This document shows positions 1 to 64,000 of a stretch of 64,000 nucleotides of DNA, piece after piece (position 1 is the first letter of the stretch; each line of letters opens with the position of its first letter). The position numbers were made by a program, and so were the translations under genes. Source of the DNA: Pseudophaeobacter sp. EL27 (lineage in GTDB: Bacteria; Pseudomonadota; Alphaproteobacteria; Rhodobacterales; Rhodobacteraceae); contig NZ_OMPQ01000013.1 in NCBI RefSeq assembly GCF_900313025.1, positions 124,001 to 188,000 of the forward strand, written 5' to 3'. The notes under the pieces are model-generated. The model did not search any database. It had not been told where the DNA came from and was given only the letters and a program-made list of their open reading frames with translations.

Positions 1-1358
1 CCTTCGCTATAGGCCAAAAGGAACAACTGCTCAAAGCGATCCAGCTCCACCCCGCCGCCAGTGACTGGCGAGGCCAGGAAGCGCAGCGTCTCGCTGTCTT
101 CAGCCCGTTTGCAAACCGCCAGATTAAAGGCCTGACAGCCCGCCAGGCGACCCTCTGCGCCTTCCAATGGCAGACAGGGTGACAGAGTGCCCGAGCCGAC
201 AAGGATCGTCAGCAAGCGGGAGATCTCCGCCCAGGTCATCTGGCCAAAGGCGCCCTGATCCAAAAGGCTGCGCACAGTGGCTGGCCCCGACCTAAGAGCC
301 TGAAGAATTGGGCCGTATTGCGCCTGATCCAGTGCAATCTCCCCCTGTCGCCAGGACAGCTTTATAGGTCCACCGCCAAAGCGTTTCACCAGTGCAAGTG
401 GGGTTTCGAACCAGGCCCCAATGGCCCCGCGTTCGGTATGGCGGCGACCGCCCTTTACAAACAGATCCGAGCGAAACTGCTCATTTACCAGAACATCCCG
501 CAGGCTTTCACGCCGCACCGGATCGCTTTCACCGTCAAGCACTGCAATTTGCTCAGCGGTCAGGCAAATGTCATCGACATGGTCCATCACGCAGGTCGGC
601 CCCAGAAAGTTCAACTTGGCCTCTGACAGCCCCCCTGCGAGATCAGCAAAATGAAACGGTGTCCAGTCAGCGTTGAACATTTCATGCGCAAGATAGTTTG
701 CTGACATCTTCCCGGTGTTCTTCAGCCCTGCACTGGCCATGGGGTTTGATTTGAAATACTGCGCCCCCGCCCCTTCCAGGGTCTTGGCGAAATTCAAGGC
801 TTCACCGATCCGCTCTTCCAGAGGCCCGGCGCCCTGTGCGGCGCGGTCCAGCAGAATGCGCCGCAATGGCATCATCGAGGCCCAGGCAGACAGGGAGTTA
901 TAGCTGACATAGACCATGCCGCCAGATTTCAATCGTCGGCTGATAAAATCAATGATCAGCTGCTGGTTTTCCTCTGAAACCCAGCTCATCACCCCGTGCA
1001 ATGCAATCACGTCGAACTGCTTGGGGAGGCTGTCTTCTTCCTCAAAATCTGCAAAGGAACGTTCATAGAAGTGGACGTTGTTCAGATCTGCCTCTGCGGC
1101 CAGATCGCGGGCACCGGCAATATGTGCCGGGTTAAAATCCATTGCATGAAAATCAATATGCGGATTGGCTGCCGCCAGTACGTTCGCCGTGAATCCCTGC
1201 CCGCAGCCCAGCTCGCAATAGGTCAAACCTGGCTGTGCCAGCCCATGCTTTTGCCCCTTTGAAGTTGCAGCCAGAGCCATAGCTGTGGGCGTCATGTCAT
1301 GGAAAAAGTCATGAGTATAATCAATTTCGGCCACGTAGCCGGAAGTCCAGTCACTCAT
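1..1358 (-). CDS. Class I SAM-dependent methyltransferase with C-terminal methyltransferase regulatory domain (3' end outside window)
   Basis: The reading frame runs from an ATG at 1358 on the minus strand, open for 452 codons, and off the left edge. The start has an AGAGG ribosome site. Residues 49-56 read ELGCGQGF, the glycine-rich SAM-binding motif of class I methyltransferases; an acidic residue (MDFNP) and a later FDVIALHGVMSWV segment fit the rest of that fold. The second half resembles the regulatory domain often fused to such enzymes (PF10119-like), including a winged-helix-like stretch near the visible end. The substrate is not evident; related proteins occur beside cell-surface or glycan genes. 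It is divergent from the next gene. Family confident, target unknown. Confidence 0.8.
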   Translation of the reverse strand, partial: MSDWTSGYVAEIDYTHDFFHDMTPTAMALAATSKGQKHGLAQPGLTYCELGCGQGFTANVLAAANPHIDFHAMDFNPAHIAGARDLAAEADLNNVHFYERSFADFEEEDSLPKQFDVIALHGVMSWVSEENQQLIIDFISRRLKSGGMVYVSYNSLSAWASMMPLRRILLDRAAQGAGPLEERIGEALNFAKTLEGAGAQYFKSNPMASAGLKNTGKMSANYLAHEMFNADWTPFHFADLAGGLSEAKLNFLGPTCVMDHVDDICLTAEQIAVLDGESDPVRRESLRDVLVNEQFRSDLFVKGGRRHTERGAIGAWFETPLALVKRFGGGPIKLSWRQGEIALDQAQYGPILQALRSGPATVRSLLDQGAFGQMTWAEISRLLTILVGSGTLSPCLPLEGAEGRLAGCQAFNLAVCKRAEDSETLRFLASPVTGGGVELDRFEQLFLLAYSE

Positions 1359-1699
1359 AGTTTACCTCTTGGTCTGTCTAGAAATATGACGCGTTGGGAC
1401 AAACTGTCTAAAATTGGTGATGAAGTGGTTAAGGTCACGCTATTTCGATTCAATTTTGTTGGCCGCCACAGGCCCCGCGGCTGGGAGGCATCCCCTCGGG
1501 GTGCGCTGGACTAGCCCAGGCATCAGCCAGAGCCACAGTTTTTTGACCGGTAACCAGAGCCTGTGTCAGCACCCTCCTAGGTCTTGCGCCGATCAATATA
1601 AACCACCTATGATTGCGATTCTTTCTAACCACACTACAAAGATGCGGTGTCGGTCACAGGGATACTCATCAATTTTTGGCCACTAATTCGGGGATGTAA
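1359..1699. other. Intergenic region between divergent genes
   Basis: These 341 bases must hold the promoters for the methyltransferase (leftward) and the membrane protein (rightward). A bulged hairpin is visible around 1489-1505 (GCATCCCC / GGGGTGC). I see no convincing gene, RNA or operator. Confidence 0.5.
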
Positions 1700-2902
1700 A
1701 TGTTTAGCTATTTCACAAACTCGCCACGCAAAAACTCCAACCTGCAGATGCTCTACCAGTTTCGCGACACCCTGCAGGCCAATCTCTTATCCGTGCCCGC
1801 AGATGATGCCGTAATCTCTCCCACCATGGCAGCCCTGCGCAACAAGACGCAGCAGATTCTCGATGCAGCGACCTTTACCTGGGCTGCGGCCTATCAAGCC
1901 GAAAAGATGTTGGCCCATATTCGGCCCAAAGAATCTTTGACCATAGAAATCACCAAACAGATTTCTGCCCTGGCAAAACTCGACCTCAAAGCCGCAGATC
2001 TGTTTAGCGAGGAACTAAAGGCGCTTACAGGCCAGGCGCGCCCCAAAAAGGGCGCGCAATCTGACCCCGCAGTGCCCCCCGCAAAAGCTTCTACTCCAGA
2101 GACACAGCCTGAGCAGCCAGCCCCAAAACCCAACGAGAAAGAAGCGCCCCCTAAAAACAAACAAACCATCCCAGCAAAATCCAAGCCCCTACAGGCAGAC
2201 GCCGCCACGGCTGGTGCCGCAGTTGAGACACCTAGTCAGAACGACTCTGAGGAAAGCCCTGACATCTTGGCCCTGCGTCACCTGCTGGAACGGGTGCTCA
2301 ACGATGTGCACTGGAAGTATTCGCAACGCTATTACATCCGGCTCATTGTTGATCGCTATTCTATGTTTGTGTTCTTTACAGGCGCCTTCCTGGCACTCCT
2401 GTTCTTTGGCACCCTGCTACTCATTGGCTACATGGACAAAGGCACGCCCGATGTCCTGAACTGGTCTTTTTCAGGCTTTTTCCTCGTCGTTGTGGCAGGG
2501 CTGCTGGGCGCGAGTTTCAGCGTGTTGAATCGTGATCGGTCGGTGATCGAGGGGAAGTCGATTGAGGAAACAATGCTGCAAACCGGATTTGCCAATGTCT
2601 TTTTGCGCATTGGCATCGGTGGGATCAGCGCCGCGATTTTATACTTCTTCTTTAATGCCGGATTGCTCACCGGAACACTCTTGCCCAATCTGGAGACCAT
2701 CGGCTTTACCCCCCTTTCCAACACCGACACCAATACCAAACCACTCGGCATTTTGGTGCCCAATGCGGATCTCAGCAAACTTCTGGTCTGGAGTTTTATT
2801 GCCGGCTTCTTTCAGCAGTTTGTTCCCAATGCACTCGACCGGGTCAAACAGGGTCAGGAAAAGCCGGAACCAGGCAAAGGGTCTGAAATAGAGAAGAACT
2901 AA
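1700..2902 (+). CDS. Uncharacterised membrane protein with proline/alanine-rich linker
   Basis: This 400-residue protein has a hydrophilic N-terminal half (residues 1-215) with predicted helices and a low-complexity Pro/Ala/Lys/Glu linker at about residues 115-175. Four hydrophobic segments follow at roughly 223-243, 255-274, 303-325 and 358-375, and the C-terminus is charged. There is no signal peptide, so the N-terminal half is probably cytoplasmic. I do not recognise a family. It converges with soxD and the two genes share a bidirectional terminator, so it is probably not part of the sulfur pathway. The start is the ATG after a GGGATG stretch; no better start is visible. The gene looks intact and its codon use is like its neighbours. 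Confidence 0.7.
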   Translation: MFSYFTNSPRKNSNLQMLYQFRDTLQANLLSVPADDAVISPTMAALRNKTQQILDAATFTWAAAYQAEKMLAHIRPKESLTIEITKQISALAKLDLKAADLFSEELKALTGQARPKKGAQSDPAVPPAKASTPETQPEQPAPKPNEKEAPPKNKQTIPAKSKPLQADAATAGAAVETPSQNDSEESPDILALRHLLERVLNDVHWKYSQRYYIRLIVDRYSMFVFFTGAFLALLFFGTLLLIGYMDKGTPDVLNWSFSGFFLVVVAGLLGASFSVLNRDRSVIEGKSIEETMLQTGFANVFLRIGIGGISAAILYFFFNAGLLTGTLLPNLETIGFTPLSNTDTNTKPLGILVPNADLSKLLVWSFIAGFFQQFVPNALDRVKQGQEKPEPGKGSEIEKN

Positions 2903-2925
2903 ACCACCATCAGGGCGTTCAGAAC

Positions 2926-2955
2926 AAAAAGGGGCGGATCAATTCCGCCCCCTTT
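2926..2955. terminator. Bidirectional rho-independent terminator
   Basis: A perfect 8-bp stem, GGGGCGGA (2931-2938) and TCCGCCCC (2944-2951), has a 5-base loop. It is preceded by AAAAA, which reads as TTTTT on the minus strand. It lies 29 bases past the soxD stop and 29 past the membrane-protein stop, so it can end both transcripts, most clearly the sox one. Confidence 0.85.
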
Positions 2956-2979
2956 GCCATCTCTCAAACCAGGTGAAGC

Positions 2980-4137
2980 TCAGTCAAAGCTTCTGAGATA
3001 GGCGATAACGGCTTCGATATCGCGTTCCTTGCGCAGGCCGGCAAAGGACATCTTGGTGCCCTTCATGAACTTGCGAGGCTTGGCCAGGAATGCCGCCAGG
3101 GCCTCTTCATTCCAGACCAGACCGTCTTCGCCAGCGGCCAGCATCGGTTTGGAGTATTTAAACCCCTCGACCTCGCCTGCACTTGCGCCAAAGATGCCAT
3201 TCAGGATCGGGCCTGTGCTGTTCTTGGCGCCCTCACCAACCTTGTGGCAGGCCTTGCACTTCTTGAACACCTTCGCACCCTTAGCGACCAATTCCGGATC
3301 CAGCGCCACTTCTTCGACCACGGGTTCTGCTGCCGCTTCAACCACGGCCTCTTCTGCGGTGGGCGCTTCGACTGCGGCCTCTTGAACCACGGCTTCGCTG
3401 GTCTCTTCTTCTGGCGTCACATCGAGCACCCGCGCCCGCATGGTGATTTCCACGCTGTCCTTACAATCGGACATGCAGGGCGCGGCCTTCCAGAAATGCG
3501 CCTCGCTTTGCAGTCGGTCATCCACAAAGAACCCTTCGGCATTGGGCAGCTCGACATCGGCAAATGTCTCGTTTGAGAGCACAAAATCATCATCCACCAG
3601 ATCGTTGGAGTAGAGGATATAGGCCACGATGGCATAGACCTCATCCGCTTCCAGCGTCTGCGCCGCGCCAAAGGGCATCGAACGGTTCACATAGTCCCAG
3701 GTGGTGGACAGATAGGGCCAGTAGGAACCCACCGTTTTCAACGGATCCTCATGATCCAGCGTGCCCTGCCCGCCGGCCAGTTTTGGCCAATTGTCGACGC
3801 CCTCGGCAAAGTCCCCGTGGCAAACGGCACATTTCTCGGCAAAGACTTCTTCGCCGGTCAGCGCATCACCAGATCCAACCGGCAGACCGGTGCCATCAGG
3901 GGAGACATCAATATCCCAGGCGGCAATCTCTTCCGGCAGAGCGGGACGGCCAAGGCCGTATTCCCCTGCAGTTGCGGCAGAGGCTGCAACGATGAAAGAG
4001 GCCGCCCAAGCCATACCCCGTCCGGCCGCAAGGCCGGGCAGCGCCCGTCCGCCCCCCTGGGCGGGCGCTTCGCTTTCCGCCCGCGGCCGGGAGCCGCCCT
4101 CATTGTTGCCCATCAAGACTTCAAGAAACTTCGACAT
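2980..4137 (-). CDS. soxD: SoxD, di-heme c-type cytochrome subunit of sulfane dehydrogenase SoxCD
   Basis: SoxD passes electrons from the molybdenum subunit SoxC to the respiratory chain during oxidation of the SoxY-bound sulfane sulfur in the periplasm. Two CxxCH heme sites are visible: Cys103-Ala-Val-Cys106-His107 and Cys294-Lys-Ala-Cys297-His298. An Ala/Val/Glu-rich linker joins the two cytochrome domains; the second resembles a class I cytochrome c. A hydrophobic export segment lies at about residues 42-57. The ATG at 4137 is chosen because GGGGAGG sits 6 bases upstream; it overlaps the end of soxC by 17 bases. An alternative ATG is at 4113. A CxxxC pair (CMSDC) between the domains is additional. 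It is the last gene before the terminator. Confidence 0.93.
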   Translation of the reverse strand: MSKFLEVLMGNNEGGSRPRAESEAPAQGGGRALPGLAAGRGMAWAASFIVAASAATAGEYGLGRPALPEEIAAWDIDVSPDGTGLPVGSGDALTGEEVFAEKCAVCHGDFAEGVDNWPKLAGGQGTLDHEDPLKTVGSYWPYLSTTWDYVNRSMPFGAAQTLEADEVYAIVAYILYSNDLVDDDFVLSNETFADVELPNAEGFFVDDRLQSEAHFWKAAPCMSDCKDSVEITMRARVLDVTPEEETSEAVVQEAAVEAPTAEEAVVEAAAEPVVEEVALDPELVAKGAKVFKKCKACHKVGEGAKNSTGPILNGIFGASAGEVEGFKYSKPMLAAGEDGLVWNEEALAAFLAKPRKFMKGTKMSFAGLRKERDIEAVIAYLRSFD

Positions 4138-5413
4138 TTTCTGCCTCCCCATCTGCCTTGACCCACCAGGTCTGGATGGCGTTGTTGTGATAGATCGAAT
4201 TGAGACCGCGCACCGCGCGCAGCTCTGTCTTGGTCGGCTGCACATAGCCGGAGCTGTCGCGCGCCCGGCTTTGCAGCAGCATTTCCGAGCCGTCCCAATT
4301 GGTATCGAGGTAAAAGCGCGTCAGCGCCTTGTCAGTGCCTGGCGCACCCAGACGCGCCTGGGTCCAGGTCTTGCCACCATCAATCGACACATCGACGCCA
4401 GTGATCGCACCGCGACCGGACCAGGCGAGCCCGGTGATTACCAAGGGGCCCTTGCCATGGGTGATCGGCGCCTGCGGGCTGGGGCTAGTGACAACGGATT
4501 TGGCATCCATCTCCCAGGTCCATTTCCGGGCCGAGCCATCTTCCATGGTGTCGGTATATTTTGAGGTCTCCTCGCGGCTTTCCACCGGGCCATCCATGAC
4601 CTCGATGCGGCGCAGCCACTTGATCCACATATTGCCTTCCCAGCCGGGCACAACCAGTCGCACCGGATATCCGTGCTCCTTGCGCAGGGCCTCGCCATTG
4701 GCCTTAAAGGCCACCAGCACATCGTCCAGCGCCTTTTCCAGCGGGATGGAACGCCCGTTCGAGGAAGCATCTGCGCCCTCGACATAGACCCATTTGTCCT
4801 TGAAATCACCCGCTGCCGCCAAGCCCGCTTCTTCCAGCAGGGTGCGCAGCGACACACCGGAATATTCCATATTGTGGATCATGCCATGGGTAAACTGCGC
4901 GCCATTGAGCTGTGCGCCCGCCCATTCCATGCCGGAGTTGGCAGCACATTCGCAGAAATACACCCTATTCTCGCGCGGGAAACGCTCCAGATCGGCATAG
5001 GAGAACACCAAAGGTGTATCGACCAGGCCATTGATCATCAGGCGGTAGTCCTGCTTGGTCAGCTCGATGGCGCCGGAGTGGTGACGCTCAAAGGCGCAGC
5101 CCTGCGGGGTGATGGTGCCGTCGAGCGCGTGAATGGGCGTGAAGTTGATCGAGGAAATCGTATCCGCCGTCAGCCATTCCACATTGCGGCGCACCACGTC
5201 CTGTTCAAACTGGATTGGCATACCGTAAGGCGCGGCATCAACGCCGTCACCCAATCCGCTGGCCCAGTCCTGCACCTCGGTGATCAGGGGGTCCGGTGTT
5301 GCGGCCTGTGCTGCCTGGCTCGTGCCAACGGCGGCGGCCCCTACTCCGGTTGCCGCCGCACCGGCCAGAAACTGGCGGCGTGAGGGGGCAAAATCATCTG
5401 CTTTATCGCTCAT
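4121..5413 (-). CDS. soxC: SoxC, molybdopterin subunit of sulfane dehydrogenase
   Basis: SoxC is a sulfite-oxidase-family molybdoenzyme that, with SoxD, oxidises the sulfane sulfur left on SoxY, so thiosulfate is fully oxidised without storing sulfur globules. The N-terminus has a Tat signal (SRRQFLAG, then an Ala/Gly-rich core). The CECAAN segment carries Cys154 and Cys156; Cys156 aligns with the molybdenum-ligating cysteine of sulfite oxidases. The C-terminal half matches the dimerisation domain. The length of 430 residues is normal. AAGGAG lies 6-10 bases before the ATG. A separate operator palindrome (5437-5452) and a hairpin upstream suggest soxCD has its own promoter. Confidence 0.96.
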   Translation of the reverse strand: MSDKADDFAPSRRQFLAGAAATGVGAAAVGTSQAAQAATPDPLITEVQDWASGLGDGVDAAPYGMPIQFEQDVVRRNVEWLTADTISSINFTPIHALDGTITPQGCAFERHHSGAIELTKQDYRLMINGLVDTPLVFSYADLERFPRENRVYFCECAANSGMEWAGAQLNGAQFTHGMIHNMEYSGVSLRTLLEEAGLAAAGDFKDKWVYVEGADASSNGRSIPLEKALDDVLVAFKANGEALRKEHGYPVRLVVPGWEGNMWIKWLRRIEVMDGPVESREETSKYTDTMEDGSARKWTWEMDAKSVVTSPSPQAPITHGKGPLVITGLAWSGRGAITGVDVSIDGGKTWTQARLGAPGTDKALTRFYLDTNWDGSEMLLQSRARDSSGYVQPTKTELRAVRGLNSIYHNNAIQTWWVKADGEAENVEVS

Positions 5414-5436
5414 CTCTTGTCTCCTTACATCGACAA

Positions 5437-5452
5437 ATTCATCATTGTGAAT
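5437..5452. promoter_or_regulatory. Putative SoxR operator upstream of soxC
   Basis: The sequence is ATTC-N8-GAAT, within a longer AATTCA-N6-TGAATT palindrome at 5436-5453. It lies 24 bases upstream of the soxC start. The same palindrome with identical spacing is found before soxX, and the core is also found before soxB. As I recall, ATTC-N8-GAAT is the operator type reported for SqrR, a relative of SoxR. Confidence 0.7.
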
Positions 5453-5481
5453 TCATCAGCGCAAAAAATTTTGATCATCAA

Positions 5482-5513
5482 ACGCCTTGCCAAAAGGATC
5501 TATGGCAAGGCGT
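5482..5513 (-). terminator. Hairpin after soxB, possible terminator or RNA-processing site
   Basis: A perfect 10-bp stem pairs ACGCCTTGCC (5482-5491) with GGCAAGGCGT (5504-5513) across a 12-base loop, 11 bases past the soxB stop. On the minus strand a T-rich run (AAAATTTTTT) follows only after about 11 bases, so it is not a textbook terminator; partial termination or transcript-end protection is plausible. Confidence 0.55.
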
Positions 5514-5524
5514 CGGGGCGGGCC

Positions 5525-7222
5525 TTAGGCGCCGACCACGTTGACCGATGTGTTGGGGGTGACGGAAACCGTTCCCTGTTTGCGAATGTGGTCCTCGACC
5601 ACATCCCAGATCATTGGGCCTTCGGTGCCCTCGTTGACGCTGGCCCAGCCAGAAACCACATAAGATTTGCTGGCGTCGATTTTCTCACCGGTTTTCAGCA
5701 GGGTCATTTCACTGATGCGTTCGCCCTGTGGCTTGGTGATATCAATCCGGTAGCCCATGCCACCAATGCGGACCATATCGCCGCCCTGCTGGTAATAGGG
5801 ATCGGGGTTAAAGATGTTATCGGCCACATCCTCCAGAATCACCTTGATGAATTCACCCGTCATTTCTGAACGATAAGCAGCGCCGTAGCTCATCGAAGTG
5901 ACGTTCCAGATGTCTTCGCGGGTGATGTCATCGCCTGGGTTCAGTGAGGGCCCCCAGCGCACGCCCGGCGACATGGCAATATCGGCCTCGCGCTCGCTCA
6001 GCAGCGCGTCACAGATCAGATCATCCCAGGTGCCGTTGAAGTTGCCACGACGATAGAGCAGCGAGTCGGTCTTGCCGATCACCTCGGACAGTTGATCCGC
6101 ATAGGGCGCGCGCTGCTCGTCGATCAGTTTCGAGATCACCGGGTCGGGCGCAATCACATCCGAGAAGATCGGGATCAGCTTGTGGCGAATGCCCATCATC
6201 TGGCCGTCGCGCACATCCAGGTCAACGCGGCTGACAAATTTACCGTTGGATCCCGAGGCGATGATATGGGTTTTGCCCACCAAAACCGGCTCGGGCAGCG
6301 CGTCATGGGTATGGCCGGACAGGATCACATCAATGCCGGTGACCACACCGGCCATTTTCTTGTCGACGTCAAAGCCATTGTGACTCAGCACCACAACCAC
6401 ATCGGCACCGGCGGCGCGGACCTCATCGACCATTTCCTGCATGTGCTCGTCTCGAATACCAAAGGAGTACTCCGGGAACATCCAGCCAGGATTGGCGATG
6501 GGCATATAGGGGAAGGCCTGACCGATCACCGCCACCTTGGCACCACCTCGGTCAAAGAATTTGTAGGGTTTGAACAGTTCGGCGGGCTCATCCCACTCGC
6601 TGTCAAAGATGTTCTGGCCAAGGGCAGCAAAGGGCAGGCCCTCGACAATCTCGTTGACGCGATCAGAACCCAGGGTGAACTCCCAGTGGAAGGTCATCGC
6701 ATCGGGTTTCAGCGCGTTCATTACATTGACCATGTCCTGACCAGCGGTCTGGTGGCAGGTGTAGGAGCCATGCCAGGTGTCGCCGCCATCCAGCAGCAGC
6801 GCATCGGGGCGATCCGCACGGATGGCATTGATCACGGTGGCAACGCGGTCCATGCCCCCGACCCGGCCATAGCCCTGCGCTAATGAGGAGAAATCATCAT
6901 GGGTCAATGCATAGGCAGAGGGGCTGCCATCGGCGATGCCATAGGCCTTGCGGAAGTCCGCGCCAGTGACATGCGGCACATGCCCCTTGTTGCCACCAAC
7001 GCCCAGGTTGACCGAAGGTTCGCGGAAATAGATCGGTTTCAGCTGCGCGTGAATATCAGTGATATGGATCAGGCTGATATTGCCAAAGGTGTCAAACTGC
7101 AGCAGCTGGTCCTGAGTCAGGCTCTGCTGCGCGGCCAGACGACCCCAGTTGCCAAAGCCAGAAGCGCCAACCAGAGCGGAGGCGGCCATCGATACCTGCA
7201 AAAAATCACGGCGCGAGATCAT
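5525..7222 (-). CDS. soxB: SoxB, di-manganese thiosulfohydrolase
   Basis: SoxB hydrolyses the terminal sulfone group from the SoxY-bound cysteine S-thiosulfonate, releasing sulfate in the periplasm. The 565-residue protein has a Tat signal (SRRDFLQVSMAAS). It has the metallophosphatase/5'-nucleotidase fold: HITDIHAQ near residue 54 and LLLDGGDTWHGSYTC carry metal ligands, and GHTHDALP carries the distal histidines. The WHGSYT segment is typical of SoxB and separates it from true nucleotidases such as the one at 38306-39889. It is preceded by a terminator-like hairpin and an ATTC-N8-GAAT operator, so it may be its own transcription unit. Confidence 0.96.
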   Translation of the reverse strand: MISRRDFLQVSMAASALVGASGFGNWGRLAAQQSLTQDQLLQFDTFGNISLIHITDIHAQLKPIYFREPSVNLGVGGNKGHVPHVTGADFRKAYGIADGSPSAYALTHDDFSSLAQGYGRVGGMDRVATVINAIRADRPDALLLDGGDTWHGSYTCHQTAGQDMVNVMNALKPDAMTFHWEFTLGSDRVNEIVEGLPFAALGQNIFDSEWDEPAELFKPYKFFDRGGAKVAVIGQAFPYMPIANPGWMFPEYSFGIRDEHMQEMVDEVRAAGADVVVVLSHNGFDVDKKMAGVVTGIDVILSGHTHDALPEPVLVGKTHIIASGSNGKFVSRVDLDVRDGQMMGIRHKLIPIFSDVIAPDPVISKLIDEQRAPYADQLSEVIGKTDSLLYRRGNFNGTWDDLICDALLSEREADIAMSPGVRWGPSLNPGDDITREDIWNVTSMSYGAAYRSEMTGEFIKVILEDVADNIFNPDPYYQQGGDMVRIGGMGYRIDITKPQGERISEMTLLKTGEKIDASKSYVVSGWASVNEGTEGPMIWDVVEDHIRKQGTVSVTPNTSVNVVGA

Positions 7223-7268
7223 ATCTATCTGTCATCCTGTGCGATCATAGCCAGCAAACATGATTCAC

Positions 7269-7284
7269 ATTCGCATCTATGAAT
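7269..7284. promoter_or_regulatory. Putative SoxR operator upstream of soxB
   Basis: Perfect ATTC (7269-7272), eight bases, GAAT (7281-7284). It lies between the soxA/soxB terminator and the soxB start, 47 bases upstream of the ATG. The outer bases are less symmetric than at soxX and soxC, so it may bind more weakly. Confidence 0.6.
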
Positions 7285-7297
7285 TCGTTTAAAGCGA

Positions 7298-7329
7298 AAC
7301 ACCCCGCGCCAGCAAGGACGCGGGGTGTT
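7298..7329 (-). terminator. Intercistronic terminator between soxA and soxB
   Basis: A perfect 11-bp stem, AACACCCCGCG (7298-7308) and CGCGGGGTGTT (7319-7329), has a 10-base loop and lies 7 bases past the soxA stop. Reading leftward it is followed by TTTCGCTTTAAA. It should end or attenuate transcription of soxXYZA before soxB. Confidence 0.75.
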
Positions 7330-7336
7330 GGTGTGT

Positions 7337-8188
7337 TTAGTTACGGACCGAGGGGCCTTCGACGGCCAGGCCGTTGCCGCGCGAGGCGACATAAAGCTCA
7401 AGTGCGACAAAATCGGACGAGCCGGGCTTGTAGGTCTCGGCGCGGGTGTCCCGCACGCAGCCTTTAAAGCGGGCATGCACGTTGTTGAGCTTGGCGTTTT
7501 TCAGACGGTAGGTTGGGAAACCGTTGATCTGGCCCTGGCTCAGGTGATCCGCGCGGATCATCAGCCCATAGCTGTCCTCGTGGCAATTGGCGCAGGAGAG
7601 TTCCAGCTGACCGGTGCGGGCATAGTACATTTCCTTGCCCTGCTCCCAGACCGACTGAACGGGACCGTCGATAGCCACATTGACCGGCATGCCACGCGAT
7701 TGCACCGAGATCAGCGCTTCCATCGCAGTCATGTCACCGCCAGTGTATTTCCAGGCCTTGGCGCCCATCTGGTTTTCGCGGCAGTCATTGACCTGCATCG
7801 CCAATGTGCGAACTTCGCCAGCTGTCTCGTTCCACTTTGGATAGACCGCGCGAACGCCCGCCATGCTCTCCTCCACGTCATCATGGCAGGAAGCACAGGA
7901 TTTGCCCTCGGAGCCGTCAGCGGTTTCCCAGGCGTCCATCGCCTTGTCGACAAAAACCATGGCGGGGTTTTCAAAATCATCCATCTGCAGAGCCTGGGTC
8001 TCATCCGAGCGGAAGTGCCAGCCCGACATCACCTCATCCATGACATCGGATAGATGCGCAGGAGCGGCGGTCTTGGTCACCAGGGTTTCTTCTTCGTTGA
8101 GTACCAGCGTGTCATCATCCGCATCCGCATAGGCGGAGAGCGGCAGGCTCAGTGCGACAGCAATGGCGGTAAGCGCCTTATAGTTCAT
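7337..8188 (-). CDS. soxA: SoxA, di-heme L-cysteine S-thiosulfotransferase subunit
   Basis: With SoxX, SoxA oxidatively couples thiosulfate to the SoxY carrier cysteine in the periplasm. A Sec signal (residues 1-22, ending SAYADA) leads the 283-residue protein. Two heme sites are present, Cys98-Ala-Ser-Cys101-His102 and Cys199-Ala-Asn-Cys202-His203, so this is the di-heme form. Cys244, in KGCVRDTRAE, matches the active-site heme ligand that becomes a cysteine persulfide. GGAGGACAAGGA precedes the ATG. A hairpin in the 75-base gap to soxZ may adjust message levels. Confidence 0.95.
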   Translation of the reverse strand: MNYKALTAIAVALSLPLSAYADADDDTLVLNEEETLVTKTAAPAHLSDVMDEVMSGWHFRSDETQALQMDDFENPAMVFVDKAMDAWETADGSEGKSCASCHDDVEESMAGVRAVYPKWNETAGEVRTLAMQVNDCRENQMGAKAWKYTGGDMTAMEALISVQSRGMPVNVAIDGPVQSVWEQGKEMYYARTGQLELSCANCHEDSYGLMIRADHLSQGQINGFPTYRLKNAKLNNVHARFKGCVRDTRAETYKPGSSDFVALELYVASRGNGLAVEGPSVRN

Positions 8189-8210
8189 TCCTTGTCCTCC
8201 CTTGGGTATC

Positions 8211-8238
8211 CACCCGGGCCACAGATGTGGCCAGGGTG
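8211..8238 (-). other. Intercistronic hairpin between soxZ and soxA
   Basis: CACCC pairs with GGGTG outside GGCCACA/TGTGGCC, with one mismatch and a 2-base tip. No T-run follows in the direction of transcription, so a role in RNA stability or processing is more likely than termination. Confidence 0.5.
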
Positions 8239-8263
8239 CCGTGCCTTTGAGATCCGGAAGGGA

Positions 8264-8593
8264 TCAGGCCATAGCGACCGATTTGGTCGCGTCGTAGACC
8301 GACCCATCATCGTCGTACCAGGTGAATTTGAAATCACCGGCTTCGGGCACGATGGCCTCGAACTGGAAATAGGGGTTGGTCGAAACCGCGGGTTCGATGG
8401 TGATGTCTGTCACCAGCTGACCGTTGAATTCGCAGGTAAAGCGATTGATGATCGAGCGCGGGATGATATTGCCCTCTTTATCCTTGCGCTGGCCGCTTTC
8501 CATCTGGTGGCTGATCAGGGTCTTGATGGTGATCGCCTCACCAGGGGTTGCCTTCTTGGGGACTTTGACGCGGGGTTTTACACCGGATGCCAT
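8264..8593 (-). CDS. soxZ: SoxZ, sulfur carrier partner of SoxY
   Basis: SoxZ forms the heterodimer with SoxY that carries all sulfur intermediates of the pathway. The 109-residue protein has no signal peptide and is normally exported with SoxY by the Tat route. It starts MASGVKPRVKVPKKA and has the immunoglobulin-like beta pattern and a C-terminal FTWYDDDGSVYDATK stretch typical of the family. A GAAGGAG motif lies upstream of the ATG. It follows soxY with a 67-base gap and precedes soxA, the usual X-Y-Z-A order. Confidence 0.95.
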   Translation of the reverse strand: MASGVKPRVKVPKKATPGEAITIKTLISHQMESGQRKDKEGNIIPRSIINRFTCEFNGQLVTDITIEPAVSTNPYFQFEAIVPEAGDFKFTWYDDDGSVYDATKSVAMA

Positions 8594-8660
8594 GTCTTAA
8601 ACTCCTTCGTATTCAGGCCGTATTGCAGGCCGTAATCGGGTATCAGCGGGGCTGAATGGA

Positions 8661-9080
8661 TCAGCCGCCGCAACCGCCGATGGTCACTTTCACAGCTGCG
8701 CTTGCCTTGGCAAAGCTGCCGTCGGCCAGCTTGGCGATGGCTACCACATCCTGGGTGCCTGCAAGGCGGATCCGGGTGGAGGCAGACTGACTGCCAGCCA
8801 GCGGGCCAAAGTTGAAGGTTGCAACACCGGGGGTTGGGTTGCCGGTGGCCAGAACCATGATCGCGGTGGCGCCAGGCGCATCGACCGAGATTGGCACGGT
8901 ATTGCCGTTTTCAGCAATCTCGGGCGCAGTCAGTTCAATTCCGGTGTCGGCCATGTCGGCACCACCAGTAAACTCGGCAATCCGATCATCAACGATGCTG
9001 GCACTGACGCGCAGTGGCAGGACCGTCATCACAGCAGCACCCAGGGCCAAGCCCAGGGTCTCACGGCGTGAGAACTCCAT
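8661..9080 (-). CDS. soxY: SoxY, covalent sulfur carrier protein
   Basis: SoxY holds thiosulfate, sulfane and sulfonate groups on the cysteine of its C-terminal swinging arm. The protein ends VTIGGCGG, the diagnostic arm. The N-terminus FSRRETLGLALGAAV is a Tat signal. Two ATGs lie next to each other at 9083 and 9080; GGAG is 7 bases before the second, which I choose, giving 139 residues. A longer frame from 9104 would bury the ribosome site and is unlikely. It lies 50 bases after soxX. Confidence 0.95.
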   Translation of the reverse strand: MEFSRRETLGLALGAAVMTVLPLRVSASIVDDRIAEFTGGADMADTGIELTAPEIAENGNTVPISVDAPGATAIMVLATGNPTPGVATFNFGPLAGSQSASTRIRLAGTQDVVAIAKLADGSFAKASAAVKVTIGGCGG

Positions 9081-9130
9081 CATATGTCTCCTTTGACGTT
9101 TCATAAAGCGGCAGGGCGAGCGCCCTCGCT

Positions 9131-9607
9131 TTACTCTTCTTTTAGGGTCGCAATAAATGCGATCACATCTTCAATTTCCTGGGCCGACAGGATTGGTGTC
9201 AGCGCCTCGGTGGGGGCTTTACCAGTATAGGCGGCACCTGGACGAATAAAGCCTTCAACCTTGTAGAATGCAGGCATCATGGTGCCCTCAAAGGTCATCT
9301 TGGCATTGGTCATCAACCCGCGCAGCTCTGCCTCGGTCCAGCGATCCCCGGCGCCATCCAGCGAAGGGCCGATTTCACCGTGAAACGGCACATCTGCCAG
9401 GGCTGTCACCTGGTGACAGGCAACACAGTTGCCCAGCGATTTGGTGCCCGCGATAACGGCACCGCTTGCCGCATCGCCCGGCTGTCCGGTCAAGGAGGCT
9501 GCTACGGCGCCATCCTCGTTATACTGCACATCCTTAGGCGCGACCTCCGCCGCCAGGGTTACACTCCCGGTCAGGCACAGGGCCAGTGTCAGAGATAGTC
9601 TCTTCAT
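9131..9607 (-). CDS. soxX: SoxX, mono-heme cytochrome subunit of SoxAX
   Basis: SoxX takes electrons from SoxA during thiosulfate coupling to SoxY. One heme site is present, Cys61-Val-Ala-Cys64-His65, with a likely methionine ligand in the TMMPAFY region. A Sec signal covers about residues 1-20. The ATG at 9607 is chosen because GGGAGGA lies 4-5 bases upstream and a signal peptide follows directly; a longer frame from 9700 has neither and would begin inside the operator. It is first in soxXYZA, just downstream of a TATAAT box overlapped by an ATTC-N8-GAAT site. Confidence 0.95.
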   Translation of the reverse strand: MKRLSLTLALCLTGSVTLAAEVAPKDVQYNEDGAVAASLTGQPGDAASGAVIAGTKSLGNCVACHQVTALADVPFHGEIGPSLDGAGDRWTEAELRGLMTNAKMTFEGTMMPAFYKVEGFIRPGAAYTGKAPTEALTPILSAQEIEDVIAFIATLKEE

Positions 9608-9694
9608 GATTCCTCCCGTTGGCTGCCACTCGCCTCCTAGCGAGCTTAGCTGTTGTATACCGTAGGGCACCCGGCCTCGGAAACGCAACAACAA

Positions 9695-9717
9695 ATTCAA
9701 TAGTGTGAATTATTATA
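9695..9717 (-). promoter_or_regulatory. soxX promoter -10 box and putative SoxR operator
   Basis: A perfect TATAAT reads leftward at 9717-9712. Directly downstream is ATTC-N8-GAAT at 9695-9710, within the AATTCA-N6-TGAATT palindrome at 9694-9711. Binding there would cover the transcription start, as expected for a repressor. No good -35 box is visible at the usual spacing. Confidence 0.7.
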
Positions 9718-9732
9718 TTTGTTCGTTTGCGC

Positions 9733-10326
9733 TCAATCCGCCGACCCATTGTTGCGCTCCGATATACGGCGCGCGTGGTAGCGTTGAAAATCTTCCCCGT
9801 TGTCAAGAAGATACCGCTTCTCTGTCACCCAGGTGAACATGTCAATCGTGGTTCCACCACCAAAGGCGCCGGGCATGATGGCGACTGATGCCTGCGCCGC
9901 CGTCTGCCCCTCGGCCACCTCTTCCGGCAGAAACAGAATCGTCGGGGTGAACATCACGCCCCATTTGCGCGCCATGTCTTTTTCCGACAGGGTCGCACCG
10001 TCAAAATCGGTGACTTCGACATCACCATAGAGGTTCATCTGCACCACAAAGTAGTGCTCTTCAATATATCCGCCAATTTCCGGACGCGGGAAAATCTCGG
10101 TGTGCATCTTGGTGCAATAGATGCAGCCGCGCTGTTCAAAAAACAGCACCAGACGTTTGCCCTCGGCATTGGCCTCTTCCAGATCTTCCCGCAGATCCTT
10201 GAAAGTCTCGCGCATCCAGGGTGTTTTATGCAGCCCGTCATCGCCCAGCTCAACGGCGGCAACATCCGAGGCTATCAGCGGCAGTGCCATGGTCAGGGCT
10301 GCCAGTTTCATCATCCAATGCTTCAT
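9733..10326 (-). CDS. soxW: SoxW, periplasmic thioredoxin-like protein
   Basis: SoxW is the thioredoxin partner of the membrane reductant carrier SoxV, helping to keep SoxY/SoxZ thiols active. It has a Sec signal at residues 1-24 and a thioredoxin-fold active site GCIYC (Cys68, Cys71), followed by MFTPTILFLPE with the conserved cis-proline. Length is 197 residues. GGAGGGG lies 6-7 bases before the ATG. It follows soxV by 66 bases and ends 15 bases before the soxX promoter, so read-through into soxX is possible. Confidence 0.9.
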   Translation of the reverse strand: MKHWMMKLAALTMALPLIASDVAAVELGDDGLHKTPWMRETFKDLREDLEEANAEGKRLVLFFEQRGCIYCTKMHTEIFPRPEIGGYIEEHYFVVQMNLYGDVEVTDFDGATLSEKDMARKWGVMFTPTILFLPEEVAEGQTAAQASVAIMPGAFGGGTTIDMFTWVTEKRYLLDNGEDFQRYHARRISERNNGSAD

Positions 10327-10392
10327 CTATTCCCCTCCGGTTTTACATTAGTAACCACTCGCTACAATTCGGCCCCAAGCGGCAAAGCAGGA

Positions 10393-11133
10393 TCACCCCA
10401 ATGTCGCAAAGCCGGGCATCCAGCGGATCATCAGATCCGCAATCCAGCGCACCCCGCCGGTGACAATCAGCAGGGCAAACAGGATCAGCATGGCCCCCAT
10501 AATCTTTTCCACCCAGTGAAACACCGCCCGGTGCCGCGCCACCCAGGCCAGAAACGGCTTTGCAAACAGCGCTGCCACCACAAAGGGCGCCGTCATCGCC
10601 GCGCCATAGACAAAGAGCAGCGCTCCGCCACGCCAGACCTCTCCCAGCCCCGAGGCCACCATCAGGATGGAGGCCAGAGCCGGGCCAACACAGGGGGTCC
10701 AGCCAAAGCCAAAGGCCAGCCCCATCAGATAGGCGCCCGCCAGACTTGATGGGTCCGCAGAACTCTCCACCCGTGCCTCACGGTACAGCAAAGGGATGCG
10801 GATCACGCCGAGAAAATGCAGGCCAAAGACCACCAGGATCAAAGCCGCGACATATGCGAGGATATCCATATACTGACCGAAGAGCTGCCCCAGCGCCGTC
10901 GCCCCCATGCCCATCAGCATGAAGACCGAGGTCACCCCAGCGGCAAAACACAGGGCTGCCAGAACCATACGACGCTGCGCTCCGGGCGCGATCTCACCGT
11001 CACTGCGCAGTTCCGCCATCGACAGACCACCCAGGTAGGACAGGTAAAAAGGTACCATTGGCAGGATGCAGGGGGTGAAAAAGCTCAGCAATCCGGCAAA
11101 AGCCGCCCCAAGGTATGAAATTTCCAGCATCAC
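10393..11133 (-). CDS. soxV: SoxV, CcdA/DsbD-type membrane electron carrier
   Basis: SoxV moves reducing power from cytoplasmic thioredoxin to the periplasm for the Sox carrier proteins. The 246-residue protein has six hydrophobic segments and the two conserved CcdA cysteines, in FFTPCILPMVPFY near the N-terminus and GWTPCVGPALAS in the middle. GTG (11133) and ATG (11130) are adjacent possible starts; GGAGG lies about 11 bases before the GTG. It is divergent from soxS across a region holding palindromic operator-like sequence. Confidence 0.92.
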   Translation of the reverse strand: MMLEISYLGAAFAGLLSFFTPCILPMVPFYLSYLGGLSMAELRSDGEIAPGAQRRMVLAALCFAAGVTSVFMLMGMGATALGQLFGQYMDILAYVAALILVVFGLHFLGVIRIPLLYREARVESSADPSSLAGAYLMGLAFGFGWTPCVGPALASILMVASGLGEVWRGGALLFVYGAAMTAPFVVAALFAKPFLAWVARHRAVFHWVEKIMGAMLILFALLIVTGGVRWIADLMIRWMPGFATLG

Positions 11134-11170
11134 GGTTTTATGATCCTCCGAGCCACGGGCTCTGTTGGCG

Positions 11171-11199
11171 TAACACTTGTGTTATTCACATATTCAAAT
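11171..11199. promoter_or_regulatory. soxV/soxS divergent control region with palindromes
   Basis: TAACAC-TT-GTGTTA (11171-11184) has perfectly complementary arms. Overlapping its last base is ATTC-N8-AAAT (11184-11199), one base away from the ATTC-N8-GAAT sites found at soxX, soxB and soxC. It sits between the divergent soxV and soxS genes, where SoxR binding is known in related organisms. Confidence 0.5.
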
Positions 11200-11247
11200 T
11201 ATGTTGTATCAAGCCGCAATTTGCGGAAGCCGTCAACGGTTGAGGTC

Positions 11248-11685
11248 ATGAATAGTCAAGGTTCACCTTTTGTAACGCGCCGCCTCTTTACAGCTGCGGC
11301 CCTGTCGATGGCTGCCGCGCTGTCTTTTGCCGCTGCCCTGCCCGCGCAAGCCGGTGAAGCCCTGGCTGCGGCCCCTGTGGGGCCTGAGCTGATCATGGTA
11401 GAGCAGGCAGGCTGTGAATGGTGCAAACGCTGGAACGACGAAATCGGACCAATCTACCCAAAGACGCGCGAGGGAGAATTTGCCCCCCTGCGCCGGGTAG
11501 ATCTGCGGGCCATTCCCGATGACATAACGGTCCAACGTCGGGTGAGTTTCACCCCAACCTTCTTGATTGTACAAGACGGTCATGAGATGGCCCGTCTCGA
11601 AGGATACCCGGGGGAGGATTTTTTCTGGCCCCTGATCGCCAAACTGATGAGCAAGCATCTGGGGTTCCTGCCCGAAGGGGCTTAA
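11248..11685 (+). CDS. soxS: SoxS, periplasmic thioredoxin
   Basis: SoxS is a periplasmic thiol-disulfide protein that reactivates the SoxYZ carrier in Paracoccus. The protein has an export signal (RRLFTAAALSMAAALSF, ending AQAGEA) and a CxxC site, Cys56-Glu-Trp-Cys59, followed by a cis-proline loop FTPTFLIV. I choose the ATG at 11248 because the signal peptide follows at once; upstream codons back to 11140 would include the control region. The ribosome site (GAGG) is close to the ATG. It is divergent from soxV and is followed by soxR. Confidence 0.88.
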   Translation: MNSQGSPFVTRRLFTAAALSMAAALSFAAALPAQAGEALAAAPVGPELIMVEQAGCEWCKRWNDEIGPIYPKTREGEFAPLRRVDLRAIPDDITVQRRVSFTPTFLIVQDGHEMARLEGYPGEDFFWPLIAKLMSKHLGFLPEGA

Positions 11686-11766
11686 CAGCTTCAGAGCGCG
11701 CCGATACGATACTGTAAAACCGGGGGCCCGGCGCCAGCGCGCGCCGCCACCACAGGAGACAAGACA

Positions 11767-12108
11767 ATGGCACTACCGCAATTCTCGGCCGATATGGCCC
11801 CGGAAGAGCTGGACAACATGGTGGACAATGCCACCACCGCCTCAAATTTTCTCAAGGCGATCAGCCATGAGGGGCGGTTGATGATCCTGTGCCATCTGGT
11901 CACCGGTGAGAAATCGGTAACCGAGCTCGAAGATCTGCTGTCGGCGCGCCAGGCGGCGGTGTCGCAGCAGCTGTCGCGGTTGCGGCTCGAGGGGCTGGTG
12001 GTGCCGCGCCGGGATGGCAAGGCGATCTATTACCGTCTGGCCGATGACCGTCCGCGCCGTATCCTCGAAGTGGTTTATGATCTCTTCTGCGCCGACAAGG
12101 CCGACTAG
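11767..12108 (+). CDS. soxR: SoxR, ArsR-family persulfide-responsive repressor of sox genes
   Basis: This 113-residue winged-helix protein belongs to the ArsR branch with SqrR and BigR, which sense reactive sulfur species. A helix-turn-helix (SVTELEDLLSARQAAVSQQLSRL) is followed by a beta wing (GLVVPRRDGKAIYYRL). Two cysteines, Cys42 (LMILC) and Cys108 (DLFC), sit at the positions equivalent to the SqrR pair that forms a polysulfide bridge. No classical metal-binding cysteine motif is present. AGGAGA lies 8 bases before the ATG. Its likely targets are the ATTC-N8-GAAT palindromes within the locus. The symbol here means the sulfur-oxidation repressor, not the redox MerR protein of the same name. 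Confidence 0.9.
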   Translation: MALPQFSADMAPEELDNMVDNATTASNFLKAISHEGRLMILCHLVTGEKSVTELEDLLSARQAAVSQQLSRLRLEGLVVPRRDGKAIYYRLADDRPRRILEVVYDLFCADKAD

Positions 12109-12322
12109 CCGCCAAAGACCTGATCCCCCCCAACCACCTGAAGCAGACGCCCAGCGCGCTGTTCAGGATGCAAAAACTCATTGCATTCAGGCATCCATTG
12201 ACGCTTCACTGAGGAGATTGAGGCATCACCTGCCCCCCTGCTGCAGAGGCCAGAGACGGGTCACTGCAGCTGCATCGCTGGAGGCAAGGCTCAATAGCTT
12301 GACCCAGGAGGAGAGTTAGCCC

Positions 12323-13381
12323 ATGTTTGATCTGTTCAGCGATCACCAACTGGTCACAGCTATTGGTCTTTTGGGTGGCATCCTGCTGGGGCTGGCGGCC
12401 CGATTGGGGCGGTTCTGCACCCTGGGCGCCATCGAAGACCTGCTCTATGGCGGCTCCTCCCATCGGATGCGTATGTGGGGTCTGGCCATTGGGACCGCAG
12501 TCATCGGTAGTTTCTCCCTCATCGGGTTGGGGCTGTTTGATGCCTCCCAGTCCTTCTACCTCTCGGTGCGCTGGATGCCCCTGGCCTCGATTGTGGGCGG
12601 GGTGATGTTTGGCTATGGCATGGCGCTGAGTGGCAATTGCGGATTTGGCGCCATTGCGCGGCTGGGCGGCGGTGATCTGCGCAGTTTCGTGATCGTTCTG
12701 GTGATGGGGATCTCCACCTATGTGGTGCTCACAGGCCCTCTGGCTCCGCTGCGTAACTTATTGTTCGAACAGCAGGATGTCACCAGAGAGGTGCCCCCGG
12801 GACTGGCGCATCACCTGGCTGCGCTGACCCATCTGCCGCTGGCCGGCATTGGTATTTTCACCGGGATCATTCTGGTGAGTGTCAGCCTATGGGATGTGGA
12901 GTTCCGCCGCGATCACAAGAGCCTATTCTGGTCTGTTGTCGTCGGCCTGGCAGTGGTCTCCGGCTGGGCGGGCACTGCCTATATCAACGCCCAGGGATTT
13001 GAGGCGCTGCCGGTTGTCTCGCATTCCTTTTCCGCCCCCTTGGGCGAAACCATCCTCTGGACCATGACCGGCAGCCTGCGCCCTCTTTCCTTTGCGGTGG
13101 GCTCCATCACCGGTGTCTGGCTGGGGGCCTTTATCGGATCACTGATCAAGGGGCATTTTCGCTGGGAAGCCTGCGACGATCCGCGCGAGCTGCGGCGTCA
13201 AATCTTTGGTGCTTCCATCATGGGCGCAGGCGCCGTCATCGCCATGGGCTGCACCGTGGGGCAAGGGCTCAGCGCCTTCTCCCTGCTCTCGCTCTCGGCC
13301 CCCGTCACCTTCTTGGCGATTTTTGCCGGGGCCGCCCTGGGGCTACGCCAGCTGATCGAAGGGTTTCGCAGCGCTGCCTAG
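12323..13381 (+). CDS. soxT: SoxT-like YeeE/YedE sulfur transport protein
   Basis: This 352-residue protein is almost entirely hydrophobic helices. It contains two YeeE/YedE (PF04143-type) signatures, MALSGNCGFGAIARLGGGDLR and GCTVGQGLSAFS, each with the conserved cysteine that relays thiosulfate or related sulfur compounds across the membrane in the TsuA family. Its position after soxS-soxR matches soxT of Pseudaminobacter-type sox loci. AGGAGGAGAG precedes the ATG. It is 214 bases after soxR, long enough for a separate promoter, though I see no operator there. It could feed sulfur to the cytoplasm as an inducing signal; that role is inference. Confidence 0.83.
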   Translation: MFDLFSDHQLVTAIGLLGGILLGLAARLGRFCTLGAIEDLLYGGSSHRMRMWGLAIGTAVIGSFSLIGLGLFDASQSFYLSVRWMPLASIVGGVMFGYGMALSGNCGFGAIARLGGGDLRSFVIVLVMGISTYVVLTGPLAPLRNLLFEQQDVTREVPPGLAHHLAALTHLPLAGIGIFTGIILVSVSLWDVEFRRDHKSLFWSVVVGLAVVSGWAGTAYINAQGFEALPVVSHSFSAPLGETILWTMTGSLRPLSFAVGSITGVWLGAFIGSLIKGHFRWEACDDPRELRRQIFGASIMGAGAVIAMGCTVGQGLSAFSLLSLSAPVTFLAIFAGAALGLRQLIEGFRSAA

Positions 13382-13534
13382 ACCTCAGCCCCCTGTTCGA
13401 CACCTGGCCTATCGGTCTGTGACATTTCAAGGAATGCGTCATCTCCCCTAACCTGGCTGTTACAAATCCCCTTCATATCACCAGACACCTAACCGCACCC
13501 TCCTGCGCAGACCGTTTTGACAAAAGAGCCCGCC

Positions 13535-15565
13535 ATGGACCACAAGCACATCACCGATGATCCTGAAATTGGCAACAAGGCCGAAGCCTATGAGGCCTTT
13601 GACGATATCCCAACCAACCCCAACCTGGAGGCCACCATCGGCGATGTGATCAATGCCCGCTATGGCCGCCGCGACCTGCTGCGCGGCATGTTGGGTGTTT
13701 CGGCTGCGGCCTCTCTGTTTGGCAGCTCGGCTCTGATCGCCCCCCAACGCGCCCTGGCCGCAGATGCGCGCAACAGCCGTTACCGCTTTGATGAGCTGAC
13801 CCAAGGCAATGATCAGACCCATCACATCGCAGCGGGCTATGACGCCGAGGTGCTGCTGCGCTGGGGCGATCCGATCACCGCAGATGCGCCAGAGTTCGAC
13901 GTGATGAACCAAAGCGCCGCAGCACAGCTGCAGCAGTTTGGCTATAACAACGACTATGTCGGCTTTACCCCCCTCAACGAGCAGGGCACCCGTGGTCTGC
14001 TCTGTGTGAACCACGAATACACCAACGAAGAAGTCATGTTCCCCGGCCTTGGGCGTCAGGACAAACAGGGCTTTGCAGGTATGACCAAAGAGCTGATCGA
14101 TATCGAGATGGCCGCCCATGGTGGCACTGTGGTTGAGATCGCCCGTGATGCCGCGGGTAAATGGTCGCTAGTACGCAACAGCGCCTATAACCGCCGCATT
14201 ACCCCCTTGCACACGGAGATGATCATTGATGGTCCCGCCGCAGGTCACAAACGCATGCAGACCAAGACGGATGCCACCGGCAAAGCCGTCATTGGTACGC
14301 TGAACAACTGCGCCGGTGGCATGACCCCCTGGGGCACCTGGCTGATGGCCGAAGAGAATTTCCACGGCTATTTCTGGACCGATAACCGCGACAGCAACGG
14401 CAAAGCGGATCTCTCCGCCCATGCCGATACCGCCAGTAAAAAACGCTATGGTATTCCCAGTGGCTGGTATGCCTGGGGGCAGTACTATGACCGTTTCAAC
14501 ATCGACAAAGACCCAAACGAGTCCAACCGCTTTGGCTGGGTGGTAGAGGTCGACCCCCGCAGCCCAAATTCAAAACCAGTCAAACATACCGCCCTTGGTC
14601 GGTTCCGCCATGAGGGCTGTGAGACCACGATTTCAACCACAGGCAAGCTCGTGGTCTATATGGGCGATGATAACCGCTTTGATTATCAGTACAAATATGT
14701 CTCCAATGGCACTGTGTCCCGCAGCGGGGGCGCCAATAGCGAGCTGCTGAGTGACGGCACCCTCTATGTTGCCCGCTTTGACGCGGATGGCACAGTGCAC
14801 TGGCTGCCCTTGGTTCATGGTGAAGGACCTTTGACCGCAGAGAACGGCTTTGCCAGCCAGGCGGATGTGCTGATCGATACCCGGCTAGCCGCAGATGCGC
14901 TTGGCGCCACGCCGATGGATCGTCCCGAAGATGCCCAGCCGCGGGGCGATGGCACCGCATATATCATGCTGACCAATAACACCCGGCGCAAAACCGATCA
15001 GATCAATGCTGCCAATCCCCGCGCCAAAAACGCCTTTGGCCATATCATTGAAATCAAGGAAGAGGCGGGTGATCATGCGGCCACATCCGGCACTTGGTCT
15101 ATCCTGGTGAGCTGTGGTGACCCAGATTTGGCCGAGGTCGGCGCCCAATGGAACCCACAAACCAGCGAGAGCGGCTGGTTCAGCTCCCCCGACAACTGCG
15201 CCTTTGACGCCCAGGGCCGCCTGTGGATCGCGACCGATCAGGGCAGAAAATGGGGCAAGACCGGGAAATCTGACGGGCTCTATGCGCTGGAAACCGAAGG
15301 GGATTTGCGCGGCCACTCCAAATTGTTCTTCCGTTGCCCCGTCGGCGCTGAGCTTTGCGGCCCCTACTTTACCGAGGATAGCGAGACGCTGTTCCTGGCG
15401 GTACAGCATCCGGGCACGGATGGCACCAAATCCCTCAAAGGGTTTGCGCGCGCCTCGACCTTTGAAGATCCGGCAACCCGCTGGCCGGATTTTGATCCCA
15501 AAATGCCGCCGCGCCCCTCCGTGCTGGTGGTCACCAAGACCGGTGGCGGCAAGATCGCGTTCTGA
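13535..15565 (+). CDS. phoX: PhoX-family alkaline phosphatase (DUF839), Tat-exported
   Basis: PhoX enzymes are calcium/iron phosphomonoesterases that release phosphate from organic phosphorus in the periplasm and are common in marine Roseobacters. The protein is 676 residues from the ATG at 13535 (AAAGAG upstream; a TTG six codons earlier is less likely). A Tat signal RRDLLRGMLGVSAAASLFG begins about residue 45 after a long hydrophilic leader, which is usual for the family. CVNHEYTNEEVMFPG, CAGGMTPWGTWLMAEEN and FRHEGCETTI are typical motifs. A weak Pho-box-like half (CTGTTACAAAT) lies at 13457-13467, so phosphate control is possible but unproven. Its place beside sox may be chance. Confidence 0.92.
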   Translation: MDHKHITDDPEIGNKAEAYEAFDDIPTNPNLEATIGDVINARYGRRDLLRGMLGVSAAASLFGSSALIAPQRALAADARNSRYRFDELTQGNDQTHHIAAGYDAEVLLRWGDPITADAPEFDVMNQSAAAQLQQFGYNNDYVGFTPLNEQGTRGLLCVNHEYTNEEVMFPGLGRQDKQGFAGMTKELIDIEMAAHGGTVVEIARDAAGKWSLVRNSAYNRRITPLHTEMIIDGPAAGHKRMQTKTDATGKAVIGTLNNCAGGMTPWGTWLMAEENFHGYFWTDNRDSNGKADLSAHADTASKKRYGIPSGWYAWGQYYDRFNIDKDPNESNRFGWVVEVDPRSPNSKPVKHTALGRFRHEGCETTISTTGKLVVYMGDDNRFDYQYKYVSNGTVSRSGGANSELLSDGTLYVARFDADGTVHWLPLVHGEGPLTAENGFASQADVLIDTRLAADALGATPMDRPEDAQPRGDGTAYIMLTNNTRRKTDQINAANPRAKNAFGHIIEIKEEAGDHAATSGTWSILVSCGDPDLAEVGAQWNPQTSESGWFSSPDNCAFDAQGRLWIATDQGRKWGKTGKSDGLYALETEGDLRGHSKLFFRCPVGAELCGPYFTEDSETLFLAVQHPGTDGTKSLKGFARASTFEDPATRWPDFDPKMPPRPSVLVVTKTGGGKIAF

Positions 15566-15757
15566 TCGGATGGCCGGTAACCAGATCAGGATTTGGTACA
15601 ATAAGACACAGGCTCGCCTTCCCCCCCCCGGCCAGAGCCGTCTGCCCTTAGCGCCCCTATCGCTATGTCACCACACTGAGACTTCACAGCAACGTGAACC
15701 GGGATCAATCCGATCCTTGCTAAAATTCCATCAGTCCTTGCACAAAGGAGTCCCAAT

Positions 15758-16324
15758 ATGCGCGCCCTGTTCCACGCACGCCCAGCCTCTCTTCGGATCC
15801 TGAAACAATCGCCGCGCTCTTTGGCGCGGGTCGGTCTTTTATCAATTTCCCAGGCGGTCCTGCTCGCCCTGGTCCTGACCAGCCCCCTCCTGTCTGCTTC
15901 CGCCCAGGCGGAAGAGCTGAGCAAACGTGATGGCTGGGTGATTTTTGAAAGCAGCAAACCCTATGAAACATTGCTGCAAGATCTGCGCGCAGCCGTAAAG
16001 GCAGAGGGGCTTGTTGTGGTCACCCAGGCGGGCCCGACCAAGGCCGCGGCCGCCCGTGGTATTACCATTCCCGGCAACCGGGTGGTCGGTGTCTTCAACA
16101 ATGACTACGCGGTGCGCGTCCTGGCCCTCTCAACCGCCGCGATGATCGAGGCCCCTATCCGCTTCTATGTTACCGAAGTAGACGCCGCGCACACTCATCT
16201 CGCCTATAAACGCCCCAGTTTTGTTTTCTCCCCCTATATCAATGAAGGCGGCAGCCAGTTGGTGCGGATCTCTGCCGAGCTGGATCGCCGTTTTGCAGCC
16301 ATTGCAGAGGTTGCCCTGCACTAA
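15758..16324 (+). CDS. Exported DUF302-domain protein
   Basis: The 188-residue protein begins with an unusually long N-terminal region ending in a signal-like hydrophobic segment (VLLALVLTSPLLSASAQA, about residues 34-51). A DUF302 domain follows, typically a small alpha/beta sandwich, here ESSKPYETLLQDLRAAVKAEG through the C-terminus. Function of the family is unknown; some members occur with sulfur or redox genes. AAGGAG lies 7-8 bases before the ATG. The true signal start could be the internal Met-free region, so the first 25 residues are less certain. It follows phoX by 192 bases without a clear terminator. Confidence 0.75.
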   Translation: MRALFHARPASLRILKQSPRSLARVGLLSISQAVLLALVLTSPLLSASAQAEELSKRDGWVIFESSKPYETLLQDLRAAVKAEGLVVVTQAGPTKAAAARGITIPGNRVVGVFNNDYAVRVLALSTAAMIEAPIRFYVTEVDAAHTHLAYKRPSFVFSPYINEGGSQLVRISAELDRRFAAIAEVALH

Positions 16325-16499
16325 CCTCTGCACCAGTGGTGCCCTCTCGCACAGCCAGGCTGGTGTCTCTGCTCTCTGTCCCAACAGGTCACCGTGAAGC
16401 CACAGTCTCTCACGCCCTGTCACAGAGCCGTGATACGGCTTGCACCCTGTTCCATAACCCGCGAATTCTAGCCTCCAGAAACAGTTGGATATCGAACAC

Positions 16500-18119
16500 A
16501 TGACACAGACCCTTCGCGCCGCCGACGTCCTGGCCCGCCGCCTCTATGAGGCTGGCTGCCGCCATGCCTTTGGCATGCCCGGCGGCGAGGTGCTGACCCT
16601 GGTGGATGCGCTGGTCAAGGCGGGCATTCGTTTTCACCTGGCCAAACATGAAAACGCTGCCGGGTTTATGGGCGAAGGTGCGCACCACAGCGACGGCGCC
16701 CCGGTGATCCTGGTGGCCACGCTGGGGCCGGGTGCGCTCAACGGCGTCAATGTGGTCGCCAACGCGCATCAGGACCGGGTGCCGATGCTGGTTCTCACCG
16801 GCTGCGTTGATGCCGCCGAGGAGCAAAGCTACACCCATCAGGTGCTGGACCACCGCGCTGTGTTCTCGCCGATCACCAAGGCCACGTTTCGGCTCGACGC
16901 CGAGGCCCCAGATCTGATCGCCGACAAGGCCGTGGCCATCGCCACCCAGCCCCGCAATGGCCCGGTGCATATTGACGTGCCGATCTCAGTGGCAGATGCC
17001 TCGGCAAGGGATCGTGGATCTCGCCGCGCGCCTGCCGCGCTGACCCAGCCAGACAATGCCACACTGGCGCAGGCGCATTCCTGGCTTTCCGAAGCCCAGC
17101 GCCCAATTGCCGTCATCGGCCTCGACGCTCTGCAGGAAGAGGCCGCCCCCGAGATCAAAAGCTTCCTCGAGCAGCACCAGATCCCCTTTGTCACCACCTA
17201 TAAGGCCAAGGGTATTCTGCCGGAACTCCACCCGCTCTGTCTTGGCGCCGCCGGATTATCCCCGCTGGCAGACAAACATCTGCTGCCCCTGGTGCAACAA
17301 TCCGATCTGATCCTCGCCCTTGGCTATGACCCTATCGAGATGCGCCCCGGCTGGCGCAATATCTGGGATCCAACCCGGCAGCGGATGATCGACATAACTC
17401 CTGAGGCCAATAGCCATTACATGCATCAGGCCAGCCTGGCGCTGATCACCTCGCTGAAGCCAACGCTCGAGGCTCTGGCCCCCTCAGCAGAGACCGCAGA
17501 GCTGCCCAAATGGACCTGCGGCGCCTTGAAAAAAGCGCAAAATGCTCTGACCGCCGCCTTTCCCACCACGGATGACTGGGGGCCGGCCGGGGTGATTGCC
17601 CAATGCAGTGCCAGCCTGCCCGCCAATACTCTCGCCACGGCCGACAGCGGAGCGCATCGCATTTTGCTCAGCCAGATGTGGACCTGCCAAGAGCCCCGTC
17701 AGCTGATCCAGTCCTCCGGTCTGTGCACCATGGGCTGTGCTGTGCCCATGGCCATTGGACGCAAACTGGCCGAACCCGACCGCCCGGTGGTGAGCTTTTC
17801 CGGTGATGCCGGCTTTTTGATGGTTGCAGGCGATCTGGCCACCGCCGTCGAACTCGGCGTCGCGCCAATTTTTGTGGTCTTTGTCGACGCCAGCCTAGCC
17901 CTGATTGAGCTGAAACAGCGTGGCCGCCAGATGGCCAATGCCGGGGTTGATCTGGGCCGCCATGACTTTGCAGCCATTGGCCGCGCCTTTGGTGGCAATG
18001 GCGTAACGGTGCGTAACCGCGCTGAGCTGGACAAAGCCCTGCAAGAGGCCTTGGCCTCTGATCGGTTCACTGTCATTGCTGCCGAGATTGAACCCGGAGG
18101 ATATGATGGACGCATCTAA
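16500..18119 (+). CDS. Thiamine pyrophosphate-dependent enzyme, acetolactate synthase-like
   Basis: The 539-residue protein has the three-domain layout of the IlvB/oxalyl-CoA decarboxylase family. The catalytic Glu of the KHENAAGF segment is Glu51. The C-terminal cofactor motif is SGDAGF (Asp436), and the later position where most relatives have Asn-Asp reads FVDASLALI, that is Val-Asp. The reaction is therefore uncertain; it could be a decarboxylase or lyase acting on a 2-oxo acid or acyl-CoA. The stop overlaps the start of the next gene, a class III CoA-transferase, by 14 bases, so the two are coupled. A pairing of this kind recalls oxalyl-CoA decarboxylase/formyl-CoA transferase. The start has a poor ribosome site; a TTG lies five codons upstream. 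Confidence 0.8.
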   Translation: MTQTLRAADVLARRLYEAGCRHAFGMPGGEVLTLVDALVKAGIRFHLAKHENAAGFMGEGAHHSDGAPVILVATLGPGALNGVNVVANAHQDRVPMLVLTGCVDAAEEQSYTHQVLDHRAVFSPITKATFRLDAEAPDLIADKAVAIATQPRNGPVHIDVPISVADASARDRGSRRAPAALTQPDNATLAQAHSWLSEAQRPIAVIGLDALQEEAAPEIKSFLEQHQIPFVTTYKAKGILPELHPLCLGAAGLSPLADKHLLPLVQQSDLILALGYDPIEMRPGWRNIWDPTRQRMIDITPEANSHYMHQASLALITSLKPTLEALAPSAETAELPKWTCGALKKAQNALTAAFPTTDDWGPAGVIAQCSASLPANTLATADSGAHRILLSQMWTCQEPRQLIQSSGLCTMGCAVPMAIGRKLAEPDRPVVSFSGDAGFLMVAGDLATAVELGVAPIFVVFVDASLALIELKQRGRQMANAGVDLGRHDFAAIGRAFGGNGVTVRNRAELDKALQEALASDRFTVIAAEIEPGGYDGRI

Positions 18120-19335
18120 CGCATTGCCCAAGGGCTGGACCGCCGCTGACAGTCTCGGCCATGGCGCGCTCAAAGGCGTCAAGGTTCTGGATCTTTCCCG
18201 CATTCTGGCAGGCCCTACCTGTACCCAGTTGCTGGGCGACCTTGGCGCGACTGTGGTCAAGGTGGAAAACCCCAAGACCGGTGGCGATGATACCCGCCAA
18301 TGGGGGCCTCCCTATGTCACGGATGCCAATGGCGAACAGTCTGATCTATCCGCCTATTTCATGGCCGCCAACCGCAACAAACGCTCCATCGCACTGGATA
18401 TTGCCAGTCCCGAAGGTCAGGCCCAGATCCGTAGGCTTGCAGCAGAGGCCGATATTCTGGTGGAGAACTTCAAACCCGGCGGACTGGCCAAATACGGGCT
18501 GGACTATGCCAGCCTGCGCGCCGAGTTTCCGCAACTGATTTATTGCTCTATCTCCGGCTACGGTCAGACCGGCCCCAACAGCTCCAAACCCGGCTATGAT
18601 CTGATGGCCCAGGGCTATGGTGGCATCATGTCCCTGACTGGCGAGCCCGAGGGTCAGCCGGTAAAGGCCGGGGTTGGCATCGCCGATGTGATGTGCGGCA
18701 TGTATGCCACCATCGGCATTCTCGCCGCACTGCAACACAAGCAGAACACCGGCGAAGGTCAACAGATTGATCTGGCCCTGGTGGATGCCCAGGTGGCCTG
18801 GTTGATCAACGAGGGGGTCGCCTATCTCAATACCGGCAAAGTGCCCCAGCGGCGCGGTAATGAGCATCCCAGCATCGTGCCCTATGGTCTTTATGAGACT
18901 TCGGATGCTCATGTGATCCTGGCGGTGGGCAATGACAGCCAGTTCCGCCGCTTCATGGAATTCCTTGGCCTGGAGGGGCTGGCAGAGGATCCACGTTTTG
19001 CCACCAATCCGGCCCGGCTTGAATTCCGTGCGGCGCTGAATGACATTCTGATCCCGGCGCTCAAACGTTTTACCATGGATGTGGTCATCGCCGGCATGGA
19101 GGCCCGCAAAGTACCTGCCGGGCCGGTGCAGAGCCTGGACCGGGTCTTTGCCTCCGATCAAGTTGCAGCCCGCGACATGGCGATTGAAATGCAGTCGGGC
19201 GCCGGACCGGTGCAGCTGCTGGGCAACCCCTTGAACTTTTCCCGCACTCCAGTGACCTATCGCCATGCGCCCCCCCAATGTGGCAGCGCAACAGAAGAGA
19301 TTCTTCAGGCCGAAGATCCTTTTGCCGAGATCTGA
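18106..19335 (+). CDS. CaiB/BaiF family (class III) CoA-transferase
   Basis: Class III CoA-transferases move CoA between carboxylic acids through an aspartyl-CoA intermediate. This 409-residue protein starts with GVKVLDLSRILAGPTCTQLLGDLGATVVKVE, the family signature. Asp165 in GYDLMAQGYGG fits the catalytic aspartate. GGAGG lies 5 bases before the second of two adjacent ATGs (18106), which I choose. The substrate is not evident, but the overlap with the upstream TPP enzyme implies both act on the same acyl-CoA route. A strong terminator follows at 19404-19450, so these two genes form a closed operon or its end. Confidence 0.9.
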   Translation: MDASNALPKGWTAADSLGHGALKGVKVLDLSRILAGPTCTQLLGDLGATVVKVENPKTGGDDTRQWGPPYVTDANGEQSDLSAYFMAANRNKRSIALDIASPEGQAQIRRLAAEADILVENFKPGGLAKYGLDYASLRAEFPQLIYCSISGYGQTGPNSSKPGYDLMAQGYGGIMSLTGEPEGQPVKAGVGIADVMCGMYATIGILAALQHKQNTGEGQQIDLALVDAQVAWLINEGVAYLNTGKVPQRRGNEHPSIVPYGLYETSDAHVILAVGNDSQFRRFMEFLGLEGLAEDPRFATNPARLEFRAALNDILIPALKRFTMDVVIAGMEARKVPAGPVQSLDRVFASDQVAARDMAIEMQSGAGPVQLLGNPLNFSRTPVTYRHAPPQCGSATEEILQAEDPFAEI

Positions 19336-19403
19336 CACCCTACGAGCGTAGATCCCTCACTTCAGCCTCACCCTGCCGCCCAGGCCGGCCAGGCGAATGT
19401 TAC

Positions 19404-19450
19404 AAAACCCAGCAAGCATCCGCTCCCCCGGCGGGTGCTTGCTTGGTTTT
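19404..19450 (+). terminator. Rho-independent terminator after the CoA-transferase
   Basis: AGCAAGCATCCGC pairs with GCGGGTGCTTGCT through 13 bp with one G-T pair. Flanking AAAACC and GGTTTT extend the stem past one mismatch. TTTT follows on the plus strand and, by symmetry, on the minus strand. Confidence 0.8.
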
Positions 19451-19632
19451 ACCTCCACAAATCCTTAAAGACGCAAAAATCCGCCTGAAATGGCGGGGAA
19501 ATTCACTTCTTACCCCCAATCAACACACATCCATTCACCAAAACGCGAGCGACGTCGCGCGGGCCACTTGGCTGGTTTAATCTTTGGAGAACAACAGTGA
19601 TTTTGAGAACATAGGCAGAGATTGGACCCCCA

Positions 19633-20997
19633 ATGACGCAAGACATATTTGGACAAGACACCAGCCTCAGCTGCGCCGCCGCCCAGACAAGCTGGGATTC
19701 GGTGCAGATGGGGGTGCTGGCCCATGCTGCTGCCACCGCAGATCACCTGGGCGCCGTTCTTGCCGCTGCCCCTGACTTTGCCCTGGCCCAGGCCATCAAG
19801 GGGCTCTCGGTGCTGATGCTGGGCCGCTCCGAACTTCTGCCCATGGCACAAGACGCGCTCCGGGCCGCAAAGCTGGGTTATGAGGCGGCGCTGCCGCGTG
19901 AACGTAAATATGTCGACGCCCTTGAGGCCTGGCTGGCGGGGCGTCCCTCGCGTGCTGTGGTGCTGATGGAGCAGGTGCTGGATGTTGATCCCTGTGATGC
20001 CCTGGCGATGAAGCTCAGCCATGGTATCCGTTTCATCCTTGGCGATTGTACCGGTATGCGCGCCTCTGTCGAGCGGGTGATGCCCGCCTATGCCCCGGAT
20101 CACGCAGCCCGCGGCTATCTTTTGGGCTGTCATTCCTTTGCGCTGGAGGAAACCGGATCCTACGAGAAAGCAGGAATTGCCGGACGTCAGGCCCTGTGGA
20201 TGGCGCCAGATGATGCCTGGGGATTGCATGCTGTGGCCCATGTGCACGACATGACAGGCGATGCCGCCGCAGGCCTCAGCTGGCTGGAGGGGCGTGAAGC
20301 AGCCTGGGCCCATTGCAACAATTTCCGCTATCACGTCTGGTGGCATAAGGCCTTGATGCATCTGGATCTGGGCCAGATCGATCAGGCCTTGATGCTTTAT
20401 GATACCGAGGTGCGCAAAGACAAAACCGACGACTACCGCGATATTTCCAATGCCACCTCGCTGCTGATGCGGCTGGAGCTGGAAGGCGTCGCCGTCGGCA
20501 ATCGTTGGGAGGAGCTGTCTGAGCTCTGCGCCAATCGCACCGAAGATGGCAGTCTGATCTTTGCCGATCTGCACTATCTGCTGGCTCTGTCCGGACGCAA
20601 CCGCCAAGCGGAAACCCAGCAGCTGGTCCGCCGCATTCACACCGATGCCCGGACACGAGACACCGAAGCCCAGGAGCGCATGGCGACACCGGGCTGCGAT
20701 GCCGCCAATGGGCTGGAGGCCTTTGGCGATGGCAACTATGCCCAGGCCTTTACCCACCTGTCCCGCGCCCGTGGCACCATGCAGCTGGCCGGGGGCAGCC
20801 ATGCCCAGCGCGATGTCTTTGAACGCATGACAATTGATGCGGGGCTGCGCGCCGGGGAATTTGACGCGGTCGAGGTCATTCTGGACGATCGCCGCGCCAA
20901 ACGCGCCGGCGGCGAAGACAATTATGCCCTGGCGCGTCGGCAACTCATCGCCGCTGGTCGAGACGGGCTTGACGTCCAGAGTATGCCAGCAGAATAA
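19633..20997 (+). CDS. TTC38-family tetratricopeptide-repeat protein
   Basis: The 454-residue protein is built of helical repeats with Ala/Leu-rich TPR-like spacing and carries the signature region HAVAHVHDMTGDAAAGLSWL followed by FRYHVWWHKALMHLD, typical of the TTC38 family found in bacteria and animals. It has no signal peptide or membrane segment, so it should be cytoplasmic. Function is not established. The cluster of conserved histidines (HAVAHVHD, HVWWHK) is notable for a TPR protein and could bind metal or a ligand. It lies 82 bases upstream of opgC in the same direction, so co-transcription with the glucan genes is possible but not shown. Confidence 0.8.
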   Translation: MTQDIFGQDTSLSCAAAQTSWDSVQMGVLAHAAATADHLGAVLAAAPDFALAQAIKGLSVLMLGRSELLPMAQDALRAAKLGYEAALPRERKYVDALEAWLAGRPSRAVVLMEQVLDVDPCDALAMKLSHGIRFILGDCTGMRASVERVMPAYAPDHAARGYLLGCHSFALEETGSYEKAGIAGRQALWMAPDDAWGLHAVAHVHDMTGDAAAGLSWLEGREAAWAHCNNFRYHVWWHKALMHLDLGQIDQALMLYDTEVRKDKTDDYRDISNATSLLMRLELEGVAVGNRWEELSELCANRTEDGSLIFADLHYLLALSGRNRQAETQQLVRRIHTDARTRDTEAQERMATPGCDAANGLEAFGDGNYAQAFTHLSRARGTMQLAGGSHAQRDVFERMTIDAGLRAGEFDAVEVILDDRRAKRAGGEDNYALARRQLIAAGRDGLDVQSMPAE

Positions 20998-21079
20998 GCC
21001 ACAAATTCAATGGGGTGCGCACCCCGCTCTGCGCATCCATCGTACCTGTTCAAGATAGATCTGTAAGGATAAACCACCC

Positions 21080-22360
21080 ATGGCGGAAGTTTCGCCCTTT
21101 CCATCCCAAAAACAAGATCCGGGGCCAGCGGCCAACCGGACGGTTTCTCCTGGTGACATGGACCACATCAAAGCCGCAGCCCCGCGGGTGCGCGACCCCC
21201 GGCTCGATTTCTACCGGGGCATCGCCATGTTCATCATTCTGGTGGCGCATATCCCGGGCAATCGCTGGACCGGCTGGATCCCGGCGCGCTTTGGCTTTTC
21301 AGATGCGACCGAGATCTTTGTCTTCTGCTCCGGCATGGCCTCGGCGATTGCCTTTGGCGGATCCTACGCAAAACAGGGCTGGGCCCTGGGCTCGGCGCGG
21401 GTGGTATTTCGTTGCTGGCAGGTATTCTGGGCCCATATCGGGCTGTTCTTCTTTGTCGCCATGACCATGGCGGCGCTGGACACCTATGGTGCCTTTGACA
21501 AGACCTATATCAACTCACTGAACCTGCAGCATTTCTTCAACAATCCAGCGCCCAATCTGGTGGGGCTGTTCACCCTGACCTATGTGCCGAACTATTTTGA
21601 CATCCTGCCGATGTATCTGGTGGTGCTGGCCCTGATGCCGCTGATGATGGGCGTTGAACGCATAGGTGTCTGGGCCGTGGCGCTCACCTCCGGGCTGATC
21701 TGGCTTGCCGCCAATCCCTATCTGATCGGGCTTGGCCCTGATGGCGCCTCGCTGCCGGCTGAGCCCTGGTCCGAACGGGAGTGGTTCTTCAACCCCTTTG
21801 GTTGGCAATTGCTGTTCTTTACTGGCTTTGCCTTCATGAAGGGCTGGCTGCCCAGGCCACCAGTCTCGGTCACTCTGGCGATCCTGGCTGCTGCCTTTCT
21901 GATTCTTTCGGCGCCCTTTGGCTCCTGGAAGGTCTATCTCTGGGTCAAGGCCGCCAGCCCTGATCTGGCCGAGGCAATCCGCCCGGTTTGGAAACTGACC
22001 GATGAGTGGCGCGAAAAGAGTGATTTTGGCCTGCTGCGCTATGCCCATTTCCTGTCTCTGGCCTATCTAGCTTGGCTGATTGCCGGGACCGGCGGCAAAC
22101 GCCTGATCGCCTCGGGCCATTCGCTGGGCGCCCGCATCTGGGCAAAGCTGCTCACGATTATCACCAAGGTCGGCCAGCAAAGCCTTGCGGTCTTTGTGTT
22201 TTCCATGGCGCTGGCCCGGCTGATCGGCTTTACTCTGGACCAGACAGAGCGCGGTATCGCGATCACCGCCCTGGCCAATCTGGTAGGGTTTGCCCTGATC
22301 ATCGGTTGTGCCTATGGCGCGGGCTGGTTCAAATCCCACCCCTGGAGGGCCAAACGATGA
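21080..22360 (+). CDS. opgC: OpgC, membrane acyltransferase for periplasmic glucans
   Basis: OpgC-type proteins add succinyl groups to osmoregulated periplasmic glucans. The 426-residue protein has about ten hydrophobic segments after a short cytoplasmic tail. The RDPRLDFYRGIAMFIILVAHI start of the first helix, with the conserved Arg-Asp and His, and the FSDATEIFVFCSGM stretch are typical of the family. AAGGA lies upstream of the ATG. The stop overlaps the opgG start (ATGA), so C, G and H are one operon. The acyl donor cannot be read from sequence. Confidence 0.9.
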   Translation: MAEVSPFPSQKQDPGPAANRTVSPGDMDHIKAAAPRVRDPRLDFYRGIAMFIILVAHIPGNRWTGWIPARFGFSDATEIFVFCSGMASAIAFGGSYAKQGWALGSARVVFRCWQVFWAHIGLFFFVAMTMAALDTYGAFDKTYINSLNLQHFFNNPAPNLVGLFTLTYVPNYFDILPMYLVVLALMPLMMGVERIGVWAVALTSGLIWLAANPYLIGLGPDGASLPAEPWSEREWFFNPFGWQLLFFTGFAFMKGWLPRPPVSVTLAILAAAFLILSAPFGSWKVYLWVKAASPDLAEAIRPVWKLTDEWREKSDFGLLRYAHFLSLAYLAWLIAGTGGKRLIASGHSLGARIWAKLLTIITKVGQQSLAVFVFSMALARLIGFTLDQTERGIAITALANLVGFALIIGCAYGAGWFKSHPWRAKR

Positions 22361-23865
22361 ACCGCCGTGCCTTCCTCACTGCTGCACTCTCCTCCACGAT
22401 GCTCAGCAGCTTGCCCGCCTTTGCAACCGATGCCGTGAAACCCGAGCCCTTTAGCCACGATCAAGTGGTGGCGCGCGCGCGGGCTTTGGCCGCCGAAGAC
22501 TACGTCCCGCGTACAGAAGTACCACAGGACTGGCTCGATCTGTCTTATGATCAGTACAAGGCCCATCGGTTCCGCACCAAGGATGCGATCTGGTCCAAGA
22601 GTGACAGCAGCTACAATGTCGATCTGTTCTTGCCGGGGCTATACTTCCGCCATACGGTACAGGTGAACACCGTGCAGGCAGGCATGACGCGACCCTTTGG
22701 CTTTGACATGTCGCTGTTTGATCGTGGTGAGATTGCACCGCCGCTCAGCACCACAGGCGCGCTTGGCTATAGCGGTTTGCGGTTGCGTACCCAGCTGGAC
22801 CAGCCCGGCAAAAAGACCGAGTTCTGCGTCTTTCAGGGTGCCAGCTATTTCCGTGCCATTGGGGTTGGTCAGGCCTATGGCCTGTCTGCCCGCGGCCTGG
22901 CATTGAAGACTGGCGACCCCATGGGGGAGGAATTCCCCGACTTTATCGAATTCTGGCTGGAGGCCCCCGGCCCCGAGCAACGCAGCATGGTGGTGCATGC
23001 GCTGATGGATTCGCCCTCCGTCACCGGCGCCTATCGCTTTACTGTCACCCCCGGTGCCACCACGGTGATGGATGTCGAGGCACGCCTTTTCCCGCGCGAG
23101 GATCTGGACCATGCCGGTCTGGCGCCACTCACCTCGATGTTCCTGTTTGACCGCACCAACCGCAATCGCTTTGATGATTTCCGCCCCAATGTACACGACA
23201 GTGACGGGCTATTGATCAAGAACGGCAACGGAGAGGTGCTCTGGCGTCCCCTGGCCAACCCCACCCATCTACAAATCTCCTCCTTTATGGATGAAAACCC
23301 CCGTGGTTTTGGCCTGATGCAGCGATCGCGCGCTTTGCAGGATTTCGAAGACTTTGAGGCCAATTACCACCGCCGCCCCAGTCTCTGGGTTGAGCCGCGT
23401 GGCGATTGGGGCAAAGGCGCCGTGACCCTGGTGGAAATCCCGGCAGATAAAGAGATCTACGACAATATCGTCGCCTATTGGCGCCCTCGTGACAGCGTCC
23501 CTGCCGGATCAGAGCTGCCGCTCTCCTATCGGCTCAGCTGGGGCACGGACCCGCAGATGGATCTGGCGCGGGTGATAGATACTGCCGCTGGCGCCCGCAT
23601 CTTTGGTGAGCCGGGCCGTTTGATGACCGTGGATTTTGAAGCCCATCCCCTGCTGGAAGGCGATCCTGAGGATTTTGAAGTGCATCTCTCCTCGCCCCAT
23701 GTGGAGACCAGCGAGGGTGTGTTGCAACGCAACCCTGCCACCGGGGGCTTGCGGCTGGCCTTCAGCTTTGCCCCCAATGCCGAAAACCATGTGGAACTGC
23801 GCCTGCAGCTGCGCCGGGATGGCCAAGCAGCCAGCGAAGTCTGGCTCTATCGGTGGACCGCATGA
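22357..23865 (+). CDS. opgG: OpgG/OpgD, periplasmic glucan biosynthesis protein
   Basis: OpgG acts in the periplasm on the backbone of the beta-glucan made by OpgH. The 502-residue protein starts MNRRAFLTAALSSTMLSSLPAFA, a Tat-like signal. The RTKDAIWSKSDSSYNVDLFLPGLYF and GASYFRAIG segments are hallmarks of the MdoG family. GGAGG lies 7-8 bases before the ATG and the start overlaps the opgC stop. OpgG and OpgD are close paralogues; the Tat-like signal leans towards an OpgD-type protein, the operon position towards OpgG. Confidence 0.92.
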   Translation: MNRRAFLTAALSSTMLSSLPAFATDAVKPEPFSHDQVVARARALAAEDYVPRTEVPQDWLDLSYDQYKAHRFRTKDAIWSKSDSSYNVDLFLPGLYFRHTVQVNTVQAGMTRPFGFDMSLFDRGEIAPPLSTTGALGYSGLRLRTQLDQPGKKTEFCVFQGASYFRAIGVGQAYGLSARGLALKTGDPMGEEFPDFIEFWLEAPGPEQRSMVVHALMDSPSVTGAYRFTVTPGATTVMDVEARLFPREDLDHAGLAPLTSMFLFDRTNRNRFDDFRPNVHDSDGLLIKNGNGEVLWRPLANPTHLQISSFMDENPRGFGLMQRSRALQDFEDFEANYHRRPSLWVEPRGDWGKGAVTLVEIPADKEIYDNIVAYWRPRDSVPAGSELPLSYRLSWGTDPQMDLARVIDTAAGARIFGEPGRLMTVDFEAHPLLEGDPEDFEVHLSSPHVETSEGVLQRNPATGGLRLAFSFAPNAENHVELRLQLRRDGQAASEVWLYRWTA

Positions 23866-25763
23866 CGGATCAGGTTTTGACCACTCCCCCCTTGGCTGCT
23901 GAGCCTCTGATGCCACCCTTGCAGCCACTGGCGATGCCAGAGCAGGATTTCACCGCGCCTTTTCGCGATGAAAATGCACCCGAGTTTGAGCCACCGCAGC
24001 ATCTGGCCCTCTGGCGGTTGCTGGCCTTCTCGCCTGCGATGCTGGCCACTGCTGCGCTCACCTGGGTGATGCAGGGCTGGTTTGCCAAAGGCGGCTTTAT
24101 GGCGCTGGAGCTGGTCTTGCTGGCGCTGATTGCCTTCAACTTCTTCTGGATCTGCTTTTCAGTTTCTACCGTGCTCTTGGGGCTGTTTTCGCTGTCCAAA
24201 CGCGACCGCAGCCGCCCCGGTGGCAAGCCAGCTGCGATGCGGGTCGCTCTGCTGGTGCCTGTCTATAACGAGACCCCCTGGTATGTGCTGGGCAATGTGC
24301 AATCGATGCTGGAAGAGCTGCAGCAACGCGGCGGGCAGCATAGCTATGATATGTTTGTGCTCTCCGATACCCGCGATGAGGCCCTTGCCGAACAGGAACG
24401 TCTCAGCATTGAGGCCCTGCGCGCTGACCTGCCTGCGGGCATGGCGCTCTATTATCGTCGTCGCGCTGAGAACACCCATCGAAAGGTGGGCAATATCAGC
24501 GACTGGCTGCGCCGCTGGGGAGCTGGATATGAGGCCATGCTGGTTCTGGATGCCGACAGCCTGATGACCGGGCGGGCCGTTGCGCGGCTGAGCGATGCCC
24601 TGTCGCGGGATCCCAGTGCAGGTCTGATCCAGAGCTTCCCGCAACTCATTGGGGCGCAATCCATCTTTGGCCGCATGCAGCAGTTTGCCAATGGCGTCTA
24701 TGGCCTGGCCCTGGCCGAGGGCCTGGCGCGCTGGACCGGGCATGAGGGCAACTACTGGGGCCATAATGCCATCATGCGCACCCAGGCTTTTGCCGCCTGT
24801 GCCGGGCTGCCGCTGCTGCGCTCGCGACTGACGGGTCGTGACAAGCTGATCATGAGCCATGATTTTGTCGAGGCAGGCCTGCTGCGCCGCGCCGGATGGC
24901 GGGTGCGGTTTCTGCCGCGTCTTGGCGGCTCTTTTGAAGAAACCCCACCGACTTTGATTGATCATATCCTGCGCGATCGGCGCTGGTGTCAGGGCAATCT
25001 GCAACATCTGAAGCTGCTGGGGGCCCGCGGCTTTTTTGCCATCTCGCGCTTTCACCTGCTGCATGGGGCCATTGGCTATCTGATGGCGCCGATCTGGTTT
25101 GCCCTTCTGGTGATCTGGGCGCTGATTGGCCGTGGCGAAGAAAGCTCGGTGATCCATTATTTCAGCGCCGCCAACCCCTCGCGTCCCTCTTGGCCCGATA
25201 TGTCGGAACCGCGCCATGTGCTGGTAATCTTGCTGATCTACGCCATGTTGCTGGCCCCCAAGCTGCTGGCGGTCCTGGCGTTGGCAGTCACCAATGGGCG
25301 ATTGTCGGACTATGGCGGCCCCGCCCGTTTTGCCGCTTCCGTGGTGGTCGAGATCCTGCTGGCGGTGCTCTATGCGCCGATCCTTATGGTGCAGCAGATG
25401 ATTGCAGTGTTCCGCACCACCTTTGGCCTGCAACGTGGCTGGTCCCCCCAGGCCCGTGAGGGCGGGCGCTATGGGCTGGGCACATTGCTCAGCTGCCACG
25501 CGCTTGAAACCCTCAGCGGTCTGGCGCTCTGGGGCGGTATTGTCGGCGGGTTGGTCTCACTCTGGCTGGTGCCGATTGCCCTGTCTTTGGTGCTGGCGGT
25601 GCCACTCTCAGCGCTGTCAGGTCGACGCGCTGGCAACTCCAAAACCGGCTGGATGGCCACCCCTGTGGTCACATCGGAACCGGCGATAACCCAGGCCGCC
25701 GGGCGCTACCGCGCGCAGCTGAAACGGTACCTGGATGGCGCCAGTCGGCATCCCGCAGAATAA
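23862..25763 (+). CDS. opgH: OpgH, glucans biosynthesis glucosyltransferase
   Basis: OpgH is the inner-membrane family 2 glycosyltransferase that makes and exports the linear beta-1,2-glucan backbone from UDP-glucose. At 633 residues it is shorter than the E. coli enzyme but usual for Rhodobacterales. Two N-terminal membrane helices (about 50-110) precede the catalytic domain: VPVYNETP, FVLSDTRDE, the DAD motif in LVLDADSLMTG, and the QxxRW-type RDRRWCQGN. Several C-terminal helices follow. ATGA overlap with opgG. Two hairpins lie past its stop. Confidence 0.93.
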   Translation: MTDQVLTTPPLAAEPLMPPLQPLAMPEQDFTAPFRDENAPEFEPPQHLALWRLLAFSPAMLATAALTWVMQGWFAKGGFMALELVLLALIAFNFFWICFSVSTVLLGLFSLSKRDRSRPGGKPAAMRVALLVPVYNETPWYVLGNVQSMLEELQQRGGQHSYDMFVLSDTRDEALAEQERLSIEALRADLPAGMALYYRRRAENTHRKVGNISDWLRRWGAGYEAMLVLDADSLMTGRAVARLSDALSRDPSAGLIQSFPQLIGAQSIFGRMQQFANGVYGLALAEGLARWTGHEGNYWGHNAIMRTQAFAACAGLPLLRSRLTGRDKLIMSHDFVEAGLLRRAGWRVRFLPRLGGSFEETPPTLIDHILRDRRWCQGNLQHLKLLGARGFFAISRFHLLHGAIGYLMAPIWFALLVIWALIGRGEESSVIHYFSAANPSRPSWPDMSEPRHVLVILLIYAMLLAPKLLAVLALAVTNGRLSDYGGPARFAASVVVEILLAVLYAPILMVQQMIAVFRTTFGLQRGWSPQAREGGRYGLGTLLSCHALETLSGLALWGGIVGGLVSLWLVPIALSLVLAVPLSALSGRRAGNSKTGWMATPVVTSEPAITQAAGRYRAQLKRYLDGASRHPAE

Positions 25764-25820
25764 CACAGACCTGCCTGCAACCTCTGCGAACGGGCACTTC
25801 GGTCAAAATCAAGCGCAACC

Positions 25821-25892
25821 GCATCCACCGCCCCATGGGCGGCGGATGCCCGGCCCAAGGCTTTGCCTCTCATCTCGCGATGAGAGGCAAAG
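25821..25892. terminator. Tandem hairpins between convergent opgH and the esterase gene
   Basis: Hairpin 1 (25821-25849): GCATCC-A-CCGCCC / GGGCGG-C-GGATGC with a 3-base loop. Hairpin 2 (25861-25892): a perfect 14-bp stem, CTTTGCCTCTCATC and its complement, with loop TCGC. No long T-run follows hairpin 2 (plus strand continues GCGCGGGAG). They probably block read-through between the converging genes. Confidence 0.6.
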
Positions 25893-25935
25893 GCGCGGGA
25901 GCCTCCCCCTCTTTGTCTTAAACCAAACGCCTGCG

Positions 25936-26811
25936 TCAGCCCGCACCCCGCAGGGGTGTTTCAAACCAGTCCAGCACAGTGCCGGGCCACCAGTCCGGAA
26001 CCCGATGGCCTTCCGGGAACAAAAGAAACTCGATATCCGCACCGGGACCGCAGTCCCAGCGCCGCCGCAAGACATCACCCTGCTGCCAGCGTCTGTCCGG
26101 TGCGTATTCTTCGCAGTGATTGGTGTCGCGCCACAGCTCCAGCCCGGCAAAGATATCGCCCTGCTGAAACCTTCCCCCGCCCAGAAAGCGCCCCTCAAGC
26201 GGCACCACTGAGTCAGCCCAGCCATGACTGTGAAACAGCCGGATCTCTCCCGCGCAGCCAGCGGGTTGCGGCCGCCAGAACCCGCCGGCAATGGGCGCAT
26301 ATCCGGCAAAGGCATCCGGGGCAGCGCAGGCCAGATAATTGACCATAAAGCCCCCGGCAGAAAACCCCGCCAGGATCATCGCCTTGCGGTCCAGATCAAA
26401 ACGGCTTGCTGCGTCCTCTGCCACGCCTTGCAAAAAAGCCACCTCATCACGCCCTTCCCAGCCGGGGAAAAAGTTCCAGGATCGCGGGCCGTCGCGCCGG
26501 GGCAAGGCATCTGGTGCGATCACCGCATAGCCCCGCGCCGTCAACCCATGGACCAGGCGGCGATTGTTCAACGATCCGGCGCCAGAACCGCCATAGCCAT
26601 GCAAAAACACCACGGCGGGCATGGTCTCTCCCGCGCCCGATGTTCCCTCTGCCCCACCCGGCAGCGCAATATGATAGCTGCCTTGCGCCACCTCGCAGGC
26701 CCCGCTGATGTCAGCACCACAGCCAGCCTCGGCGCGACCTGCCCAGCCCAAACCAGCCACCGCCAGCACCGCGAGGGAAAGCGCCGTCGTCCGCGCCCTT
26801 AGCCCTGCCAT
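25936..26811 (-). CDS. Exported LpqC/PHB depolymerase-family esterase
   Basis: The 291-residue alpha/beta hydrolase has a signal peptide (residues 1-29, ending GRAEAGC), the oxyanion segment VVFLHGYGGSG and the nucleophile elbow ILAGFSAGGFMVNY (GxSxG). A later HSHGWADSVVP segment carries the acid region and EGHRVPDWW the catalytic His. Such proteins cleave esters of phenolic or short polyester substrates outside the cytoplasm; the substrate is not evident. The start overlaps the end of the rhodanese gene by 13 bases, so they share a transcript. Confidence 0.85.
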   Translation of the reverse strand: MAGLRARTTALSLAVLAVAGLGWAGRAEAGCGADISGACEVAQGSYHIALPGGAEGTSGAGETMPAVVFLHGYGGSGAGSLNNRRLVHGLTARGYAVIAPDALPRRDGPRSWNFFPGWEGRDEVAFLQGVAEDAASRFDLDRKAMILAGFSAGGFMVNYLACAAPDAFAGYAPIAGGFWRPQPAGCAGEIRLFHSHGWADSVVPLEGRFLGGGRFQQGDIFAGLELWRDTNHCEEYAPDRRWQQGDVLRRRWDCGPGADIEFLLFPEGHRVPDWWPGTVLDWFETPLRGAG

Positions 26812-27335
26812 CGTGCCACCGGCAGATTTCCAGCCAACCAGCCAGGACCGCTGGCGGATCCCAGCATGCCCTCTGGCACATCGATAATCAGACTATGGCC
26901 TGCGCCAGCCAGCACCCGTGTCATCCGCGCCGAGCGCACGCCCCGGGCGCAGATCAGGGCAACGGGCGCTGCAAGATCCCCGGCTACCGCCGCATTCAGC
27001 GCCTGCAAGAAATCTTTGCGCCGCATGTCGATTGCAATCGCCCCCACCGGTAGGCCGGTCTGGCGCCACTCCAGAGGGGTACGAATATCAATCAGAGTGA
27101 TCTCTCCGGCCTGCGCCGCAGCAAAGGCTCTAGCAGGTGTCAGCCGTTGATGATCATGGGCCACAGGCTGGCTGCGCCACCAATATACCCCCAGCCCCAT
27201 CGCCAAGCCAGCGCCGCCCAGCCCCAGCAGCAGCTGCCGTCGTGTCACCCCGGCGGCTCTTTCTGGCGTAGAGACGGGTCCCTGCATTTGTTGATTTTGT
27301 GCCATATCGCCCTGCGGTTTTCTGATGGTTTGCAT
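26799..27335 (-). CDS. Exported single-domain rhodanese-like protein
   Basis: This 178-residue protein has a twin-arginine-type signal (TRRQLLLGLGGAGLAMGLGVYWW) followed by a rhodanese domain whose active-site loop is CARGVRSARM, with the catalytic cysteine at its head. Rhodaneses move sulfane sulfur between thiols. The hydrophobic segment could also serve as an anchor, leaving the domain in the periplasm. I choose the ATG at 27335 because AGAGG lies 6 bases upstream. It is the first gene of a two-gene unit with the esterase. It is far from the sox genes, but an exported rhodanese may join periplasmic sulfur handling; that is inference. Confidence 0.82.
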   Translation of the reverse strand: MQTIRKPQGDMAQNQQMQGPVSTPERAAGVTRRQLLLGLGGAGLAMGLGVYWWRSQPVAHDHQRLTPARAFAAAQAGEITLIDIRTPLEWRQTGLPVGAIAIDMRRKDFLQALNAAVAGDLAAPVALICARGVRSARMTRVLAGAGHSLIIDVPEGMLGSASGPGWLAGNLPVARWQG

Positions 27336-27671
27336 GTTCTGCCTCTCATGTACCACAAAAGGCCTGCGCGCTTTTAACAGCTTTTGTCATTGCTTTCAGC
27401 TTTGGCAGCCCCCCGCCCAATCAACTTCTCGTCAGCGATGAACGCGGCCCACCAAAGCCTGCAGTCATTCCCGCGCGCTGCAAAAAGATACACAAGGGCT
27501 CAAAAATCTCTCGACCGGGCTACAAAAACCCCTTCTGCAGGCCTAGATGCCAGCTTGAGCGGCGACAAAACCTCACTCTTGAGACACTTACGGGGTCGCG
27601 GGGCTGGAACAGTTGCAAAAAATTGCCTAAGCCTTTGCCTAGTGCCTAAAGCCCAGCCAGGAGAACTGCAC
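27336..27671. other. Divergent intergenic region between rhodanese and mrpA
   Basis: An open frame continues upstream of mrpA to 27384, but the codons before 27672 encode no recognisable domain and the ribosome site lies directly before the GTG at 27672. Short TGCCTA repeats occur at about 27624-27650. I see no riboswitch that I can name. Confidence 0.45.
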
Positions 27672-30542
27672 GTGTCCCTGTTTTTGATTGCGGCCCTGCC
27701 CTTTCTCGGAGCGGTGTTTCCCGCTCTGCTTATTCGTGCCGGGCGCAATGCCTCGGCCTCTGCCGCAGGTCTGACTACATTTCTTGCCTTTGTTGGCCTG
27801 ATGCTCCACGCGCCAGCGGTGTTCCGCGGTGAGGTGATCCAAGTGGGCGTCGATTGGCTGCCTGCCCTTGGCCTCAATGCCAATTTCTTTCTGGATGGCC
27901 TGGGCTTTCTCTTTGCCTCGATGATCCTTGGCATTGGTCTGTTGATCATTCTCTATGCCCGGTTCTACCTGTCGCGCGAAGATCCCATGGGTCAGTTCTA
28001 CACCTATCTGCTGCTGTTTCAGGGCGCCATGGTCGGCATCGTTCTGTCTGACAACATCCTGCTTTTGCTGGTGTTCTGGGAGCTGACCTCGCTGTCCTCC
28101 TTCCTGCTGATCGGCTATTGGAAGCACCTGCCCGAGGGGCGCCAGGGCGCGCGCATGGCATTGGCGGTGACCGGATCCGGCGGCTTGGCGATGATTGGTG
28201 GCATGATGATCCTGGGCCATATCGTGGGTTCTTATGATCTGAGCGTGATCCTGCAAAACAAGGATCTGATCCAGGCCTCGCCGCTCTATCTGCCTGCGCT
28301 GATCCTGATCCTCTTGGGCTGTTTCACCAAATCGGCGCAGTTCCCGTTTCACTTCTGGCTGCCCCATGCCATGGCGGCGCCAACACCGGTTTCGGCCTAT
28401 CTGCACTCGGCCACCATGGTGAAGGCAGGTCTGTTCCTGATGGCGCGGCTCTGGCCGGTGCTGGCGGGCACGCCGGAGTGGTTCTATATCGTCGCCAGTA
28501 CCGGGCTGGTGACCATGCTGCTGGGGGCAGTAATTGCCCTGTTCAAGGATGATTTAAAGGCGCTTTTGGCCTTTTCCACCGTCTCGCACCTCGGCCTGAT
28601 CACCATGCTTTTGGGCTTTGGCACCAAGATCGCCGCGGTGACGGCGGTGTTCCACATCATCAACCACGCCACCTTTAAGGCGGCGCTGTTTATGTCCGCC
28701 GGCATTGTCGATCACGAGGCCCATACCCGCGATATCAATCGTCTGGGCGGCCTGCGCCATCTGATGCCGGTGACGGCGACCATCGCCATTGTGGCGGCGC
28801 TGTCGATGGCGGGTATTCCGCCCTTTAACGGCTTCCTCTCCAAGGAGATGATGCTGGAGGAGACCGTGCATACCTTCTGGGGCGGCTCCCACTATCTGGT
28901 GCCAGGTCTGGCGCTGGTGGCGGCGCTTTTCTCGGCCGCTTATTCCTTCCGGTTCATCGGCCATGTGTTCCTGGGCCGGACCCGCGATGATTACCCGGCG
29001 CAGCCCCATGACCCTGGGTTTGGCATGTGGGCTGGTCCCGCCCTGCTGGTCACAATGGTGGTGCTGATCGGGCTGTTTTCAGCCAAGCTGGCAGGGCCAA
29101 TGGTCGCCGTTGCTGCAGGCGCGGTGATTGGGGACGCTGAGCTACCCTATTATTCGCTGAAGCTTTGGCATGGACTGACGCCTGCGCTTTATATGTCCGG
29201 CGCAGCTGTCATTGGCGGCTTGATTCTGGTGAAACTGCACGCACCACTGATGAAGGCCTGGAACGCAGCACCACGGCCCGAGGCCAAGCAGATCTTTGAT
29301 GCCTTGCTGCGTGGGCTGACCAAGCTGTCGCAGCTGATCACCGACGGGCTGCACAACGGTGCCATCACCCGCTACGCCTTTGTGATGATGCTGTTTATTA
29401 TCGGCATCAGCTATTACGCCTATGCCACTGGCACCATCACTGCCCCCACCCGCGCAGCCCAGGCGGTAAGCCCGATCATCTTGATTGGCTGGTTCTGCCT
29501 GATCGTCGCCACCCTGGCTGTTGTTGCGCGCCATCGCCAGCGGCAACTGTCGCTGGTACTGATCGGCGTGGTTGGCCTGGTTGTTTCGCTGGGCTTCAAC
29601 TACCTCTCGGCCCCGGACCTGGCGCTGACGCAGCTCTCGGTCGAGGTGGTGACCATGATCCTGTTGCTCTTGGCGCTGAATTTCATGCCCAAGGACAGCC
29701 CCATCGAAGCGCCCATGTGGGTGCGGTTGCGCGATGGCGGTATTGCCGTCATTGGTGGCTTGGGGGCGGCGGCGCTAATCTATGCGCTGATGCTGCGGGA
29801 CTTTGCCTTGCCCAGCATTTCCGAGTTCCATCTGGCCAATTCCTACAAAGGCGGCGGCGGCACCAATGTGGTCAATGTGATCCTGGTGGATTTCCGTGGC
29901 TATGACACCTTTGGCGAGATCATCGTGCTCGGCATTGCGGCGCTAGTAATCTATGCCCTGACCGAAGCGGTTCTGGGCTCGCGGGTGCGCGCCTATCTGC
30001 TCAACCGAAAACCCGATATGCCTCAGGCCGGGGATGCCCATCCAATGATGATGGTTGTGGCAACAAGGGTAATGATGCCGCTGGCCCTGATGGTGGCCGC
30101 CTATATCTTCTTCCGTGGCCATAACCTGCCCGGCGGCGGCTTTATTGCCGGGTTAATCGCGGCCATCGCTCTGTTGATGCAGTACATGGCCTCCGGCTTC
30201 AGCTGGGCCTCCGAGCGCCAACGCATGTATTATCATGGCACTATTGGATCCGGCGTGCTGATTGCGGCGGCTACGGGACTGGGCTCCTGGTTCAGTGGCT
30301 CTCCCTTCCTGACCAGCGCCTTTGGCTATCTGCATTGGGCGCCGCTGAAAGAGTTCGAATGGGCCACAGCAGCACTGTTTGATCTCGGTGTTTTCCTCGC
30401 CGTGGTCGGCGCGGTGCTCTTGGCCCTGGAAAGCCTGGCGCGGTTTGCCTGGCAGCCGGGCATTTCATCCGAGCACGCGATGGATATCAACCCAGCCCGC
30501 GATGATGCGGCAGAGGCAGACGCGGCAAAGGGCGAGGCATGA
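27672..30542 (+). CDS. mrpA: Mrp antiporter subunit A with fused B domain
   Basis: MrpA is the largest subunit of the multi-subunit Na+(K+)/H+ antiporter related to complex I NuoL. The 956-residue protein starts at GTG 27672 (AGGAGA upstream). Its N-terminal two thirds have the NuoL-type helices (GLGFLFASMILGIGLLIILYARFY, LPHAMAAPTPVSAYLHSATMVKAG). The C-terminal region holds a DUF4040-type segment and an MrpB domain (TRVMMPLALMVAAYIFFRGHNLPGGGF), so A and B are fused, as usual in Alphaproteobacteria. It is first of six overlapping genes. It supports sodium exclusion and pH balance in sea water. Confidence 0.95.
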   Translation: MSLFLIAALPFLGAVFPALLIRAGRNASASAAGLTTFLAFVGLMLHAPAVFRGEVIQVGVDWLPALGLNANFFLDGLGFLFASMILGIGLLIILYARFYLSREDPMGQFYTYLLLFQGAMVGIVLSDNILLLLVFWELTSLSSFLLIGYWKHLPEGRQGARMALAVTGSGGLAMIGGMMILGHIVGSYDLSVILQNKDLIQASPLYLPALILILLGCFTKSAQFPFHFWLPHAMAAPTPVSAYLHSATMVKAGLFLMARLWPVLAGTPEWFYIVASTGLVTMLLGAVIALFKDDLKALLAFSTVSHLGLITMLLGFGTKIAAVTAVFHIINHATFKAALFMSAGIVDHEAHTRDINRLGGLRHLMPVTATIAIVAALSMAGIPPFNGFLSKEMMLEETVHTFWGGSHYLVPGLALVAALFSAAYSFRFIGHVFLGRTRDDYPAQPHDPGFGMWAGPALLVTMVVLIGLFSAKLAGPMVAVAAGAVIGDAELPYYSLKLWHGLTPALYMSGAAVIGGLILVKLHAPLMKAWNAAPRPEAKQIFDALLRGLTKLSQLITDGLHNGAITRYAFVMMLFIIGISYYAYATGTITAPTRAAQAVSPIILIGWFCLIVATLAVVARHRQRQLSLVLIGVVGLVVSLGFNYLSAPDLALTQLSVEVVTMILLLLALNFMPKDSPIEAPMWVRLRDGGIAVIGGLGAAALIYALMLRDFALPSISEFHLANSYKGGGGTNVVNVILVDFRGYDTFGEIIVLGIAALVIYALTEAVLGSRVRAYLLNRKPDMPQAGDAHPMMMVVATRVMMPLALMVAAYIFFRGHNLPGGGFIAGLIAAIALLMQYMASGFSWASERQRMYYHGTIGSGVLIAAATGLGSWFSGSPFLTSAFGYLHWAPLKEFEWATAALFDLGVFLAVVGAVLLALESLARFAWQPGISSEHAMDINPARDDAAEADAAKGEA

Positions 30543-30913
30543 GCATGGATTTTCTGAACATCGAATTTCTGGTGGCCTCAGCCGTAGGTCTGCTGACTGC
30601 GGCAGGGATCTACCTGATTCTGCGGCGGCGCACCTTTCCGGTGATCCTGGGTCTGTCGCTGCTGACCTATGGGGTGAACATATTCCTGTTTGCTACGGGT
30701 CGGTTGATGGTCAATGCGCCGCCGATTTTGAACAAATACGCCGAGGTGCCCTATACCGACCCGCTGCCGCAGGCGCTGGTGCTGACGGCAATCGTAATCT
30801 CCTTTGGCATGACGGCGGTGGTGGTGATGATCGCCCTGGCCGCCTATCTCTCGGCGCGCGACGACAAGATTGATATGCCCCATCATCCCGAAGACGAAGG
30901 GGAAGACGCATGA
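30539..30913 (+). CDS. mrpC: Mrp antiporter subunit C
   Basis: MrpC is the NuoK-like three-helix subunit of the Mrp complex. The 124-residue protein has three hydrophobic segments (about 7-25, 29-50 and 78-102) and the family stretch VILGLSLLTYGVNIFLFATGRL and DPLPQALVLTAIVISFGMTAVVVM. Its ATG overlaps the mrpA stop by 4 bases and its stop overlaps mrpD, so translation is coupled through the operon. Confidence 0.94.
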   Translation: MSMDFLNIEFLVASAVGLLTAAGIYLILRRRTFPVILGLSLLTYGVNIFLFATGRLMVNAPPILNKYAEVPYTDPLPQALVLTAIVISFGMTAVVVMIALAAYLSARDDKIDMPHHPEDEGEDA

Positions 30914-32472
30914 ACCATTTCCTGATTGCCCCGGTGGTTCTGCCGGCGCTGGTGGCGCCTTTCATCATCATGGTGGTGCGCCACCATATGGATCTGACGC
31001 GGATTTTCTCGCTGGCCAGCACGGTGCTGCTGGTGGCGATCTCGCTGGTGCTGGCAGCACAGGCCTCCACCGGTGAAGTGCAGGTCTATCAGCTGGGCAA
31101 CTGGTCGGCACCCTTTGGCATCGTGCTGGTGCTGGACCGGCTCTCGGCCCTGATGGTCCTGCTGACCTCGGTGTTGGCGCTGGTGATCAATCTCTATGTG
31201 ATTGGATCAGGCTGGGACAAACGCGGCGCCAATTTCCACGCGCTGTTTCAGTTTCAGCTAATGGGGATCATTGGCGCTTTCCTCACAGGAGACGCCTTTA
31301 ACCTCTTTGTTTTCTTTGAGGTTCTGCTGATCGCTTCCTACGGCTTGATGATCCATTCCGGCGGCACACGGCGGTTTCAGGCGGGCGTGCAATATGTGGT
31401 CTACAACCTCCTGGGTTCGACCCTGTTCCTCTTTGCACTGGGCACGCTCTACTCGGTAACGGGGACGCTCAACATGGCGGATCTGGCGGTCCGCGTGGCT
31501 GAAATCCCCGCCGAGGACACCGCCCTGTTGCGGGTTGGCGCGGTGATGCTCTTGCTGGTTTTTGCCATCAAGGCGGCTGTCATTCCGCTGCATTTCTGGC
31601 TGCCCGCGTCTTATGCCAATGCGCCGCTACCGGTCGCGGCGCTCTTTGCCATCATGACCAAGGTCGGGGCCTATGCCATCCTGCGCATGTACACGCTGGT
31701 CTTTGGCCCGGATGTCACCATCACCGAAGGGCTGGCCGGAGCCTGGCTGATGCCCGCTGCGCTGATCACCCTGATGATCGGCGCCATTGGGGTGCTGGGC
31801 TCCTACCGCGTCGGGCGGCTGGTGGCCTTTGGCGCCATCGCCTCGATGGGGACATTGCTCACATCAATCGCGCTCTTCACCCCCGAAGGCGTGGCGGCGG
31901 CGCTCTATTACACCATCCATTCCACCCTGGCAGCGGCCTTCCTGTTTCTGGTGGTTGATCTGGTCTGCGAGCGTCAGGGGATCGAGATCGTCGCCAAGAG
32001 GCTGATGCCACAAAGCGGGTTGATTGCGGTTCTGTTCTTTACCGGTGCCATCGCCGTGGCGGGCATGCCGCCGCTGTCGGGCTTTCTGGGCAAACTGCTG
32101 GTGCTGGATGCGGCCCGCAGCCATGATCTGGTCTGGTGGATCTGGGGCACCATTCTCATTGGCTCGCTGGTCACAATCCTCGGCATGGCCCGGGCTGGCA
32201 GCCTGCTGTTCTGGAAGAGCCATAGCATCACTGACGCCCCCGATGCGGACACCCTCGAGCCCTATGAGGAAGAGGCCAACGAACAGGACGAGGAGGTGCA
32301 AAGCCAGCGCCCCGCCGCCCTGCTCTTTGTCGCCTGTTTTGCCCTGCTGAGCGGGTTGATCCTGCTGACCATCTTTGCCGGCCCCGCCAGCCATTATGCC
32401 GAGGCCACTGCCGCGCAGCTTTTTGAGCCTGAGATCTATATCAAGGCCGTGCTTGGAAAGGTCACCCCATGA
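30910..32472 (+). CDS. mrpD: Mrp antiporter subunit D
   Basis: MrpD is the NuoM/N-like proton-translocating subunit. The 520-residue protein has about 14 hydrophobic segments, with FNLFVFFEVLLIASYGLM and AVIPLHFWLPASYANAPLPVAALFA as family hallmarks including the conserved Glu and Lys-bearing helices. A hydrophilic acidic stretch (EEEANEQDEEVQ) lies near the C-terminus. ATGA overlaps with mrpC and mrpE. Confidence 0.95.
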   Translation: MNHFLIAPVVLPALVAPFIIMVVRHHMDLTRIFSLASTVLLVAISLVLAAQASTGEVQVYQLGNWSAPFGIVLVLDRLSALMVLLTSVLALVINLYVIGSGWDKRGANFHALFQFQLMGIIGAFLTGDAFNLFVFFEVLLIASYGLMIHSGGTRRFQAGVQYVVYNLLGSTLFLFALGTLYSVTGTLNMADLAVRVAEIPAEDTALLRVGAVMLLLVFAIKAAVIPLHFWLPASYANAPLPVAALFAIMTKVGAYAILRMYTLVFGPDVTITEGLAGAWLMPAALITLMIGAIGVLGSYRVGRLVAFGAIASMGTLLTSIALFTPEGVAAALYYTIHSTLAAAFLFLVVDLVCERQGIEIVAKRLMPQSGLIAVLFFTGAIAVAGMPPLSGFLGKLLVLDAARSHDLVWWIWGTILIGSLVTILGMARAGSLLFWKSHSITDAPDADTLEPYEEEANEQDEEVQSQRPAALLFVACFALLSGLILLTIFAGPASHYAEATAAQLFEPEIYIKAVLGKVTP

Positions 32473-32966
32473 GACTGCTAAGGCGGCTGCTGCCGCATCC
32501 GATCCTGACACTGTTGCTGACGCTCACCTGGGTTTTGCTCACCAGCACATGGACGCTGAACTCGCTGGTCTTTGGCTTTCTTCTGGGCCTGCTGATCCCC
32601 TTTCTGACCCAGCCCTATTGGCCGCAGCAGATGCGGCTGAAAAAACCGCTGAAGATCATCGAATATATCCTCATCGTGCTCTACGATATTGTAGTCGCCA
32701 ATCTGGTTGTCGCCCGCATCGTGGTGTTCAAATCCAACGCCAAGCGCCAGCCTGCCTGGGTGGCGGTACCGCTGGATCTGCTGACACCTGAAGCCATCAC
32801 CGTACTCGCTGGCACCATTACCATGACACCGGGAACCGTATCGGCGGATGTCTCAGCCGAGGGGCACGCGCTTTTGGTACATTGTCTGGATGCCCCAGAC
32901 CCGGGTGCGGTGCGTGATGAGATCAAACAGCGGTACGAGCGCCGCCTGAAGGAGATTTTCGAATGA
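32469..32966 (+). CDS. mrpE: Mrp antiporter subunit E
   Basis: MrpE is a small subunit needed for assembly of the antiporter. The 165-residue protein has two or three N-terminal helices and then a soluble domain containing ITVLAGTITMTPGTVSADV, the family signature. Start and stop overlap mrpD and mrpF by 4 bases each. Confidence 0.93.
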   Translation: MRLLRRLLPHPILTLLLTLTWVLLTSTWTLNSLVFGFLLGLLIPFLTQPYWPQQMRLKKPLKIIEYILIVLYDIVVANLVVARIVVFKSNAKRQPAWVAVPLDLLTPEAITVLAGTITMTPGTVSADVSAEGHALLVHCLDAPDPGAVRDEIKQRYERRLKEIFE

Positions 32967-33235
32967 TTATGACCTATGCCACGCTCTTTGCCTTTGTCTG
33001 CTTTGCCCTGGCCTTGCTGATGAACCTGTGGAAGATCATCTCAGCCGCTGAAATCGCCGACCGGATTCTGGCGCTGGATTCCATGTTTATCAATGCCCTG
33101 GCGCTGATGGTGCTCTATGGTATCTCCTTGGGCAGCGAGGTCTATTTCGAGGCCTCCCTGATCATCGCCATGCTGGGCTTTGTCTCTACCGTGGCCTATG
33201 CGCGCTTTATCCTGCGCGGTAACATTATCGAGTGA
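32963..33235 (+). CDS. mrpF: Mrp antiporter subunit F
   Basis: This 90-residue protein has three hydrophobic segments and the MrpF motif AADRILALDSMFINALALMVLYG-like region (here AEIADRILALDSMFINAL), with the conserved Asp in the second helix implicated in ion movement. Its start overlaps the mrpE stop. It is separated from mrpG by 15 bases containing that gene's ribosome site. Confidence 0.93.
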   Translation: MIMTYATLFAFVCFALALLMNLWKIISAAEIADRILALDSMFINALALMVLYGISLGSEVYFEASLIIAMLGFVSTVAYARFILRGNIIE

Positions 33236-33250
33236 TGAGAGGGGGATCGC

Positions 33251-33631
33251 ATGATTTTTGAATATCTGATCGCAGGCTTTCTGGTCATGGCTGGCATCTT
33301 TGGCTTTGTTGGCTCCTTTGGCCTGATCAAGCTCAATGATCCCATGTCGCGCCTGCATGCGCCGACCAAGGCCACGACCTTAGGCGTTGGCGGCGTGTTG
33401 CTGGCCTCGATGCTGCATGGGGTGGTGGTCGAGGGGCATCTGTCGCTGCACGAGCTGATGATCACCCTGTTTTTGTTTCTCACAGCGCCGGTCACGGCAC
33501 TGTTTATTGCCAAGGTGCATATTCACCGGCATGAGACAAAGGAAAGCCTGCCAAAGGCTGGCGAAGACAGCATCTGGGCGACCCATGATGTGGCTGAGGC
33601 AGATCCCGCAGCAGAGGACCAACAAAGCTGA
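33251..33631 (+). CDS. mrpG: Mrp antiporter subunit G
   Basis: The 126-residue protein has three helices and the MrpG signature FGLIKLNDPMSRLHAPTKATTLG. The tail is hydrophilic and acidic. GAGGGGG precedes the ATG. It ends the mrp operon; no clear terminator is seen before selD 144 bases on, so some read-through is possible. Confidence 0.93.
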   Translation: MIFEYLIAGFLVMAGIFGFVGSFGLIKLNDPMSRLHAPTKATTLGVGGVLLASMLHGVVVEGHLSLHELMITLFLFLTAPVTALFIAKVHIHRHETKESLPKAGEDSIWATHDVAEADPAAEDQQS

Positions 33632-33775
33632 GCCGCTGCTGCGACGGATTTTGCCTGAAGCAGATCGTGGTTCGCTCCGGTCTGTTTGGATCTGGCCCTT
33701 GTTCTGGCTCAAGGCGTCAGCCCCCCGCTGGCCCTAAACAGGCCATTGATTGACTGACAAAAAGGCACCAGCCCC

Positions 33776-35935
33776 ATGCATAGCGCTCCTCTCCCGGCAA
33801 CCAAGGATGTGGTTCTGATTGGCGGCGGCCATGCCCATGCGCTGCTGCTGCTCAAATGGGGAATGCGTCCGCTCCCCGGCGCCCGGCTCACCGTTATCAA
33901 CCCGGGCCCGACAGCGCCCTATTCGGGCATGTTACCCGGCTTTGTCGCCGGCCATTACCAGCGCGATGATCTGGATATTGATCTGGTAAAGCTGGCGCGC
34001 TTTGCCGGGGCGCGGGTCATTCTGGGCGCAGCCGATGGGCTGAATCCTCTGGCCAAGTTGGTGCATGTACAAGGCCGCCCCCCAATCGCCTATGACCTAG
34101 CCTCGATTGATGTGGGCATCACCTCCGAAATGCCGGATCTGCCCGGCTTTGGCGACCATGGCGTCCCGGCCAAGCCATTGGGTGCCTTTGCCCAGTCCTG
34201 GGAACAGTTTCGCCAGGGCAGCGGAGCTGCGAACATTGCCGTCATCGGCGGCGGCGTTGCCGGGGCGGAGCTGGTGCTGGCCATGGCCCATGCCCTGTCT
34301 CAACGTGGTCGGCTCGGACAGGCCACCCTGATCGACAGTGGCCCGGTGCTGGGACAGGCCAGCCCCGAGGTCGCCAAACGCCTGCGCCGCGCCTTCACCG
34401 AACTGCGGGTTTCTGTGGTAGAAAACACCGCAGTGAAGCGGGTCGCGCCCGACGCGGTTCATCTTGCGGATGGCCGCATTGTTTTGTCGGATTTCACCAC
34501 CGGGGCCGCCGGTGCCCGCCCGCACGGTTGGGTCGCGGGCTGTGGGCTGGAAATGCATCAGGGCTTTGTCACCGTGGGTGAGACCCTGCAAAGCTCTGAC
34601 CCGGATGTCTTTGCGGTGGGCGACTGCGCCCATCTTGGGTTTTCGCCCCGTCCCAAGGCAGGGGTCTATGCGGTACGCCAAGCACCGATCCTCTATCACA
34701 ACCTGCGCGCTCGGCTGACACAGGATCCCCTGCGCAGTTACAAGCCGCAAAAGGACTACCTGAAACTGATCTCCATGGGGGCCAAGGAGGCCCTTGGGGA
34801 TCGCTTTGGGCTGCAATTCTCAGGGCCTTTGGTTTGGAGCTGGAAGGACCGGATTGATCAGAATTTCATGGAGCAATTCCGCCAGCTTCCCAAAATGGAA
34901 CAGCCGAAGCTACCGCCCGAACATACTCATGATCTGCCCGCGATACTGGGCGAAAAACCCATGTGTGGTGGCTGTGGTGCCAAGGCCGGGCGGGGCGCCT
35001 TACGTGCGGCGCTGACCTCTCTTGCACCGATACAGCGCCGGGATGTGACAACCCTGCCCGGCGATGACGCGGCACTGATACAGACCGGCGGTGTTCAGCA
35101 GGTGATCTCGACGGATCATTTGCGTGCTTCGGTTCTGGACCCGGTGATGATGGCCCGCATTGCTGCGGTACATGCCTTGGGCGATATCTGGGCCATGGGT
35201 GCCCAGCCGCAGGTCGCCACCGCCAATCTGATCCTGCCGCGCCTGTCGCCTGCCCTGCAAGAGCGTAGCTTGAGCGAAATCATGGCCGCCGCTGGCGCAG
35301 TCTTTCAGGCGGCTGGGGCTGATATTGTTGGCGGTCATACCTCGATCGGGGATGAACTGTCGATTGGGTTCACCGTCACCGGGCTGTGTCTTAGCCCCCC
35401 TGTGACCCTCTCCGGGGCGCAGCCCGGCGATGTGCTGATCCTGACCAAGCCCATTGGGTCAGGCGTGATTATGGCGGCTGAAATGTCCGGTGATGCCCGT
35501 GGCAATTGGGTCGCTGCGGCGCTAAAACAGATGTGCCAGCCTCAGGGTGAGGCTTCGCGCATTCTATCCGGTGCGCATGCAATGACCGATGTCACCGGCT
35601 TTGGTCTGGCCGGACATCTCCTTGGTATTTGTGAGGCCTCCGACCTTGCCGGCTCGATCGATCTGTCAGAACTGCCCCTGATGCAGGGGGCGCTCTCACT
35701 GAGCGCAGGCGGTATCCGTTCCAGCCTGTTTGAAGAAAACCGCGCCCTTGCGCCGTACCTGCCGCGCGGGCCAGAGGCCGATCTGTTGTTTGATCCGCAA
35801 ACCGCTGGCGGGCTCCTGGCTGCCGTAAACCCTGCTGAGGCCGATGGCCTCTTGGATCAGCTCCGCACCGCAGGCTACGATGCGGCACGCATTGGCGGCT
35901 TCACCGCTGGCGCAGCCGGGCTGAGCCTCAGCTAG
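33776..35935 (+). CDS. selD: Fusion of FAD/NAD(P)-dependent oxidoreductase and selenide, water dikinase SelD
   Basis: SelD makes selenophosphate, the selenium donor for tRNA and protein selenation. Here it is the C-terminal half (about residues 390-719). In MCGGCGAKAG, Cys400 and Lys403 align with the catalytic Cys17 and Lys20 of E. coli SelD; the catalytic residue is Cys, not Sec. The N-terminal 380 residues form an NDH-2-like flavoprotein with VLIGGGHAHALLLLKWG and NIAVIGGGVAGAELVLAM dinucleotide folds and a VFAVGDCAH flavin motif. It may supply selenide to the kinase half by reduction. The fusion is known in Alphaproteobacteria and some eukaryotes. It converges with mnmH, which uses selenophosphate. 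Confidence 0.93.
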   Translation: MHSAPLPATKDVVLIGGGHAHALLLLKWGMRPLPGARLTVINPGPTAPYSGMLPGFVAGHYQRDDLDIDLVKLARFAGARVILGAADGLNPLAKLVHVQGRPPIAYDLASIDVGITSEMPDLPGFGDHGVPAKPLGAFAQSWEQFRQGSGAANIAVIGGGVAGAELVLAMAHALSQRGRLGQATLIDSGPVLGQASPEVAKRLRRAFTELRVSVVENTAVKRVAPDAVHLADGRIVLSDFTTGAAGARPHGWVAGCGLEMHQGFVTVGETLQSSDPDVFAVGDCAHLGFSPRPKAGVYAVRQAPILYHNLRARLTQDPLRSYKPQKDYLKLISMGAKEALGDRFGLQFSGPLVWSWKDRIDQNFMEQFRQLPKMEQPKLPPEHTHDLPAILGEKPMCGGCGAKAGRGALRAALTSLAPIQRRDVTTLPGDDAALIQTGGVQQVISTDHLRASVLDPVMMARIAAVHALGDIWAMGAQPQVATANLILPRLSPALQERSLSEIMAAAGAVFQAAGADIVGGHTSIGDELSIGFTVTGLCLSPPVTLSGAQPGDVLILTKPIGSGVIMAAEMSGDARGNWVAAALKQMCQPQGEASRILSGAHAMTDVTGFGLAGHLLGICEASDLAGSIDLSELPLMQGALSLSAGGIRSSLFEENRALAPYLPRGPEADLLFDPQTAGGLLAAVNPAEADGLLDQLRTAGYDAARIGGFTAGAAGLSLS

Positions 35936-35958
35936 GCAGTGTCGCCGCTGCGCCGGAG

Positions 35959-37011
35959 TTACCGGGTCTGCAGCAGATCACAGATCTGCTGCGCCACGCG
36001 GTCCAGATCGACCTCGGCCATCTGCCCCAGATCCAGATCAGCGATTGAGGCCGCTCCATTGATGCGCCGGGATTTCTGATAGGCCGGATCATAGTGATCC
36101 TGCATCAGCGCCAGGGTCAGCGCCGCTTTGTCACCGTCCGCAATCAGATCGAACCAGTGGTCGATCACCGCATTGGCGCGATGCCCACGCAGATACCCCA
36201 GTTTCTCGCGCAGCATATCGCCGTCCGACAGGATATCGTCATAGGCCTGTGTCAGATAGCGGCAGCGCGCCTCTGCCGACGCCTGCACCTCGACCCGGGG
36301 CGCCTGCTTCATCGCCCGCCACAGACTGGGAGGAATGATCCGCTCTCCAACCTTGCTTGACTCGGCCTCCACCAGAACAGGGCGGGCGGGGTCCATCTGC
36401 AACAGAGCCTGCGCCAGCGCACTCTCAAAGCCCTTTTGACTGGGCTGCGGCTGCGCCATGCCTCCCAAGAGCGAGCCCCGGTGATTGGCCAGCCCTTCCA
36501 GATCAAGCACCTGTCCGCCCAGGCCACGTACCCGCTGCAACAGCTCGGTTTTGGCGCTGCCGGTGTAGCCATCCAATGCGATCAGGCGGAACGGCAGTTC
36601 TTGATCATAGAGATAGGAATAGACCAGGCGGCGGTAGCTTTGATAGCCGCCCTCAACCAGACCTGCCCGCCAGCCAATCTGGCTCAACATCCAGGAAAAA
36701 CTGCCCGAGCGCTGGCCGCCGCGCCAGCAATAGACCAAGGGGCGCCAGCCGCCCTCATGGTGGCTGAGGCTGGTCTCGATAGTGTTGGCGGCATTGCGAA
36801 ACACCAGCGCCGCGCCCAGTTTGCGGGCCTTGAAAGGGCTGTCCTGCACATAGATGGTGCCAACCTCGGCCCGCTCGGCATTGCTCAGCACCGGCAGATT
36901 GATGGCCCCCGGAATATGGTCTTCGGCAAATTCGGCGGGGCTGCGCACGTCAATGACCGTGTCATAGCCATGGGCCATCATGTCTTGCAGTGTTTCATAG
37001 CGATTGGGCAT
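35959..37011 (-). CDS. mnmH: MnmH (SelU), tRNA 2-selenouridine synthase
   Basis: MnmH replaces sulfur by selenium at the wobble uridine of certain tRNAs using selenophosphate. The N-terminal rhodanese domain carries Cys95 in LVYCWRGGQRSGS, the active cysteine. The second domain has a P-loop-like LDGYTGSAKTELL (residues 147-157), with Ala in place of the usual second Gly. Length 350 residues is normal. It lies tail to tail with selD, 23 bases apart. No selA, selB or selC is visible, so this locus supports only the tRNA branch of selenium use. Confidence 0.94.
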   Translation of the reverse strand: MPNRYETLQDMMAHGYDTVIDVRSPAEFAEDHIPGAINLPVLSNAERAEVGTIYVQDSPFKARKLGAALVFRNAANTIETSLSHHEGGWRPLVYCWRGGQRSGSFSWMLSQIGWRAGLVEGGYQSYRRLVYSYLYDQELPFRLIALDGYTGSAKTELLQRVRGLGGQVLDLEGLANHRGSLLGGMAQPQPSQKGFESALAQALLQMDPARPVLVEAESSKVGERIIPPSLWRAMKQAPRVEVQASAEARCRYLTQAYDDILSDGDMLREKLGYLRGHRANAVIDHWFDLIADGDKAALTLALMQDHYDPAYQKSRRINGAASIADLDLGQMAEVDLDRVAQQICDLLQTR

Positions 37012-37098
37012 GGATCTGACTTACCGCGCGCGCAAGCTGAATAAAAGTGGCATTTCGGCAGCGACGAGTGGCAGCGCTTTCCCAGCAACTCAGGCAGA

Positions 37099-37818
37099 TC
37101 AGATCAAGCGAGGCTCATCACTGCCTGGCAATTCTTCTGTCGGCTCATCCGCCAAGGTGTCATCAAAGAAAGGCTCAATCAGCTCTGGCCCCGCCGCGCG
37201 ATTGCTGTTCACCTCCGGCGCGACACGGTGCATGTGCAATTGATCTTCGGGACCGGGCTGCATCAGGCTTGCCGCCCCCTTGCCCGCCTCGCCGAGCCAA
37301 AGAGGCCAGTCCTGTGGCTGCAGCACCAGCGGCATCCTGTGGTGGATCGCCGACAGGGTCTGATTGGCCCCCGTCGTGACAATGGCGCAGGTTTTCTGCG
37401 CATCCGGCCCCCAGCTCTGCCAGATCCCCGCGAGGGCCAGTGGCGCATCATCGGCAGAATGAATATACCAGGGCAGACGCCTGCCTTCGGCATCCTTGGT
37501 CCATTCGTAAAACCCAGTGGCCGGGATCAGGCAGCGCCGCTGGCGGCAGGCCTGCGCAAAGGCGGGTTTCTTGGCAATGGTTTCCGCGCGCGCATTGATG
37601 AGCAATGGCCCTGAGGTTTCGCTGTCATACCAATGCGGCAGAAAGCCCCAACGCATTGAGACCAATTGGCGTGCCTCGCCTGAGGCAGCGATCACATGTA
37701 CCCGGTTGGTTGGGCAGATATTATAGTTGGGTAGGTTCGGCAGATCATTTGCCGGGCTGGCGGCAAAAATCTGTGCCATGGCGTCATTTGGCAGGGTCAG
37801 GGCTAGGCGTCCACACAT
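37099..37818 (-). CDS. yedK: HMCES/YedK-family abasic-site DNA-protein crosslink protein
   Basis: YedK proteins covalently shield abasic sites in single-stranded DNA through the N-terminal cysteine. Cys2 is present (MCGRLALT), together with NARAETIAKKPAFAQACRQRRCLIPATGFYEW, containing the conserved Asn and Glu, and the catalytic His in IHHRMPLVL. Length is 239 residues with a longer C-terminal tail than the E. coli protein. It lies 87 bases upstream of mnmH, same strand. The family was formerly called SOS response-associated peptidase. Confidence 0.94.
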   Translation of the reverse strand: MCGRLALTLPNDAMAQIFAASPANDLPNLPNYNICPTNRVHVIAASGEARQLVSMRWGFLPHWYDSETSGPLLINARAETIAKKPAFAQACRQRRCLIPATGFYEWTKDAEGRRLPWYIHSADDAPLALAGIWQSWGPDAQKTCAIVTTGANQTLSAIHHRMPLVLQPQDWPLWLGEAGKGAASLMQPGPEDQLHMHRVAPEVNSNRAAGPELIEPFFDDTLADEPTEELPGSDEPRLI

Positions 37819-37889
37819 AGGATCAGGCTAGCGGGTTTGGCAGGCAACAACCAGCCCCCTGCCATGGGCGAGAGCTCTGGCAGATTGGG

Positions 37890-38198
37890 TTACTTTTTGT
37901 GGGATTGGCGCGCCATTTCGATGCGGACTTCCATCATCGACATTTCTTTCAGAATATCCCGGCGGCGGCTCCGATCCCCTGTTTCCTGTAGCTCTGCCCG
38001 CAGATGCGACAGCTCTCGCGCCAAAGCCACAAACTCGGGCACGGCCCCGGCATCGCGCAGCATCCGGTGAAACACGGTGCCTTCCGGGTCTGCAATCTGG
38101 GGCAGCGGTTTTCCGACCCCCGGCAAATCGTCAAAAGCCCCCTCTTCTTCAGCGGCGGCAATACGGGCATTTATCAAGGCAGCAAGCGGGTGATCCAT
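37890..38198 (-). CDS. DUF1992 (DnaJ-related YhdN-type) small protein
   Basis: The 102-residue protein has the DUF1992 signature LINARIAAAEEEGAFDDLPGVGKPL followed by a charged helical C-terminus (SRRRDILKEMSMMEVRIEMA). No function is established. I choose the ATG at 38198, just before the conserved region; another ATG is at 38207. A longer frame back to 38273 would run through the terminator of the upstream gene and is rejected. Confidence 0.85.
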   Translation of the reverse strand: MDHPLAALINARIAAAEEEGAFDDLPGVGKPLPQIADPEGTVFHRMLRDAGAVPEFVALARELSHLRAELQETGDRSRRRDILKEMSMMEVRIEMARQSHKK

Positions 38199-38228
38199 GG
38201 GCACCATTGTGCCACTGCCACGCCCAAA

Positions 38229-38256
38229 GAAAAAGCCCCACCACTGCGGGCGGGGC
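38229..38256 (-). terminator. Rho-independent terminator of the 5'-nucleotidase gene
   Basis: Leftward, GCCCCGCC pairs with GGTGGGGC around a 6-base loop with one mismatch, followed by TTTTTCTTT. It lies about 50 bases past the 5'-nucleotidase stop and just upstream of the DUF1992 start. Confidence 0.75.
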
Positions 38257-38274
38257 CAAAAGGTTTTAGTCATC

Positions 38275-38292
38275 TGTTTCGCGCGCGAAACA
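38275..38292. repeat. 18-bp perfect palindrome
   Basis: TGTTTC-GCGCGC-GAAACA is fully self-complementary without a loop. It lies between the stop of the 5'-nucleotidase gene and its terminator. It resembles a protein-binding site more than an RNA hairpin; no function known to me. Confidence 0.6.
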
Positions 38293-38305
38293 ACAGGCAG
38301 GCCGC

Positions 38306-39889
38306 CTATTTGCGGCTGATCCGCCCGTCCACATAGGGGCTGTAGGGTTGGTTCTTGGCCAGGAATTCGGCGGTCACATCCGCCAGATCGGGGCCAAAAT
38401 CATAGGCGTTTTTGTCGTCGCCGGCAAAGATCTTGTAGCCATCGCCACCGTTGCGCACATAGTTGTTGGTGACAACACCATAGGTCTTGGCCGGGTCGAT
38501 CATGACCCAGGCATCGCCCTCCCGTACCTGCACATCGCTGACACGCCCCTCATTTGGCGCGACCGAGATGTCAAAGGCAAACTTCAGCCCAGCTACCTGC
38601 GGAAAACGGCCCTTGCCATCCTCTACCTGGCTCACCCCGTTTTCCAGGGCTGCGACGACATCTGCACCAGAGGCCTCAAAGGTGGACAGCGTGTTCTGGA
38701 AGGGCAGCACTGTCAGCACCTCGCCCATGGTGACCTCGCCTGCATCAATAGAGGCCCGCAACCCGCCACCGTTCTGGATGGCGATGGAAACCCCCTGATC
38801 CTTGACCCGGTCCAGCATGGCATCCGCCACCAGATTGCCCATCTGGCACTCTCCGGCCCGGCAGATATCACGCGCGCCCTCTACCGCGTCGGACGTGGCA
38901 GCAACAACCCGCAGCTTCATCTCCTCGATGGGGGCGCCCATTTCAGCAACCCGCGCTGCCACCGCCGCATCCGGCGTTACAGTGGCATCCAGCAGGATCG
39001 GGTCACCACTGGCGGCAGTCACATTGCCCGCATCGTCAAATGTGACGGTAAGTTCGCCGAGGTATTTGCTATAGGCATAGGCCTGCACCACAGGCACCGC
39101 GCCAACCATCATCGGATAGGCTCCAGCCGCCTTTTCATCCGTGTTGGACAGCAGCGTATGGGAGTGCCCACCAACCACCACGTCAATGCCCGGGACCGCC
39201 TCGGCGATCTTGAGGTCATGCGGCAAGCCGACATGGGTCAAGGCGATGATCTTGGTCACACCTTCGGCCTGCAAGGCGGCGACATCGGCCTTTAGGCCTT
39301 CGATTTCATCCTGGAAGACCACGTTTGGACCCGGCGAAGAAGTCTCGACGGTGTCGGTGGCCAGGGCCGAGATAATGCCGATCTTTGCGCCGCCAACCTC
39401 CAGCACCACGTGGTTGCCCACATGCCCCTTCAAGATGTTAGAGGCAGAGAGATCCAGATTGCCGGAGATCACCGGGAAGTCCACGGCATCAATAAAGTCG
39501 CGCAGGCCCTGGGGCCCATCGTCAAATTCGTGATTGCCCACCGCCATGACGTCATAGCCGATAGCCTGCATGAACTCGGCCTCGGCAGCGCCTTTGTAGG
39601 TGGTGTAAAACAAAGACCCCTGGAAGGGATCGCCCGCATCCAGCAGCACCACATTCTGCCCCGATAGCGCAGCGCGGCGCGCATCAACTGCGGCTTTGAC
39701 CCGCGCCACACCGCCAAAACACTTGCCCTCTGCCTCGCCCTCAGCGTCGCAGGTCGAGTCGTATTTGTTGATCGATTCAATGCGGCTGTGAATGTCATTG
39801 GTGTGCAGGATCGTCAGCTTGTAGTCAGCCGTGGCAATACCAGCCGTCAGCCCCAGAGCCGCAACTGAAGTCAGGAAACGCGTCATCAT
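38306..39889 (-). CDS. Periplasmic bifunctional metallophosphatase/5'-nucleotidase (UshA-type)
   Basis: This 527-residue enzyme would remove phosphate from nucleotides in the periplasm. A signal peptide (MMTRFLTSVAALGLTAGIATA) precedes the two-metal phosphatase domain: ILHTNDIHSRIE, LLDAGDPFQGSLF, GNHEFDDG and VVGGHSHTLL. The C-terminal 5'-nucleotidase domain recognises the nucleoside (QNGGGLRASIDAGEVT, NNYVRNGGDGYKIF). I choose the ATG at 39889, 8 bases after GGGAG, rather than the GTG at 39898. Its own terminator follows. With PhoX at 13.5 kb it points to scavenging of organic phosphorus. Confidence 0.92.
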   Translation of the reverse strand: MMTRFLTSVAALGLTAGIATADYKLTILHTNDIHSRIESINKYDSTCDAEGEAEGKCFGGVARVKAAVDARRAALSGQNVVLLDAGDPFQGSLFYTTYKGAAEAEFMQAIGYDVMAVGNHEFDDGPQGLRDFIDAVDFPVISGNLDLSASNILKGHVGNHVVLEVGGAKIGIISALATDTVETSSPGPNVVFQDEIEGLKADVAALQAEGVTKIIALTHVGLPHDLKIAEAVPGIDVVVGGHSHTLLSNTDEKAAGAYPMMVGAVPVVQAYAYSKYLGELTVTFDDAGNVTAASGDPILLDATVTPDAAVAARVAEMGAPIEEMKLRVVAATSDAVEGARDICRAGECQMGNLVADAMLDRVKDQGVSIAIQNGGGLRASIDAGEVTMGEVLTVLPFQNTLSTFEASGADVVAALENGVSQVEDGKGRFPQVAGLKFAFDISVAPNEGRVSDVQVREGDAWVMIDPAKTYGVVTNNYVRNGGDGYKIFAGDDKNAYDFGPDLADVTAEFLAKNQPYSPYVDGRISRK

Positions 39890-40119
39890 CTTAATCACTC
39901 CCTTATTATCTTTGCTTTGCCTGCAATGGTGCGAGCAAAGCCACTGTCAGTCAAAGGGGAAAAACAACCCAACCGGGTTCCCTGGGGGCATTTGCCGCCG
40001 AAACCTTGGTAGTTGCAGCAGAAAACCGCGCGGCGTTTCCCTGCATGCGGCCGGGTTCGGTTGTTTCATCTCATGCTTCGGGCTTGATTCCCAACCGGCA
40101 AAGGGGCATCAGAACGCCC

Positions 40120-40458
40120 ATGCTGATCTATAAAATCTTTCGCGCCGATGAATGGTCGGCCCTCCAGTCCCAAGGCGAAACCCTTGGCGCGCCCATCGAC
40201 CTGAGCGATGGTTTTATTCACTTCTCAACAGCCCCGCAGGCGGCCGAGACCGCAGCCAAGCATTTTGCCGGTATCGACGGGCTGTTTTTGCTGGCGCTGG
40301 AGGCTGAGGCCCTGGGCGATGCGCTGAAATGGGAGGTCTCCCGCGGCGGTGCGGACTTCCCGCATCTCTATCGCAAGATGCAGATCTCGGATGTACTATG
40401 GGCTAAGCCCTTGCCGCTGGTCGACGGCACTCACCAGTTCCCAGAGGAAATGGTATGA
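40120..40458 (+). CDS. DUF952 family protein
   Basis: The 112-residue protein reads MLIYKIFRADEWSALQSQGE, then DLSDGFIHFSTAPQAAETAAKHF, the signature of DUF952, a small cytoplasmic family of unknown function distantly similar to ADP-ribosyltransferase-like folds. The start at 40120 is set by the family N-terminus; upstream codons in frame are not conserved in character. It is the first gene of a four-gene run (DUF952, DUF1330, pyrD, arsC) with ATGA overlaps. Confidence 0.88.
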   Translation: MLIYKIFRADEWSALQSQGETLGAPIDLSDGFIHFSTAPQAAETAAKHFAGIDGLFLLALEAEALGDALKWEVSRGGADFPHLYRKMQISDVLWAKPLPLVDGTHQFPEEMV

Positions 40459-40886
40459 GCGGCCATATTGATCCAGACCGCGATCAGTTCACGGCGTTCA
40501 AATCGTTGCAGCGCGGCCATCCGATCGAGATGCTCAACCTGGTGCGTTTCAACCGCGAGGCCAGCTATCCGGCGGGGCATGCGCTGGCAGATGCCGGGCT
40601 GAGCGGCGCCCAAGCCTATAAGAACTACGGGGCTGAATCCGGCCCGATCTTTGCCGCGCTTGGCGGCAAAATCATCTGGCGGGGCGGCTTTGAGACCACT
40701 TTGATTGGCCCCACGGACGAGGCCTGGGATGAGGTCTTTGTCGCCCGCTACCCGGATGCCCATGCCTTTTTGTCGATGGTAACCAATCCCGACTACCAAA
40801 AGGCCGTGGTACACCGGCAGGCCGCCGTGGCCACCTCGCGGTTGATCCGCACAAAACCCAGCGATACCGGAGCAACATTCGGATGA
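40455..40886 (+). CDS. DUF1330 family protein
   Basis: The 143-residue protein has a ferredoxin-like alpha/beta pattern with [10 protein letters not shown] near the N-terminus, GGKIIWRGG in the middle and [21 protein letters not shown] towards the end, as in DUF1330. Function is unknown; members resemble small dimeric alpha/beta barrels. It overlaps both neighbours by 4 bases, so it is made together with the pyrimidine enzyme PyrD. Confidence 0.88.
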
Positions 40887-41941
40887 AACTGACCGAAAAA
40901 CTGGCGCTGAAGGCGCTGCACAAAGTCGACCCCGAAGTGGCCCATGGGCTTTCGATCAAGGCGCTGACTTCGGGTCTGGCGCCAACACCCGGCCCGGTGA
41001 CCTCGCCACGGCTGGCGTGCGAAATTGCCGGCATTGCCCTGCCCAACCCGGTTGGTCTGGCGGCGGGCTTTGACAAAAACGCCGAGGCGCTGCACCCGCT
41101 GTCGCAGGCGGGCTTTGGCTTTATCGAGGTGGGCGCTGCAACGCCGCGCCCACAGCCCGGCAACCCAAAACCCCGCCTGTTCCGGTTGAGCGAAGACAAG
41201 GCCGCAATCAACCGTTTTGGTTTTAACAATGAGGGCATGGAGGTCATCGCCTCCCGGCTCGCCAAACGTCCCAAGGATGCGGTCATCGGGTTGAACCTTG
41301 GCGCCAATAAGGACAGCGACGACCGCGCGGCGGATTTTGCCCGCGTGCTGGCCCATTGTGGCGCTTACTTAGATTTTGCCACCGTCAATGTCTCCTCGCC
41401 CAATACCGAAAAGCTGCGGGATCTGCAGGGCAAGGCGGCGCTCTCGGCGCTGCTGAATGGCGTCATCGAAACCCGTGATGGTCTTTCAAAACGCGTGCCG
41501 GTTTTCCTGAAGATTGCGCCGGATCTGGATCGGGCCGGCATTGAAGATATCGCTGCCGTGGCGCTGGAAACCGGCATTGATGCGGTGATTGCAACCAATA
41601 CCACCCTGTCGCGTGAGGGGCTGCAAAGCGCCCATCGCGATGAGGCGGGCGGCCTGTCTGGCGCGCCACTGTTTGAGAAATCCACACGGGTTTTGGCGCA
41701 GCTCTCCGAGCTGTTGGACGGTAAAGTGCCACTGGTCGGCGTTGGGGGAATTTCCACTGCGGAACAGGCCTATGCCAAGATCTGCGCCGGGGCTTCGGCA
41801 GTGCAGCTTTACACCGCCATGGTCTATCAGGGCCTGTCGCTTGGGGCTGAGATCGCGCAGGAGCTGGACGGCTTGCTGGCCCGCGACGGTTTTGACACGG
41901 TTGCGGCTGCGGTTGGCTCAAAACGCGGAGATTGGCTATGA
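40883..41941 (+). CDS. pyrD: Class 2 dihydroorotate dehydrogenase (quinone)
   Basis: PyrD oxidises dihydroorotate to orotate in pyrimidine synthesis, passing electrons to quinone at the membrane. The 352-residue protein has the N-terminal quinone-binding helix region ([16 protein letters not shown]), the FMN-binding [18 protein letters not shown], the catalytic Ser in [11 protein letters not shown], and [31 protein letters not shown] near the C-terminus (quoted in part). Overlaps with DUF1330 and arsC are ATGA. Confidence 0.96.
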
Positions 41942-42279
41942 TCACCTATTGGCACAATCCGCGCTGCTCCAAATCCCGCGCCGGGCTGGCGCTGTTTGAA
42001 GAAAAGGGCGTCACGCCGGAGGTGCGGCTCTATCTGCAAGACGCCCCCAGCCTGGAGGAGCTGCAAACCGTCCAAGCCGCCCTTGGCCTGCCCATGATCC
42101 AGATGATGCGCACCGGCGAAAAGATCTTTAAAGAGCTCGGTCTACAAAAAGACAGCCTTGAGGCGGATCTGCTGACGGCGATGGTGGAGCATCCCATCCT
42201 GATCGAACGCCCCATCGCCATCAAAGGCGACAGGGCCGTGATTGGTCGCCCAACCGAGGCGCTTGCAGCGCTGCTTTAA
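41938..42279 (+). CDS. arsC: ArsC-family reductase
   Basis: This 113-residue thioredoxin-fold protein has HNPRCSKSR with the catalytic Cys10, and [15 protein letters not shown] with the conserved arginine. It fits the glutaredoxin-dependent arsenate reductase family (ArsC/YfgD branch); YfgD-type members may have other substrates. No arsenic operon genes (arsB, arsR) are adjacent. It ends the four-gene run and converges with the MATE gene, 8 bases apart. Confidence 0.85.
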
Positions 42280-42287
42280 CAGCGAAA

Positions 42288-43607
42288 CTAGCGCGCTACC
42301 CCGGCTTCCAGCCGTGGGTAGCGCAGCCCCAGGGTCACGCCGCGCGCCACATTCAGCACGATCAGGGCCACCCAGAGCCCATGATTGCCCATGAGCGGCA
42401 CCAGGGCAAAAAGTGCCAGCACATAAATCGCCACCGATTGCAGCATCGCCATCCGCATATCGCGGGTCCAGGTGGCACCAATATAGATGCCGTCATACAT
42501 ATAGCTGGCCAATGAGATGATCGGCAGGGCTGCCGCCCAGATCAGATAGCTGCGGGCCTCCAGCCTGACCTCGGGTGATTTGGCCATCAGATCAATCAGG
42601 TAGGGGCCGCCCAGGGCAAAACCTGCGGCCAATAACACAGCACAGCCCAGACCCCATTGCGCGGATATCCACGCGGCGCGGCGCAGGTTCGCCCGGTTCT
42701 TGGCGCCGATCGCTGCGCCCACCAGCGCCTCTGCCGAAAAGGCAAAGCCATCCAGTGCAAAGGCGGTGATCTCGACAAATTGCAGCAGCACCTGATTGGC
42801 CGCCAGGGTCACATCGCCGAACTTGGCGCCGATAAACAGGAAGGTGGTGAAGGAGCCTGTCAGCAGCACCGAGCGCACCATGATGTCGCCATTGACCTGC
42901 GCCATACGGCGAATGCGCACCGGATCAAAAACCCGTGGCCAATCACACCACTGCCTGCCCGCAAAGGCGGCGCGACACAACCAGAGCCCCAGCAGCACGC
43001 CGCTCCATTCGGCAATCAGGGTGGCAATGGCAACGCCCTCGACGCCCCAGCCTAGGCCCAGCACAAACCACAGATCCAGAATGATGTTGAGTCCATTCAT
43101 CCAGATCTGCAGCACAAAGACCCCGCGGGTGTTTTCCACCGCGATCAGCCAGCCCGTCACCGCATAAAGCGCAATGGTGGCAGGCGCCCCCCAGATCCGG
43201 ATCTGCAGATAGCTTCGCGCCAGGGTTTCCACCTCGGCGCTGGTGGGGGCCAATTGAAAAGCGCCCCAGAACAACAGCCCCTGCAACAGGATAAACGTGA
43301 CGCCCGCAGCCGCAGCCAACAGGACGCCGCGCATCAGCAATGCGCCGGTTTCAGCCACGTCCCCGGCGCCGCGTGCCTGCGCCACCAGCCCGGTGGTGCC
43401 CATGCGCAGAAAGCCAAAGATGAAATAGATCGTCGCCAGGATCACCGCACCGATACCAACGGCGCCAATGGGCGCAGCGGTGCCCATCTGCCCCACGACG
43501 CCGGTATCCACCGCGCCCAAGATCGGCACTGTCGCATTGGACAGCACAATCGGCACAGCGATCTTGAGCACCCGCGCATGGGTGATCTCTGCCTGCATCT
43601 CGGCCAT
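42288..43607 (-). CDS. MATE family (DinF-type) multidrug/sodium antiporter
   Basis: The 439-residue membrane protein has twelve hydrophobic segments in two similar halves, as in MATE transporters. KIAVPIVLSNATVPILGAVDTGVVG is the first helix of the DinF branch. MATE proteins expel cationic compounds using sodium or proton gradients; with the Mrp system maintaining a sodium gradient, that coupling is plausible. It lies 65 bases downstream of the thioesterase pair on the same strand. Confidence 0.92.
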   Translation of the reverse strand: MAEMQAEITHARVLKIAVPIVLSNATVPILGAVDTGVVGQMGTAAPIGAVGIGAVILATIYFIFGFLRMGTTGLVAQARGAGDVAETGALLMRGVLLAAAAGVTFILLQGLLFWGAFQLAPTSAEVETLARSYLQIRIWGAPATIALYAVTGWLIAVENTRGVFVLQIWMNGLNIILDLWFVLGLGWGVEGVAIATLIAEWSGVLLGLWLCRAAFAGRQWCDWPRVFDPVRIRRMAQVNGDIMVRSVLLTGSFTTFLFIGAKFGDVTLAANQVLLQFVEITAFALDGFAFSAEALVGAAIGAKNRANLRRAAWISAQWGLGCAVLLAAGFALGGPYLIDLMAKSPEVRLEARSYLIWAAALPIISLASYMYDGIYIGATWTRDMRMAMLQSVAIYVLALFALVPLMGNHGLWVALIVLNVARGVTLGLRYPRLEAGVAR

Positions 43608-43672
43608 GGGCGCGTCTCTTTCTGTTTCCCCCTGCCCCCCTAAGGGTCCAAAGGGTCAGGGATTAGGCTGGC

Positions 43673-44188
43673 TCAGCTCTTGTCGTCATCCTGCGGCATC
43701 AGGAAATGGCCTGACCCTTGGGCAAAAAGCTTATCCTTGTGATCCTGCCAGGCCTCGACATGGACCGATGCATAGCGGCGCCCGGCGCGGCTGATGGTGG
43801 CGCGGGCATAGGCATCGCGCGGCAGGCCGGAACGCAGGTAATCAACGGTAAAGTCGATGGTCTTGGGCTGACGTGGCAGGATGCCCTTGGCCATTTCCTC
43901 CGGGTCCAGCGCACCGCTCTCAATGCGTTCCCACAGATGCGACCAGTTCAGCGAGATCATTGCGGTGATCTCCAGAAAGGCTGCTGTCACGCCGCCATGG
44001 ATGGCAGGCAGAAAAGGATTGCCAATGTGTTTTTCGCTGAAATTCAGCTGCGCGGTCAGCTCATCGCCGCGCCGGTCAAAGGTGACATTCAAGAATTGGA
44101 TGTAAGGCACCGAATCGAGCAGCGCATTCAGCGCCGCATCACGGCGCTGTTTCACCACCTGTATATGTTCTGGACGGGGACGGCTCAA
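43673..44188 (-). CDS. PaaI-type hotdog-fold thioesterase (first of pair)
   Basis: The 171-residue protein has a hotdog fold with NPFLPAIHGGVTAAFLEITAMI, the HGG-containing active-site helix of the PaaI/YbgC group, and TVDYLRSGLPRDAYARATI beta strands. It would cleave an acyl-CoA; the substrate is not evident. Its start overlaps the stop of the upstream thioesterase by 4 bases, so the pair is made together and may form a mixed complex. Confidence 0.88.
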   Translation of the reverse strand: MSRPRPEHIQVVKQRRDAALNALLDSVPYIQFLNVTFDRRGDELTAQLNFSEKHIGNPFLPAIHGGVTAAFLEITAMISLNWSHLWERIESGALDPEEMAKGILPRQPKTIDFTVDYLRSGLPRDAYARATISRAGRRYASVHVEAWQDHKDKLFAQGSGHFLMPQDDDKS

Positions 44189-44607
44189 AATCCATTCTCC
44201 ACTGTAAAGGCGCCAGAGGCCGTAGCCACGGGCCGGTCGGTATCATCATCCATCGCAACCGCACGCACAAAGGCGACATTGCGGGTGATGTGATGGCAGG
44301 TGGCGCGGGTGGTGATGGTCTGGCCCGGGGTGGCCGCGCGCATGTAATCAATCCGCAGATCAATTGTCGCGGTCCCGCCGGGGGCATCCGGGTGACACAT
44401 CACAGCCGCGCCGCAGCAGGTATCCATCAAGGCAGAGACCGCCCCGCCGGCAACAACGCCGCTTTTCGGATCCCCCACGAGCTTCTTGTCGTAAGGCATT
44501 GAAATACGGGCGACCCCATCGCCGATATCTTCCAGTACCAGTCCCAGCTCATTGGCATGGGGAATGGCCTGAATGAACTGGCGGGCGAGTTTTGTCTTAT
44601 CTGCCAT
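44185..44607 (-). CDS. PaaI-type hotdog-fold thioesterase (second of pair)
   Basis: The 140-residue protein has GVVAGGAVSALMDTCCGAAVM in the active-site helix (AGG in place of HGG) and the DLRIDYMRAATPGQTITTRA strand pair. It is a paralogue of the neighbouring 43673-44188 product but clearly diverged. It starts the unit thioesterase-thioesterase-MATE. Divergent from a MerR regulator whose start is 128 bases away. Confidence 0.88.
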   Translation of the reverse strand: MADKTKLARQFIQAIPHANELGLVLEDIGDGVARISMPYDKKLVGDPKSGVVAGGAVSALMDTCCGAAVMCHPDAPGGTATIDLRIDYMRAATPGQTITTRATCHHITRNVAFVRAVAMDDDTDRPVATASGAFTVENGF

Positions 44608-44735
44608 ATGGCTGTGTCCTGTTGTGGCTTGGGCCTATTTGTGGCCCCGCCCGGAACAAAGAGCAAGCCCACAACACGCTGGGTGGTTGCACTGGCCAAT
44701 TCAAGTGCATAGGTTGCGCGCGAGGGAGATGATGG

Positions 44736-45104
44736 ATGACCGAAGCAAGATTGTCATTCAAGGAAATGTGCGCAGCGTTCGACGTGACGCCGCGAACCTT
44801 GCGTTACTATGAGTATATCGAGCTGCTGAAACCAGATCGCGAAGGTCGATCCCGGTTTTACGGCGCCCGGGAACGGGCACGGATGAAGCTGATTCTGCGC
44901 GGTCGCAGATTCGGTTTTCAGCTGGAAGAAATCCGGCAATGGCTGTTGATATATGAAAACGAGGGCAACCAAGCCCAGATGCAGGCCTTTATCGAGATGG
45001 CCGATCGTCAGATGGGAGAGCTGCAGCAGCAGCGCGAACAGCTGGACGAAGCACTGGACGAACTGGGCAGCCTGCGCGCAACAACACAGAGCCTTTTGAA
45101 GTAG
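44736..45104 (+). CDS. MerR-family regulator 1 (LiuR-like)
   Basis: The 122-residue protein has a MerR helix-turn-helix (FKEMCAAFDVTPRTLRYYEYIELL), a wing (REGRSRFYGARERARMKLILRGRRFGF), and a C-terminal coiled coil (MGELQQQREQLDEALDELG). There is no cysteine-rich metal loop. The LKLILRG-type segment is characteristic of regulators of acyl-CoA catabolism in Proteobacteria. Its likely targets are the thioesterase unit upstream, the beta-oxidation operon downstream, or both. A terminator at 45134-45163 ends it. Confidence 0.85.
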   Translation: MTEARLSFKEMCAAFDVTPRTLRYYEYIELLKPDREGRSRFYGARERARMKLILRGRRFGFQLEEIRQWLLIYENEGNQAQMQAFIEMADRQMGELQQQREQLDEALDELGSLRATTQSLLK

Positions 45105-45133
45105 ACAGCAAACTACCAAATTGACATTTACAT

Positions 45134-45163
45134 TGGCCCATCCCGCCTGCGCGGGGTGGGCCA
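45134..45163 (+). terminator. Terminator after MerR regulator 1
   Basis: TGGCCCATCCCGC pairs with GCGGGGTGGGCCA (one G-T pair) around loop CTGC, followed by TTTCATTTC. It separates the two merR genes into different transcripts. Confidence 0.75.
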
Positions 45164-45250
45164 TTTCATTTCCGCCCTGCACCCGTCCCCCCGTCCTGGT
45201 GCAGATGCCAAAGCCCGCGAGATTTTAACAAGGACCCCGCGTCAAAAGGG

Positions 45251-45306
45251 GTGACAGCTACGTCACTTCAAAAAGTGACGCCGCGTTCAGCTTACGTAAA
45301 CGTCAA
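45251..45306. promoter_or_regulatory. Operator cluster upstream of MerR regulator 2
   Basis: Three elements lie here: GTGAC-N6-GTCAC (45251-45266), CGTCACTT-CAAA-AAGTGACG with perfect 8-bp arms (45261-45280), and TTACGTAAACGTCAA (45292-45306). The last resembles the TTACGTAAACGT-type boxes of LiuR-family MerR regulators, from memory. They lie 88-143 bases before the regulator start. Confidence 0.5.
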
Positions 45307-45393
45307 GATACTGTTGTAAATCTCTCCAGACCGTCCCAGCTTGGGTTCACAACCTGAACACTGCTGATCCATGGCCGACAAAGAGTGACGACG

Positions 45394-45807
45394 ATGACAG
45401 AAATGACAGAAGAAGAGACAAGATCGATCCGCGAAATGTGTGATGCCTTTGGCGTCACCCCCCGCACCCTGCGCTTTTACGAGGCAAAGGAGCTGTTGTT
45501 TCCGCAACGCGACGGCCAGAAACGCCTGTTCACCAAACGCGACGCGGCCCGGCTCAAGCTGATCCTGCGCGGCAAACGCTTTGGTTTCAGTCTGGAGGAG
45601 ATCCGTCAGCTGCTTGATCTCTATCACATCGGGGATCAGCAGGTCACACAGCTGTCACGGACTTATGAGATCGCTTGTGACCGTTTGGATGACATGATCA
45701 GACAACGGGACGAGCTGAACGAAGCCATCGAAGAGCTTCAGGACCAGTTGAAATGGGGCGAAAAAGTCATTGCCTCAATGAAACTGGAACAAAAGGCCGC
45801 CGAATAG
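45394..45807 (+). CDS. MerR-family regulator 2 (LiuR-like)
   Basis: The 137-residue protein is a closer match to the LiuR type than regulator 1: [31 protein letters not shown], then [24 protein letters not shown], then a coiled coil ([23 protein letters not shown]). Such regulators repress acyl-CoA dehydrogenase and related catabolic genes. I choose the ATG at 45394, 8 bases after AAAGAG, over a GTG at 45385. It lies 76 bases before the first acyl-CoA dehydrogenase gene with no terminator between, so it is likely first in the beta-oxidation operon and autoregulated. Confidence 0.87.
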
Positions 45808-45883
45808 CGCCCTCCCCGCTTTACCGCGGCCTCCTAGGCAGCGGACCAACCTAGTACAGTATTCTCTACCAACGAGGACCCCG

Positions 45884-47665
45884 ATGCCAGTTTATACAGC
45901 CCCCACCAAAGACGCCCAGTTCATCCTGCATGACGTATTGAAAGTCTCGGAGGCCGCCACCCCAGGTTACGGCGATCTGGAGCGTGACTTTACCGCTGCG
46001 ATCCTGGAAGAGGCCGGCAAGATCAGCTCTGAGGTACTGCACCCGCTGAACGTGGTTGGCGATCAGGAAGGCTGCAAACTGGAAAACGGTGTGGTCTCGA
46101 CCCCAACCGGTTTCAAGGCGGCTTTTGAGCAGGTCAAGGAAGGCGGCTGGACCGGGCTGGACATGCCCGAGCAATACGGTGGTCAGAACATGCCCTACGT
46201 GCTGGGCACCGCCGTCGGCGAGATGTTCTCCTCGGCCAACCAGGCCTTTGTGATGTACCAGGGCCTGACCCATGGCGCCGCAGCGGCGATCCTGGCCCAT
46301 GGCACCGACCAGCAGAAAGACACCTATCTGCCCAAGATGGTCTCTTGCGAGTGGACCGGCACCATGAACCTGACCGAGCCCCATTGTGGCACCGATCTGG
46401 GCCTGATGCGCACCAAGGCAGAGCCCCAGGATGACGGCTCTTACAAGGTGTCCGGCCAGAAGATCTTTATCTCGGCCGGTGATCACGACATGTCCGACAA
46501 TGTGATCCACCTGGTACTGGCAAAAATCCCCGGTGGTCCTGATGGCATCAAAGGTGTGTCGCTGTTCATCGTGCCCAAATTTGTGGTCAAGGAAGATGGC
46601 ACCCCCGGCGCGCGCAATGGCGTCTCGGTCGGCAATATCGAGAAAAAAATGGGCATCCACGGAAACTCCACCTGTGTGATGAACTACGACGAGGCCACCG
46701 GCTATCTGCTGGGCGATGCTCACAAAGGCATGCGCGCCATGTTCACCATGATGAATGAGGCCCGTCTGGGTGTCGGCATGCAGGGCGTGTCCCAGGCCGA
46801 AGCCGCCTATCAGAATGCGGTTGAATACGCCAAGGACCGGCTGCAGGGCCGCGACGTGACCGGTGCGAAAAACCCCGATGGCCCCGCCGATCCGCTGATC
46901 GTGCATCCTGATATTCGCCGCTCGCTGATGGATCAGAAAAGCTTTGTCGAGGGCGGTCGCGCCTTCCTGCTTTGGGGCTCCACAATGATCGACCAGGCCC
47001 ATCGCGACGGCAACAAAGACGCCGATGGCCTGATCTCGCTGCTGACCCCGGTGATCAAGGGCTTCCTTTCGGATGAAGGCTACGACATGACCGTCAAGGC
47101 CCAGCAGGTCTTTGGCGGCCACGGCTATATCGAAGAACACGGCATGAGCCAGTACACCCGCGATGCCCGTATTGCTCAGATCTATGAGGGCGCCAACGGT
47201 GTTCAGGCGCTGGACCTGGTGGGGCGTAAGCTGGCGGTTGATGGTGGCAAACACCTGATGGGCTTCTTTGAGCTGGTGAAGAGCTTCTGCAAAGACAACG
47301 CCGAACTGAATGAAGACTACGCCAAGAGCTACATTGAGCCCCTGAAAGCAGCCTCCAAGGATCTTCAGGCGGCCTCAATGTACTTCATGCAGAACGGTAT
47401 GAAAAATCCTAACAACGCCCTGTCCGGCTCTTATGATTTCATGCATATGTTTGGCCATGTCTGCCTGGGCCTGATGTGGGCGCAGATGGGCAAAGCCGCG
47501 ATTGAGGCGCTTGACGCTGGGGCCTCTGACGCGGCGTTCTATGAGACAAAGATTGCCACCGGCCGGTACTATATGGCGCGAAGGCTGCCCGCCACCAAAC
47601 TGCATCTGGCCCGGATCGAGACCGGCGCCGATACCGTCATGGCTCTGGATGCGGCAAGCTTCTGA
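45884..47665 (+). CDS. Acyl-CoA dehydrogenase with C-terminal extension (DmdC-like family)
   Basis: The 593-residue FAD enzyme introduces a 2,3-double bond into an acyl-CoA. It belongs to the long subfamily with an N-terminal cap ([18 protein letters not shown]) and a C-terminal domain, the group that includes DmdC, the methylmercaptopropionyl-CoA dehydrogenase of DMSP breakdown. [13 protein letters not shown] and [13 protein letters not shown] line the flavin site, and the Glu in [14 protein letters not shown] is the likely catalytic base. Which paralogue this is cannot be settled from sequence; a fatty acyl-CoA role fits the operon. It leads the structural genes of the cluster. Confidence 0.9.
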
Positions 47666-47680
47666 TCCATAGTAAAATAC

Positions 47681-47714
47681 CGGGCCTCCCCTGTGCACAT
47701 TCAGGGGGTGCCCG
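47681..47714 (+). other. Intercistronic hairpin after the acyl-CoA dehydrogenase gene
   Basis: CGGGC...GCCCG outside and CCCCTG...CAGGGG inside, with one mismatch, one T-G pair and an 8-base loop. It starts 15 bases past the stop. No T-run follows, so RNA stability or partial attenuation is more likely than full termination. Confidence 0.5.
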
Positions 47715-47756
47715 ATCCGGTCCGGGGCTTTGACCAACCATCTGTAAGGAGCCTCC

Positions 47757-47969
47757 ATGCCAAAACGTTTTCGCCTCACCCGCCGCTTTCCCGTCGCCAT
47801 GACAGAGGATGGCTTTCGCAGGCTGAAACGCTTTGCCTCCGAGGCCGGATTGGACGAAGGCGAAGCCCTGTCATTCCTGTTCGAGAATTTCGACAGCGTG
47901 ACGGACCAAGAAAATCTCGGCCACCGGCTGCGCCTGTTCAACAGCGCGCTGGAGGACCGCAAAAGATAA
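47757..47969 (+). CDS. Small ribbon-helix-helix-like protein
   Basis: The 70-residue basic protein has AAGGAG 7 bases before its ATG. Its pattern is an N-terminal basic strand ([14 protein letters not shown]), helix ([13 protein letters not shown]) and helix ([16 protein letters not shown]), which fits the ribbon-helix-helix DNA-binding fold. No known family name comes to mind. It sits between the two acyl-CoA dehydrogenase genes in the same direction, so it could be a local regulator of the operon; that role is inference. No partner toxin is visible. Confidence 0.7.
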
Positions 47970-48015
47970 GGGCTCGGCGCAAAATGCGCCACAACGAGCC
48001 AGTGGGAGAGACAAG

Positions 48016-49164
48016 TTGACCGAGACGCGTTCCGCCTGGATGACTGACGAGCACCAGATGCTTGCTGATATGACGGCGCAGTTCATCACCAATGAATGGG
48101 TGCCCAAATATGACACTTGGCGCAAACAGGGCATGATGGATCGCGAGACCTGGAACCAAGCCGGTGAACTGGGCCTGCTCTGCCCCTCCATCCCGGAAGA
48201 ATACGGTGGCGTTGGCGGTGATTTTGGCCATGAAGCCGCGATCCTAATCGAGGGCAGCCGGGCGAACCTGGCCAGTTGGGGGCACGGCATTCACTCCGGC
48301 ATCGTGGCCCATTACATCCTGGAATACGGCACCGAAGAGCAAAAGAAACGCTGGCTGCCCAAGATGATCTCAGGCGAGCTGGTTGGCGCCCTGGCAATGA
48401 CCGAACCCTCCACCGGTTCGGATGTGCAGCGGATCAAGACCAAGGCCATCCGCGACGGCAATGCTTATCGTCTCTCTGGGCAAAAGACCTTCATCACCAA
48501 TGGCCAGCACGCCAATCTGATCCTGGTTGCAGCCAAGACGGACCCCAGCCTCGGCTCCAAAGGTGTCTCGCTGGTGGCACTGGAAACAGAAGGAGCGACA
48601 GGCTTCGCGCGTGGGCGCAACCTGGAAAAGGTCGGCATGCATGCGGCGGATACATCCGAGCTGTTCTTTGACAATGTCGAGATCCCGCCGGAAAACATTC
48701 TAGGCCAGGAAGAAGGCAAGGGTTTCTATCAGATGATGCAGCAATTGCCGCAGGAACGTCTGATCATCGCCTGTGGCGCCGTCGGAGCCATGGAAGGCGC
48801 AGTCGCCCGCACCATAGCATATTGTAAAGAGCGGGAAGCTTTTGGCGCCCCCCTGACCCAGTTCCAGAACACCCGCTTCAAACTGGTGGAATGCCTGACC
48901 AAAACCAAGGTCGCCCGTGCCTTCTTAGATGAATGTATGGTGGAACATCTGAAAGGTGAGCTGACCGTCGAGAAGGCAGCGATGGCTAAATACTGGATCA
49001 CTGACACCCAGGGCGAAGTCCTGGACGACTGCCTGCAAATGCATGGTGGCTATGGCTTCATGCAGGAATATGCGGTCGCGGAAATGTGGACTGACGCCCG
49101 CGTGCAGCGGATCTATGGTGGGACCAATGAGATCATGAAAGAATTGATTGGACGGTCACTGTGA
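48016..49164 (+). CDS. Long-chain-type acyl-CoA dehydrogenase
   Basis: The 382-residue enzyme ends [20 protein letters not shown], very close to the C-terminus of mammalian long-chain acyl-CoA dehydrogenase. In that type the catalytic Glu is not in the usual YEGT motif but in an earlier helix, here Glu292 in [35 protein letters not shown] and GQKTFITNG are the flavin-site segments. The start is TTG at 48016, placed 5 bases after GGGAGAG; the first ATG is eight codons further on and lacks a ribosome site. Confidence 0.9.
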
Positions 49165-49197
49165 CCCAGCCCCCCAGATCACAAATGGCAAACTCAG

Positions 49198-49231
49198 GAT
49201 GCCTCCGGCGGGAATATTTGAAGAAAGATGA
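49198..49231 (+). repeat. Rhodobacterales-type intergenic repeat
   Basis: The sequence GATGCCTCCGGCGGGAATAT and then TTGAAGAAAGATGAT matches a short element I recall as widespread after genes in Rhodobacterales genomes. It lies 34 bases past the acyl-CoA dehydrogenase stop. Only one copy is seen in this window. Confidence 0.5.
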
Positions 49232-49390
49232 TATCGGAAATGCGTCCCCGCCCCCAAGCCTTCGCCAAATGGGCAGGGACGACATCACCTTTCGCGGTCA
49301 TCGGCTTTCCAGCCTGTACCGCCACAGAAACATAGCACATACTCAACCTAAAAGTGCTAAATCCCCATCATCTTTCCACAAATATTCCAC

Positions 49391-49417
49391 GGGGGTTTGG
49401 GGGTGTGAAACCCCCAA
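49391..49417 (+). promoter_or_regulatory. Mutually exclusive hairpins upstream of the GST gene
   Basis: GGGGGTTT (49391-49398) can pair with AAACCCCC (49408-49415), or TTGGGGG (49397-49403) can pair with CCCCCAA (49411-49417), but not both. The element ends 28 bases before the TTG start. It could be a terminator remnant or a translation control; the rest of the 280-base gap holds nothing else I can name. Confidence 0.4.
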
Positions 49418-49444
49418 TGCGCAGCAACAGCAAGGGAGCAGAAC

Positions 49445-50077
49445 TTGACCATAAAATTGCATTGTTTTGGCGAGTCAGGCCATTCCTACAAGGCGGCGCT
49501 GGCGCTACAGCTCTCCGGCCTGGACTGGGAACCCGTCTTTGTCGATTTTTTTGCCGGGCAGCACCGCGGCGACAACTACCGGGATTTGAATATCATGGCC
49601 GAAGCGCCGGTTTTGGTGGACCGCGAAATTCGCTTGTCTCAATCCGGGGTTATTCAGCAGTACATCACCGATAAGACTGGGAAGTTTGGTGGCGCGCCTG
49701 AAGACAAATACGAGGTTCTGCGCTGGGTGCTGTGGGACAACCACAAACTCTCCAGTCAGGTGGGCATGACCCGATTTTTGATGAATTTCCTGTCCGAAGA
49801 CAAACGCCCGCAGGAGGTGATCGGCTTTATGCAAGGCCGCCTGAAGGCCGCCTTTGCCACATTGGAAAACCAACTTAAGAGCCGCAACTGGTTGGTGGGC
49901 GACAATATGACCAACGCCGACCTCACCTGCTGTGGCTACCTGTTTTACGACGAGCCCTTTGGCTTTGAACGCAAAGACTACCCCAATATCGACGCTTGGC
50001 TGGCGCGCATCAGCGCAACGCCCGGTTGGAAACACCCCTATGACCTAATGCCCGGCAATCCGTCGGACCGCGCTTGA
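49445..50077 (+). CDS. Glutathione S-transferase family protein
   Basis: The 210-residue protein has an N-terminal thioredoxin-like domain (KLHCFGESGHSYKAALALQLSGL, EAPVLVDREIRLSQSGVIQQYI with the SxxI glutathione-binding turn) and a helical C-terminal domain (WLVGDNMTNADLTCCGYLF). Ser in GESGHS is the likely glutathione-activating residue. It starts with TTG at 49445, 6 bases after GGGAGC. Its location in a beta-oxidation operon suggests handling of reactive acyl or aldehyde by-products, which is inference. Confidence 0.88.
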   Translation: MTIKLHCFGESGHSYKAALALQLSGLDWEPVFVDFFAGQHRGDNYRDLNIMAEAPVLVDREIRLSQSGVIQQYITDKTGKFGGAPEDKYEVLRWVLWDNHKLSSQVGMTRFLMNFLSEDKRPQEVIGFMQGRLKAAFATLENQLKSRNWLVGDNMTNADLTCCGYLFYDEPFGFERKDYPNIDAWLARISATPGWKHPYDLMPGNPSDRA

Positions 50078-50087
50078 GGAGACACTC

Positions 50088-51299
50088 ATGACCGAAGCTT
50101 ATATCTATGACGCCATTCGCACCCCGCGTGGCAAGGGCCGCAAGGATGGCTCTTTGCACGAGGTCACATCTGTGCGCCTGTCAGCCTTGACACTGAACGC
50201 GTTGAAAGACCGCAACAATCTCGAAGGCCATGCCGTTGAGGATGTGATCTGGGGCAATGTCACCCAAGTGATGGAACAGGGCGGCTGCCTGGCGCGTTCT
50301 GCTGTGTTGGCCTCTGATCTGGACCAGAGCATTCCTGGCCTCGCCATCAACCGGTTCTGTGCCTCCGGTATGGAAGCGGTGAACCTGGCTGCCAACCAGG
50401 TAAAGGGCGGCGCGGGCCAGGCCTATATCGCCGGTGGTGTCGAGATGATGGGTCGCGTTGCCATGGGTTCGGACGGCGCTGCTATCGCGGTTGATCCCTC
50501 ACTGGCGATGGATACCTATTTTGTGCCCCAGGGTATCTCGGCGGATATTATCGCGACTGAATATGGTTTCACCCGCGAGCAGGCCGATGCCCTGGCGGTG
50601 GAAAGTCAGCGCCGCGCCAAGGCGGCCTGGGACGACAACCGCTTTGCCAAATCGGTGATCACCGTGCGCGACCAGAACGGCATCGCCATTCTGGATCACG
50701 ATGAATACATGCGCCCCGGCACCGATATGCAGTCGCTTGGTGGGCTCAATGCCTCCTTCCAGATGATGGGTGAGCAGATGCCTGGTTTCGACAAGGTGGC
50801 GATGCTGAAATACCCGCATCTGGAGCGGATCAACCACATCCACCACGCAGGCAACTCCTCGGGCATCGTAGATGGTGCCGCGGCTGTGTTGATCGGCAAC
50901 AAAGAATTTGGCGAGCAATATGGGCTGAAGCCTCGTGCGCGCATCAAGGCCACCGCCAAGATCGGTACCGACCCCACCATCATGCTGACCGGTCCGGTGC
51001 CTGTGACCCAGAAGATCCTGGCCGACAACGGTATGGTGATTTCCGATCTGGATCTGTTCGAAGTCAACGAGGCCTTTGCCTCTGTTGTCATGCGCTTCCA
51101 GCAGGCTTTTGATGTGGACCCTGCTGTGATCAACCCCAATGGCGGCTCCATCGCCATGGGCCACCCGCTAGGCGCCACTGGTGCGATGATCATCGGCACC
51201 CTGCTGGATGAGCTGGAGCGTCAGGACAAAGAGATGGGTCTGGCCACGCTTTGCATTGCCTCTGGTATGGGTGCCGCCACCATCATCGAGCGCGTCTGA
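50088..51299 (+). CDS. fadA: Thiolase, acetyl-CoA C-acyltransferase
   Basis: The thiolase removes acetyl-CoA from 3-ketoacyl-CoA in the last step of beta-oxidation. The 403-residue protein has the nucleophilic Cys in NRFCASGMEAVN, the His in GGSIAMGHPLGATGAM and the second Cys near the C-terminus (TLCIASGMGAAT). GAGGAGACACTC precedes the ATG. Its stop overlaps the start of the cupin gene (TGATG). FadA and FadI are similar; partner FadJ-like gene lies two genes downstream. Confidence 0.93.
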   Translation: MTEAYIYDAIRTPRGKGRKDGSLHEVTSVRLSALTLNALKDRNNLEGHAVEDVIWGNVTQVMEQGGCLARSAVLASDLDQSIPGLAINRFCASGMEAVNLAANQVKGGAGQAYIAGGVEMMGRVAMGSDGAAIAVDPSLAMDTYFVPQGISADIIATEYGFTREQADALAVESQRRAKAAWDDNRFAKSVITVRDQNGIAILDHDEYMRPGTDMQSLGGLNASFQMMGEQMPGFDKVAMLKYPHLERINHIHHAGNSSGIVDGAAAVLIGNKEFGEQYGLKPRARIKATAKIGTDPTIMLTGPVPVTQKILADNGMVISDLDLFEVNEAFASVVMRFQQAFDVDPAVINPNGGSIAMGHPLGATGAMIIGTLLDELERQDKEMGLATLCIASGMGAATIIERV

Positions 51300-51784
51300 T
51301 GCCCAAGCTGGATCTGGCACAAATCCCCTTTCAGGGGGGCTCCAGCTACCCTAGCAAACTGGCCGAGGCAACTGCGGGTCGTTTTGTGCAGCGCATTGGC
51401 GACGCCAGCGGCTTGACCCAATCGGGCATCAATATCGTACGGATTGAGCCCGGTGGGCTGTCGTCACTGCGCCACTACCACATGCAACAGGATGAATTCC
51501 TGGTGATGCTGAGCGGTGCGCTGACCCTGATCGACGACGATGGCGAACACGAGATGCTGCCCGGTGATTGCGCCAGTTTCCCAGCCGGTGAGGCCAATGG
51601 TCATCACCTGAAGAACAATACCGCGGCGCCGGCCACCTTCCTGGTGGTGGGCACCCGGACCCCGACAGAGACCGCTTACTACAGCGACATGGACATGAAG
51701 GTAGAGATGGACGCAACAGGCGCCAGCTTTACCCGCAAAGACGGCAGCCCGCTGACGGCTGACCAAATCGGAGACGAGACATGA
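51299..51784 (+). CDS. Single-domain cupin protein
   Basis: The 161-residue protein has the cupin motif 1 region GGLSSLRHYHMQQDEFLVMLSG and motif 2 PGDCASFPAGEANGHHLKNN, with the His/Glu metal ligands present. Function in the beta-oxidation operon is unknown; similar cupins are found beside fad genes in Roseobacters. It overlaps the thiolase stop and the fadJ start (ATGA), so it is made in step with both enzymes. Confidence 0.88.
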   Translation: MPKLDLAQIPFQGGSSYPSKLAEATAGRFVQRIGDASGLTQSGINIVRIEPGGLSSLRHYHMQQDEFLVMLSGALTLIDDDGEHEMLPGDCASFPAGEANGHHLKNNTAAPATFLVVGTRTPTETAYYSDMDMKVEMDATGASFTRKDGSPLTADQIGDET

Positions 51785-53985
51785 GTGAGTTTACGCTTTC
51801 CAAGGACGCAGATGGCGTCGCAACAATCACCTGGGATGTGCCCGGCAAAACCATGAACGTGATGTCCTTTGACGGGCTCGGCCAGCTAGAGACCTGCATT
51901 GATCAGGCCCTAGCGGATGACGAGATCAAAGGCGTGGTGATCACCTCTGGCAAAGAAGGCTCTTTTGCTGGCGGCATGGACCTGAACCTGCTGGCGGTGA
52001 TGAAGGAAGAGGCCGGCGACGAGCCTGCCCGGGGCCTGTTTGAAGGCACCATGAAAATGCACGCCCTGCTGCGCAAGATCGAGCTGGCCGGCATGGATCT
52101 GAAAACCAAAAAAGGCGGCAAGCCGATTGCTACTGCCCTGCCCGGCACCGCCGCTGGCATCGGTATGGAGCTGCCGCTGTCGACCCATCGGATTTTTGCA
52201 GCCGAGAACCCAAAGGCAAAATATGGCCTGCCGGAAATCATGGTTGGCATCTTCCCCGGTGCGGGCGGCACCACCCGCATGGTGCGCAAGGTTGGCGCCA
52301 TTGCCGCAGCACCACTCCTGCTGGAAGGCAAGATGCTGGACGTGAAAAAGGCCAAGGGTGCCGGCTATGTTGACGAGATCGCCGCTGATCCCGTTGCCGC
52401 CGCCAAGGACTGGGTGCTGAATGCATCGGGCGCTGATCTGGTGAAACCCTGGGATGCCAAGGGCTACAAGATGCCCGGTGGCGCCCCCTATCACCCTGCC
52501 GGATTCATGAACTTTGTTGGCGCCTCTGCCATGGTGCATGGCAAGACCCAGGGCGCCTTCCCGGCGGCCAAGGCACTGCTGAGTGCCGTCTATGAGGGCG
52601 CGCTTGTGGACTTTGACACCGCGCTCAAGATCGAGGCCCGCTGGTTTACCTCCGTTCTGATGAACCCTTCGTCCGGTGCGATGATCCGCTCCTTGTTCAT
52701 CAACAAGGAAGCGCTGGAAAAAGGCGCGGTGCGTCCCAAGGATATTCCCGATCAGCGCGTCCAGAAACTCGGCGTGCTGGGGGCTGGCATGATGGGCGCT
52801 GGCATCGCGCTGGTCTCGGCCCAGGCCGGTATGGAGGTGGTTCTGATCGACCGCGACCAAGAAGCCGCAGACAAGGGTAAGGCCTATACTGAGAGCTACC
52901 TCGACAAGGGGATGAAGCGCGGCAAGGTCACGGCTGAAAAGAAAGAGGCGATGCTGTCCCGCATCACCGCCACGCCTGATTTGGATGCGCTGAAAGGCTG
53001 CGATCTGATCATCGAGGCGGTATTCGAGGATCCGGCAGTCAAAGCCGAGATGACCAAGAAGGTTGAAGCGGTGATCCCCGAAGATTGCATCTTTGCCTCC
53101 AACACCTCGACCCTGCCGATCACCGGTCTGGCCGAGGCCTCCTCACGTCCCGAACAGTTCATCGGCATCCACTTCTTCTCGCCGGTTGAGAAGATGTTCC
53201 TGGTGGAAATCATCAAGGGCAAGGAAACTGGCCCCCGTGCCGTGGCCAAGGCCCTGGACTATGTGCGCCAGATCAAGAAGACGCCCATCGTCGTCAATGA
53301 CGCGCGCTTCTTCTATGCCAACCGCTGCATCATTCCTTACGTGAATGAGGGCGCACGGATGATCACCGAAGGTGTCTCGCCCGTGCTGATCGACAATGCG
53401 GCGCGTCAGCTTGGTTTCCCTGTTGGCCCCATTCAGCTGACGGATGAGACCTCGATTGATCTCGGCGCCAAGATCGCCCGCGCCACCAAGGCCGCCATGG
53501 GCAATGAATACCCCGAGAGCCCAGCGGATGACATGATCTTCTGGATGGAAGATCTGGGTCGTCTGGGTCGCAAATCCAACGCCGGCTTCTTTGACTATGA
53601 CGAAAAGGGCAAGCGCACGGGTTACTGGAAAGGCATGCAGGACAAATACCCGCTGCTGGAGGATCAGCCTGACCTTATCGAGGTGCAGGAACGTCTGATG
53701 TTTGCTCAGGTGCTTGAGGCCGTTCGGGCGCTGGAAGAAGGCGTGCTGGAAGACATCCGCGAAGGCGATGTGGGCGCGGTTCTGGCCTGGGGCTTTGCCC
53801 CATGGTCCGGCGGCCCGCTCAGCTGGCTCGACATCATCGGCACGCCCTACGCGGCCGAGCGTTGTGATCAGCTGACCGCAGCCTACGGCGAACGTTTTGC
53901 CTGCCCGGATCTGCTGCGCGAGATGGCTGCCAAGGGCCAGACCTTCTACGGTCGCTTCAACCCGGACGAAGCCTCAGCGGCGTAA
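51781..53985 (+). CDS. fadJ: FadJ/FadB-type bifunctional enoyl-CoA hydratase/3-hydroxyacyl-CoA dehydrogenase
   Basis: This 734-residue enzyme hydrates enoyl-CoA and oxidises the product to 3-ketoacyl-CoA. The N-terminal crotonase domain has the oxyanion-hole regions (SFAGGMDLN, LPGTAAGIGMELPLS, GIFPGAGGTTRMVR). The central NAD domain has LGVLGAGMMGAGIALVSA and the catalytic His in IGIHFFSPVEKM. The C-terminal dehydrogenase repeats follow. Together with the thiolase and the two dehydrogenases it completes a beta-oxidation cycle. A strong terminator lies 30 bases past its stop. Confidence 0.95.
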   Translation: MSEFTLSKDADGVATITWDVPGKTMNVMSFDGLGQLETCIDQALADDEIKGVVITSGKEGSFAGGMDLNLLAVMKEEAGDEPARGLFEGTMKMHALLRKIELAGMDLKTKKGGKPIATALPGTAAGIGMELPLSTHRIFAAENPKAKYGLPEIMVGIFPGAGGTTRMVRKVGAIAAAPLLLEGKMLDVKKAKGAGYVDEIAADPVAAAKDWVLNASGADLVKPWDAKGYKMPGGAPYHPAGFMNFVGASAMVHGKTQGAFPAAKALLSAVYEGALVDFDTALKIEARWFTSVLMNPSSGAMIRSLFINKEALEKGAVRPKDIPDQRVQKLGVLGAGMMGAGIALVSAQAGMEVVLIDRDQEAADKGKAYTESYLDKGMKRGKVTAEKKEAMLSRITATPDLDALKGCDLIIEAVFEDPAVKAEMTKKVEAVIPEDCIFASNTSTLPITGLAEASSRPEQFIGIHFFSPVEKMFLVEIIKGKETGPRAVAKALDYVRQIKKTPIVVNDARFFYANRCIIPYVNEGARMITEGVSPVLIDNAARQLGFPVGPIQLTDETSIDLGAKIARATKAAMGNEYPESPADDMIFWMEDLGRLGRKSNAGFFDYDEKGKRTGYWKGMQDKYPLLEDQPDLIEVQERLMFAQVLEAVRALEEGVLEDIREGDVGAVLAWGFAPWSGGPLSWLDIIGTPYAAERCDQLTAAYGERFACPDLLREMAAKGQTFYGRFNPDEASAA

Positions 53986-54014
53986 GGCCTGCAACCGGTC
54001 TGGCAAAATTAAGT

Positions 54015-54047
54015 CCGCCTCCCAAGTATTTGGGAGGTGGTTTTTTT
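54015..54047 (+). terminator. Rho-independent terminator closing the beta-oxidation operon
   Basis: CCgCCTCCCAA pairs with TTGGGAGGtGG (one mismatch) across a short loop and is followed by seven T. This is the clearest terminator in the window. Confidence 0.92.
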
Positions 54048-54067
54048 ATGAGGGCACTCGGCACCTG

Positions 54068-54514
54068 TCAGGCAAGTGTGTCTCCACTTAAGGCAGTGAA
54101 ACGGCGAAGCATTGCGGCGAATTGATCGACCTCTTGCTCTCCCCAACGGTCATTGAACAGGTAGCCTGCTCTCTTGGAGAAGGTCGCGAGTGCTTGTGAG
54201 AGCTTCTCTCGCCCGGCATCGGTCGCCACAACGAAAATCAATCTGGCATCCCGCTCGTCGACCTCTCGACCAATCAGGCCAATCTTCTCCATCGGCACAG
54301 CCATACGGGTAATCGTAGAAGCGCTGACATACATCCGCTTTGCAAGGTCAACACGGGACAAACGGTTCGCGGGCGCGCGCTCCAGATGAAGCATCAACAA
54401 AAACTCGTTCACGGAAATACCGTGAACGGATGAAAGCTCACCTGAGAGACCCGCTCGAAAGCCATCAGCGACTTGAAGCAGGCGGAGAACATTAGGGGTA
54501 TATTGATCTGTCAT
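54068..54514 (-). CDS. MarR-family transcriptional regulator
   Basis: The 148-residue winged-helix protein has a MarR pattern: dimer helix (VLRLLQVADGFRAGLSGELS), DNA-binding region (RVDLAKRMYVSASTITRMAVPMEKIGLIGREVDERDARLIFVVAT, shown here in part) and C-terminal dimer helix. I choose the ATG at 54514; codons upstream run through the operator. The intergenic palindrome at 54522-54537 is the likely self-operator and would also cover the promoter of the divergent ABA4-like gene. The ligand is unknown. Confidence 0.87.
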   Translation of the reverse strand: MTDQYTPNVLRLLQVADGFRAGLSGELSSVHGISVNEFLLMLHLERAPANRLSRVDLAKRMYVSASTITRMAVPMEKIGLIGREVDERDARLIFVVATDAGREKLSQALATFSKRAGYLFNDRWGEQEVDQFAAMLRRFTALSGDTLA

Positions 54515-54521
54515 GTCGGTT

Positions 54522-54537
54522 TTATATTGCAATATAA
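54522..54537. promoter_or_regulatory. Perfect 16-bp palindrome, likely MarR operator
   Basis: TTATATTGCAATATAA is fully self-complementary. It lies 7 bases before the marR start and 51 bases before the ABA4-like start, as expected for a MarR-family operator controlling both. Confidence 0.75.
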
Positions 54538-54588
54538 TTGCATGTGCAAGTATATCGAACTCCAAAACTTGATAGACAGGACCAAAGC

Positions 54589-55020
54589 ATGATTCTTGAA
54601 ACTTCTTTTTCAATCGCAGGTATCGTTGCTATGGTAGGTTGGGTGCTACTGTTGGTTTCACCACTCATGCCAAAATGGTCTGACCTGATTGCTGGCGTGA
54701 TGCTTCCAAGCCTTCTTTCACTGGGATATGTCATACTTCTCGTCTTTCCCGCAGCCGAGAGTGGCGGCGGTTTTGGGACGCTTGCAGAGGTGATGGAACT
54801 CTTCTCCTATGAGCAGGCTGCACTCGCCGCCTGGGTTCACTTTCTGGCCTTTGATTTGGTCATTGGCGCATGGGCTTGCCGCAAGGCGCGCTCGGACGGC
54901 ATGGCTTTCTGGTTTGTCGCACCCTGCTTGCCAGTGATCTTTCTGTTTGGGCCAGCTGGGTTCCTGCTATTCCTAGCAATCCGTGCAACCCGCAGTTTCA
55001 TGGTAAAGGCACAGGCATAA
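54589..55020 (+). CDS. ABA4-like family membrane protein (DUF4281)
   Basis: The 143-residue protein has four hydrophobic segments (about 5-25, 30-52, 82-100, 106-130) and the ABA4-like signature SYEQAALAAWVHFLAFDLVIGAW-type stretch (shown here in part: AAWVHFLAFDLVIGAW). Plant ABA4 is required for neoxanthin formation; bacterial homologues have no settled function, but a link with carotenoids has been proposed. No carotenoid genes are in the window. I choose the ATG at 54589 (AGGA upstream). It is divergent from marR and probably under its control. Confidence 0.75.
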   Translation: MILETSFSIAGIVAMVGWVLLLVSPLMPKWSDLIAGVMLPSLLSLGYVILLVFPAAESGGGFGTLAEVMELFSYEQAALAAWVHFLAFDLVIGAWACRKARSDGMAFWFVAPCLPVIFLFGPAGFLLFLAIRATRSFMVKAQA

Positions 55021-55109
55021 GTACAGGCAAACGAACAAAACGCTCTTTCATGCATTTACCCCCTTCGGCGTTCAGAACAGGCTGTTAGGTTTCGTTCGAC
55101 ATGCTGACG

Positions 55110-55180
55110 TTCAACTGCTGCAAACAGTTGAAACCTGAAAAGGAAAAGCTGCCCAAAGCGAGCAGGCTTTGGGCAGCTTT
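55110..55180. terminator. Two hairpins between the ABA4-like and Hint-domain genes
   Basis: Hairpin 1: TTCAACTG / CAGTTGAA (55110-55132). Hairpin 2: a perfect 15-bp stem AAAGCTGCCCAAAGC and complement around a 6-base loop (55145-55180), flanked by AAAA on the left, which reads as TTTT for the leftward Hint gene. Convergent genes on either side make a two-way terminator likely. Confidence 0.7.
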
Positions 55181-55222
55181 GCAACAGGCCATCGATTCCG
55201 CTCTAGATCACAAGACCAAAGC

Positions 55223-55885
55223 CTACATCTGAAAGGCGCCTGAAGGCATCATTGGCAGAGCGCTGCCCATCATCATGGTCTCAGAGGTGGTCATTGCCTC
55301 GATCAACTCGCAGGCCTCCTCGATGGGCAGGACCTTGTAGATATCTTCTTGCAAATCCACCCCAATGGTCAGCAGATCACGCGGCGCCGGGCAATAGCCC
55401 AGCAGGCCCGCCTCAAGATAGATGACTTCGTCCTGCTCAAAGCGCGGGGTGATCAGTTGCAGCTCATTGTCCGGATGCAGGCGGCAGATGCCCCGGTAGC
55501 CATCCAGCGTCGAGGCAGGCACCACGGCAAAGGGATCGCCCTGGTGGTCCTCGATAAGATCGCTCTCCATCAGCACCCCCTGATCCGGCATCAGCCACAT
55601 GGGCACCCGGTTGTTCAACGCGTCGCGGGGGATATGCATGGGGCAGCGCGTTGGGTCGATCTCACCGGCCTCAAGATGCACGGTTTCGCGTACCATCTCG
55701 ACAACGGTCTGCATGCCATGATCAAAGGTCAGCACCTTGTCCCCGGCACAGAGCGCCTCGACCGGGCGCCAGCCCATATTGGAGGCCACATGGGTGCCGG
55801 ACAAAAAGCCGCCCTGCCCGACCGATACCGGCGGAACCGACAGGTCTGCACCAAAGCTCAGGCGTTTTTGAAACCAATCCAGCAT
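55223..55885 (-). CDS. Hint-domain protein
   Basis: The 220-residue protein contains FLSGTHVASNMGWRPVEALCAGDKVLTFDHG, the start of a Hint (Hedgehog/intein) domain of the kind widespread in Rhodobacterales, and a later HPDNELQLITPRFEQDEV-type region. The usual first catalytic Cys of true self-splicing domains appears replaced (Phe-Leu-Ser-Gly), so autoprocessing is doubtful. No signal peptide. I choose the ATG at 55885 (GGAGAG upstream). Such proteins are often fused to RTX repeats; here the domain is alone and sits beside a sulfotransferase. Confidence 0.85.
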   Translation of the reverse strand: MLDWFQKRLSFGADLSVPPVSVGQGGFLSGTHVASNMGWRPVEALCAGDKVLTFDHGMQTVVEMVRETVHLEAGEIDPTRCPMHIPRDALNNRVPMWLMPDQGVLMESDLIEDHQGDPFAVVPASTLDGYRGICRLHPDNELQLITPRFEQDEVIYLEAGLLGYCPAPRDLLTIGVDLQEDIYKVLPIEEACELIEAMTTSETMMMGSALPMMPSGAFQM

Positions 55886-55985
55886 TTCGATCTCTCCTCT
55901 GCGGCGGCACCTGCATCCCAATGGGCTGTGGCGCTGCTATCCTTGTCTGGGCTCAGGCAGGTTGGAGAGAATCTTTGCGGTGATC

Positions 55986-56675
55986 TCACCCGGCTGCGCG
56001 GCCCCTTTGATCCAAGGCTAGGTCGAAATCGTTAAAAGAATATTCAAATCGCGTTATTTCTTCGTGGCAGGCCCGGGCAAGTGCCGCCTGCGTCTCGGCG
56101 TCATAGTACCCACGCCAGTCCCGCTGCCGGTTTGAGACATTCTCGCGCGACAAATCCAGCTCAAATCCGAGGTGGTCAAACAGCGGCGCAGCATCGGTAG
56201 AGAAATGCTCCAGCCGGATATAGAGCTGGCATTGCTCTGCCCCATCGGCATGACGCATATAGCTGGACTCGCTGTTGGTCTCAAAGCTGCCTAGGGTGTC
56301 TGGGTGCAGAATAAAATCACGAAACTCCAGCGACTTGGACAGATGCACCGCTGGGTGATCAAAGCCCTGCTGCCGCAGCCAGTGATAATAGCTCACCGCC
56401 CGGTCCCAGGGGTTGCGCACCAGAGTAAAGGTGAACAGCGCGCGCAGTTCATCCTCGGGGATCAGCCCAGAGAGGTCCGCCAGAGTGGAGTGTTTCCACA
56501 AGCGGCCTGCGGTTTTTATGCCCTGTAAACGGCGGCGGCGGTTCTTGGCCTTTGGGGTGTCCCCCAGCATCATATCGTCACGCTTGGCCCGCGCCTCCAG
56601 CGCCAGCGCCAGCGCGGTGCCGCCGGTTTTGGGGATATGTATGAACAGATATTTACGGCCGCGCGACAGGATCAT
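55986..56675 (-). CDS. Sulfotransferase family 2 protein
   Basis: The 229-residue protein has both PAPS-binding motifs: the 5'-phosphosulfate loop YLFIHIPKTGGTALALAL near the N-terminus and the 3'-phosphate motif FTLVRNPWDRAVSYYHWL in the middle. It would transfer sulfate from PAPS to a sugar or other hydroxyl group. The acceptor is not evident and no glycosyltransferases are adjacent. It lies 100 bases upstream of the Hint gene on the same strand. The ribosome site before the ATG is weak. Confidence 0.87.
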   Translation of the reverse strand: MILSRGRKYLFIHIPKTGGTALALALEARAKRDDMMLGDTPKAKNRRRRLQGIKTAGRLWKHSTLADLSGLIPEDELRALFTFTLVRNPWDRAVSYYHWLRQQGFDHPAVHLSKSLEFRDFILHPDTLGSFETNSESSYMRHADGAEQCQLYIRLEHFSTDAAPLFDHLGFELDLSRENVSNRQRDWRGYYDAETQAALARACHEEITRFEYSFNDFDLALDQRGRAAG

Positions 56676-56748
56676 GGCCCAAGGCTACGCCATCAGAAGG
56701 CAGAAGAAAACGCCTACAAAAGAGCGATAGGATGGATAGACCAGACAG

Positions 56749-57096
56749 TTATCCGCGCGTCGAGGCGTCCTTGTCTTCGTCAGGTCCGACGTTGAGAAGA
56801 ACCCAAAAACCAAAGACCAAGGCTCCCGAAGCCGCTATAGAAAGAAGGGAATAGTTCCCCAAAAGGACCAAGACTGCTTCGGGGACATCATAGTGGCCGT
56901 CGGCGACAGATTGAATAGTGGCCCATAAGCGCATCATCACGAAGATCAAAAAAACGGTAGCGCAGACGACAGCGGGCTTTGCATAGTCCGAGTTCCATTT
57001 ACTAAAAGGAAGCGAAAACAAAAAGGCAGCGAACGCGAAGATCACCACATTAACCGTCGTCGTTCCTAAAAACTCTGCCCAATTGAAGTATACCAT
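56749..57096 (-). CDS. Unknown small membrane protein
   Basis: The 115-residue protein has three hydrophobic segments (about 12-30, 40-60, 82-103) and a charged C-terminus (DEDKDAS). I do not recognise a family. AAGGGAAGAG lies before the ATG. Base composition is clearly more AT-rich than the surrounding genes, which suggests recent acquisition. Confidence 0.6.
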   Translation of the reverse strand: MVYFNWAEFLGTTTVNVVIFAFAAFLFSLPFSKWNSDYAKPAVVCATVFLIFVMMRLWATIQSVADGHYDVPEAVLVLLGNYSLLSIAASGALVFGFWVLLNVGPDEDKDASTRG

Positions 57097-57398
57097 TAGA
57101 AACTCTTCCCTTTCGAAAATAGGAGGACAAATTCTCCCTTGGCTCGGGCCATTGAAGACTCACCACTTGTAGAAGAAATGGGTCGACAACCGCAACCCAG
57201 GGACTTTTTCAAGTGATGGAAACTGCAAGGAGTATGCCAAGGCCCGAACACTGAAAAAATTTGAGTTAAACTCAGAAGTCCTAGATTTCTGGGGCCCTCA
57301 ACAAAATTTCGAAAGTAAAATCCGACTTTTCAGTATGATGACCCATGGGAAAATTGGGCTGAAATCGAACATTAGCCGCACTTCTATAGCACTCGCTG
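57097..57398. other. AT-rich intergenic region
   Basis: These 302 bases have a lower GC content than the rest of the window. A palindrome TGAGTT-A-AACTCA lies at 57262-57274. No coding sequence or RNA gene is apparent. Confidence 0.45.
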
Positions 57399-57555
57399 TC
57401 ATGCCCCTTTGGAAGAGCGCAACGCCAAGGTGGACCCTGCCAGAACGATCAGGTCAATGCCCAGCATCTGCGCCAGATTCAACTCCTGCCCATAGACCAT
57501 CCAAGCAATGGCAGGGCCAACCAGAAGCACCGAATATTCAAACACCGCCACAAAG
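57399..57555 (-). pseudogene. Detached copy of the EamA transporter gene 3' end (direct repeat copy 1)
   Basis: This 157-bp stretch matches 58118-58274 at 146 of 157 positions without gaps. It encodes the last 51 residues of the EamA protein (AVFEYSVLLVGPAIAW onward to SSKGA and the stop), with two amino-acid changes (Val to Glu, Gly to Asp). The homology ends abruptly at 57555. No start or upstream gene body is present, so it cannot make a functional transporter. Confidence 0.85.
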
Positions 57556-57726
57556 ATTGCCGCGCCCCGTGGGGGCGGTTCGGGCGCTGCCAAAGCGGCG
57601 CTTTGGCAAATCGCGCAACACTTGATTATTGAGATCAATGAGGGTTTGCTAAGCGAACGAAACCACCCTGCCCGGCTCCATGAAATTACTATGCTATATT
57701 CCTAGAATTCTTGTTGAGAACTTATC

Positions 57727-58050
57727 ATGACAGAAATCTCTTTTACCGTTTTCAGTCTTGGCGCTGCACTTACAGACACTCTTGAAGCTTGGGTTTTGGC
57801 CTTAATGGGCCTTGTCCTGGGAATTGATTTGGTTCTCGGCATTCGTCGCAAAGCTTTTTTGCACTTGGGTTTTATTCAGGCTTTCGGGTTAACTGGTAGC
57901 TATCTTTGGGCCTCATGGATGGCGCAGCAGCAAGATATTTCTGGCCCCTATGCGTGGTCGCTTGTAGTCGGTTTATGGTTCATCTTGGCCGCTGTTTTTC
58001 ATCTCGGTTTGGTCGCCATCAGGTTGACTGCAATGCGTCAAAGACCTTAG
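57727..58050 (+). CDS. Unknown small membrane protein between repeat copies
   Basis: The 107-residue protein has three hydrophobic segments (about 18-37, 45-65, 74-98). I do not recognise a family. It lies within the 719-base unit bracketed by the two copies of the EamA gene end and reads opposite to them. A TATATT sequence occurs 30-40 bases upstream. The ribosome site is weak and its composition is AT-rich. It may be the cargo of the event that made the repeat. Confidence 0.55.
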   Translation: MTEISFTVFSLGAALTDTLEAWVLALMGLVLGIDLVLGIRRKAFLHLGFIQAFGLTGSYLWASWMAQQQDISGPYAWSLVVGLWFILAAVFHLGLVAIRLTAMRQRP

Positions 58051-58117
58051 TCGACGAACTACTTGAGATCCAAGCGCCCCACCGCTGCGCCCCAAGCGGC
58101 CCGTCCGACGCAGTATC

Positions 58118-58274
58118 TCACGCCCCTTTGGAAGAGCGCAACGCCAAGGTGGACCCTGCCAGTACGATCAGGCCAATGCCCAGCATCTGCGCCAGATTCA
58201 GCACCTGCCCATAGACCATCCAGGCAATGGCAGGCCCCACCAGCAGCACTGAGTATTCAAACACCGCCACAAAG
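58118..58274. repeat. Direct repeat copy 2 (within the EamA gene)
   Basis: The intact copy of the 157-bp repeat, forming the last 52 codons of the EamA gene. Copy 1 is at 57399-57555 in the same orientation, start to start 719 bases. Confidence 0.9.
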
Positions 58275-59080
58275 GAGGCCTCGCCCAGCTGATAGGCCTT
58301 GGTGATCAAGAACACTCCGCCCACCGCGGCAAAGCCCTGCAAAAGGATCAAATGCGACATCTCCCATAGCGGCCAAACCCAGCCGCGGGTGACAAATCCA
58401 TCCGCGCCCTGCCCCACCGGCAGCGGCCAGATCTCAACACCGACCAGCAGCAGGCCTCCGATCAATCCCTGCGCCAGAAGATAGATGAACAGCATCGAAA
58501 CCGTGCTTTCTTCCTTGCACATGGTGCCCGTCACGATAGAGCCCAGTGCGTAAAAGAACCCACCCGCAACCGGCAGCAGGATCATCCAGTCAAAGGCCGT
58601 GACATCCGGCTGCAGTACAAAAAGCACCCCGACAAAGCCACCAATCACCGCCGCGATCCGCACCATGCCGATGCGCATTTTCATGAACAATACCGAGACC
58701 ACAACGATGATAATCGGCGAGGTAAACAGCCCCGCCAGCGCCTGAGCAATGGGCATCAGCGCCACTGCCGAGAAGTAGAAGACCATCGAGGTCGCCACCA
58801 GCAGGGCTCGCAGCGTGACTGCGCCAAAGCGACGCGGCATCATGCTGCCAAAGCCCATTTTTGACATCACCCAGAGGATCGGCAGCGCCACCAGGGTGCG
58901 CAACAGATAGAACTGCCCCAGCCCGATTGTCTCGGCCATCAAGGGCACTGCGTTGTCGGTGACACCAATGATAGCCATGGCCGCCAGCATCGCCTGTGCT
59001 GCCGAAGTTTGATTGCCCGCGTGGGACTGGAGGGATGCGACTTGTTTCATAGCTCTTTCATTGCCCGCAACTTTCATCAT
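58118..59080 (-). CDS. EamA/DMT-superfamily transporter
   Basis: The 320-residue protein has ten hydrophobic segments in two EamA repeats, each beginning with a helix of the type AAMAIIGVTDNAVPLMAETIGL and ending near AFVFEYS-like residues (ASFVAVFEYSVLLVGPAIAW in the second). EamA proteins export small metabolites such as amino acids or purines; the substrate is not evident. GAGGA lies 6 bases before the first of two adjacent ATGs. It is divergent from the acyl-CoA synthetase with only 48 bases between starts. Confidence 0.9.
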   Translation of the reverse strand: MMKVAGNERAMKQVASLQSHAGNQTSAAQAMLAAMAIIGVTDNAVPLMAETIGLGQFYLLRTLVALPILWVMSKMGFGSMMPRRFGAVTLRALLVATSMVFYFSAVALMPIAQALAGLFTSPIIIVVVSVLFMKMRIGMVRIAAVIGGFVGVLFVLQPDVTAFDWMILLPVAGGFFYALGSIVTGTMCKEESTVSMLFIYLLAQGLIGGLLLVGVEIWPLPVGQGADGFVTRGWVWPLWEMSHLILLQGFAAVGGVFLITKAYQLGEASFVAVFEYSVLLVGPAIAWMVYGQVLNLAQMLGIGLIVLAGSTLALRSSKGA

Positions 59081-59128
59081 TATCTGTCCTCAAACCGACA
59101 TACCGACAGAATCATGGGAGGAAAGCTG

Positions 59129-60757
59129 ATGGGATGGATGGCTGATGAAACAGGCCTGGAGAAGACCGCAGCAAACTATGTGCCGCTGACACCGTTGTCG
59201 CACCTGCGCCGGGCGGCACATGTCTTTGGTGATATTCCGGCTGTGATCTATGGAAATCACCGCAAAACCTACGCCGCCTATTATGACCGCTGTACCCGGC
59301 TGGCCTCGGCGCTGGCGGGCATGGGGGTAAAACCCGGCGATGTGGTGGCCACCCTCATTCCCAATCTGCCGGCCCAGGCTGAGGCCCATTTTGGCGTGCC
59401 TGCCTGTGGCGCGGTGCTCAATACCATCAACACCCGGCTCGATACCGACACGGTCGCCTATATCTTTGACCATGGCGGCGCCAAGGTGGTGATGGTGGAT
59501 ACCGAGTTCCTGCCGCTGGCCGAAGCCGCCGTCGCACAGATCCAAGGCAAGGCCCCGCTGCTGATCGAGGTGCCGGATCCCCAGGCCGGGTTCGAGGCCA
59601 CCGGCCGTCATCCGACCTATGAGGATGTTCTGGGCAATGCCGAACATGATTTTGAATGGATCATGCCGCAGGACGAATGGGAAAGCCTGGCGCTGAACTA
59701 TACCTCCGGCACCACTGGTCGCCCCAAGGGTGTGGTCTATCACCATCGCGGTGCTTACCTGATGACCATGGGCACGGTGATCTCCTGGCGCATGGTGATG
59801 AACCCGGTCTATCTGGCCATCGTGCCGCTGTTTCACTGCAATGGCTGGAACCACACCTGGATGATGCCGGTGCTGGGCGGCACGCTGGTCTGCTGCCGCA
59901 ATGTGACGCCAAAGGCGATTTATGACGCCATTGGCGATCATGGCGTCACCCATTTTGGCGGCGCTCCCATCGTGCTGAACCTGCTGGTCAACGCCAAGGA
60001 GGAAGAGCGCCGCGCCTTTGACCACACGGTTGAGGTCTTTACCGCCGGCGCGCCCCCTGCCCCGGCCACCTTGCAAAAGATCGAAACACTGGGCTTCCAC
60101 GTCACCCAGGTCTATGGCCTGACCGAAACCTATGGCCATGTCACCGAATGTCTGTGGAAAGGCGACAAATGGGATGATCTGGACCATCAGGGCCGTGCCG
60201 CTATCAAGGCACGTCAGGGCGTTGCCTTCCCGATGATGGACCATATCACCGTGCTCGACGATGAGATGAAGCAGATCCCCAAGAACGGCGCGGATCAGGG
60301 CGAGATCGTGATGCGCGGCAACTCGGTGATGAAGGGCTATCTGAAGAACCCCGAAGCCACCGCCGAGGCCTTTGAGGGCGGCTACTTCCACTCCGGCGAT
60401 ATCGCGGTGCAGCACCCTGATGGCTATATCCAGATTGCCGACCGCGCCAAGGACATCATCATTTCGGGGGGCGAGAATATCTCCTCGGTTGAGGTCGAAG
60501 GTGTGTTGATGGGACACCCGGCGGTGAATCTGGCAGCAGTGGTGGCTAAGCCCGACGACAAATGGGGCGAAGTGCCCTGCGCCTTTGTCGAGTTGAAAGA
60601 GGGCGAAGAGGTTGACGAGGCTGGGCTGATCGCCTTTGCCCGCAAAACCATCGCGGGCTTCAAGGCGCCCAAACGGGTGGTTTTCCAGGAACTTCCCAAG
60701 ACCTCTACTGGGAAAATCCAGAAGTTCGAGCTGCGCGAGATCGCCAAAACTCTGTAA
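59129..60757 (+). CDS. Acyl-CoA synthetase (AMP-forming), DmdB-like
   Basis: The 542-residue enzyme activates a carboxylic acid to its CoA thioester via an acyl-adenylate. Motifs: ALNYTSGTTGRPKGVVYHHRG (P-loop), YGLTETYGH, the hinge DRAKDIIISGGENISSVEVE and the C-terminal catalytic Lys in LPKTSTGKIQKFELR. It resembles the group that holds the methylmercaptopropionate-CoA ligases DmdB of Roseobacters and medium-chain ligases; which substrate it prefers cannot be read here. GGGAGGAAAG precedes the ATG at 59129. It could supply the beta-oxidation operon at 45-54 kb. Confidence 0.9.
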   Translation: MGWMADETGLEKTAANYVPLTPLSHLRRAAHVFGDIPAVIYGNHRKTYAAYYDRCTRLASALAGMGVKPGDVVATLIPNLPAQAEAHFGVPACGAVLNTINTRLDTDTVAYIFDHGGAKVVMVDTEFLPLAEAAVAQIQGKAPLLIEVPDPQAGFEATGRHPTYEDVLGNAEHDFEWIMPQDEWESLALNYTSGTTGRPKGVVYHHRGAYLMTMGTVISWRMVMNPVYLAIVPLFHCNGWNHTWMMPVLGGTLVCCRNVTPKAIYDAIGDHGVTHFGGAPIVLNLLVNAKEEERRAFDHTVEVFTAGAPPAPATLQKIETLGFHVTQVYGLTETYGHVTECLWKGDKWDDLDHQGRAAIKARQGVAFPMMDHITVLDDEMKQIPKNGADQGEIVMRGNSVMKGYLKNPEATAEAFEGGYFHSGDIAVQHPDGYIQIADRAKDIIISGGENISSVEVEGVLMGHPAVNLAAVVAKPDDKWGEVPCAFVELKEGEEVDEAGLIAFARKTIAGFKAPKRVVFQELPKTSTGKIQKFELREIAKTL

Positions 60758-60911
60758 AGCCCATTTTGACTGCTCATCTGGCGGGTCTCAGACCAGATGA
60801 TGGGCAAAAATCACAGCCTGGGGCGGCATTTGGCAGTCAAAGCCATTTGCCGCCCGGGCCAGCCCCATGCTAGGCTTGCTGCAAGGAAAACAGGCAGGAC
60901 AGGCAGGCAGA

Positions 60912-61922
60912 ATGACCGTTTTGAGGGAATTCGAACGACTTGAGGCCGCGGGCCTTTGGCGCGCGAGCCCGGACGCCCAGCGTCGCGACGTGATCATCTC
61001 GGTTGGCGATGCCACTCTCACCATCACAGATTTGCAGGACAGGGTGTTGGCGCATTGGTCTCTGGCCGCAGTGGAACGGGCCAATCCCGGCGTCTTTCCG
61101 GCGCTGTTTCATCCCGATGGCGACCCCGGTGAACAGCTGGAAATTCCCCAGGATGAGGAAACCATGCTGGAGGCCATTGAGAAGGTGCGCCACGCCATCG
61201 AGCGCGCCCGCCCGCATCCGGGACGCCTACGGGTGGTGAGCATCCTTGGCAGCCTGTCTTTGGTGGCCCTGCTGGTGCTGTTCGGGCTGCCTGGACTGAT
61301 GCAGAGCCACGCGGTCAAAGTGGTCCCCGAGATCAAGAGCAAGGCCATCGGGCAGGCTCTGCTAGGCCGGATCGAACGGGTCTCGGGACAGGCCTGCGCC
61401 ACCCCCGAGGCCACTCCGATCCTCGCCAAACTGGCGCAGCGCAGCGATGTACGGCACCTGGTCATCATGCGCTCTGGCGTTGCTGGTAGCCTGCATCTGC
61501 CGGGTGGCATCGTGCTGCTGAACCGCAGCCTGGTTGAGGACTATGAAGATCCGGCGGTTGCTGCCGGGGCAATCCTGGCCGAGCGCGCCCGTGCGGAGCT
61601 GCGCGACCCGCTGGCTGAACTGTTGGAGGCCGGGGGGGTCCTCGCCTCCTTCCGACTGCTCACCACGGGTGAGCTGACCCGTGAAACCCTGGATCGTTAC
61701 TCGGAAACCGTATTGGCAGCGCCCCGCCCCGCGCTGCCGGATGATCTGTTGTTGGCGGAGTTCGCCCGCGCCGCCATCCCGTCCACCCCCTATGCCTATG
61801 CGCTGGATGTGACCGGAGAGACCACTATTGGCCTGATCGAAGCCGATCCAATGGCGGGTCGGGCGCTGGAGCCGGTATTGAATGATCGTGACTGGGTGCA
61901 ACTGCAAAACATCTGCGGGTAA
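60912..61922 (+). CDS. Membrane protein with degenerate M48-peptidase-like domain
   Basis: This 336-residue protein has a soluble N-terminal part, one membrane helix (VVSILGSLSLVALLVLFGLPGLM, given in part) and a C-terminal domain. SLHLPGGIVLLNRSLVEDYEDPAVAAGAIL resembles the strand and helix that precede the zinc motif in M48 peptidases. The expected HExxH is absent; the place reads AERARAE. It may be a catalytically dead relative of a membrane protease. I choose the ATG at 60912; another start at 60867 adds 15 residues. Family assignment is inference. Confidence 0.6.
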   Translation: MTVLREFERLEAAGLWRASPDAQRRDVIISVGDATLTITDLQDRVLAHWSLAAVERANPGVFPALFHPDGDPGEQLEIPQDEETMLEAIEKVRHAIERARPHPGRLRVVSILGSLSLVALLVLFGLPGLMQSHAVKVVPEIKSKAIGQALLGRIERVSGQACATPEATPILAKLAQRSDVRHLVIMRSGVAGSLHLPGGIVLLNRSLVEDYEDPAVAAGAILAERARAELRDPLAELLEAGGVLASFRLLTTGELTRETLDRYSETVLAAPRPALPDDLLLAEFARAAIPSTPYAYALDVTGETTIGLIEADPMAGRALEPVLNDRDWVQLQNICG

Positions 61923-62113
61923 CGCCCGCCGCCAGAATACTGCGAGACGCACTTGGTCTAAAGCAGGGTTTACTGGGCAGTTTCTAACTGGTTGAATTCA
62001 CTGACAACAGCCCGCATGCACCATAGCGCCCAGACCATCACTCTTGGGTCGGGCTCTGAGGCGCCGCATCAACCTGCCCAAAGAGGTGGCCGGGCCTGTT
62101 TTCCGGAAAACGC

Positions 62114-63517
62114 TTAGCGGCTGATACGAGCGCCGCGATAGCCTGCGGCCTGCACTTTTCCAAGCGCCTGTGCCGCTGCATCCTGCGTGCCAAAAGGCCC
62201 GGCCAGAACCACCTTATAGGGCTTGCCATTGCGCGAGACAGAGCCGAGACGCACCGGCACACCGGTTGCGGCCAGGCCGCGCGCAGCCTGCTGCGCCTCT
62301 GCCTGATCTGCAAAAGTTGCGGCGCGGATATACCGCGACTGCGTTGGGGCTGCTGTGGTTTCCAAAGTTGCCCCGGGCGCAGATCGGCTCGACAGGCGCA
62401 GCGCCAGCCCGTTGGCCTGAGCGGTCCCCTGGAATTGGTCCTGGCGGGTGTTTCTGGCGGTCACGATCTGACGATCCAAGGGCAGGTCACGCAGGCGGCG
62501 CGGCGTGCCATTGCTCCAAATTTCTGCCATCTGCGCATCACCCCGTTCGGTGCGCACTCCCCGCATTGGGTTCATCCGGTCGTCACCCCGCTCAACCAGA
62601 ACATAGCCTGCGGGCACCTCGGTCTGGCTGGTCAGGATCGCCGAACGCAGATCCCGCTCGGCCCGGCGCGGGTTCAGACGATCATCCGTCCAAACGGGTT
62701 TATACCCTGCCGGGGTGGCGAGATCCTGGCTGTGGCGCTGTTGTTGGTAGACATGCACCGGCAGCACCCGCGTATTGGGGGTCAGCCGCAGCGAAGATTG
62801 CCGACCAGTGCCGCTGCCATAGCTCACAGGTGATTTGGTCTGAGGACCACAACGCACACCGCTATGATTGCTATATTGTTGACTGATGGCTGAGGCCCCG
62901 GAGCAACCGCCCTGAGCCGCCCCGGTTGGCGCGTTGGTTGCGGCGCGGAGCTGTGGAGCCGGCGCCGCCGGAACGGGCTGAATGCGCACAGGCGCCGCAG
63001 CGGTCCTGGGCGCTGGTTTAGGCGCTGGGGTCACCCGTGCTGTGGTGGTTTGTGGCGTCCGCCGCACCCGCGTCGTGGTCACCACGGTTGGAGAGGCTGC
63101 CGCTGCTGCCGCCCTACGTGGGGACTCCGGGGTTGCTGTGCTGGCAGCAGGGCGGGCGCGTGCCGCAGGGGCTGCGGCTGCTGGCGCCGCGGCACTTCCA
63201 TTGAGGGTGATCTGCTCAGGTGGCGCGCTTTGTGTGGGGCGAGCGGTGGTGCCAGCAACCGCCGTAGGTTTGTAGCCACAGAGCTGTTTGCGGTTGCGTG
63301 CAACCCGCGGCACCCAGTTCACATTGCCATCAATACCGGCCCGGATATAGACGCAGCCACGGCTATCGACGAACTGTTTACCCTTGTACGAGGCTGGCGG
63401 AAACTGAGCTGGGGGGCTGACCGACCGCAGGCTTTGCGCCTGAAGTGCCGAGGTTTGAACCGAAACAGCGGCAGAACTCGCTATGATGGCAAGCGCGACA
63501 ATTCTTGTTAGTTTCAT
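62114..63517 (-). CDS. Exported SPOR-domain protein
   Basis: The 467-residue protein has a signal peptide (MKLTRIVALAIIASSAAVSV), a short conserved N-terminal part with RGCVYIRAGIDGNVNWVPRV, a long Ala/Pro/Thr/Arg-rich low-complexity middle (about 80-215), and a C-terminal SPOR domain (YIRAATFADQAEAQQAARGL to GYRGARISR). SPOR domains bind denuded peptidoglycan at division sites. The middle includes VRRTPQTTTAR-type stretches likely disordered. I choose the ATG at 63517 at the start of the signal; a frame upstream to 63589 is unlikely. It probably acts in cell division or the wall. Confidence 0.87.
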   Translation of the reverse strand: MKLTRIVALAIIASSAAVSVQTSALQAQSLRSVSPPAQFPPASYKGKQFVDSRGCVYIRAGIDGNVNWVPRVARNRKQLCGYKPTAVAGTTARPTQSAPPEQITLNGSAAAPAAAAPAARARPAASTATPESPRRAAAAAASPTVVTTTRVRRTPQTTTARVTPAPKPAPRTAAAPVRIQPVPAAPAPQLRAATNAPTGAAQGGCSGASAISQQYSNHSGVRCGPQTKSPVSYGSGTGRQSSLRLTPNTRVLPVHVYQQQRHSQDLATPAGYKPVWTDDRLNPRRAERDLRSAILTSQTEVPAGYVLVERGDDRMNPMRGVRTERGDAQMAEIWSNGTPRRLRDLPLDRQIVTARNTRQDQFQGTAQANGLALRLSSRSAPGATLETTAAPTQSRYIRAATFADQAEAQQAARGLAATGVPVRLGSVSRNGKPYKVVLAGPFGTQDAAAQALGKVQAAGYRGARISR

Positions 63518-63655
63518 ACCTAGGCCCCACAATATATGGGGGTAGGATGCCTCAATTTGACAACTGAGTAAAGCCGCCTGTGGCAACAATATGGCGGCAA
63601 TCAGGCAAATAGTTGCGCGATTGCCGCCTTTAGGTAACCAGCCGGAAAGGCAGCT

Positions 63656-64000
63656 CTATTTAGTGCCGAACATCCGGTCGCCAGCATCGCCAAGACCCGG
63701 CATGATGTAGCCTTTTTCGTTCAGTTCGCGATCCAGAGACGCGGTCACGATCTGCACATCCGGGTGGGCTTCCTTCATGCGGGCAACCCCTTCGGGGGCG
63801 GCCAGCAGGCAGAGGAAGCGGATATTGGTCGCGCCCGCCTCTTTCAGCAGATCAATCGCCGCCGCCGAGGAGTTGCCAGTGGCCAGCATTGGGTCCACCG
63901 CAATGACCATACGATCCGCCAGCTCTTTCGGAGCTTTGAAGTAATACTGCACGGGCTGCAGGGTTTCCTCATCCCGGTAGAGGCCAACAAAGCCAACACG
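63656..64000 (-). CDS. upp: Uracil phosphoribosyltransferase (5' part outside window)
   Basis: The visible C-terminal 114 residues contain [23 protein letters not shown], the PRPP-binding motif, [18 protein letters not shown] and the tail [18 protein letters not shown], which is nearly the sequence of bacterial Upp. The enzyme salvages uracil to UMP. The frame continues past the right edge; the ATG-like codon at about 63952 is an internal valine codon, so the gene begins outside the window. Confidence 0.95.

What the first reader, a model, noticed from the sequence alone, without database searches (positions are those of the whole stretch)
5437..9717. Sox pathway carries repeated ATTC-N8-GAAT operators, one before each sub-unit
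Seen: perfect ATTC-N8-GAAT at 5437-5452 (soxC), 7269-7284 (soxB) and 9695-9710 (soxX), plus ATTC-N8-AAAT at 11184-11199 (soxV/soxS). The soxC and soxX copies share the longer AATTCA-N6-TGAATT form. The eight fixed bases should occur by chance less than about once in 64 kb of GC-rich DNA, yet three lie in short sox gaps. The form matches the operator I recall for the ArsR sensor SqrR, and a SqrR-like SoxR is encoded in the locus. Inference: SoxR represses soxXYZA, soxB and soxCD separately, so the ratio of thiosulfate-coupling, hydrolase and sulfane dehydrogenase steps can differ with sulfur state.
Basis: partly seen in the sequence, partly recalled or inferred. Interest (0 to 1): 0.72.

Follow-up and report, generated by a model that had tools for sequence, protein, structure and literature searches.

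The report
Sulfur-sensing operators before sox genes
A marine bacterium's thiosulfate-oxidation genes carry repeated copies of a DNA switch of the kind that sulfur-sensing repressors bind; many relatives keep such copies at the same spots and before two genes elsewhere, so the pathway is probably switched on in several blocks by one sensor.

Summary
Observation confirmed: exact ATTC-N8-GAAT at 5437, 7269 and 9695, one mismatch at 11184; 5 exact matches in the window against 1.0 expected, the other two in coding DNA. Among 80 named relatives the soxX site is exact in 79 of 80, the soxB-gap site in 23 of 80, the soxC-gap site in 17 of 75; other sox gaps have none. The soxS/soxV site is a conserved variant (61 of 80 loci, window included). 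ATTC-N8-GAAT is the published deduced SqrR site, and the encoded SoxR is a close SqrR relative with both cysteines. Terminator-like hairpins precede the soxB and soxC sites, so soxXYZA, soxB and soxCD are probably separate units. Elsewhere in the genome the motif is conserved upstream of a SoxH-like hydrolase gene (exact in 16 of 17 loci) and hemA (12 of 30; 10 of 12 in the genus); two other gap matches were not conserved.

Against: no binding or transcript data; the soxB element mostly reads GCAT in relatives; the soxC site is patchy; a more distant set is weaker and two Paracoccus loci lack all three exact sites. Ratio control is untested. Verdict: a real, lineage-specific multi-operator variant of a known repressor system.

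The parts
9695..9710 (-). operator before soxX (soxXYZA)
   Evidence: exact motif; exact in 79 of 80 named loci and in 11 of 12 genomes of the genus with its flank
9684..9694 (-). conserved flank TTGTTGTTGCG behind the soxX operator
   Evidence: consensus of 81 loci
9658..9664 (-). conserved TACGGTA, possible -10 element of soxX
   Evidence: consensus of 81 loci; role inferred
7269..7284 (-). operator-like site before soxB
   Evidence: exact motif; exact in 24 of 81 loci with the window, within one mismatch in 67 of 81; 36 of the 67 read GCAT
7298..7329 (-). terminator-like hairpin after soxA, 13-pair stem
   Evidence: such hairpins in 60 of 81 loci, 2.8 expected; a shorter form of it listed
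5437..5452 (-). operator before soxC (soxCD)
   Evidence: exact motif; exact in 18 of 76 loci with the window, 0.18 expected
5481..5514 (-). terminator-like hairpin after soxB, 12-pair stem
   Evidence: such hairpins in 8 of 44 gaps examined, 0.6 expected; not listed by the scan, whose loop limit is 8 (this loop is 10)
11184..11199 (.). operator variant shared by the divergent soxSRT and soxVW units (core 11184-11196)
   Evidence: one mismatch to the motif; core within 2 mismatches in 61 of 80 loci, window included
11767..12108 (+). soxR, ArsR-type repressor
   Evidence: solved relatives at E 1.1e-35; HTH_metalloreg above cut-off, BigR below it
11248..11685 (+). soxS
   Evidence: named by place; syntenic in relatives
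12323..13381 (+). soxT (YeeE/YedE-type)
   Evidence: named by place; syntenic
10393..11133 (-). soxV (CcdA/DsbD-like)
   Evidence: (below cut-offs), synteny
9733..10326 (-). soxW (thioredoxin-like)
   Evidence: (below cut-off), synteny
9131..9607 (-). soxX
   Evidence: above cut-off
8661..9080 (-). soxY
   Evidence: above cut-off
8264..8593 (-). soxZ
   Evidence: above cut-off
7337..8188 (-). soxA
   Evidence: above cut-off
5525..7222 (-). soxB
   Evidence: above cut-off
4121..5413 (-). soxC
   Evidence: above cut-off
2980..4137 (-). soxD (di-heme cytochrome; named by place)
   Evidence: no family above cut-off; synteny

Best explanation
The repeats are operators of the locus's own SoxR, a sulfane-sulfur-sensing ArsR-type repressor. 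Without oxidizable sulfur the SoxR dimer sits on four sites: one shared by the divergent soxSRT and soxVW units, one before soxX, one before soxB, one before soxC. When sulfane sulfur bridges its two cysteines SoxR leaves the DNA. Terminator-like hairpins after soxA and after soxB make soxXYZA, soxB and soxCD at least partly separate transcription units with one common input. The same operator stands before a SoxH-like hydrolase gene and before hemA elsewhere in the genome, so heme supply is probably induced together with the heme-bearing Sox proteins. Shown by sequence: the sites, their conservation, the hairpins, the kinship of SoxR. Inferred: binding, promoters, separate transcripts, induction; the inducer is taken from Hyphomicrobium SoxR.
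For: Placement: of 168 exact sites in 80 named loci 119 lie in the W-X, V-X, A-B and B-C gaps, 1 in S-V, 9 in sox genes, 39 in the rest, 0 in the other sox gaps (28.3 kb); expected in shuffles 0.37, 0.49 and 0.18 loci for W-X, A-B and B-C, seen 70 of 71, 24 of 81 and 18 of 76. S-V core in 61 of 80 loci within 2 mismatches, 17 of 1,620 random stretches. SoxR; of 79 named loci with soxR, 78 keep both cysteines by pattern and all 79 have RQAAVSQQL. Published SqrR site (PMC9774250 passages). Hairpins. Distant conserved sites: 16 of 17 loci (SoxH-like gene) and 12 of 30 (hemA), against controls exact in 2 of 10 (one at another position) and 1 of 9 loci, own included. G299, the one genus member of 12 without soxB, lacks close SoxR, the soxX site, the SoxH-like gene and the hemA site.
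Against: No binding, transcript or mutant data. The soxB element reads GCAT in 36 of 67 loci. The soxC site is patchy, with at least 16 changes on a quick SoxB tree. In 47 more distant or plasmid loci exact sites fall to 22 of 41 (W-X), 5 of 46 (A-B), 4 of 46 (B-C), and the S-V core is within 2 mismatches in 15 of 46. The promoter scan found 5 matches with 4.2 expected. YgaV binds the katG promoter without this motif (PMC9774250 passage). Sox-bearing family genomes outside the genus mostly lack the hemA site (2 of 10 examined exact). The Z-A gap, which has no site, also has more hairpins than expected (9 of 57, 0.9 expected).
Confidence: 0.65

Rival explanations
1. The sites bind SoxR, but those before soxB and soxC are not at promoters: they are roadblocks or helper sites on one long transcript that starts at soxX.
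For: No promoter found above chance; conserved -35/-10-like elements were recognised only at S-V and, less surely, W-X.
Against: A terminator-like hairpin stands directly before the soxB site in 60 of 81 loci and before the soxC site in the window.
Confidence: 0.2
2. The soxB element is the site of another factor, or acts in the RNA; its likeness to the SoxR site is partial.
For: GCAT in 36 of 67 loci; the conserved block extends to TGTG on one side; five loci titled Ruegeria or Leisingera have a wider spaced form.
Against: ATTCA is nearly invariant, 24 of 81 loci have the exact motif against 0.49 expected, and a second dyad centred 4 bases away shows no covariation.
Confidence: 0.3
3. A second SqrR-like protein, not SoxR, is the binder. 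The genome has one at G000:C8:467281, 55% identical.
For: It shares RQAAVSQ and both cysteines and a second relative of SoxR occurs in most of the 12 genus genomes.
Against: G299 keeps a relative of 60% identity but lacks close SoxR and the hemA site; soxR itself lies in 79 of 80 named sox loci. This rests on one genome.
Confidence: 0.1
4. Chance repeats in AT-richer gaps.
For: The motif is not over-represented genome-wide (45 sites), and one-mismatch matches are at chance in the window.
Against: Shuffles of the same gaps and the placement across 80 loci.
Confidence: 0.02

Closest known systems
SoxR of Paracoccus pantotrophus and Pseudaminobacter salicylatoxidans
   Same: Same gene order soxTRS / soxVWXYZABCD, repressor of sox genes, SoxR-regulated divergent promoters between soxS and soxV (PMC5748708 passages; PMC10451225 introduction). 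That SoxR also binds the soxW-soxX gap there is recalled.
   Different: Two Paracoccus loci read here (L169, L170) have no exact site in the W-X, A-B or B-C gaps.
SqrR of Rhodobacter capsulatus and YgaV of Escherichia coli
   Same: Operator form ATTC-N8-GAAT (PMC9774250 passages); shared helix stretch and cysteine pair with the SqrR-type structures (that 6o8l is SqrR is recalled).
   Different: Targets: SqrR regulates sqr and a rhodanese-domain gene (PMC9995734 passage); here sox genes and, probably, a SoxH-like gene and hemA.
SoxR and sHdrR of Hyphomicrobium denitrificans
   Same: One SoxR controls several units; EMSA showed SoxR on four of five probes (PMC10451225 passages).
   Different: Other gene order and a truncated Sox system; no palindrome was named in the passages seen, and find returned no 'ATTC'.
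sox cluster of Starkeya novella
   Different: There soxYZBCD is written as one unit; operators were not described in the passages seen.

Membership tests
SqrR/SoxR-type sulfane-sulfur repressor (ArsR family) | ArsR/SmtB winged-helix protein close to SqrR | tested here: met
   E 1.1e-35 to 13ct/6o8l group; HTH_metalloreg 80.9 bits, cut-off 55
SqrR/SoxR-type sulfane-sulfur repressor (ArsR family) | two conserved cysteines | tested here: met
SqrR/SoxR-type sulfane-sulfur repressor (ArsR family) | operator ATTC-N8-GAAT near target genes | tested here: met
   S-V only as a variant
SqrR/SoxR-type sulfane-sulfur repressor (ArsR family) | DNA binding lost on persulfide/polysulfide treatment | not testable with these tools
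   known for Hyphomicrobium SoxR
BigR (NCBIfam equivalog NF040642) | score above the curated cut-off | tested here: not met
   94.8 bits, cut-off 155
Separate SoxR-controlled units soxXYZA, soxB, soxCD | terminator between units | tested here: met
   terminator-like hairpins in the window after soxA and soxB; function not shown
Separate SoxR-controlled units soxXYZA, soxB, soxCD | promoter at each operator | tested here: inconclusive
   5 promoter-like matches, 4.2 expected; conserved TTGAC-N17 box at S-V in 41 of 61 loci
SoxR regulon: SoxH-like gene and hemA | site conserved upstream in relatives | tested here: met
   16 of 17 and 12 of 30 loci exact; hemA mainly within the genus
SoxR regulon: SoxH-like gene and hemA | derepression in a soxR mutant | not testable with these tools
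   none

The most novel reading that the evidence does not exclude
In this group of Roseobacters SoxR runs a distributed regulon: its own operator for each block of the Sox cycle, one for a SoxH-like hydrolase and one for hemA, so a sulfane-sulfur sensor sets heme synthesis together with the heme-bearing Sox proteins, and the balance of steps evolves by gain and loss of single operators.
Probability: 0.45. Interest if true: 0.6.

Novelty: new variant of a known kind. Interest (0 to 1): 0.45.

Why it matters
Roseobacters oxidize thiosulfate in marine biofilms (PMC10090131, abstract in listing and section 11). A site-by-site operator map makes it directly testable whether coupling, hydrolysis and sulfane oxidation are set separately, and a link from a sulfane-sulfur sensor to hemA would tie sulfur sensing to cofactor supply.

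Tried and rejected
Chance was rejected by shuffles and placement. A genome-wide excess of the motif does not exist. One-mismatch counting in the window is uninformative, and so is the promoter scan. A second dyad at the soxB element was tested and showed no covariation. Two gap sites, before an RND adaptor gene and a PAS-type gene, served as controls and were not conserved. The ccmA-like hit was set aside because the motif covers its start codon. Gap hits L021 and L022 were not tested for conservation. Of the looser matches listed (both lists cut short), 20 stretches were fetched; 9 sites fell in gaps by rough tiling, and the starts of the neighbouring proteins were only looked at by eye, without a family search. 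Literature: no report of operators before soxB or soxC, or of a SoxR-hemA link, was seen in the listings of searches, which cover open-access papers only. Papers seen: passages of PMC9774250, PMC12423496, PMC9995734, PMC11582611, PMC3797975, PMC5748708; passages and introduction of PMC10451225; passages and section 11 of PMC10090131; term searches without a hit in PMC9143464 and PMC11858517. Shimizu 2017 is not held; Mandal 2007 and Rother 2005 were seen only as cited by others.
Full report
Check of the observation. Exact ATTC-N8-GAAT occurs 5 times in the window, 1.01 expected; the two outside the sox gaps lie inside ORFs. The whole genome has 45 exact sites, 35 of them inside ORFs by a rough tiling, so the motif is not enriched in general. 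AATTCA-N6-TGAATT occurs exactly three times: before soxC, before soxX, and once inside an ORF. Shuffles of the single gaps gave an exact match in 26 (W-X), 80 (A-B) and 156 (B-C) of 20,000 trials.

Footprint in relatives. A scan with SoxB gave 80 named loci, kept as the best 80 of 571; the gene order T-R-S, V-W-X-Y-Z-A-B-C-D is shared by most of the rows I could see, part of that output being cut. Counted with the window: W-X 70 of 71 exact (0.37 expected in shuffles), V-X where soxW is not between them 10 of 10, A-B 24 of 81 (0.49), B-C 18 of 76 (0.18), S-V 1 of 80 (0.26), and none in V-W, X-Y, Y-Z, Z-A, T-R, R-S or C-D. Within one mismatch: A-B 67 of 81, B-C 24 of 76, S-V 17 of 80. Of 168 exact sites in the 80 loci 119 lie in the W-X, V-X, A-B and B-C gaps, 1 in S-V, 9 inside sox genes, 39 in the rest and 0 in other sox gaps. 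Related loci are not independent: on a quick SoxB tree of 128 loci the exact W-X, A-B and B-C states change at least 6, 13 and 16 times. In the genus, the soxX site with its flank is found without mismatch in 11 of 12 genomes, the exception being G299.

The sites differ. The soxX site is a clean inverted repeat followed by a conserved TTGTTGTTGCG and, 19 bases further, TACGGTA; its bases 5 and 10 covary (38 of 81 complementary, 25.7 expected, 4 of 2,000 shuffles reach it). One of the five promoter-like matches (9736 to 9709, minus strand) ends on this operator, but the scan is not above chance. The S-V site is a conserved variant with the core TGAATATGTGAAT, within two mismatches in 61 of 80 loci and in 17 of 1,620 random stretches; TTGAC usually lies 17 bases before the TAAT box (41 of the 61), though the window and its nearest relative have a longer spacer (counted by eye). 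The soxB element reads GAAT in 28 and GCAT in 36 of 67 loci, and five loci titled Ruegeria or Leisingera have a wider form. The soxC site is patchy: exact in 13 nominal genera and lacking in 25, some in both; the 20 site-less B-C gaps that were printed are 14 to 86 bases long, against 111 in the window.

More distant loci. Forty unnamed family genomes with 73 to 83% SoxB identity, chosen by me from the list, and seven named plasmid loci gave exact sites in W-X 22 of 41, V-X 1 of 3, A-B 5 of 46, B-C 4 of 46, S-V 1 of 44, and 0 in X-Y, Y-Z, Z-A, V-W, R-S, T-R and C-D; the S-V core is within two mismatches in 15 of 46. Paracoccus pantotrophus L169 and P. denitrificans L170 have no exact site in W-X, A-B or B-C. 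So the soxX site reaches beyond the near relatives in part, and the soxB and soxC sites are mainly features of them.

The regulator. SoxR matches the solved SqrR-type chains at E 1.1e-35 with RQAAVSQQL identical and both cysteines kept. In the 79 named loci with soxR, 78 keep both cysteines by a simple pattern and all 79 have RQAAVSQQL. That these chains are SqrR and that this stretch reads DNA is recalled. ATTC-N8-GAAT is printed as the deduced RcSqrR site; YgaV has a similar site at its own promoter but none at katG, which it also binds (PMC9774250, passages). Hyphomicrobium SoxR is released by sulfur bridging of its cysteines (PMC10451225, passages and introduction). A soxR deletion derepresses sox genes in Bradyrhizobium (PMC5748708, passages). 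In a Roseobacter thiosulfate induces all sox genes, and the seven Sox proteins change 2.40 to 64.93 fold in the membrane proteome (PMC10090131, section 11); unequal changes fit separate units but do not prove them.

Beyond the locus. Ten of the 45 genome sites were in gaps by rough tiling: three sox sites, two conserved others, two controls, the ccmA-like case, and two not tested. Upstream of an MBL-fold hydrolase gene with a Tat-like signal (G000:C8:379496) the site is exact in 16 of 17 loci, own included, down to 37% identity. Relatives of this protein lie inside 32 of 127 sox loci, with an exact site in 14, one mismatch in 6 and none in 12, some of these cut or poorly aligned at the start; in two Paracoccus loci it lies behind soxD, where soxH is expected (recalled; NCBIfam gives only an AidB-lactonase match below its cut-off). 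Upstream of hemA (G000:C13:675893) the site is exact in 12 of 30 loci: 10 of 12 in the genus and 2 of 18 outside (lower-ranking hits were not scanned). Controls: RND gene exact in 2 of 10 loci (own, and one at another position), PAS gene in 1 of 9 (own). G299, the one of 12 genus members without soxB, has no close SoxR, no MBL gene at the threshold, no exact soxX site and no hemA site, though it keeps a SoxR-like protein of 60% identity. Ten sox-bearing family genomes outside the genus were examined at hemA and only 2 have the exact site. Sox-linked hemA genes in 13 loci have no exact site.

Judgement. The soxX site is a conserved regulatory site beyond reasonable doubt and very probably SoxR's; the case is good for S-V and soxC and fair for soxB. 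Separate regulation of soxB and soxCD is likely but unproven, and ratio control is untested. This is a lineage-specific elaboration of a known repressor system; hemA is its most surprising part.

Noticed in passing
G000:C8:379496-379511 (L024) and G000:C13:675893-675908 (L036): Conserved ATTC-N8-GAAT upstream of an MBL-fold hydrolase gene and of hemA.
   Followed up: yes
L047 (G000:C8:467281-467583): A second SqrR/SoxR-like protein, 55% identical to SoxR, beside an enolase-superfamily-like ORF; also in most genus genomes.
   Followed up: partly
L052 and L088: Records titled Nocardioides marinus and Enemella evansiae carry Roseobacter-type sox loci (91 and 85% SoxB identity); the titles look mislabelled or the assemblies mixed.
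   Followed up: no
L073, L074, L079: In three Aliiroseovarius loci the best soxW match (39-43% identity) lies after soxD instead of between soxV and soxX.
   Followed up: no
L175:15808-17031 and 12 other loci: hemA-like genes lie inside sox loci in 13 of 127 loci, without an exact motif of their own.
   Followed up: partly
window 11134-11247: The spacer between TTGACG and the TAAT box upstream of soxV is longer in the window and L049 than the usual 17 bases (by eye).
   Followed up: no
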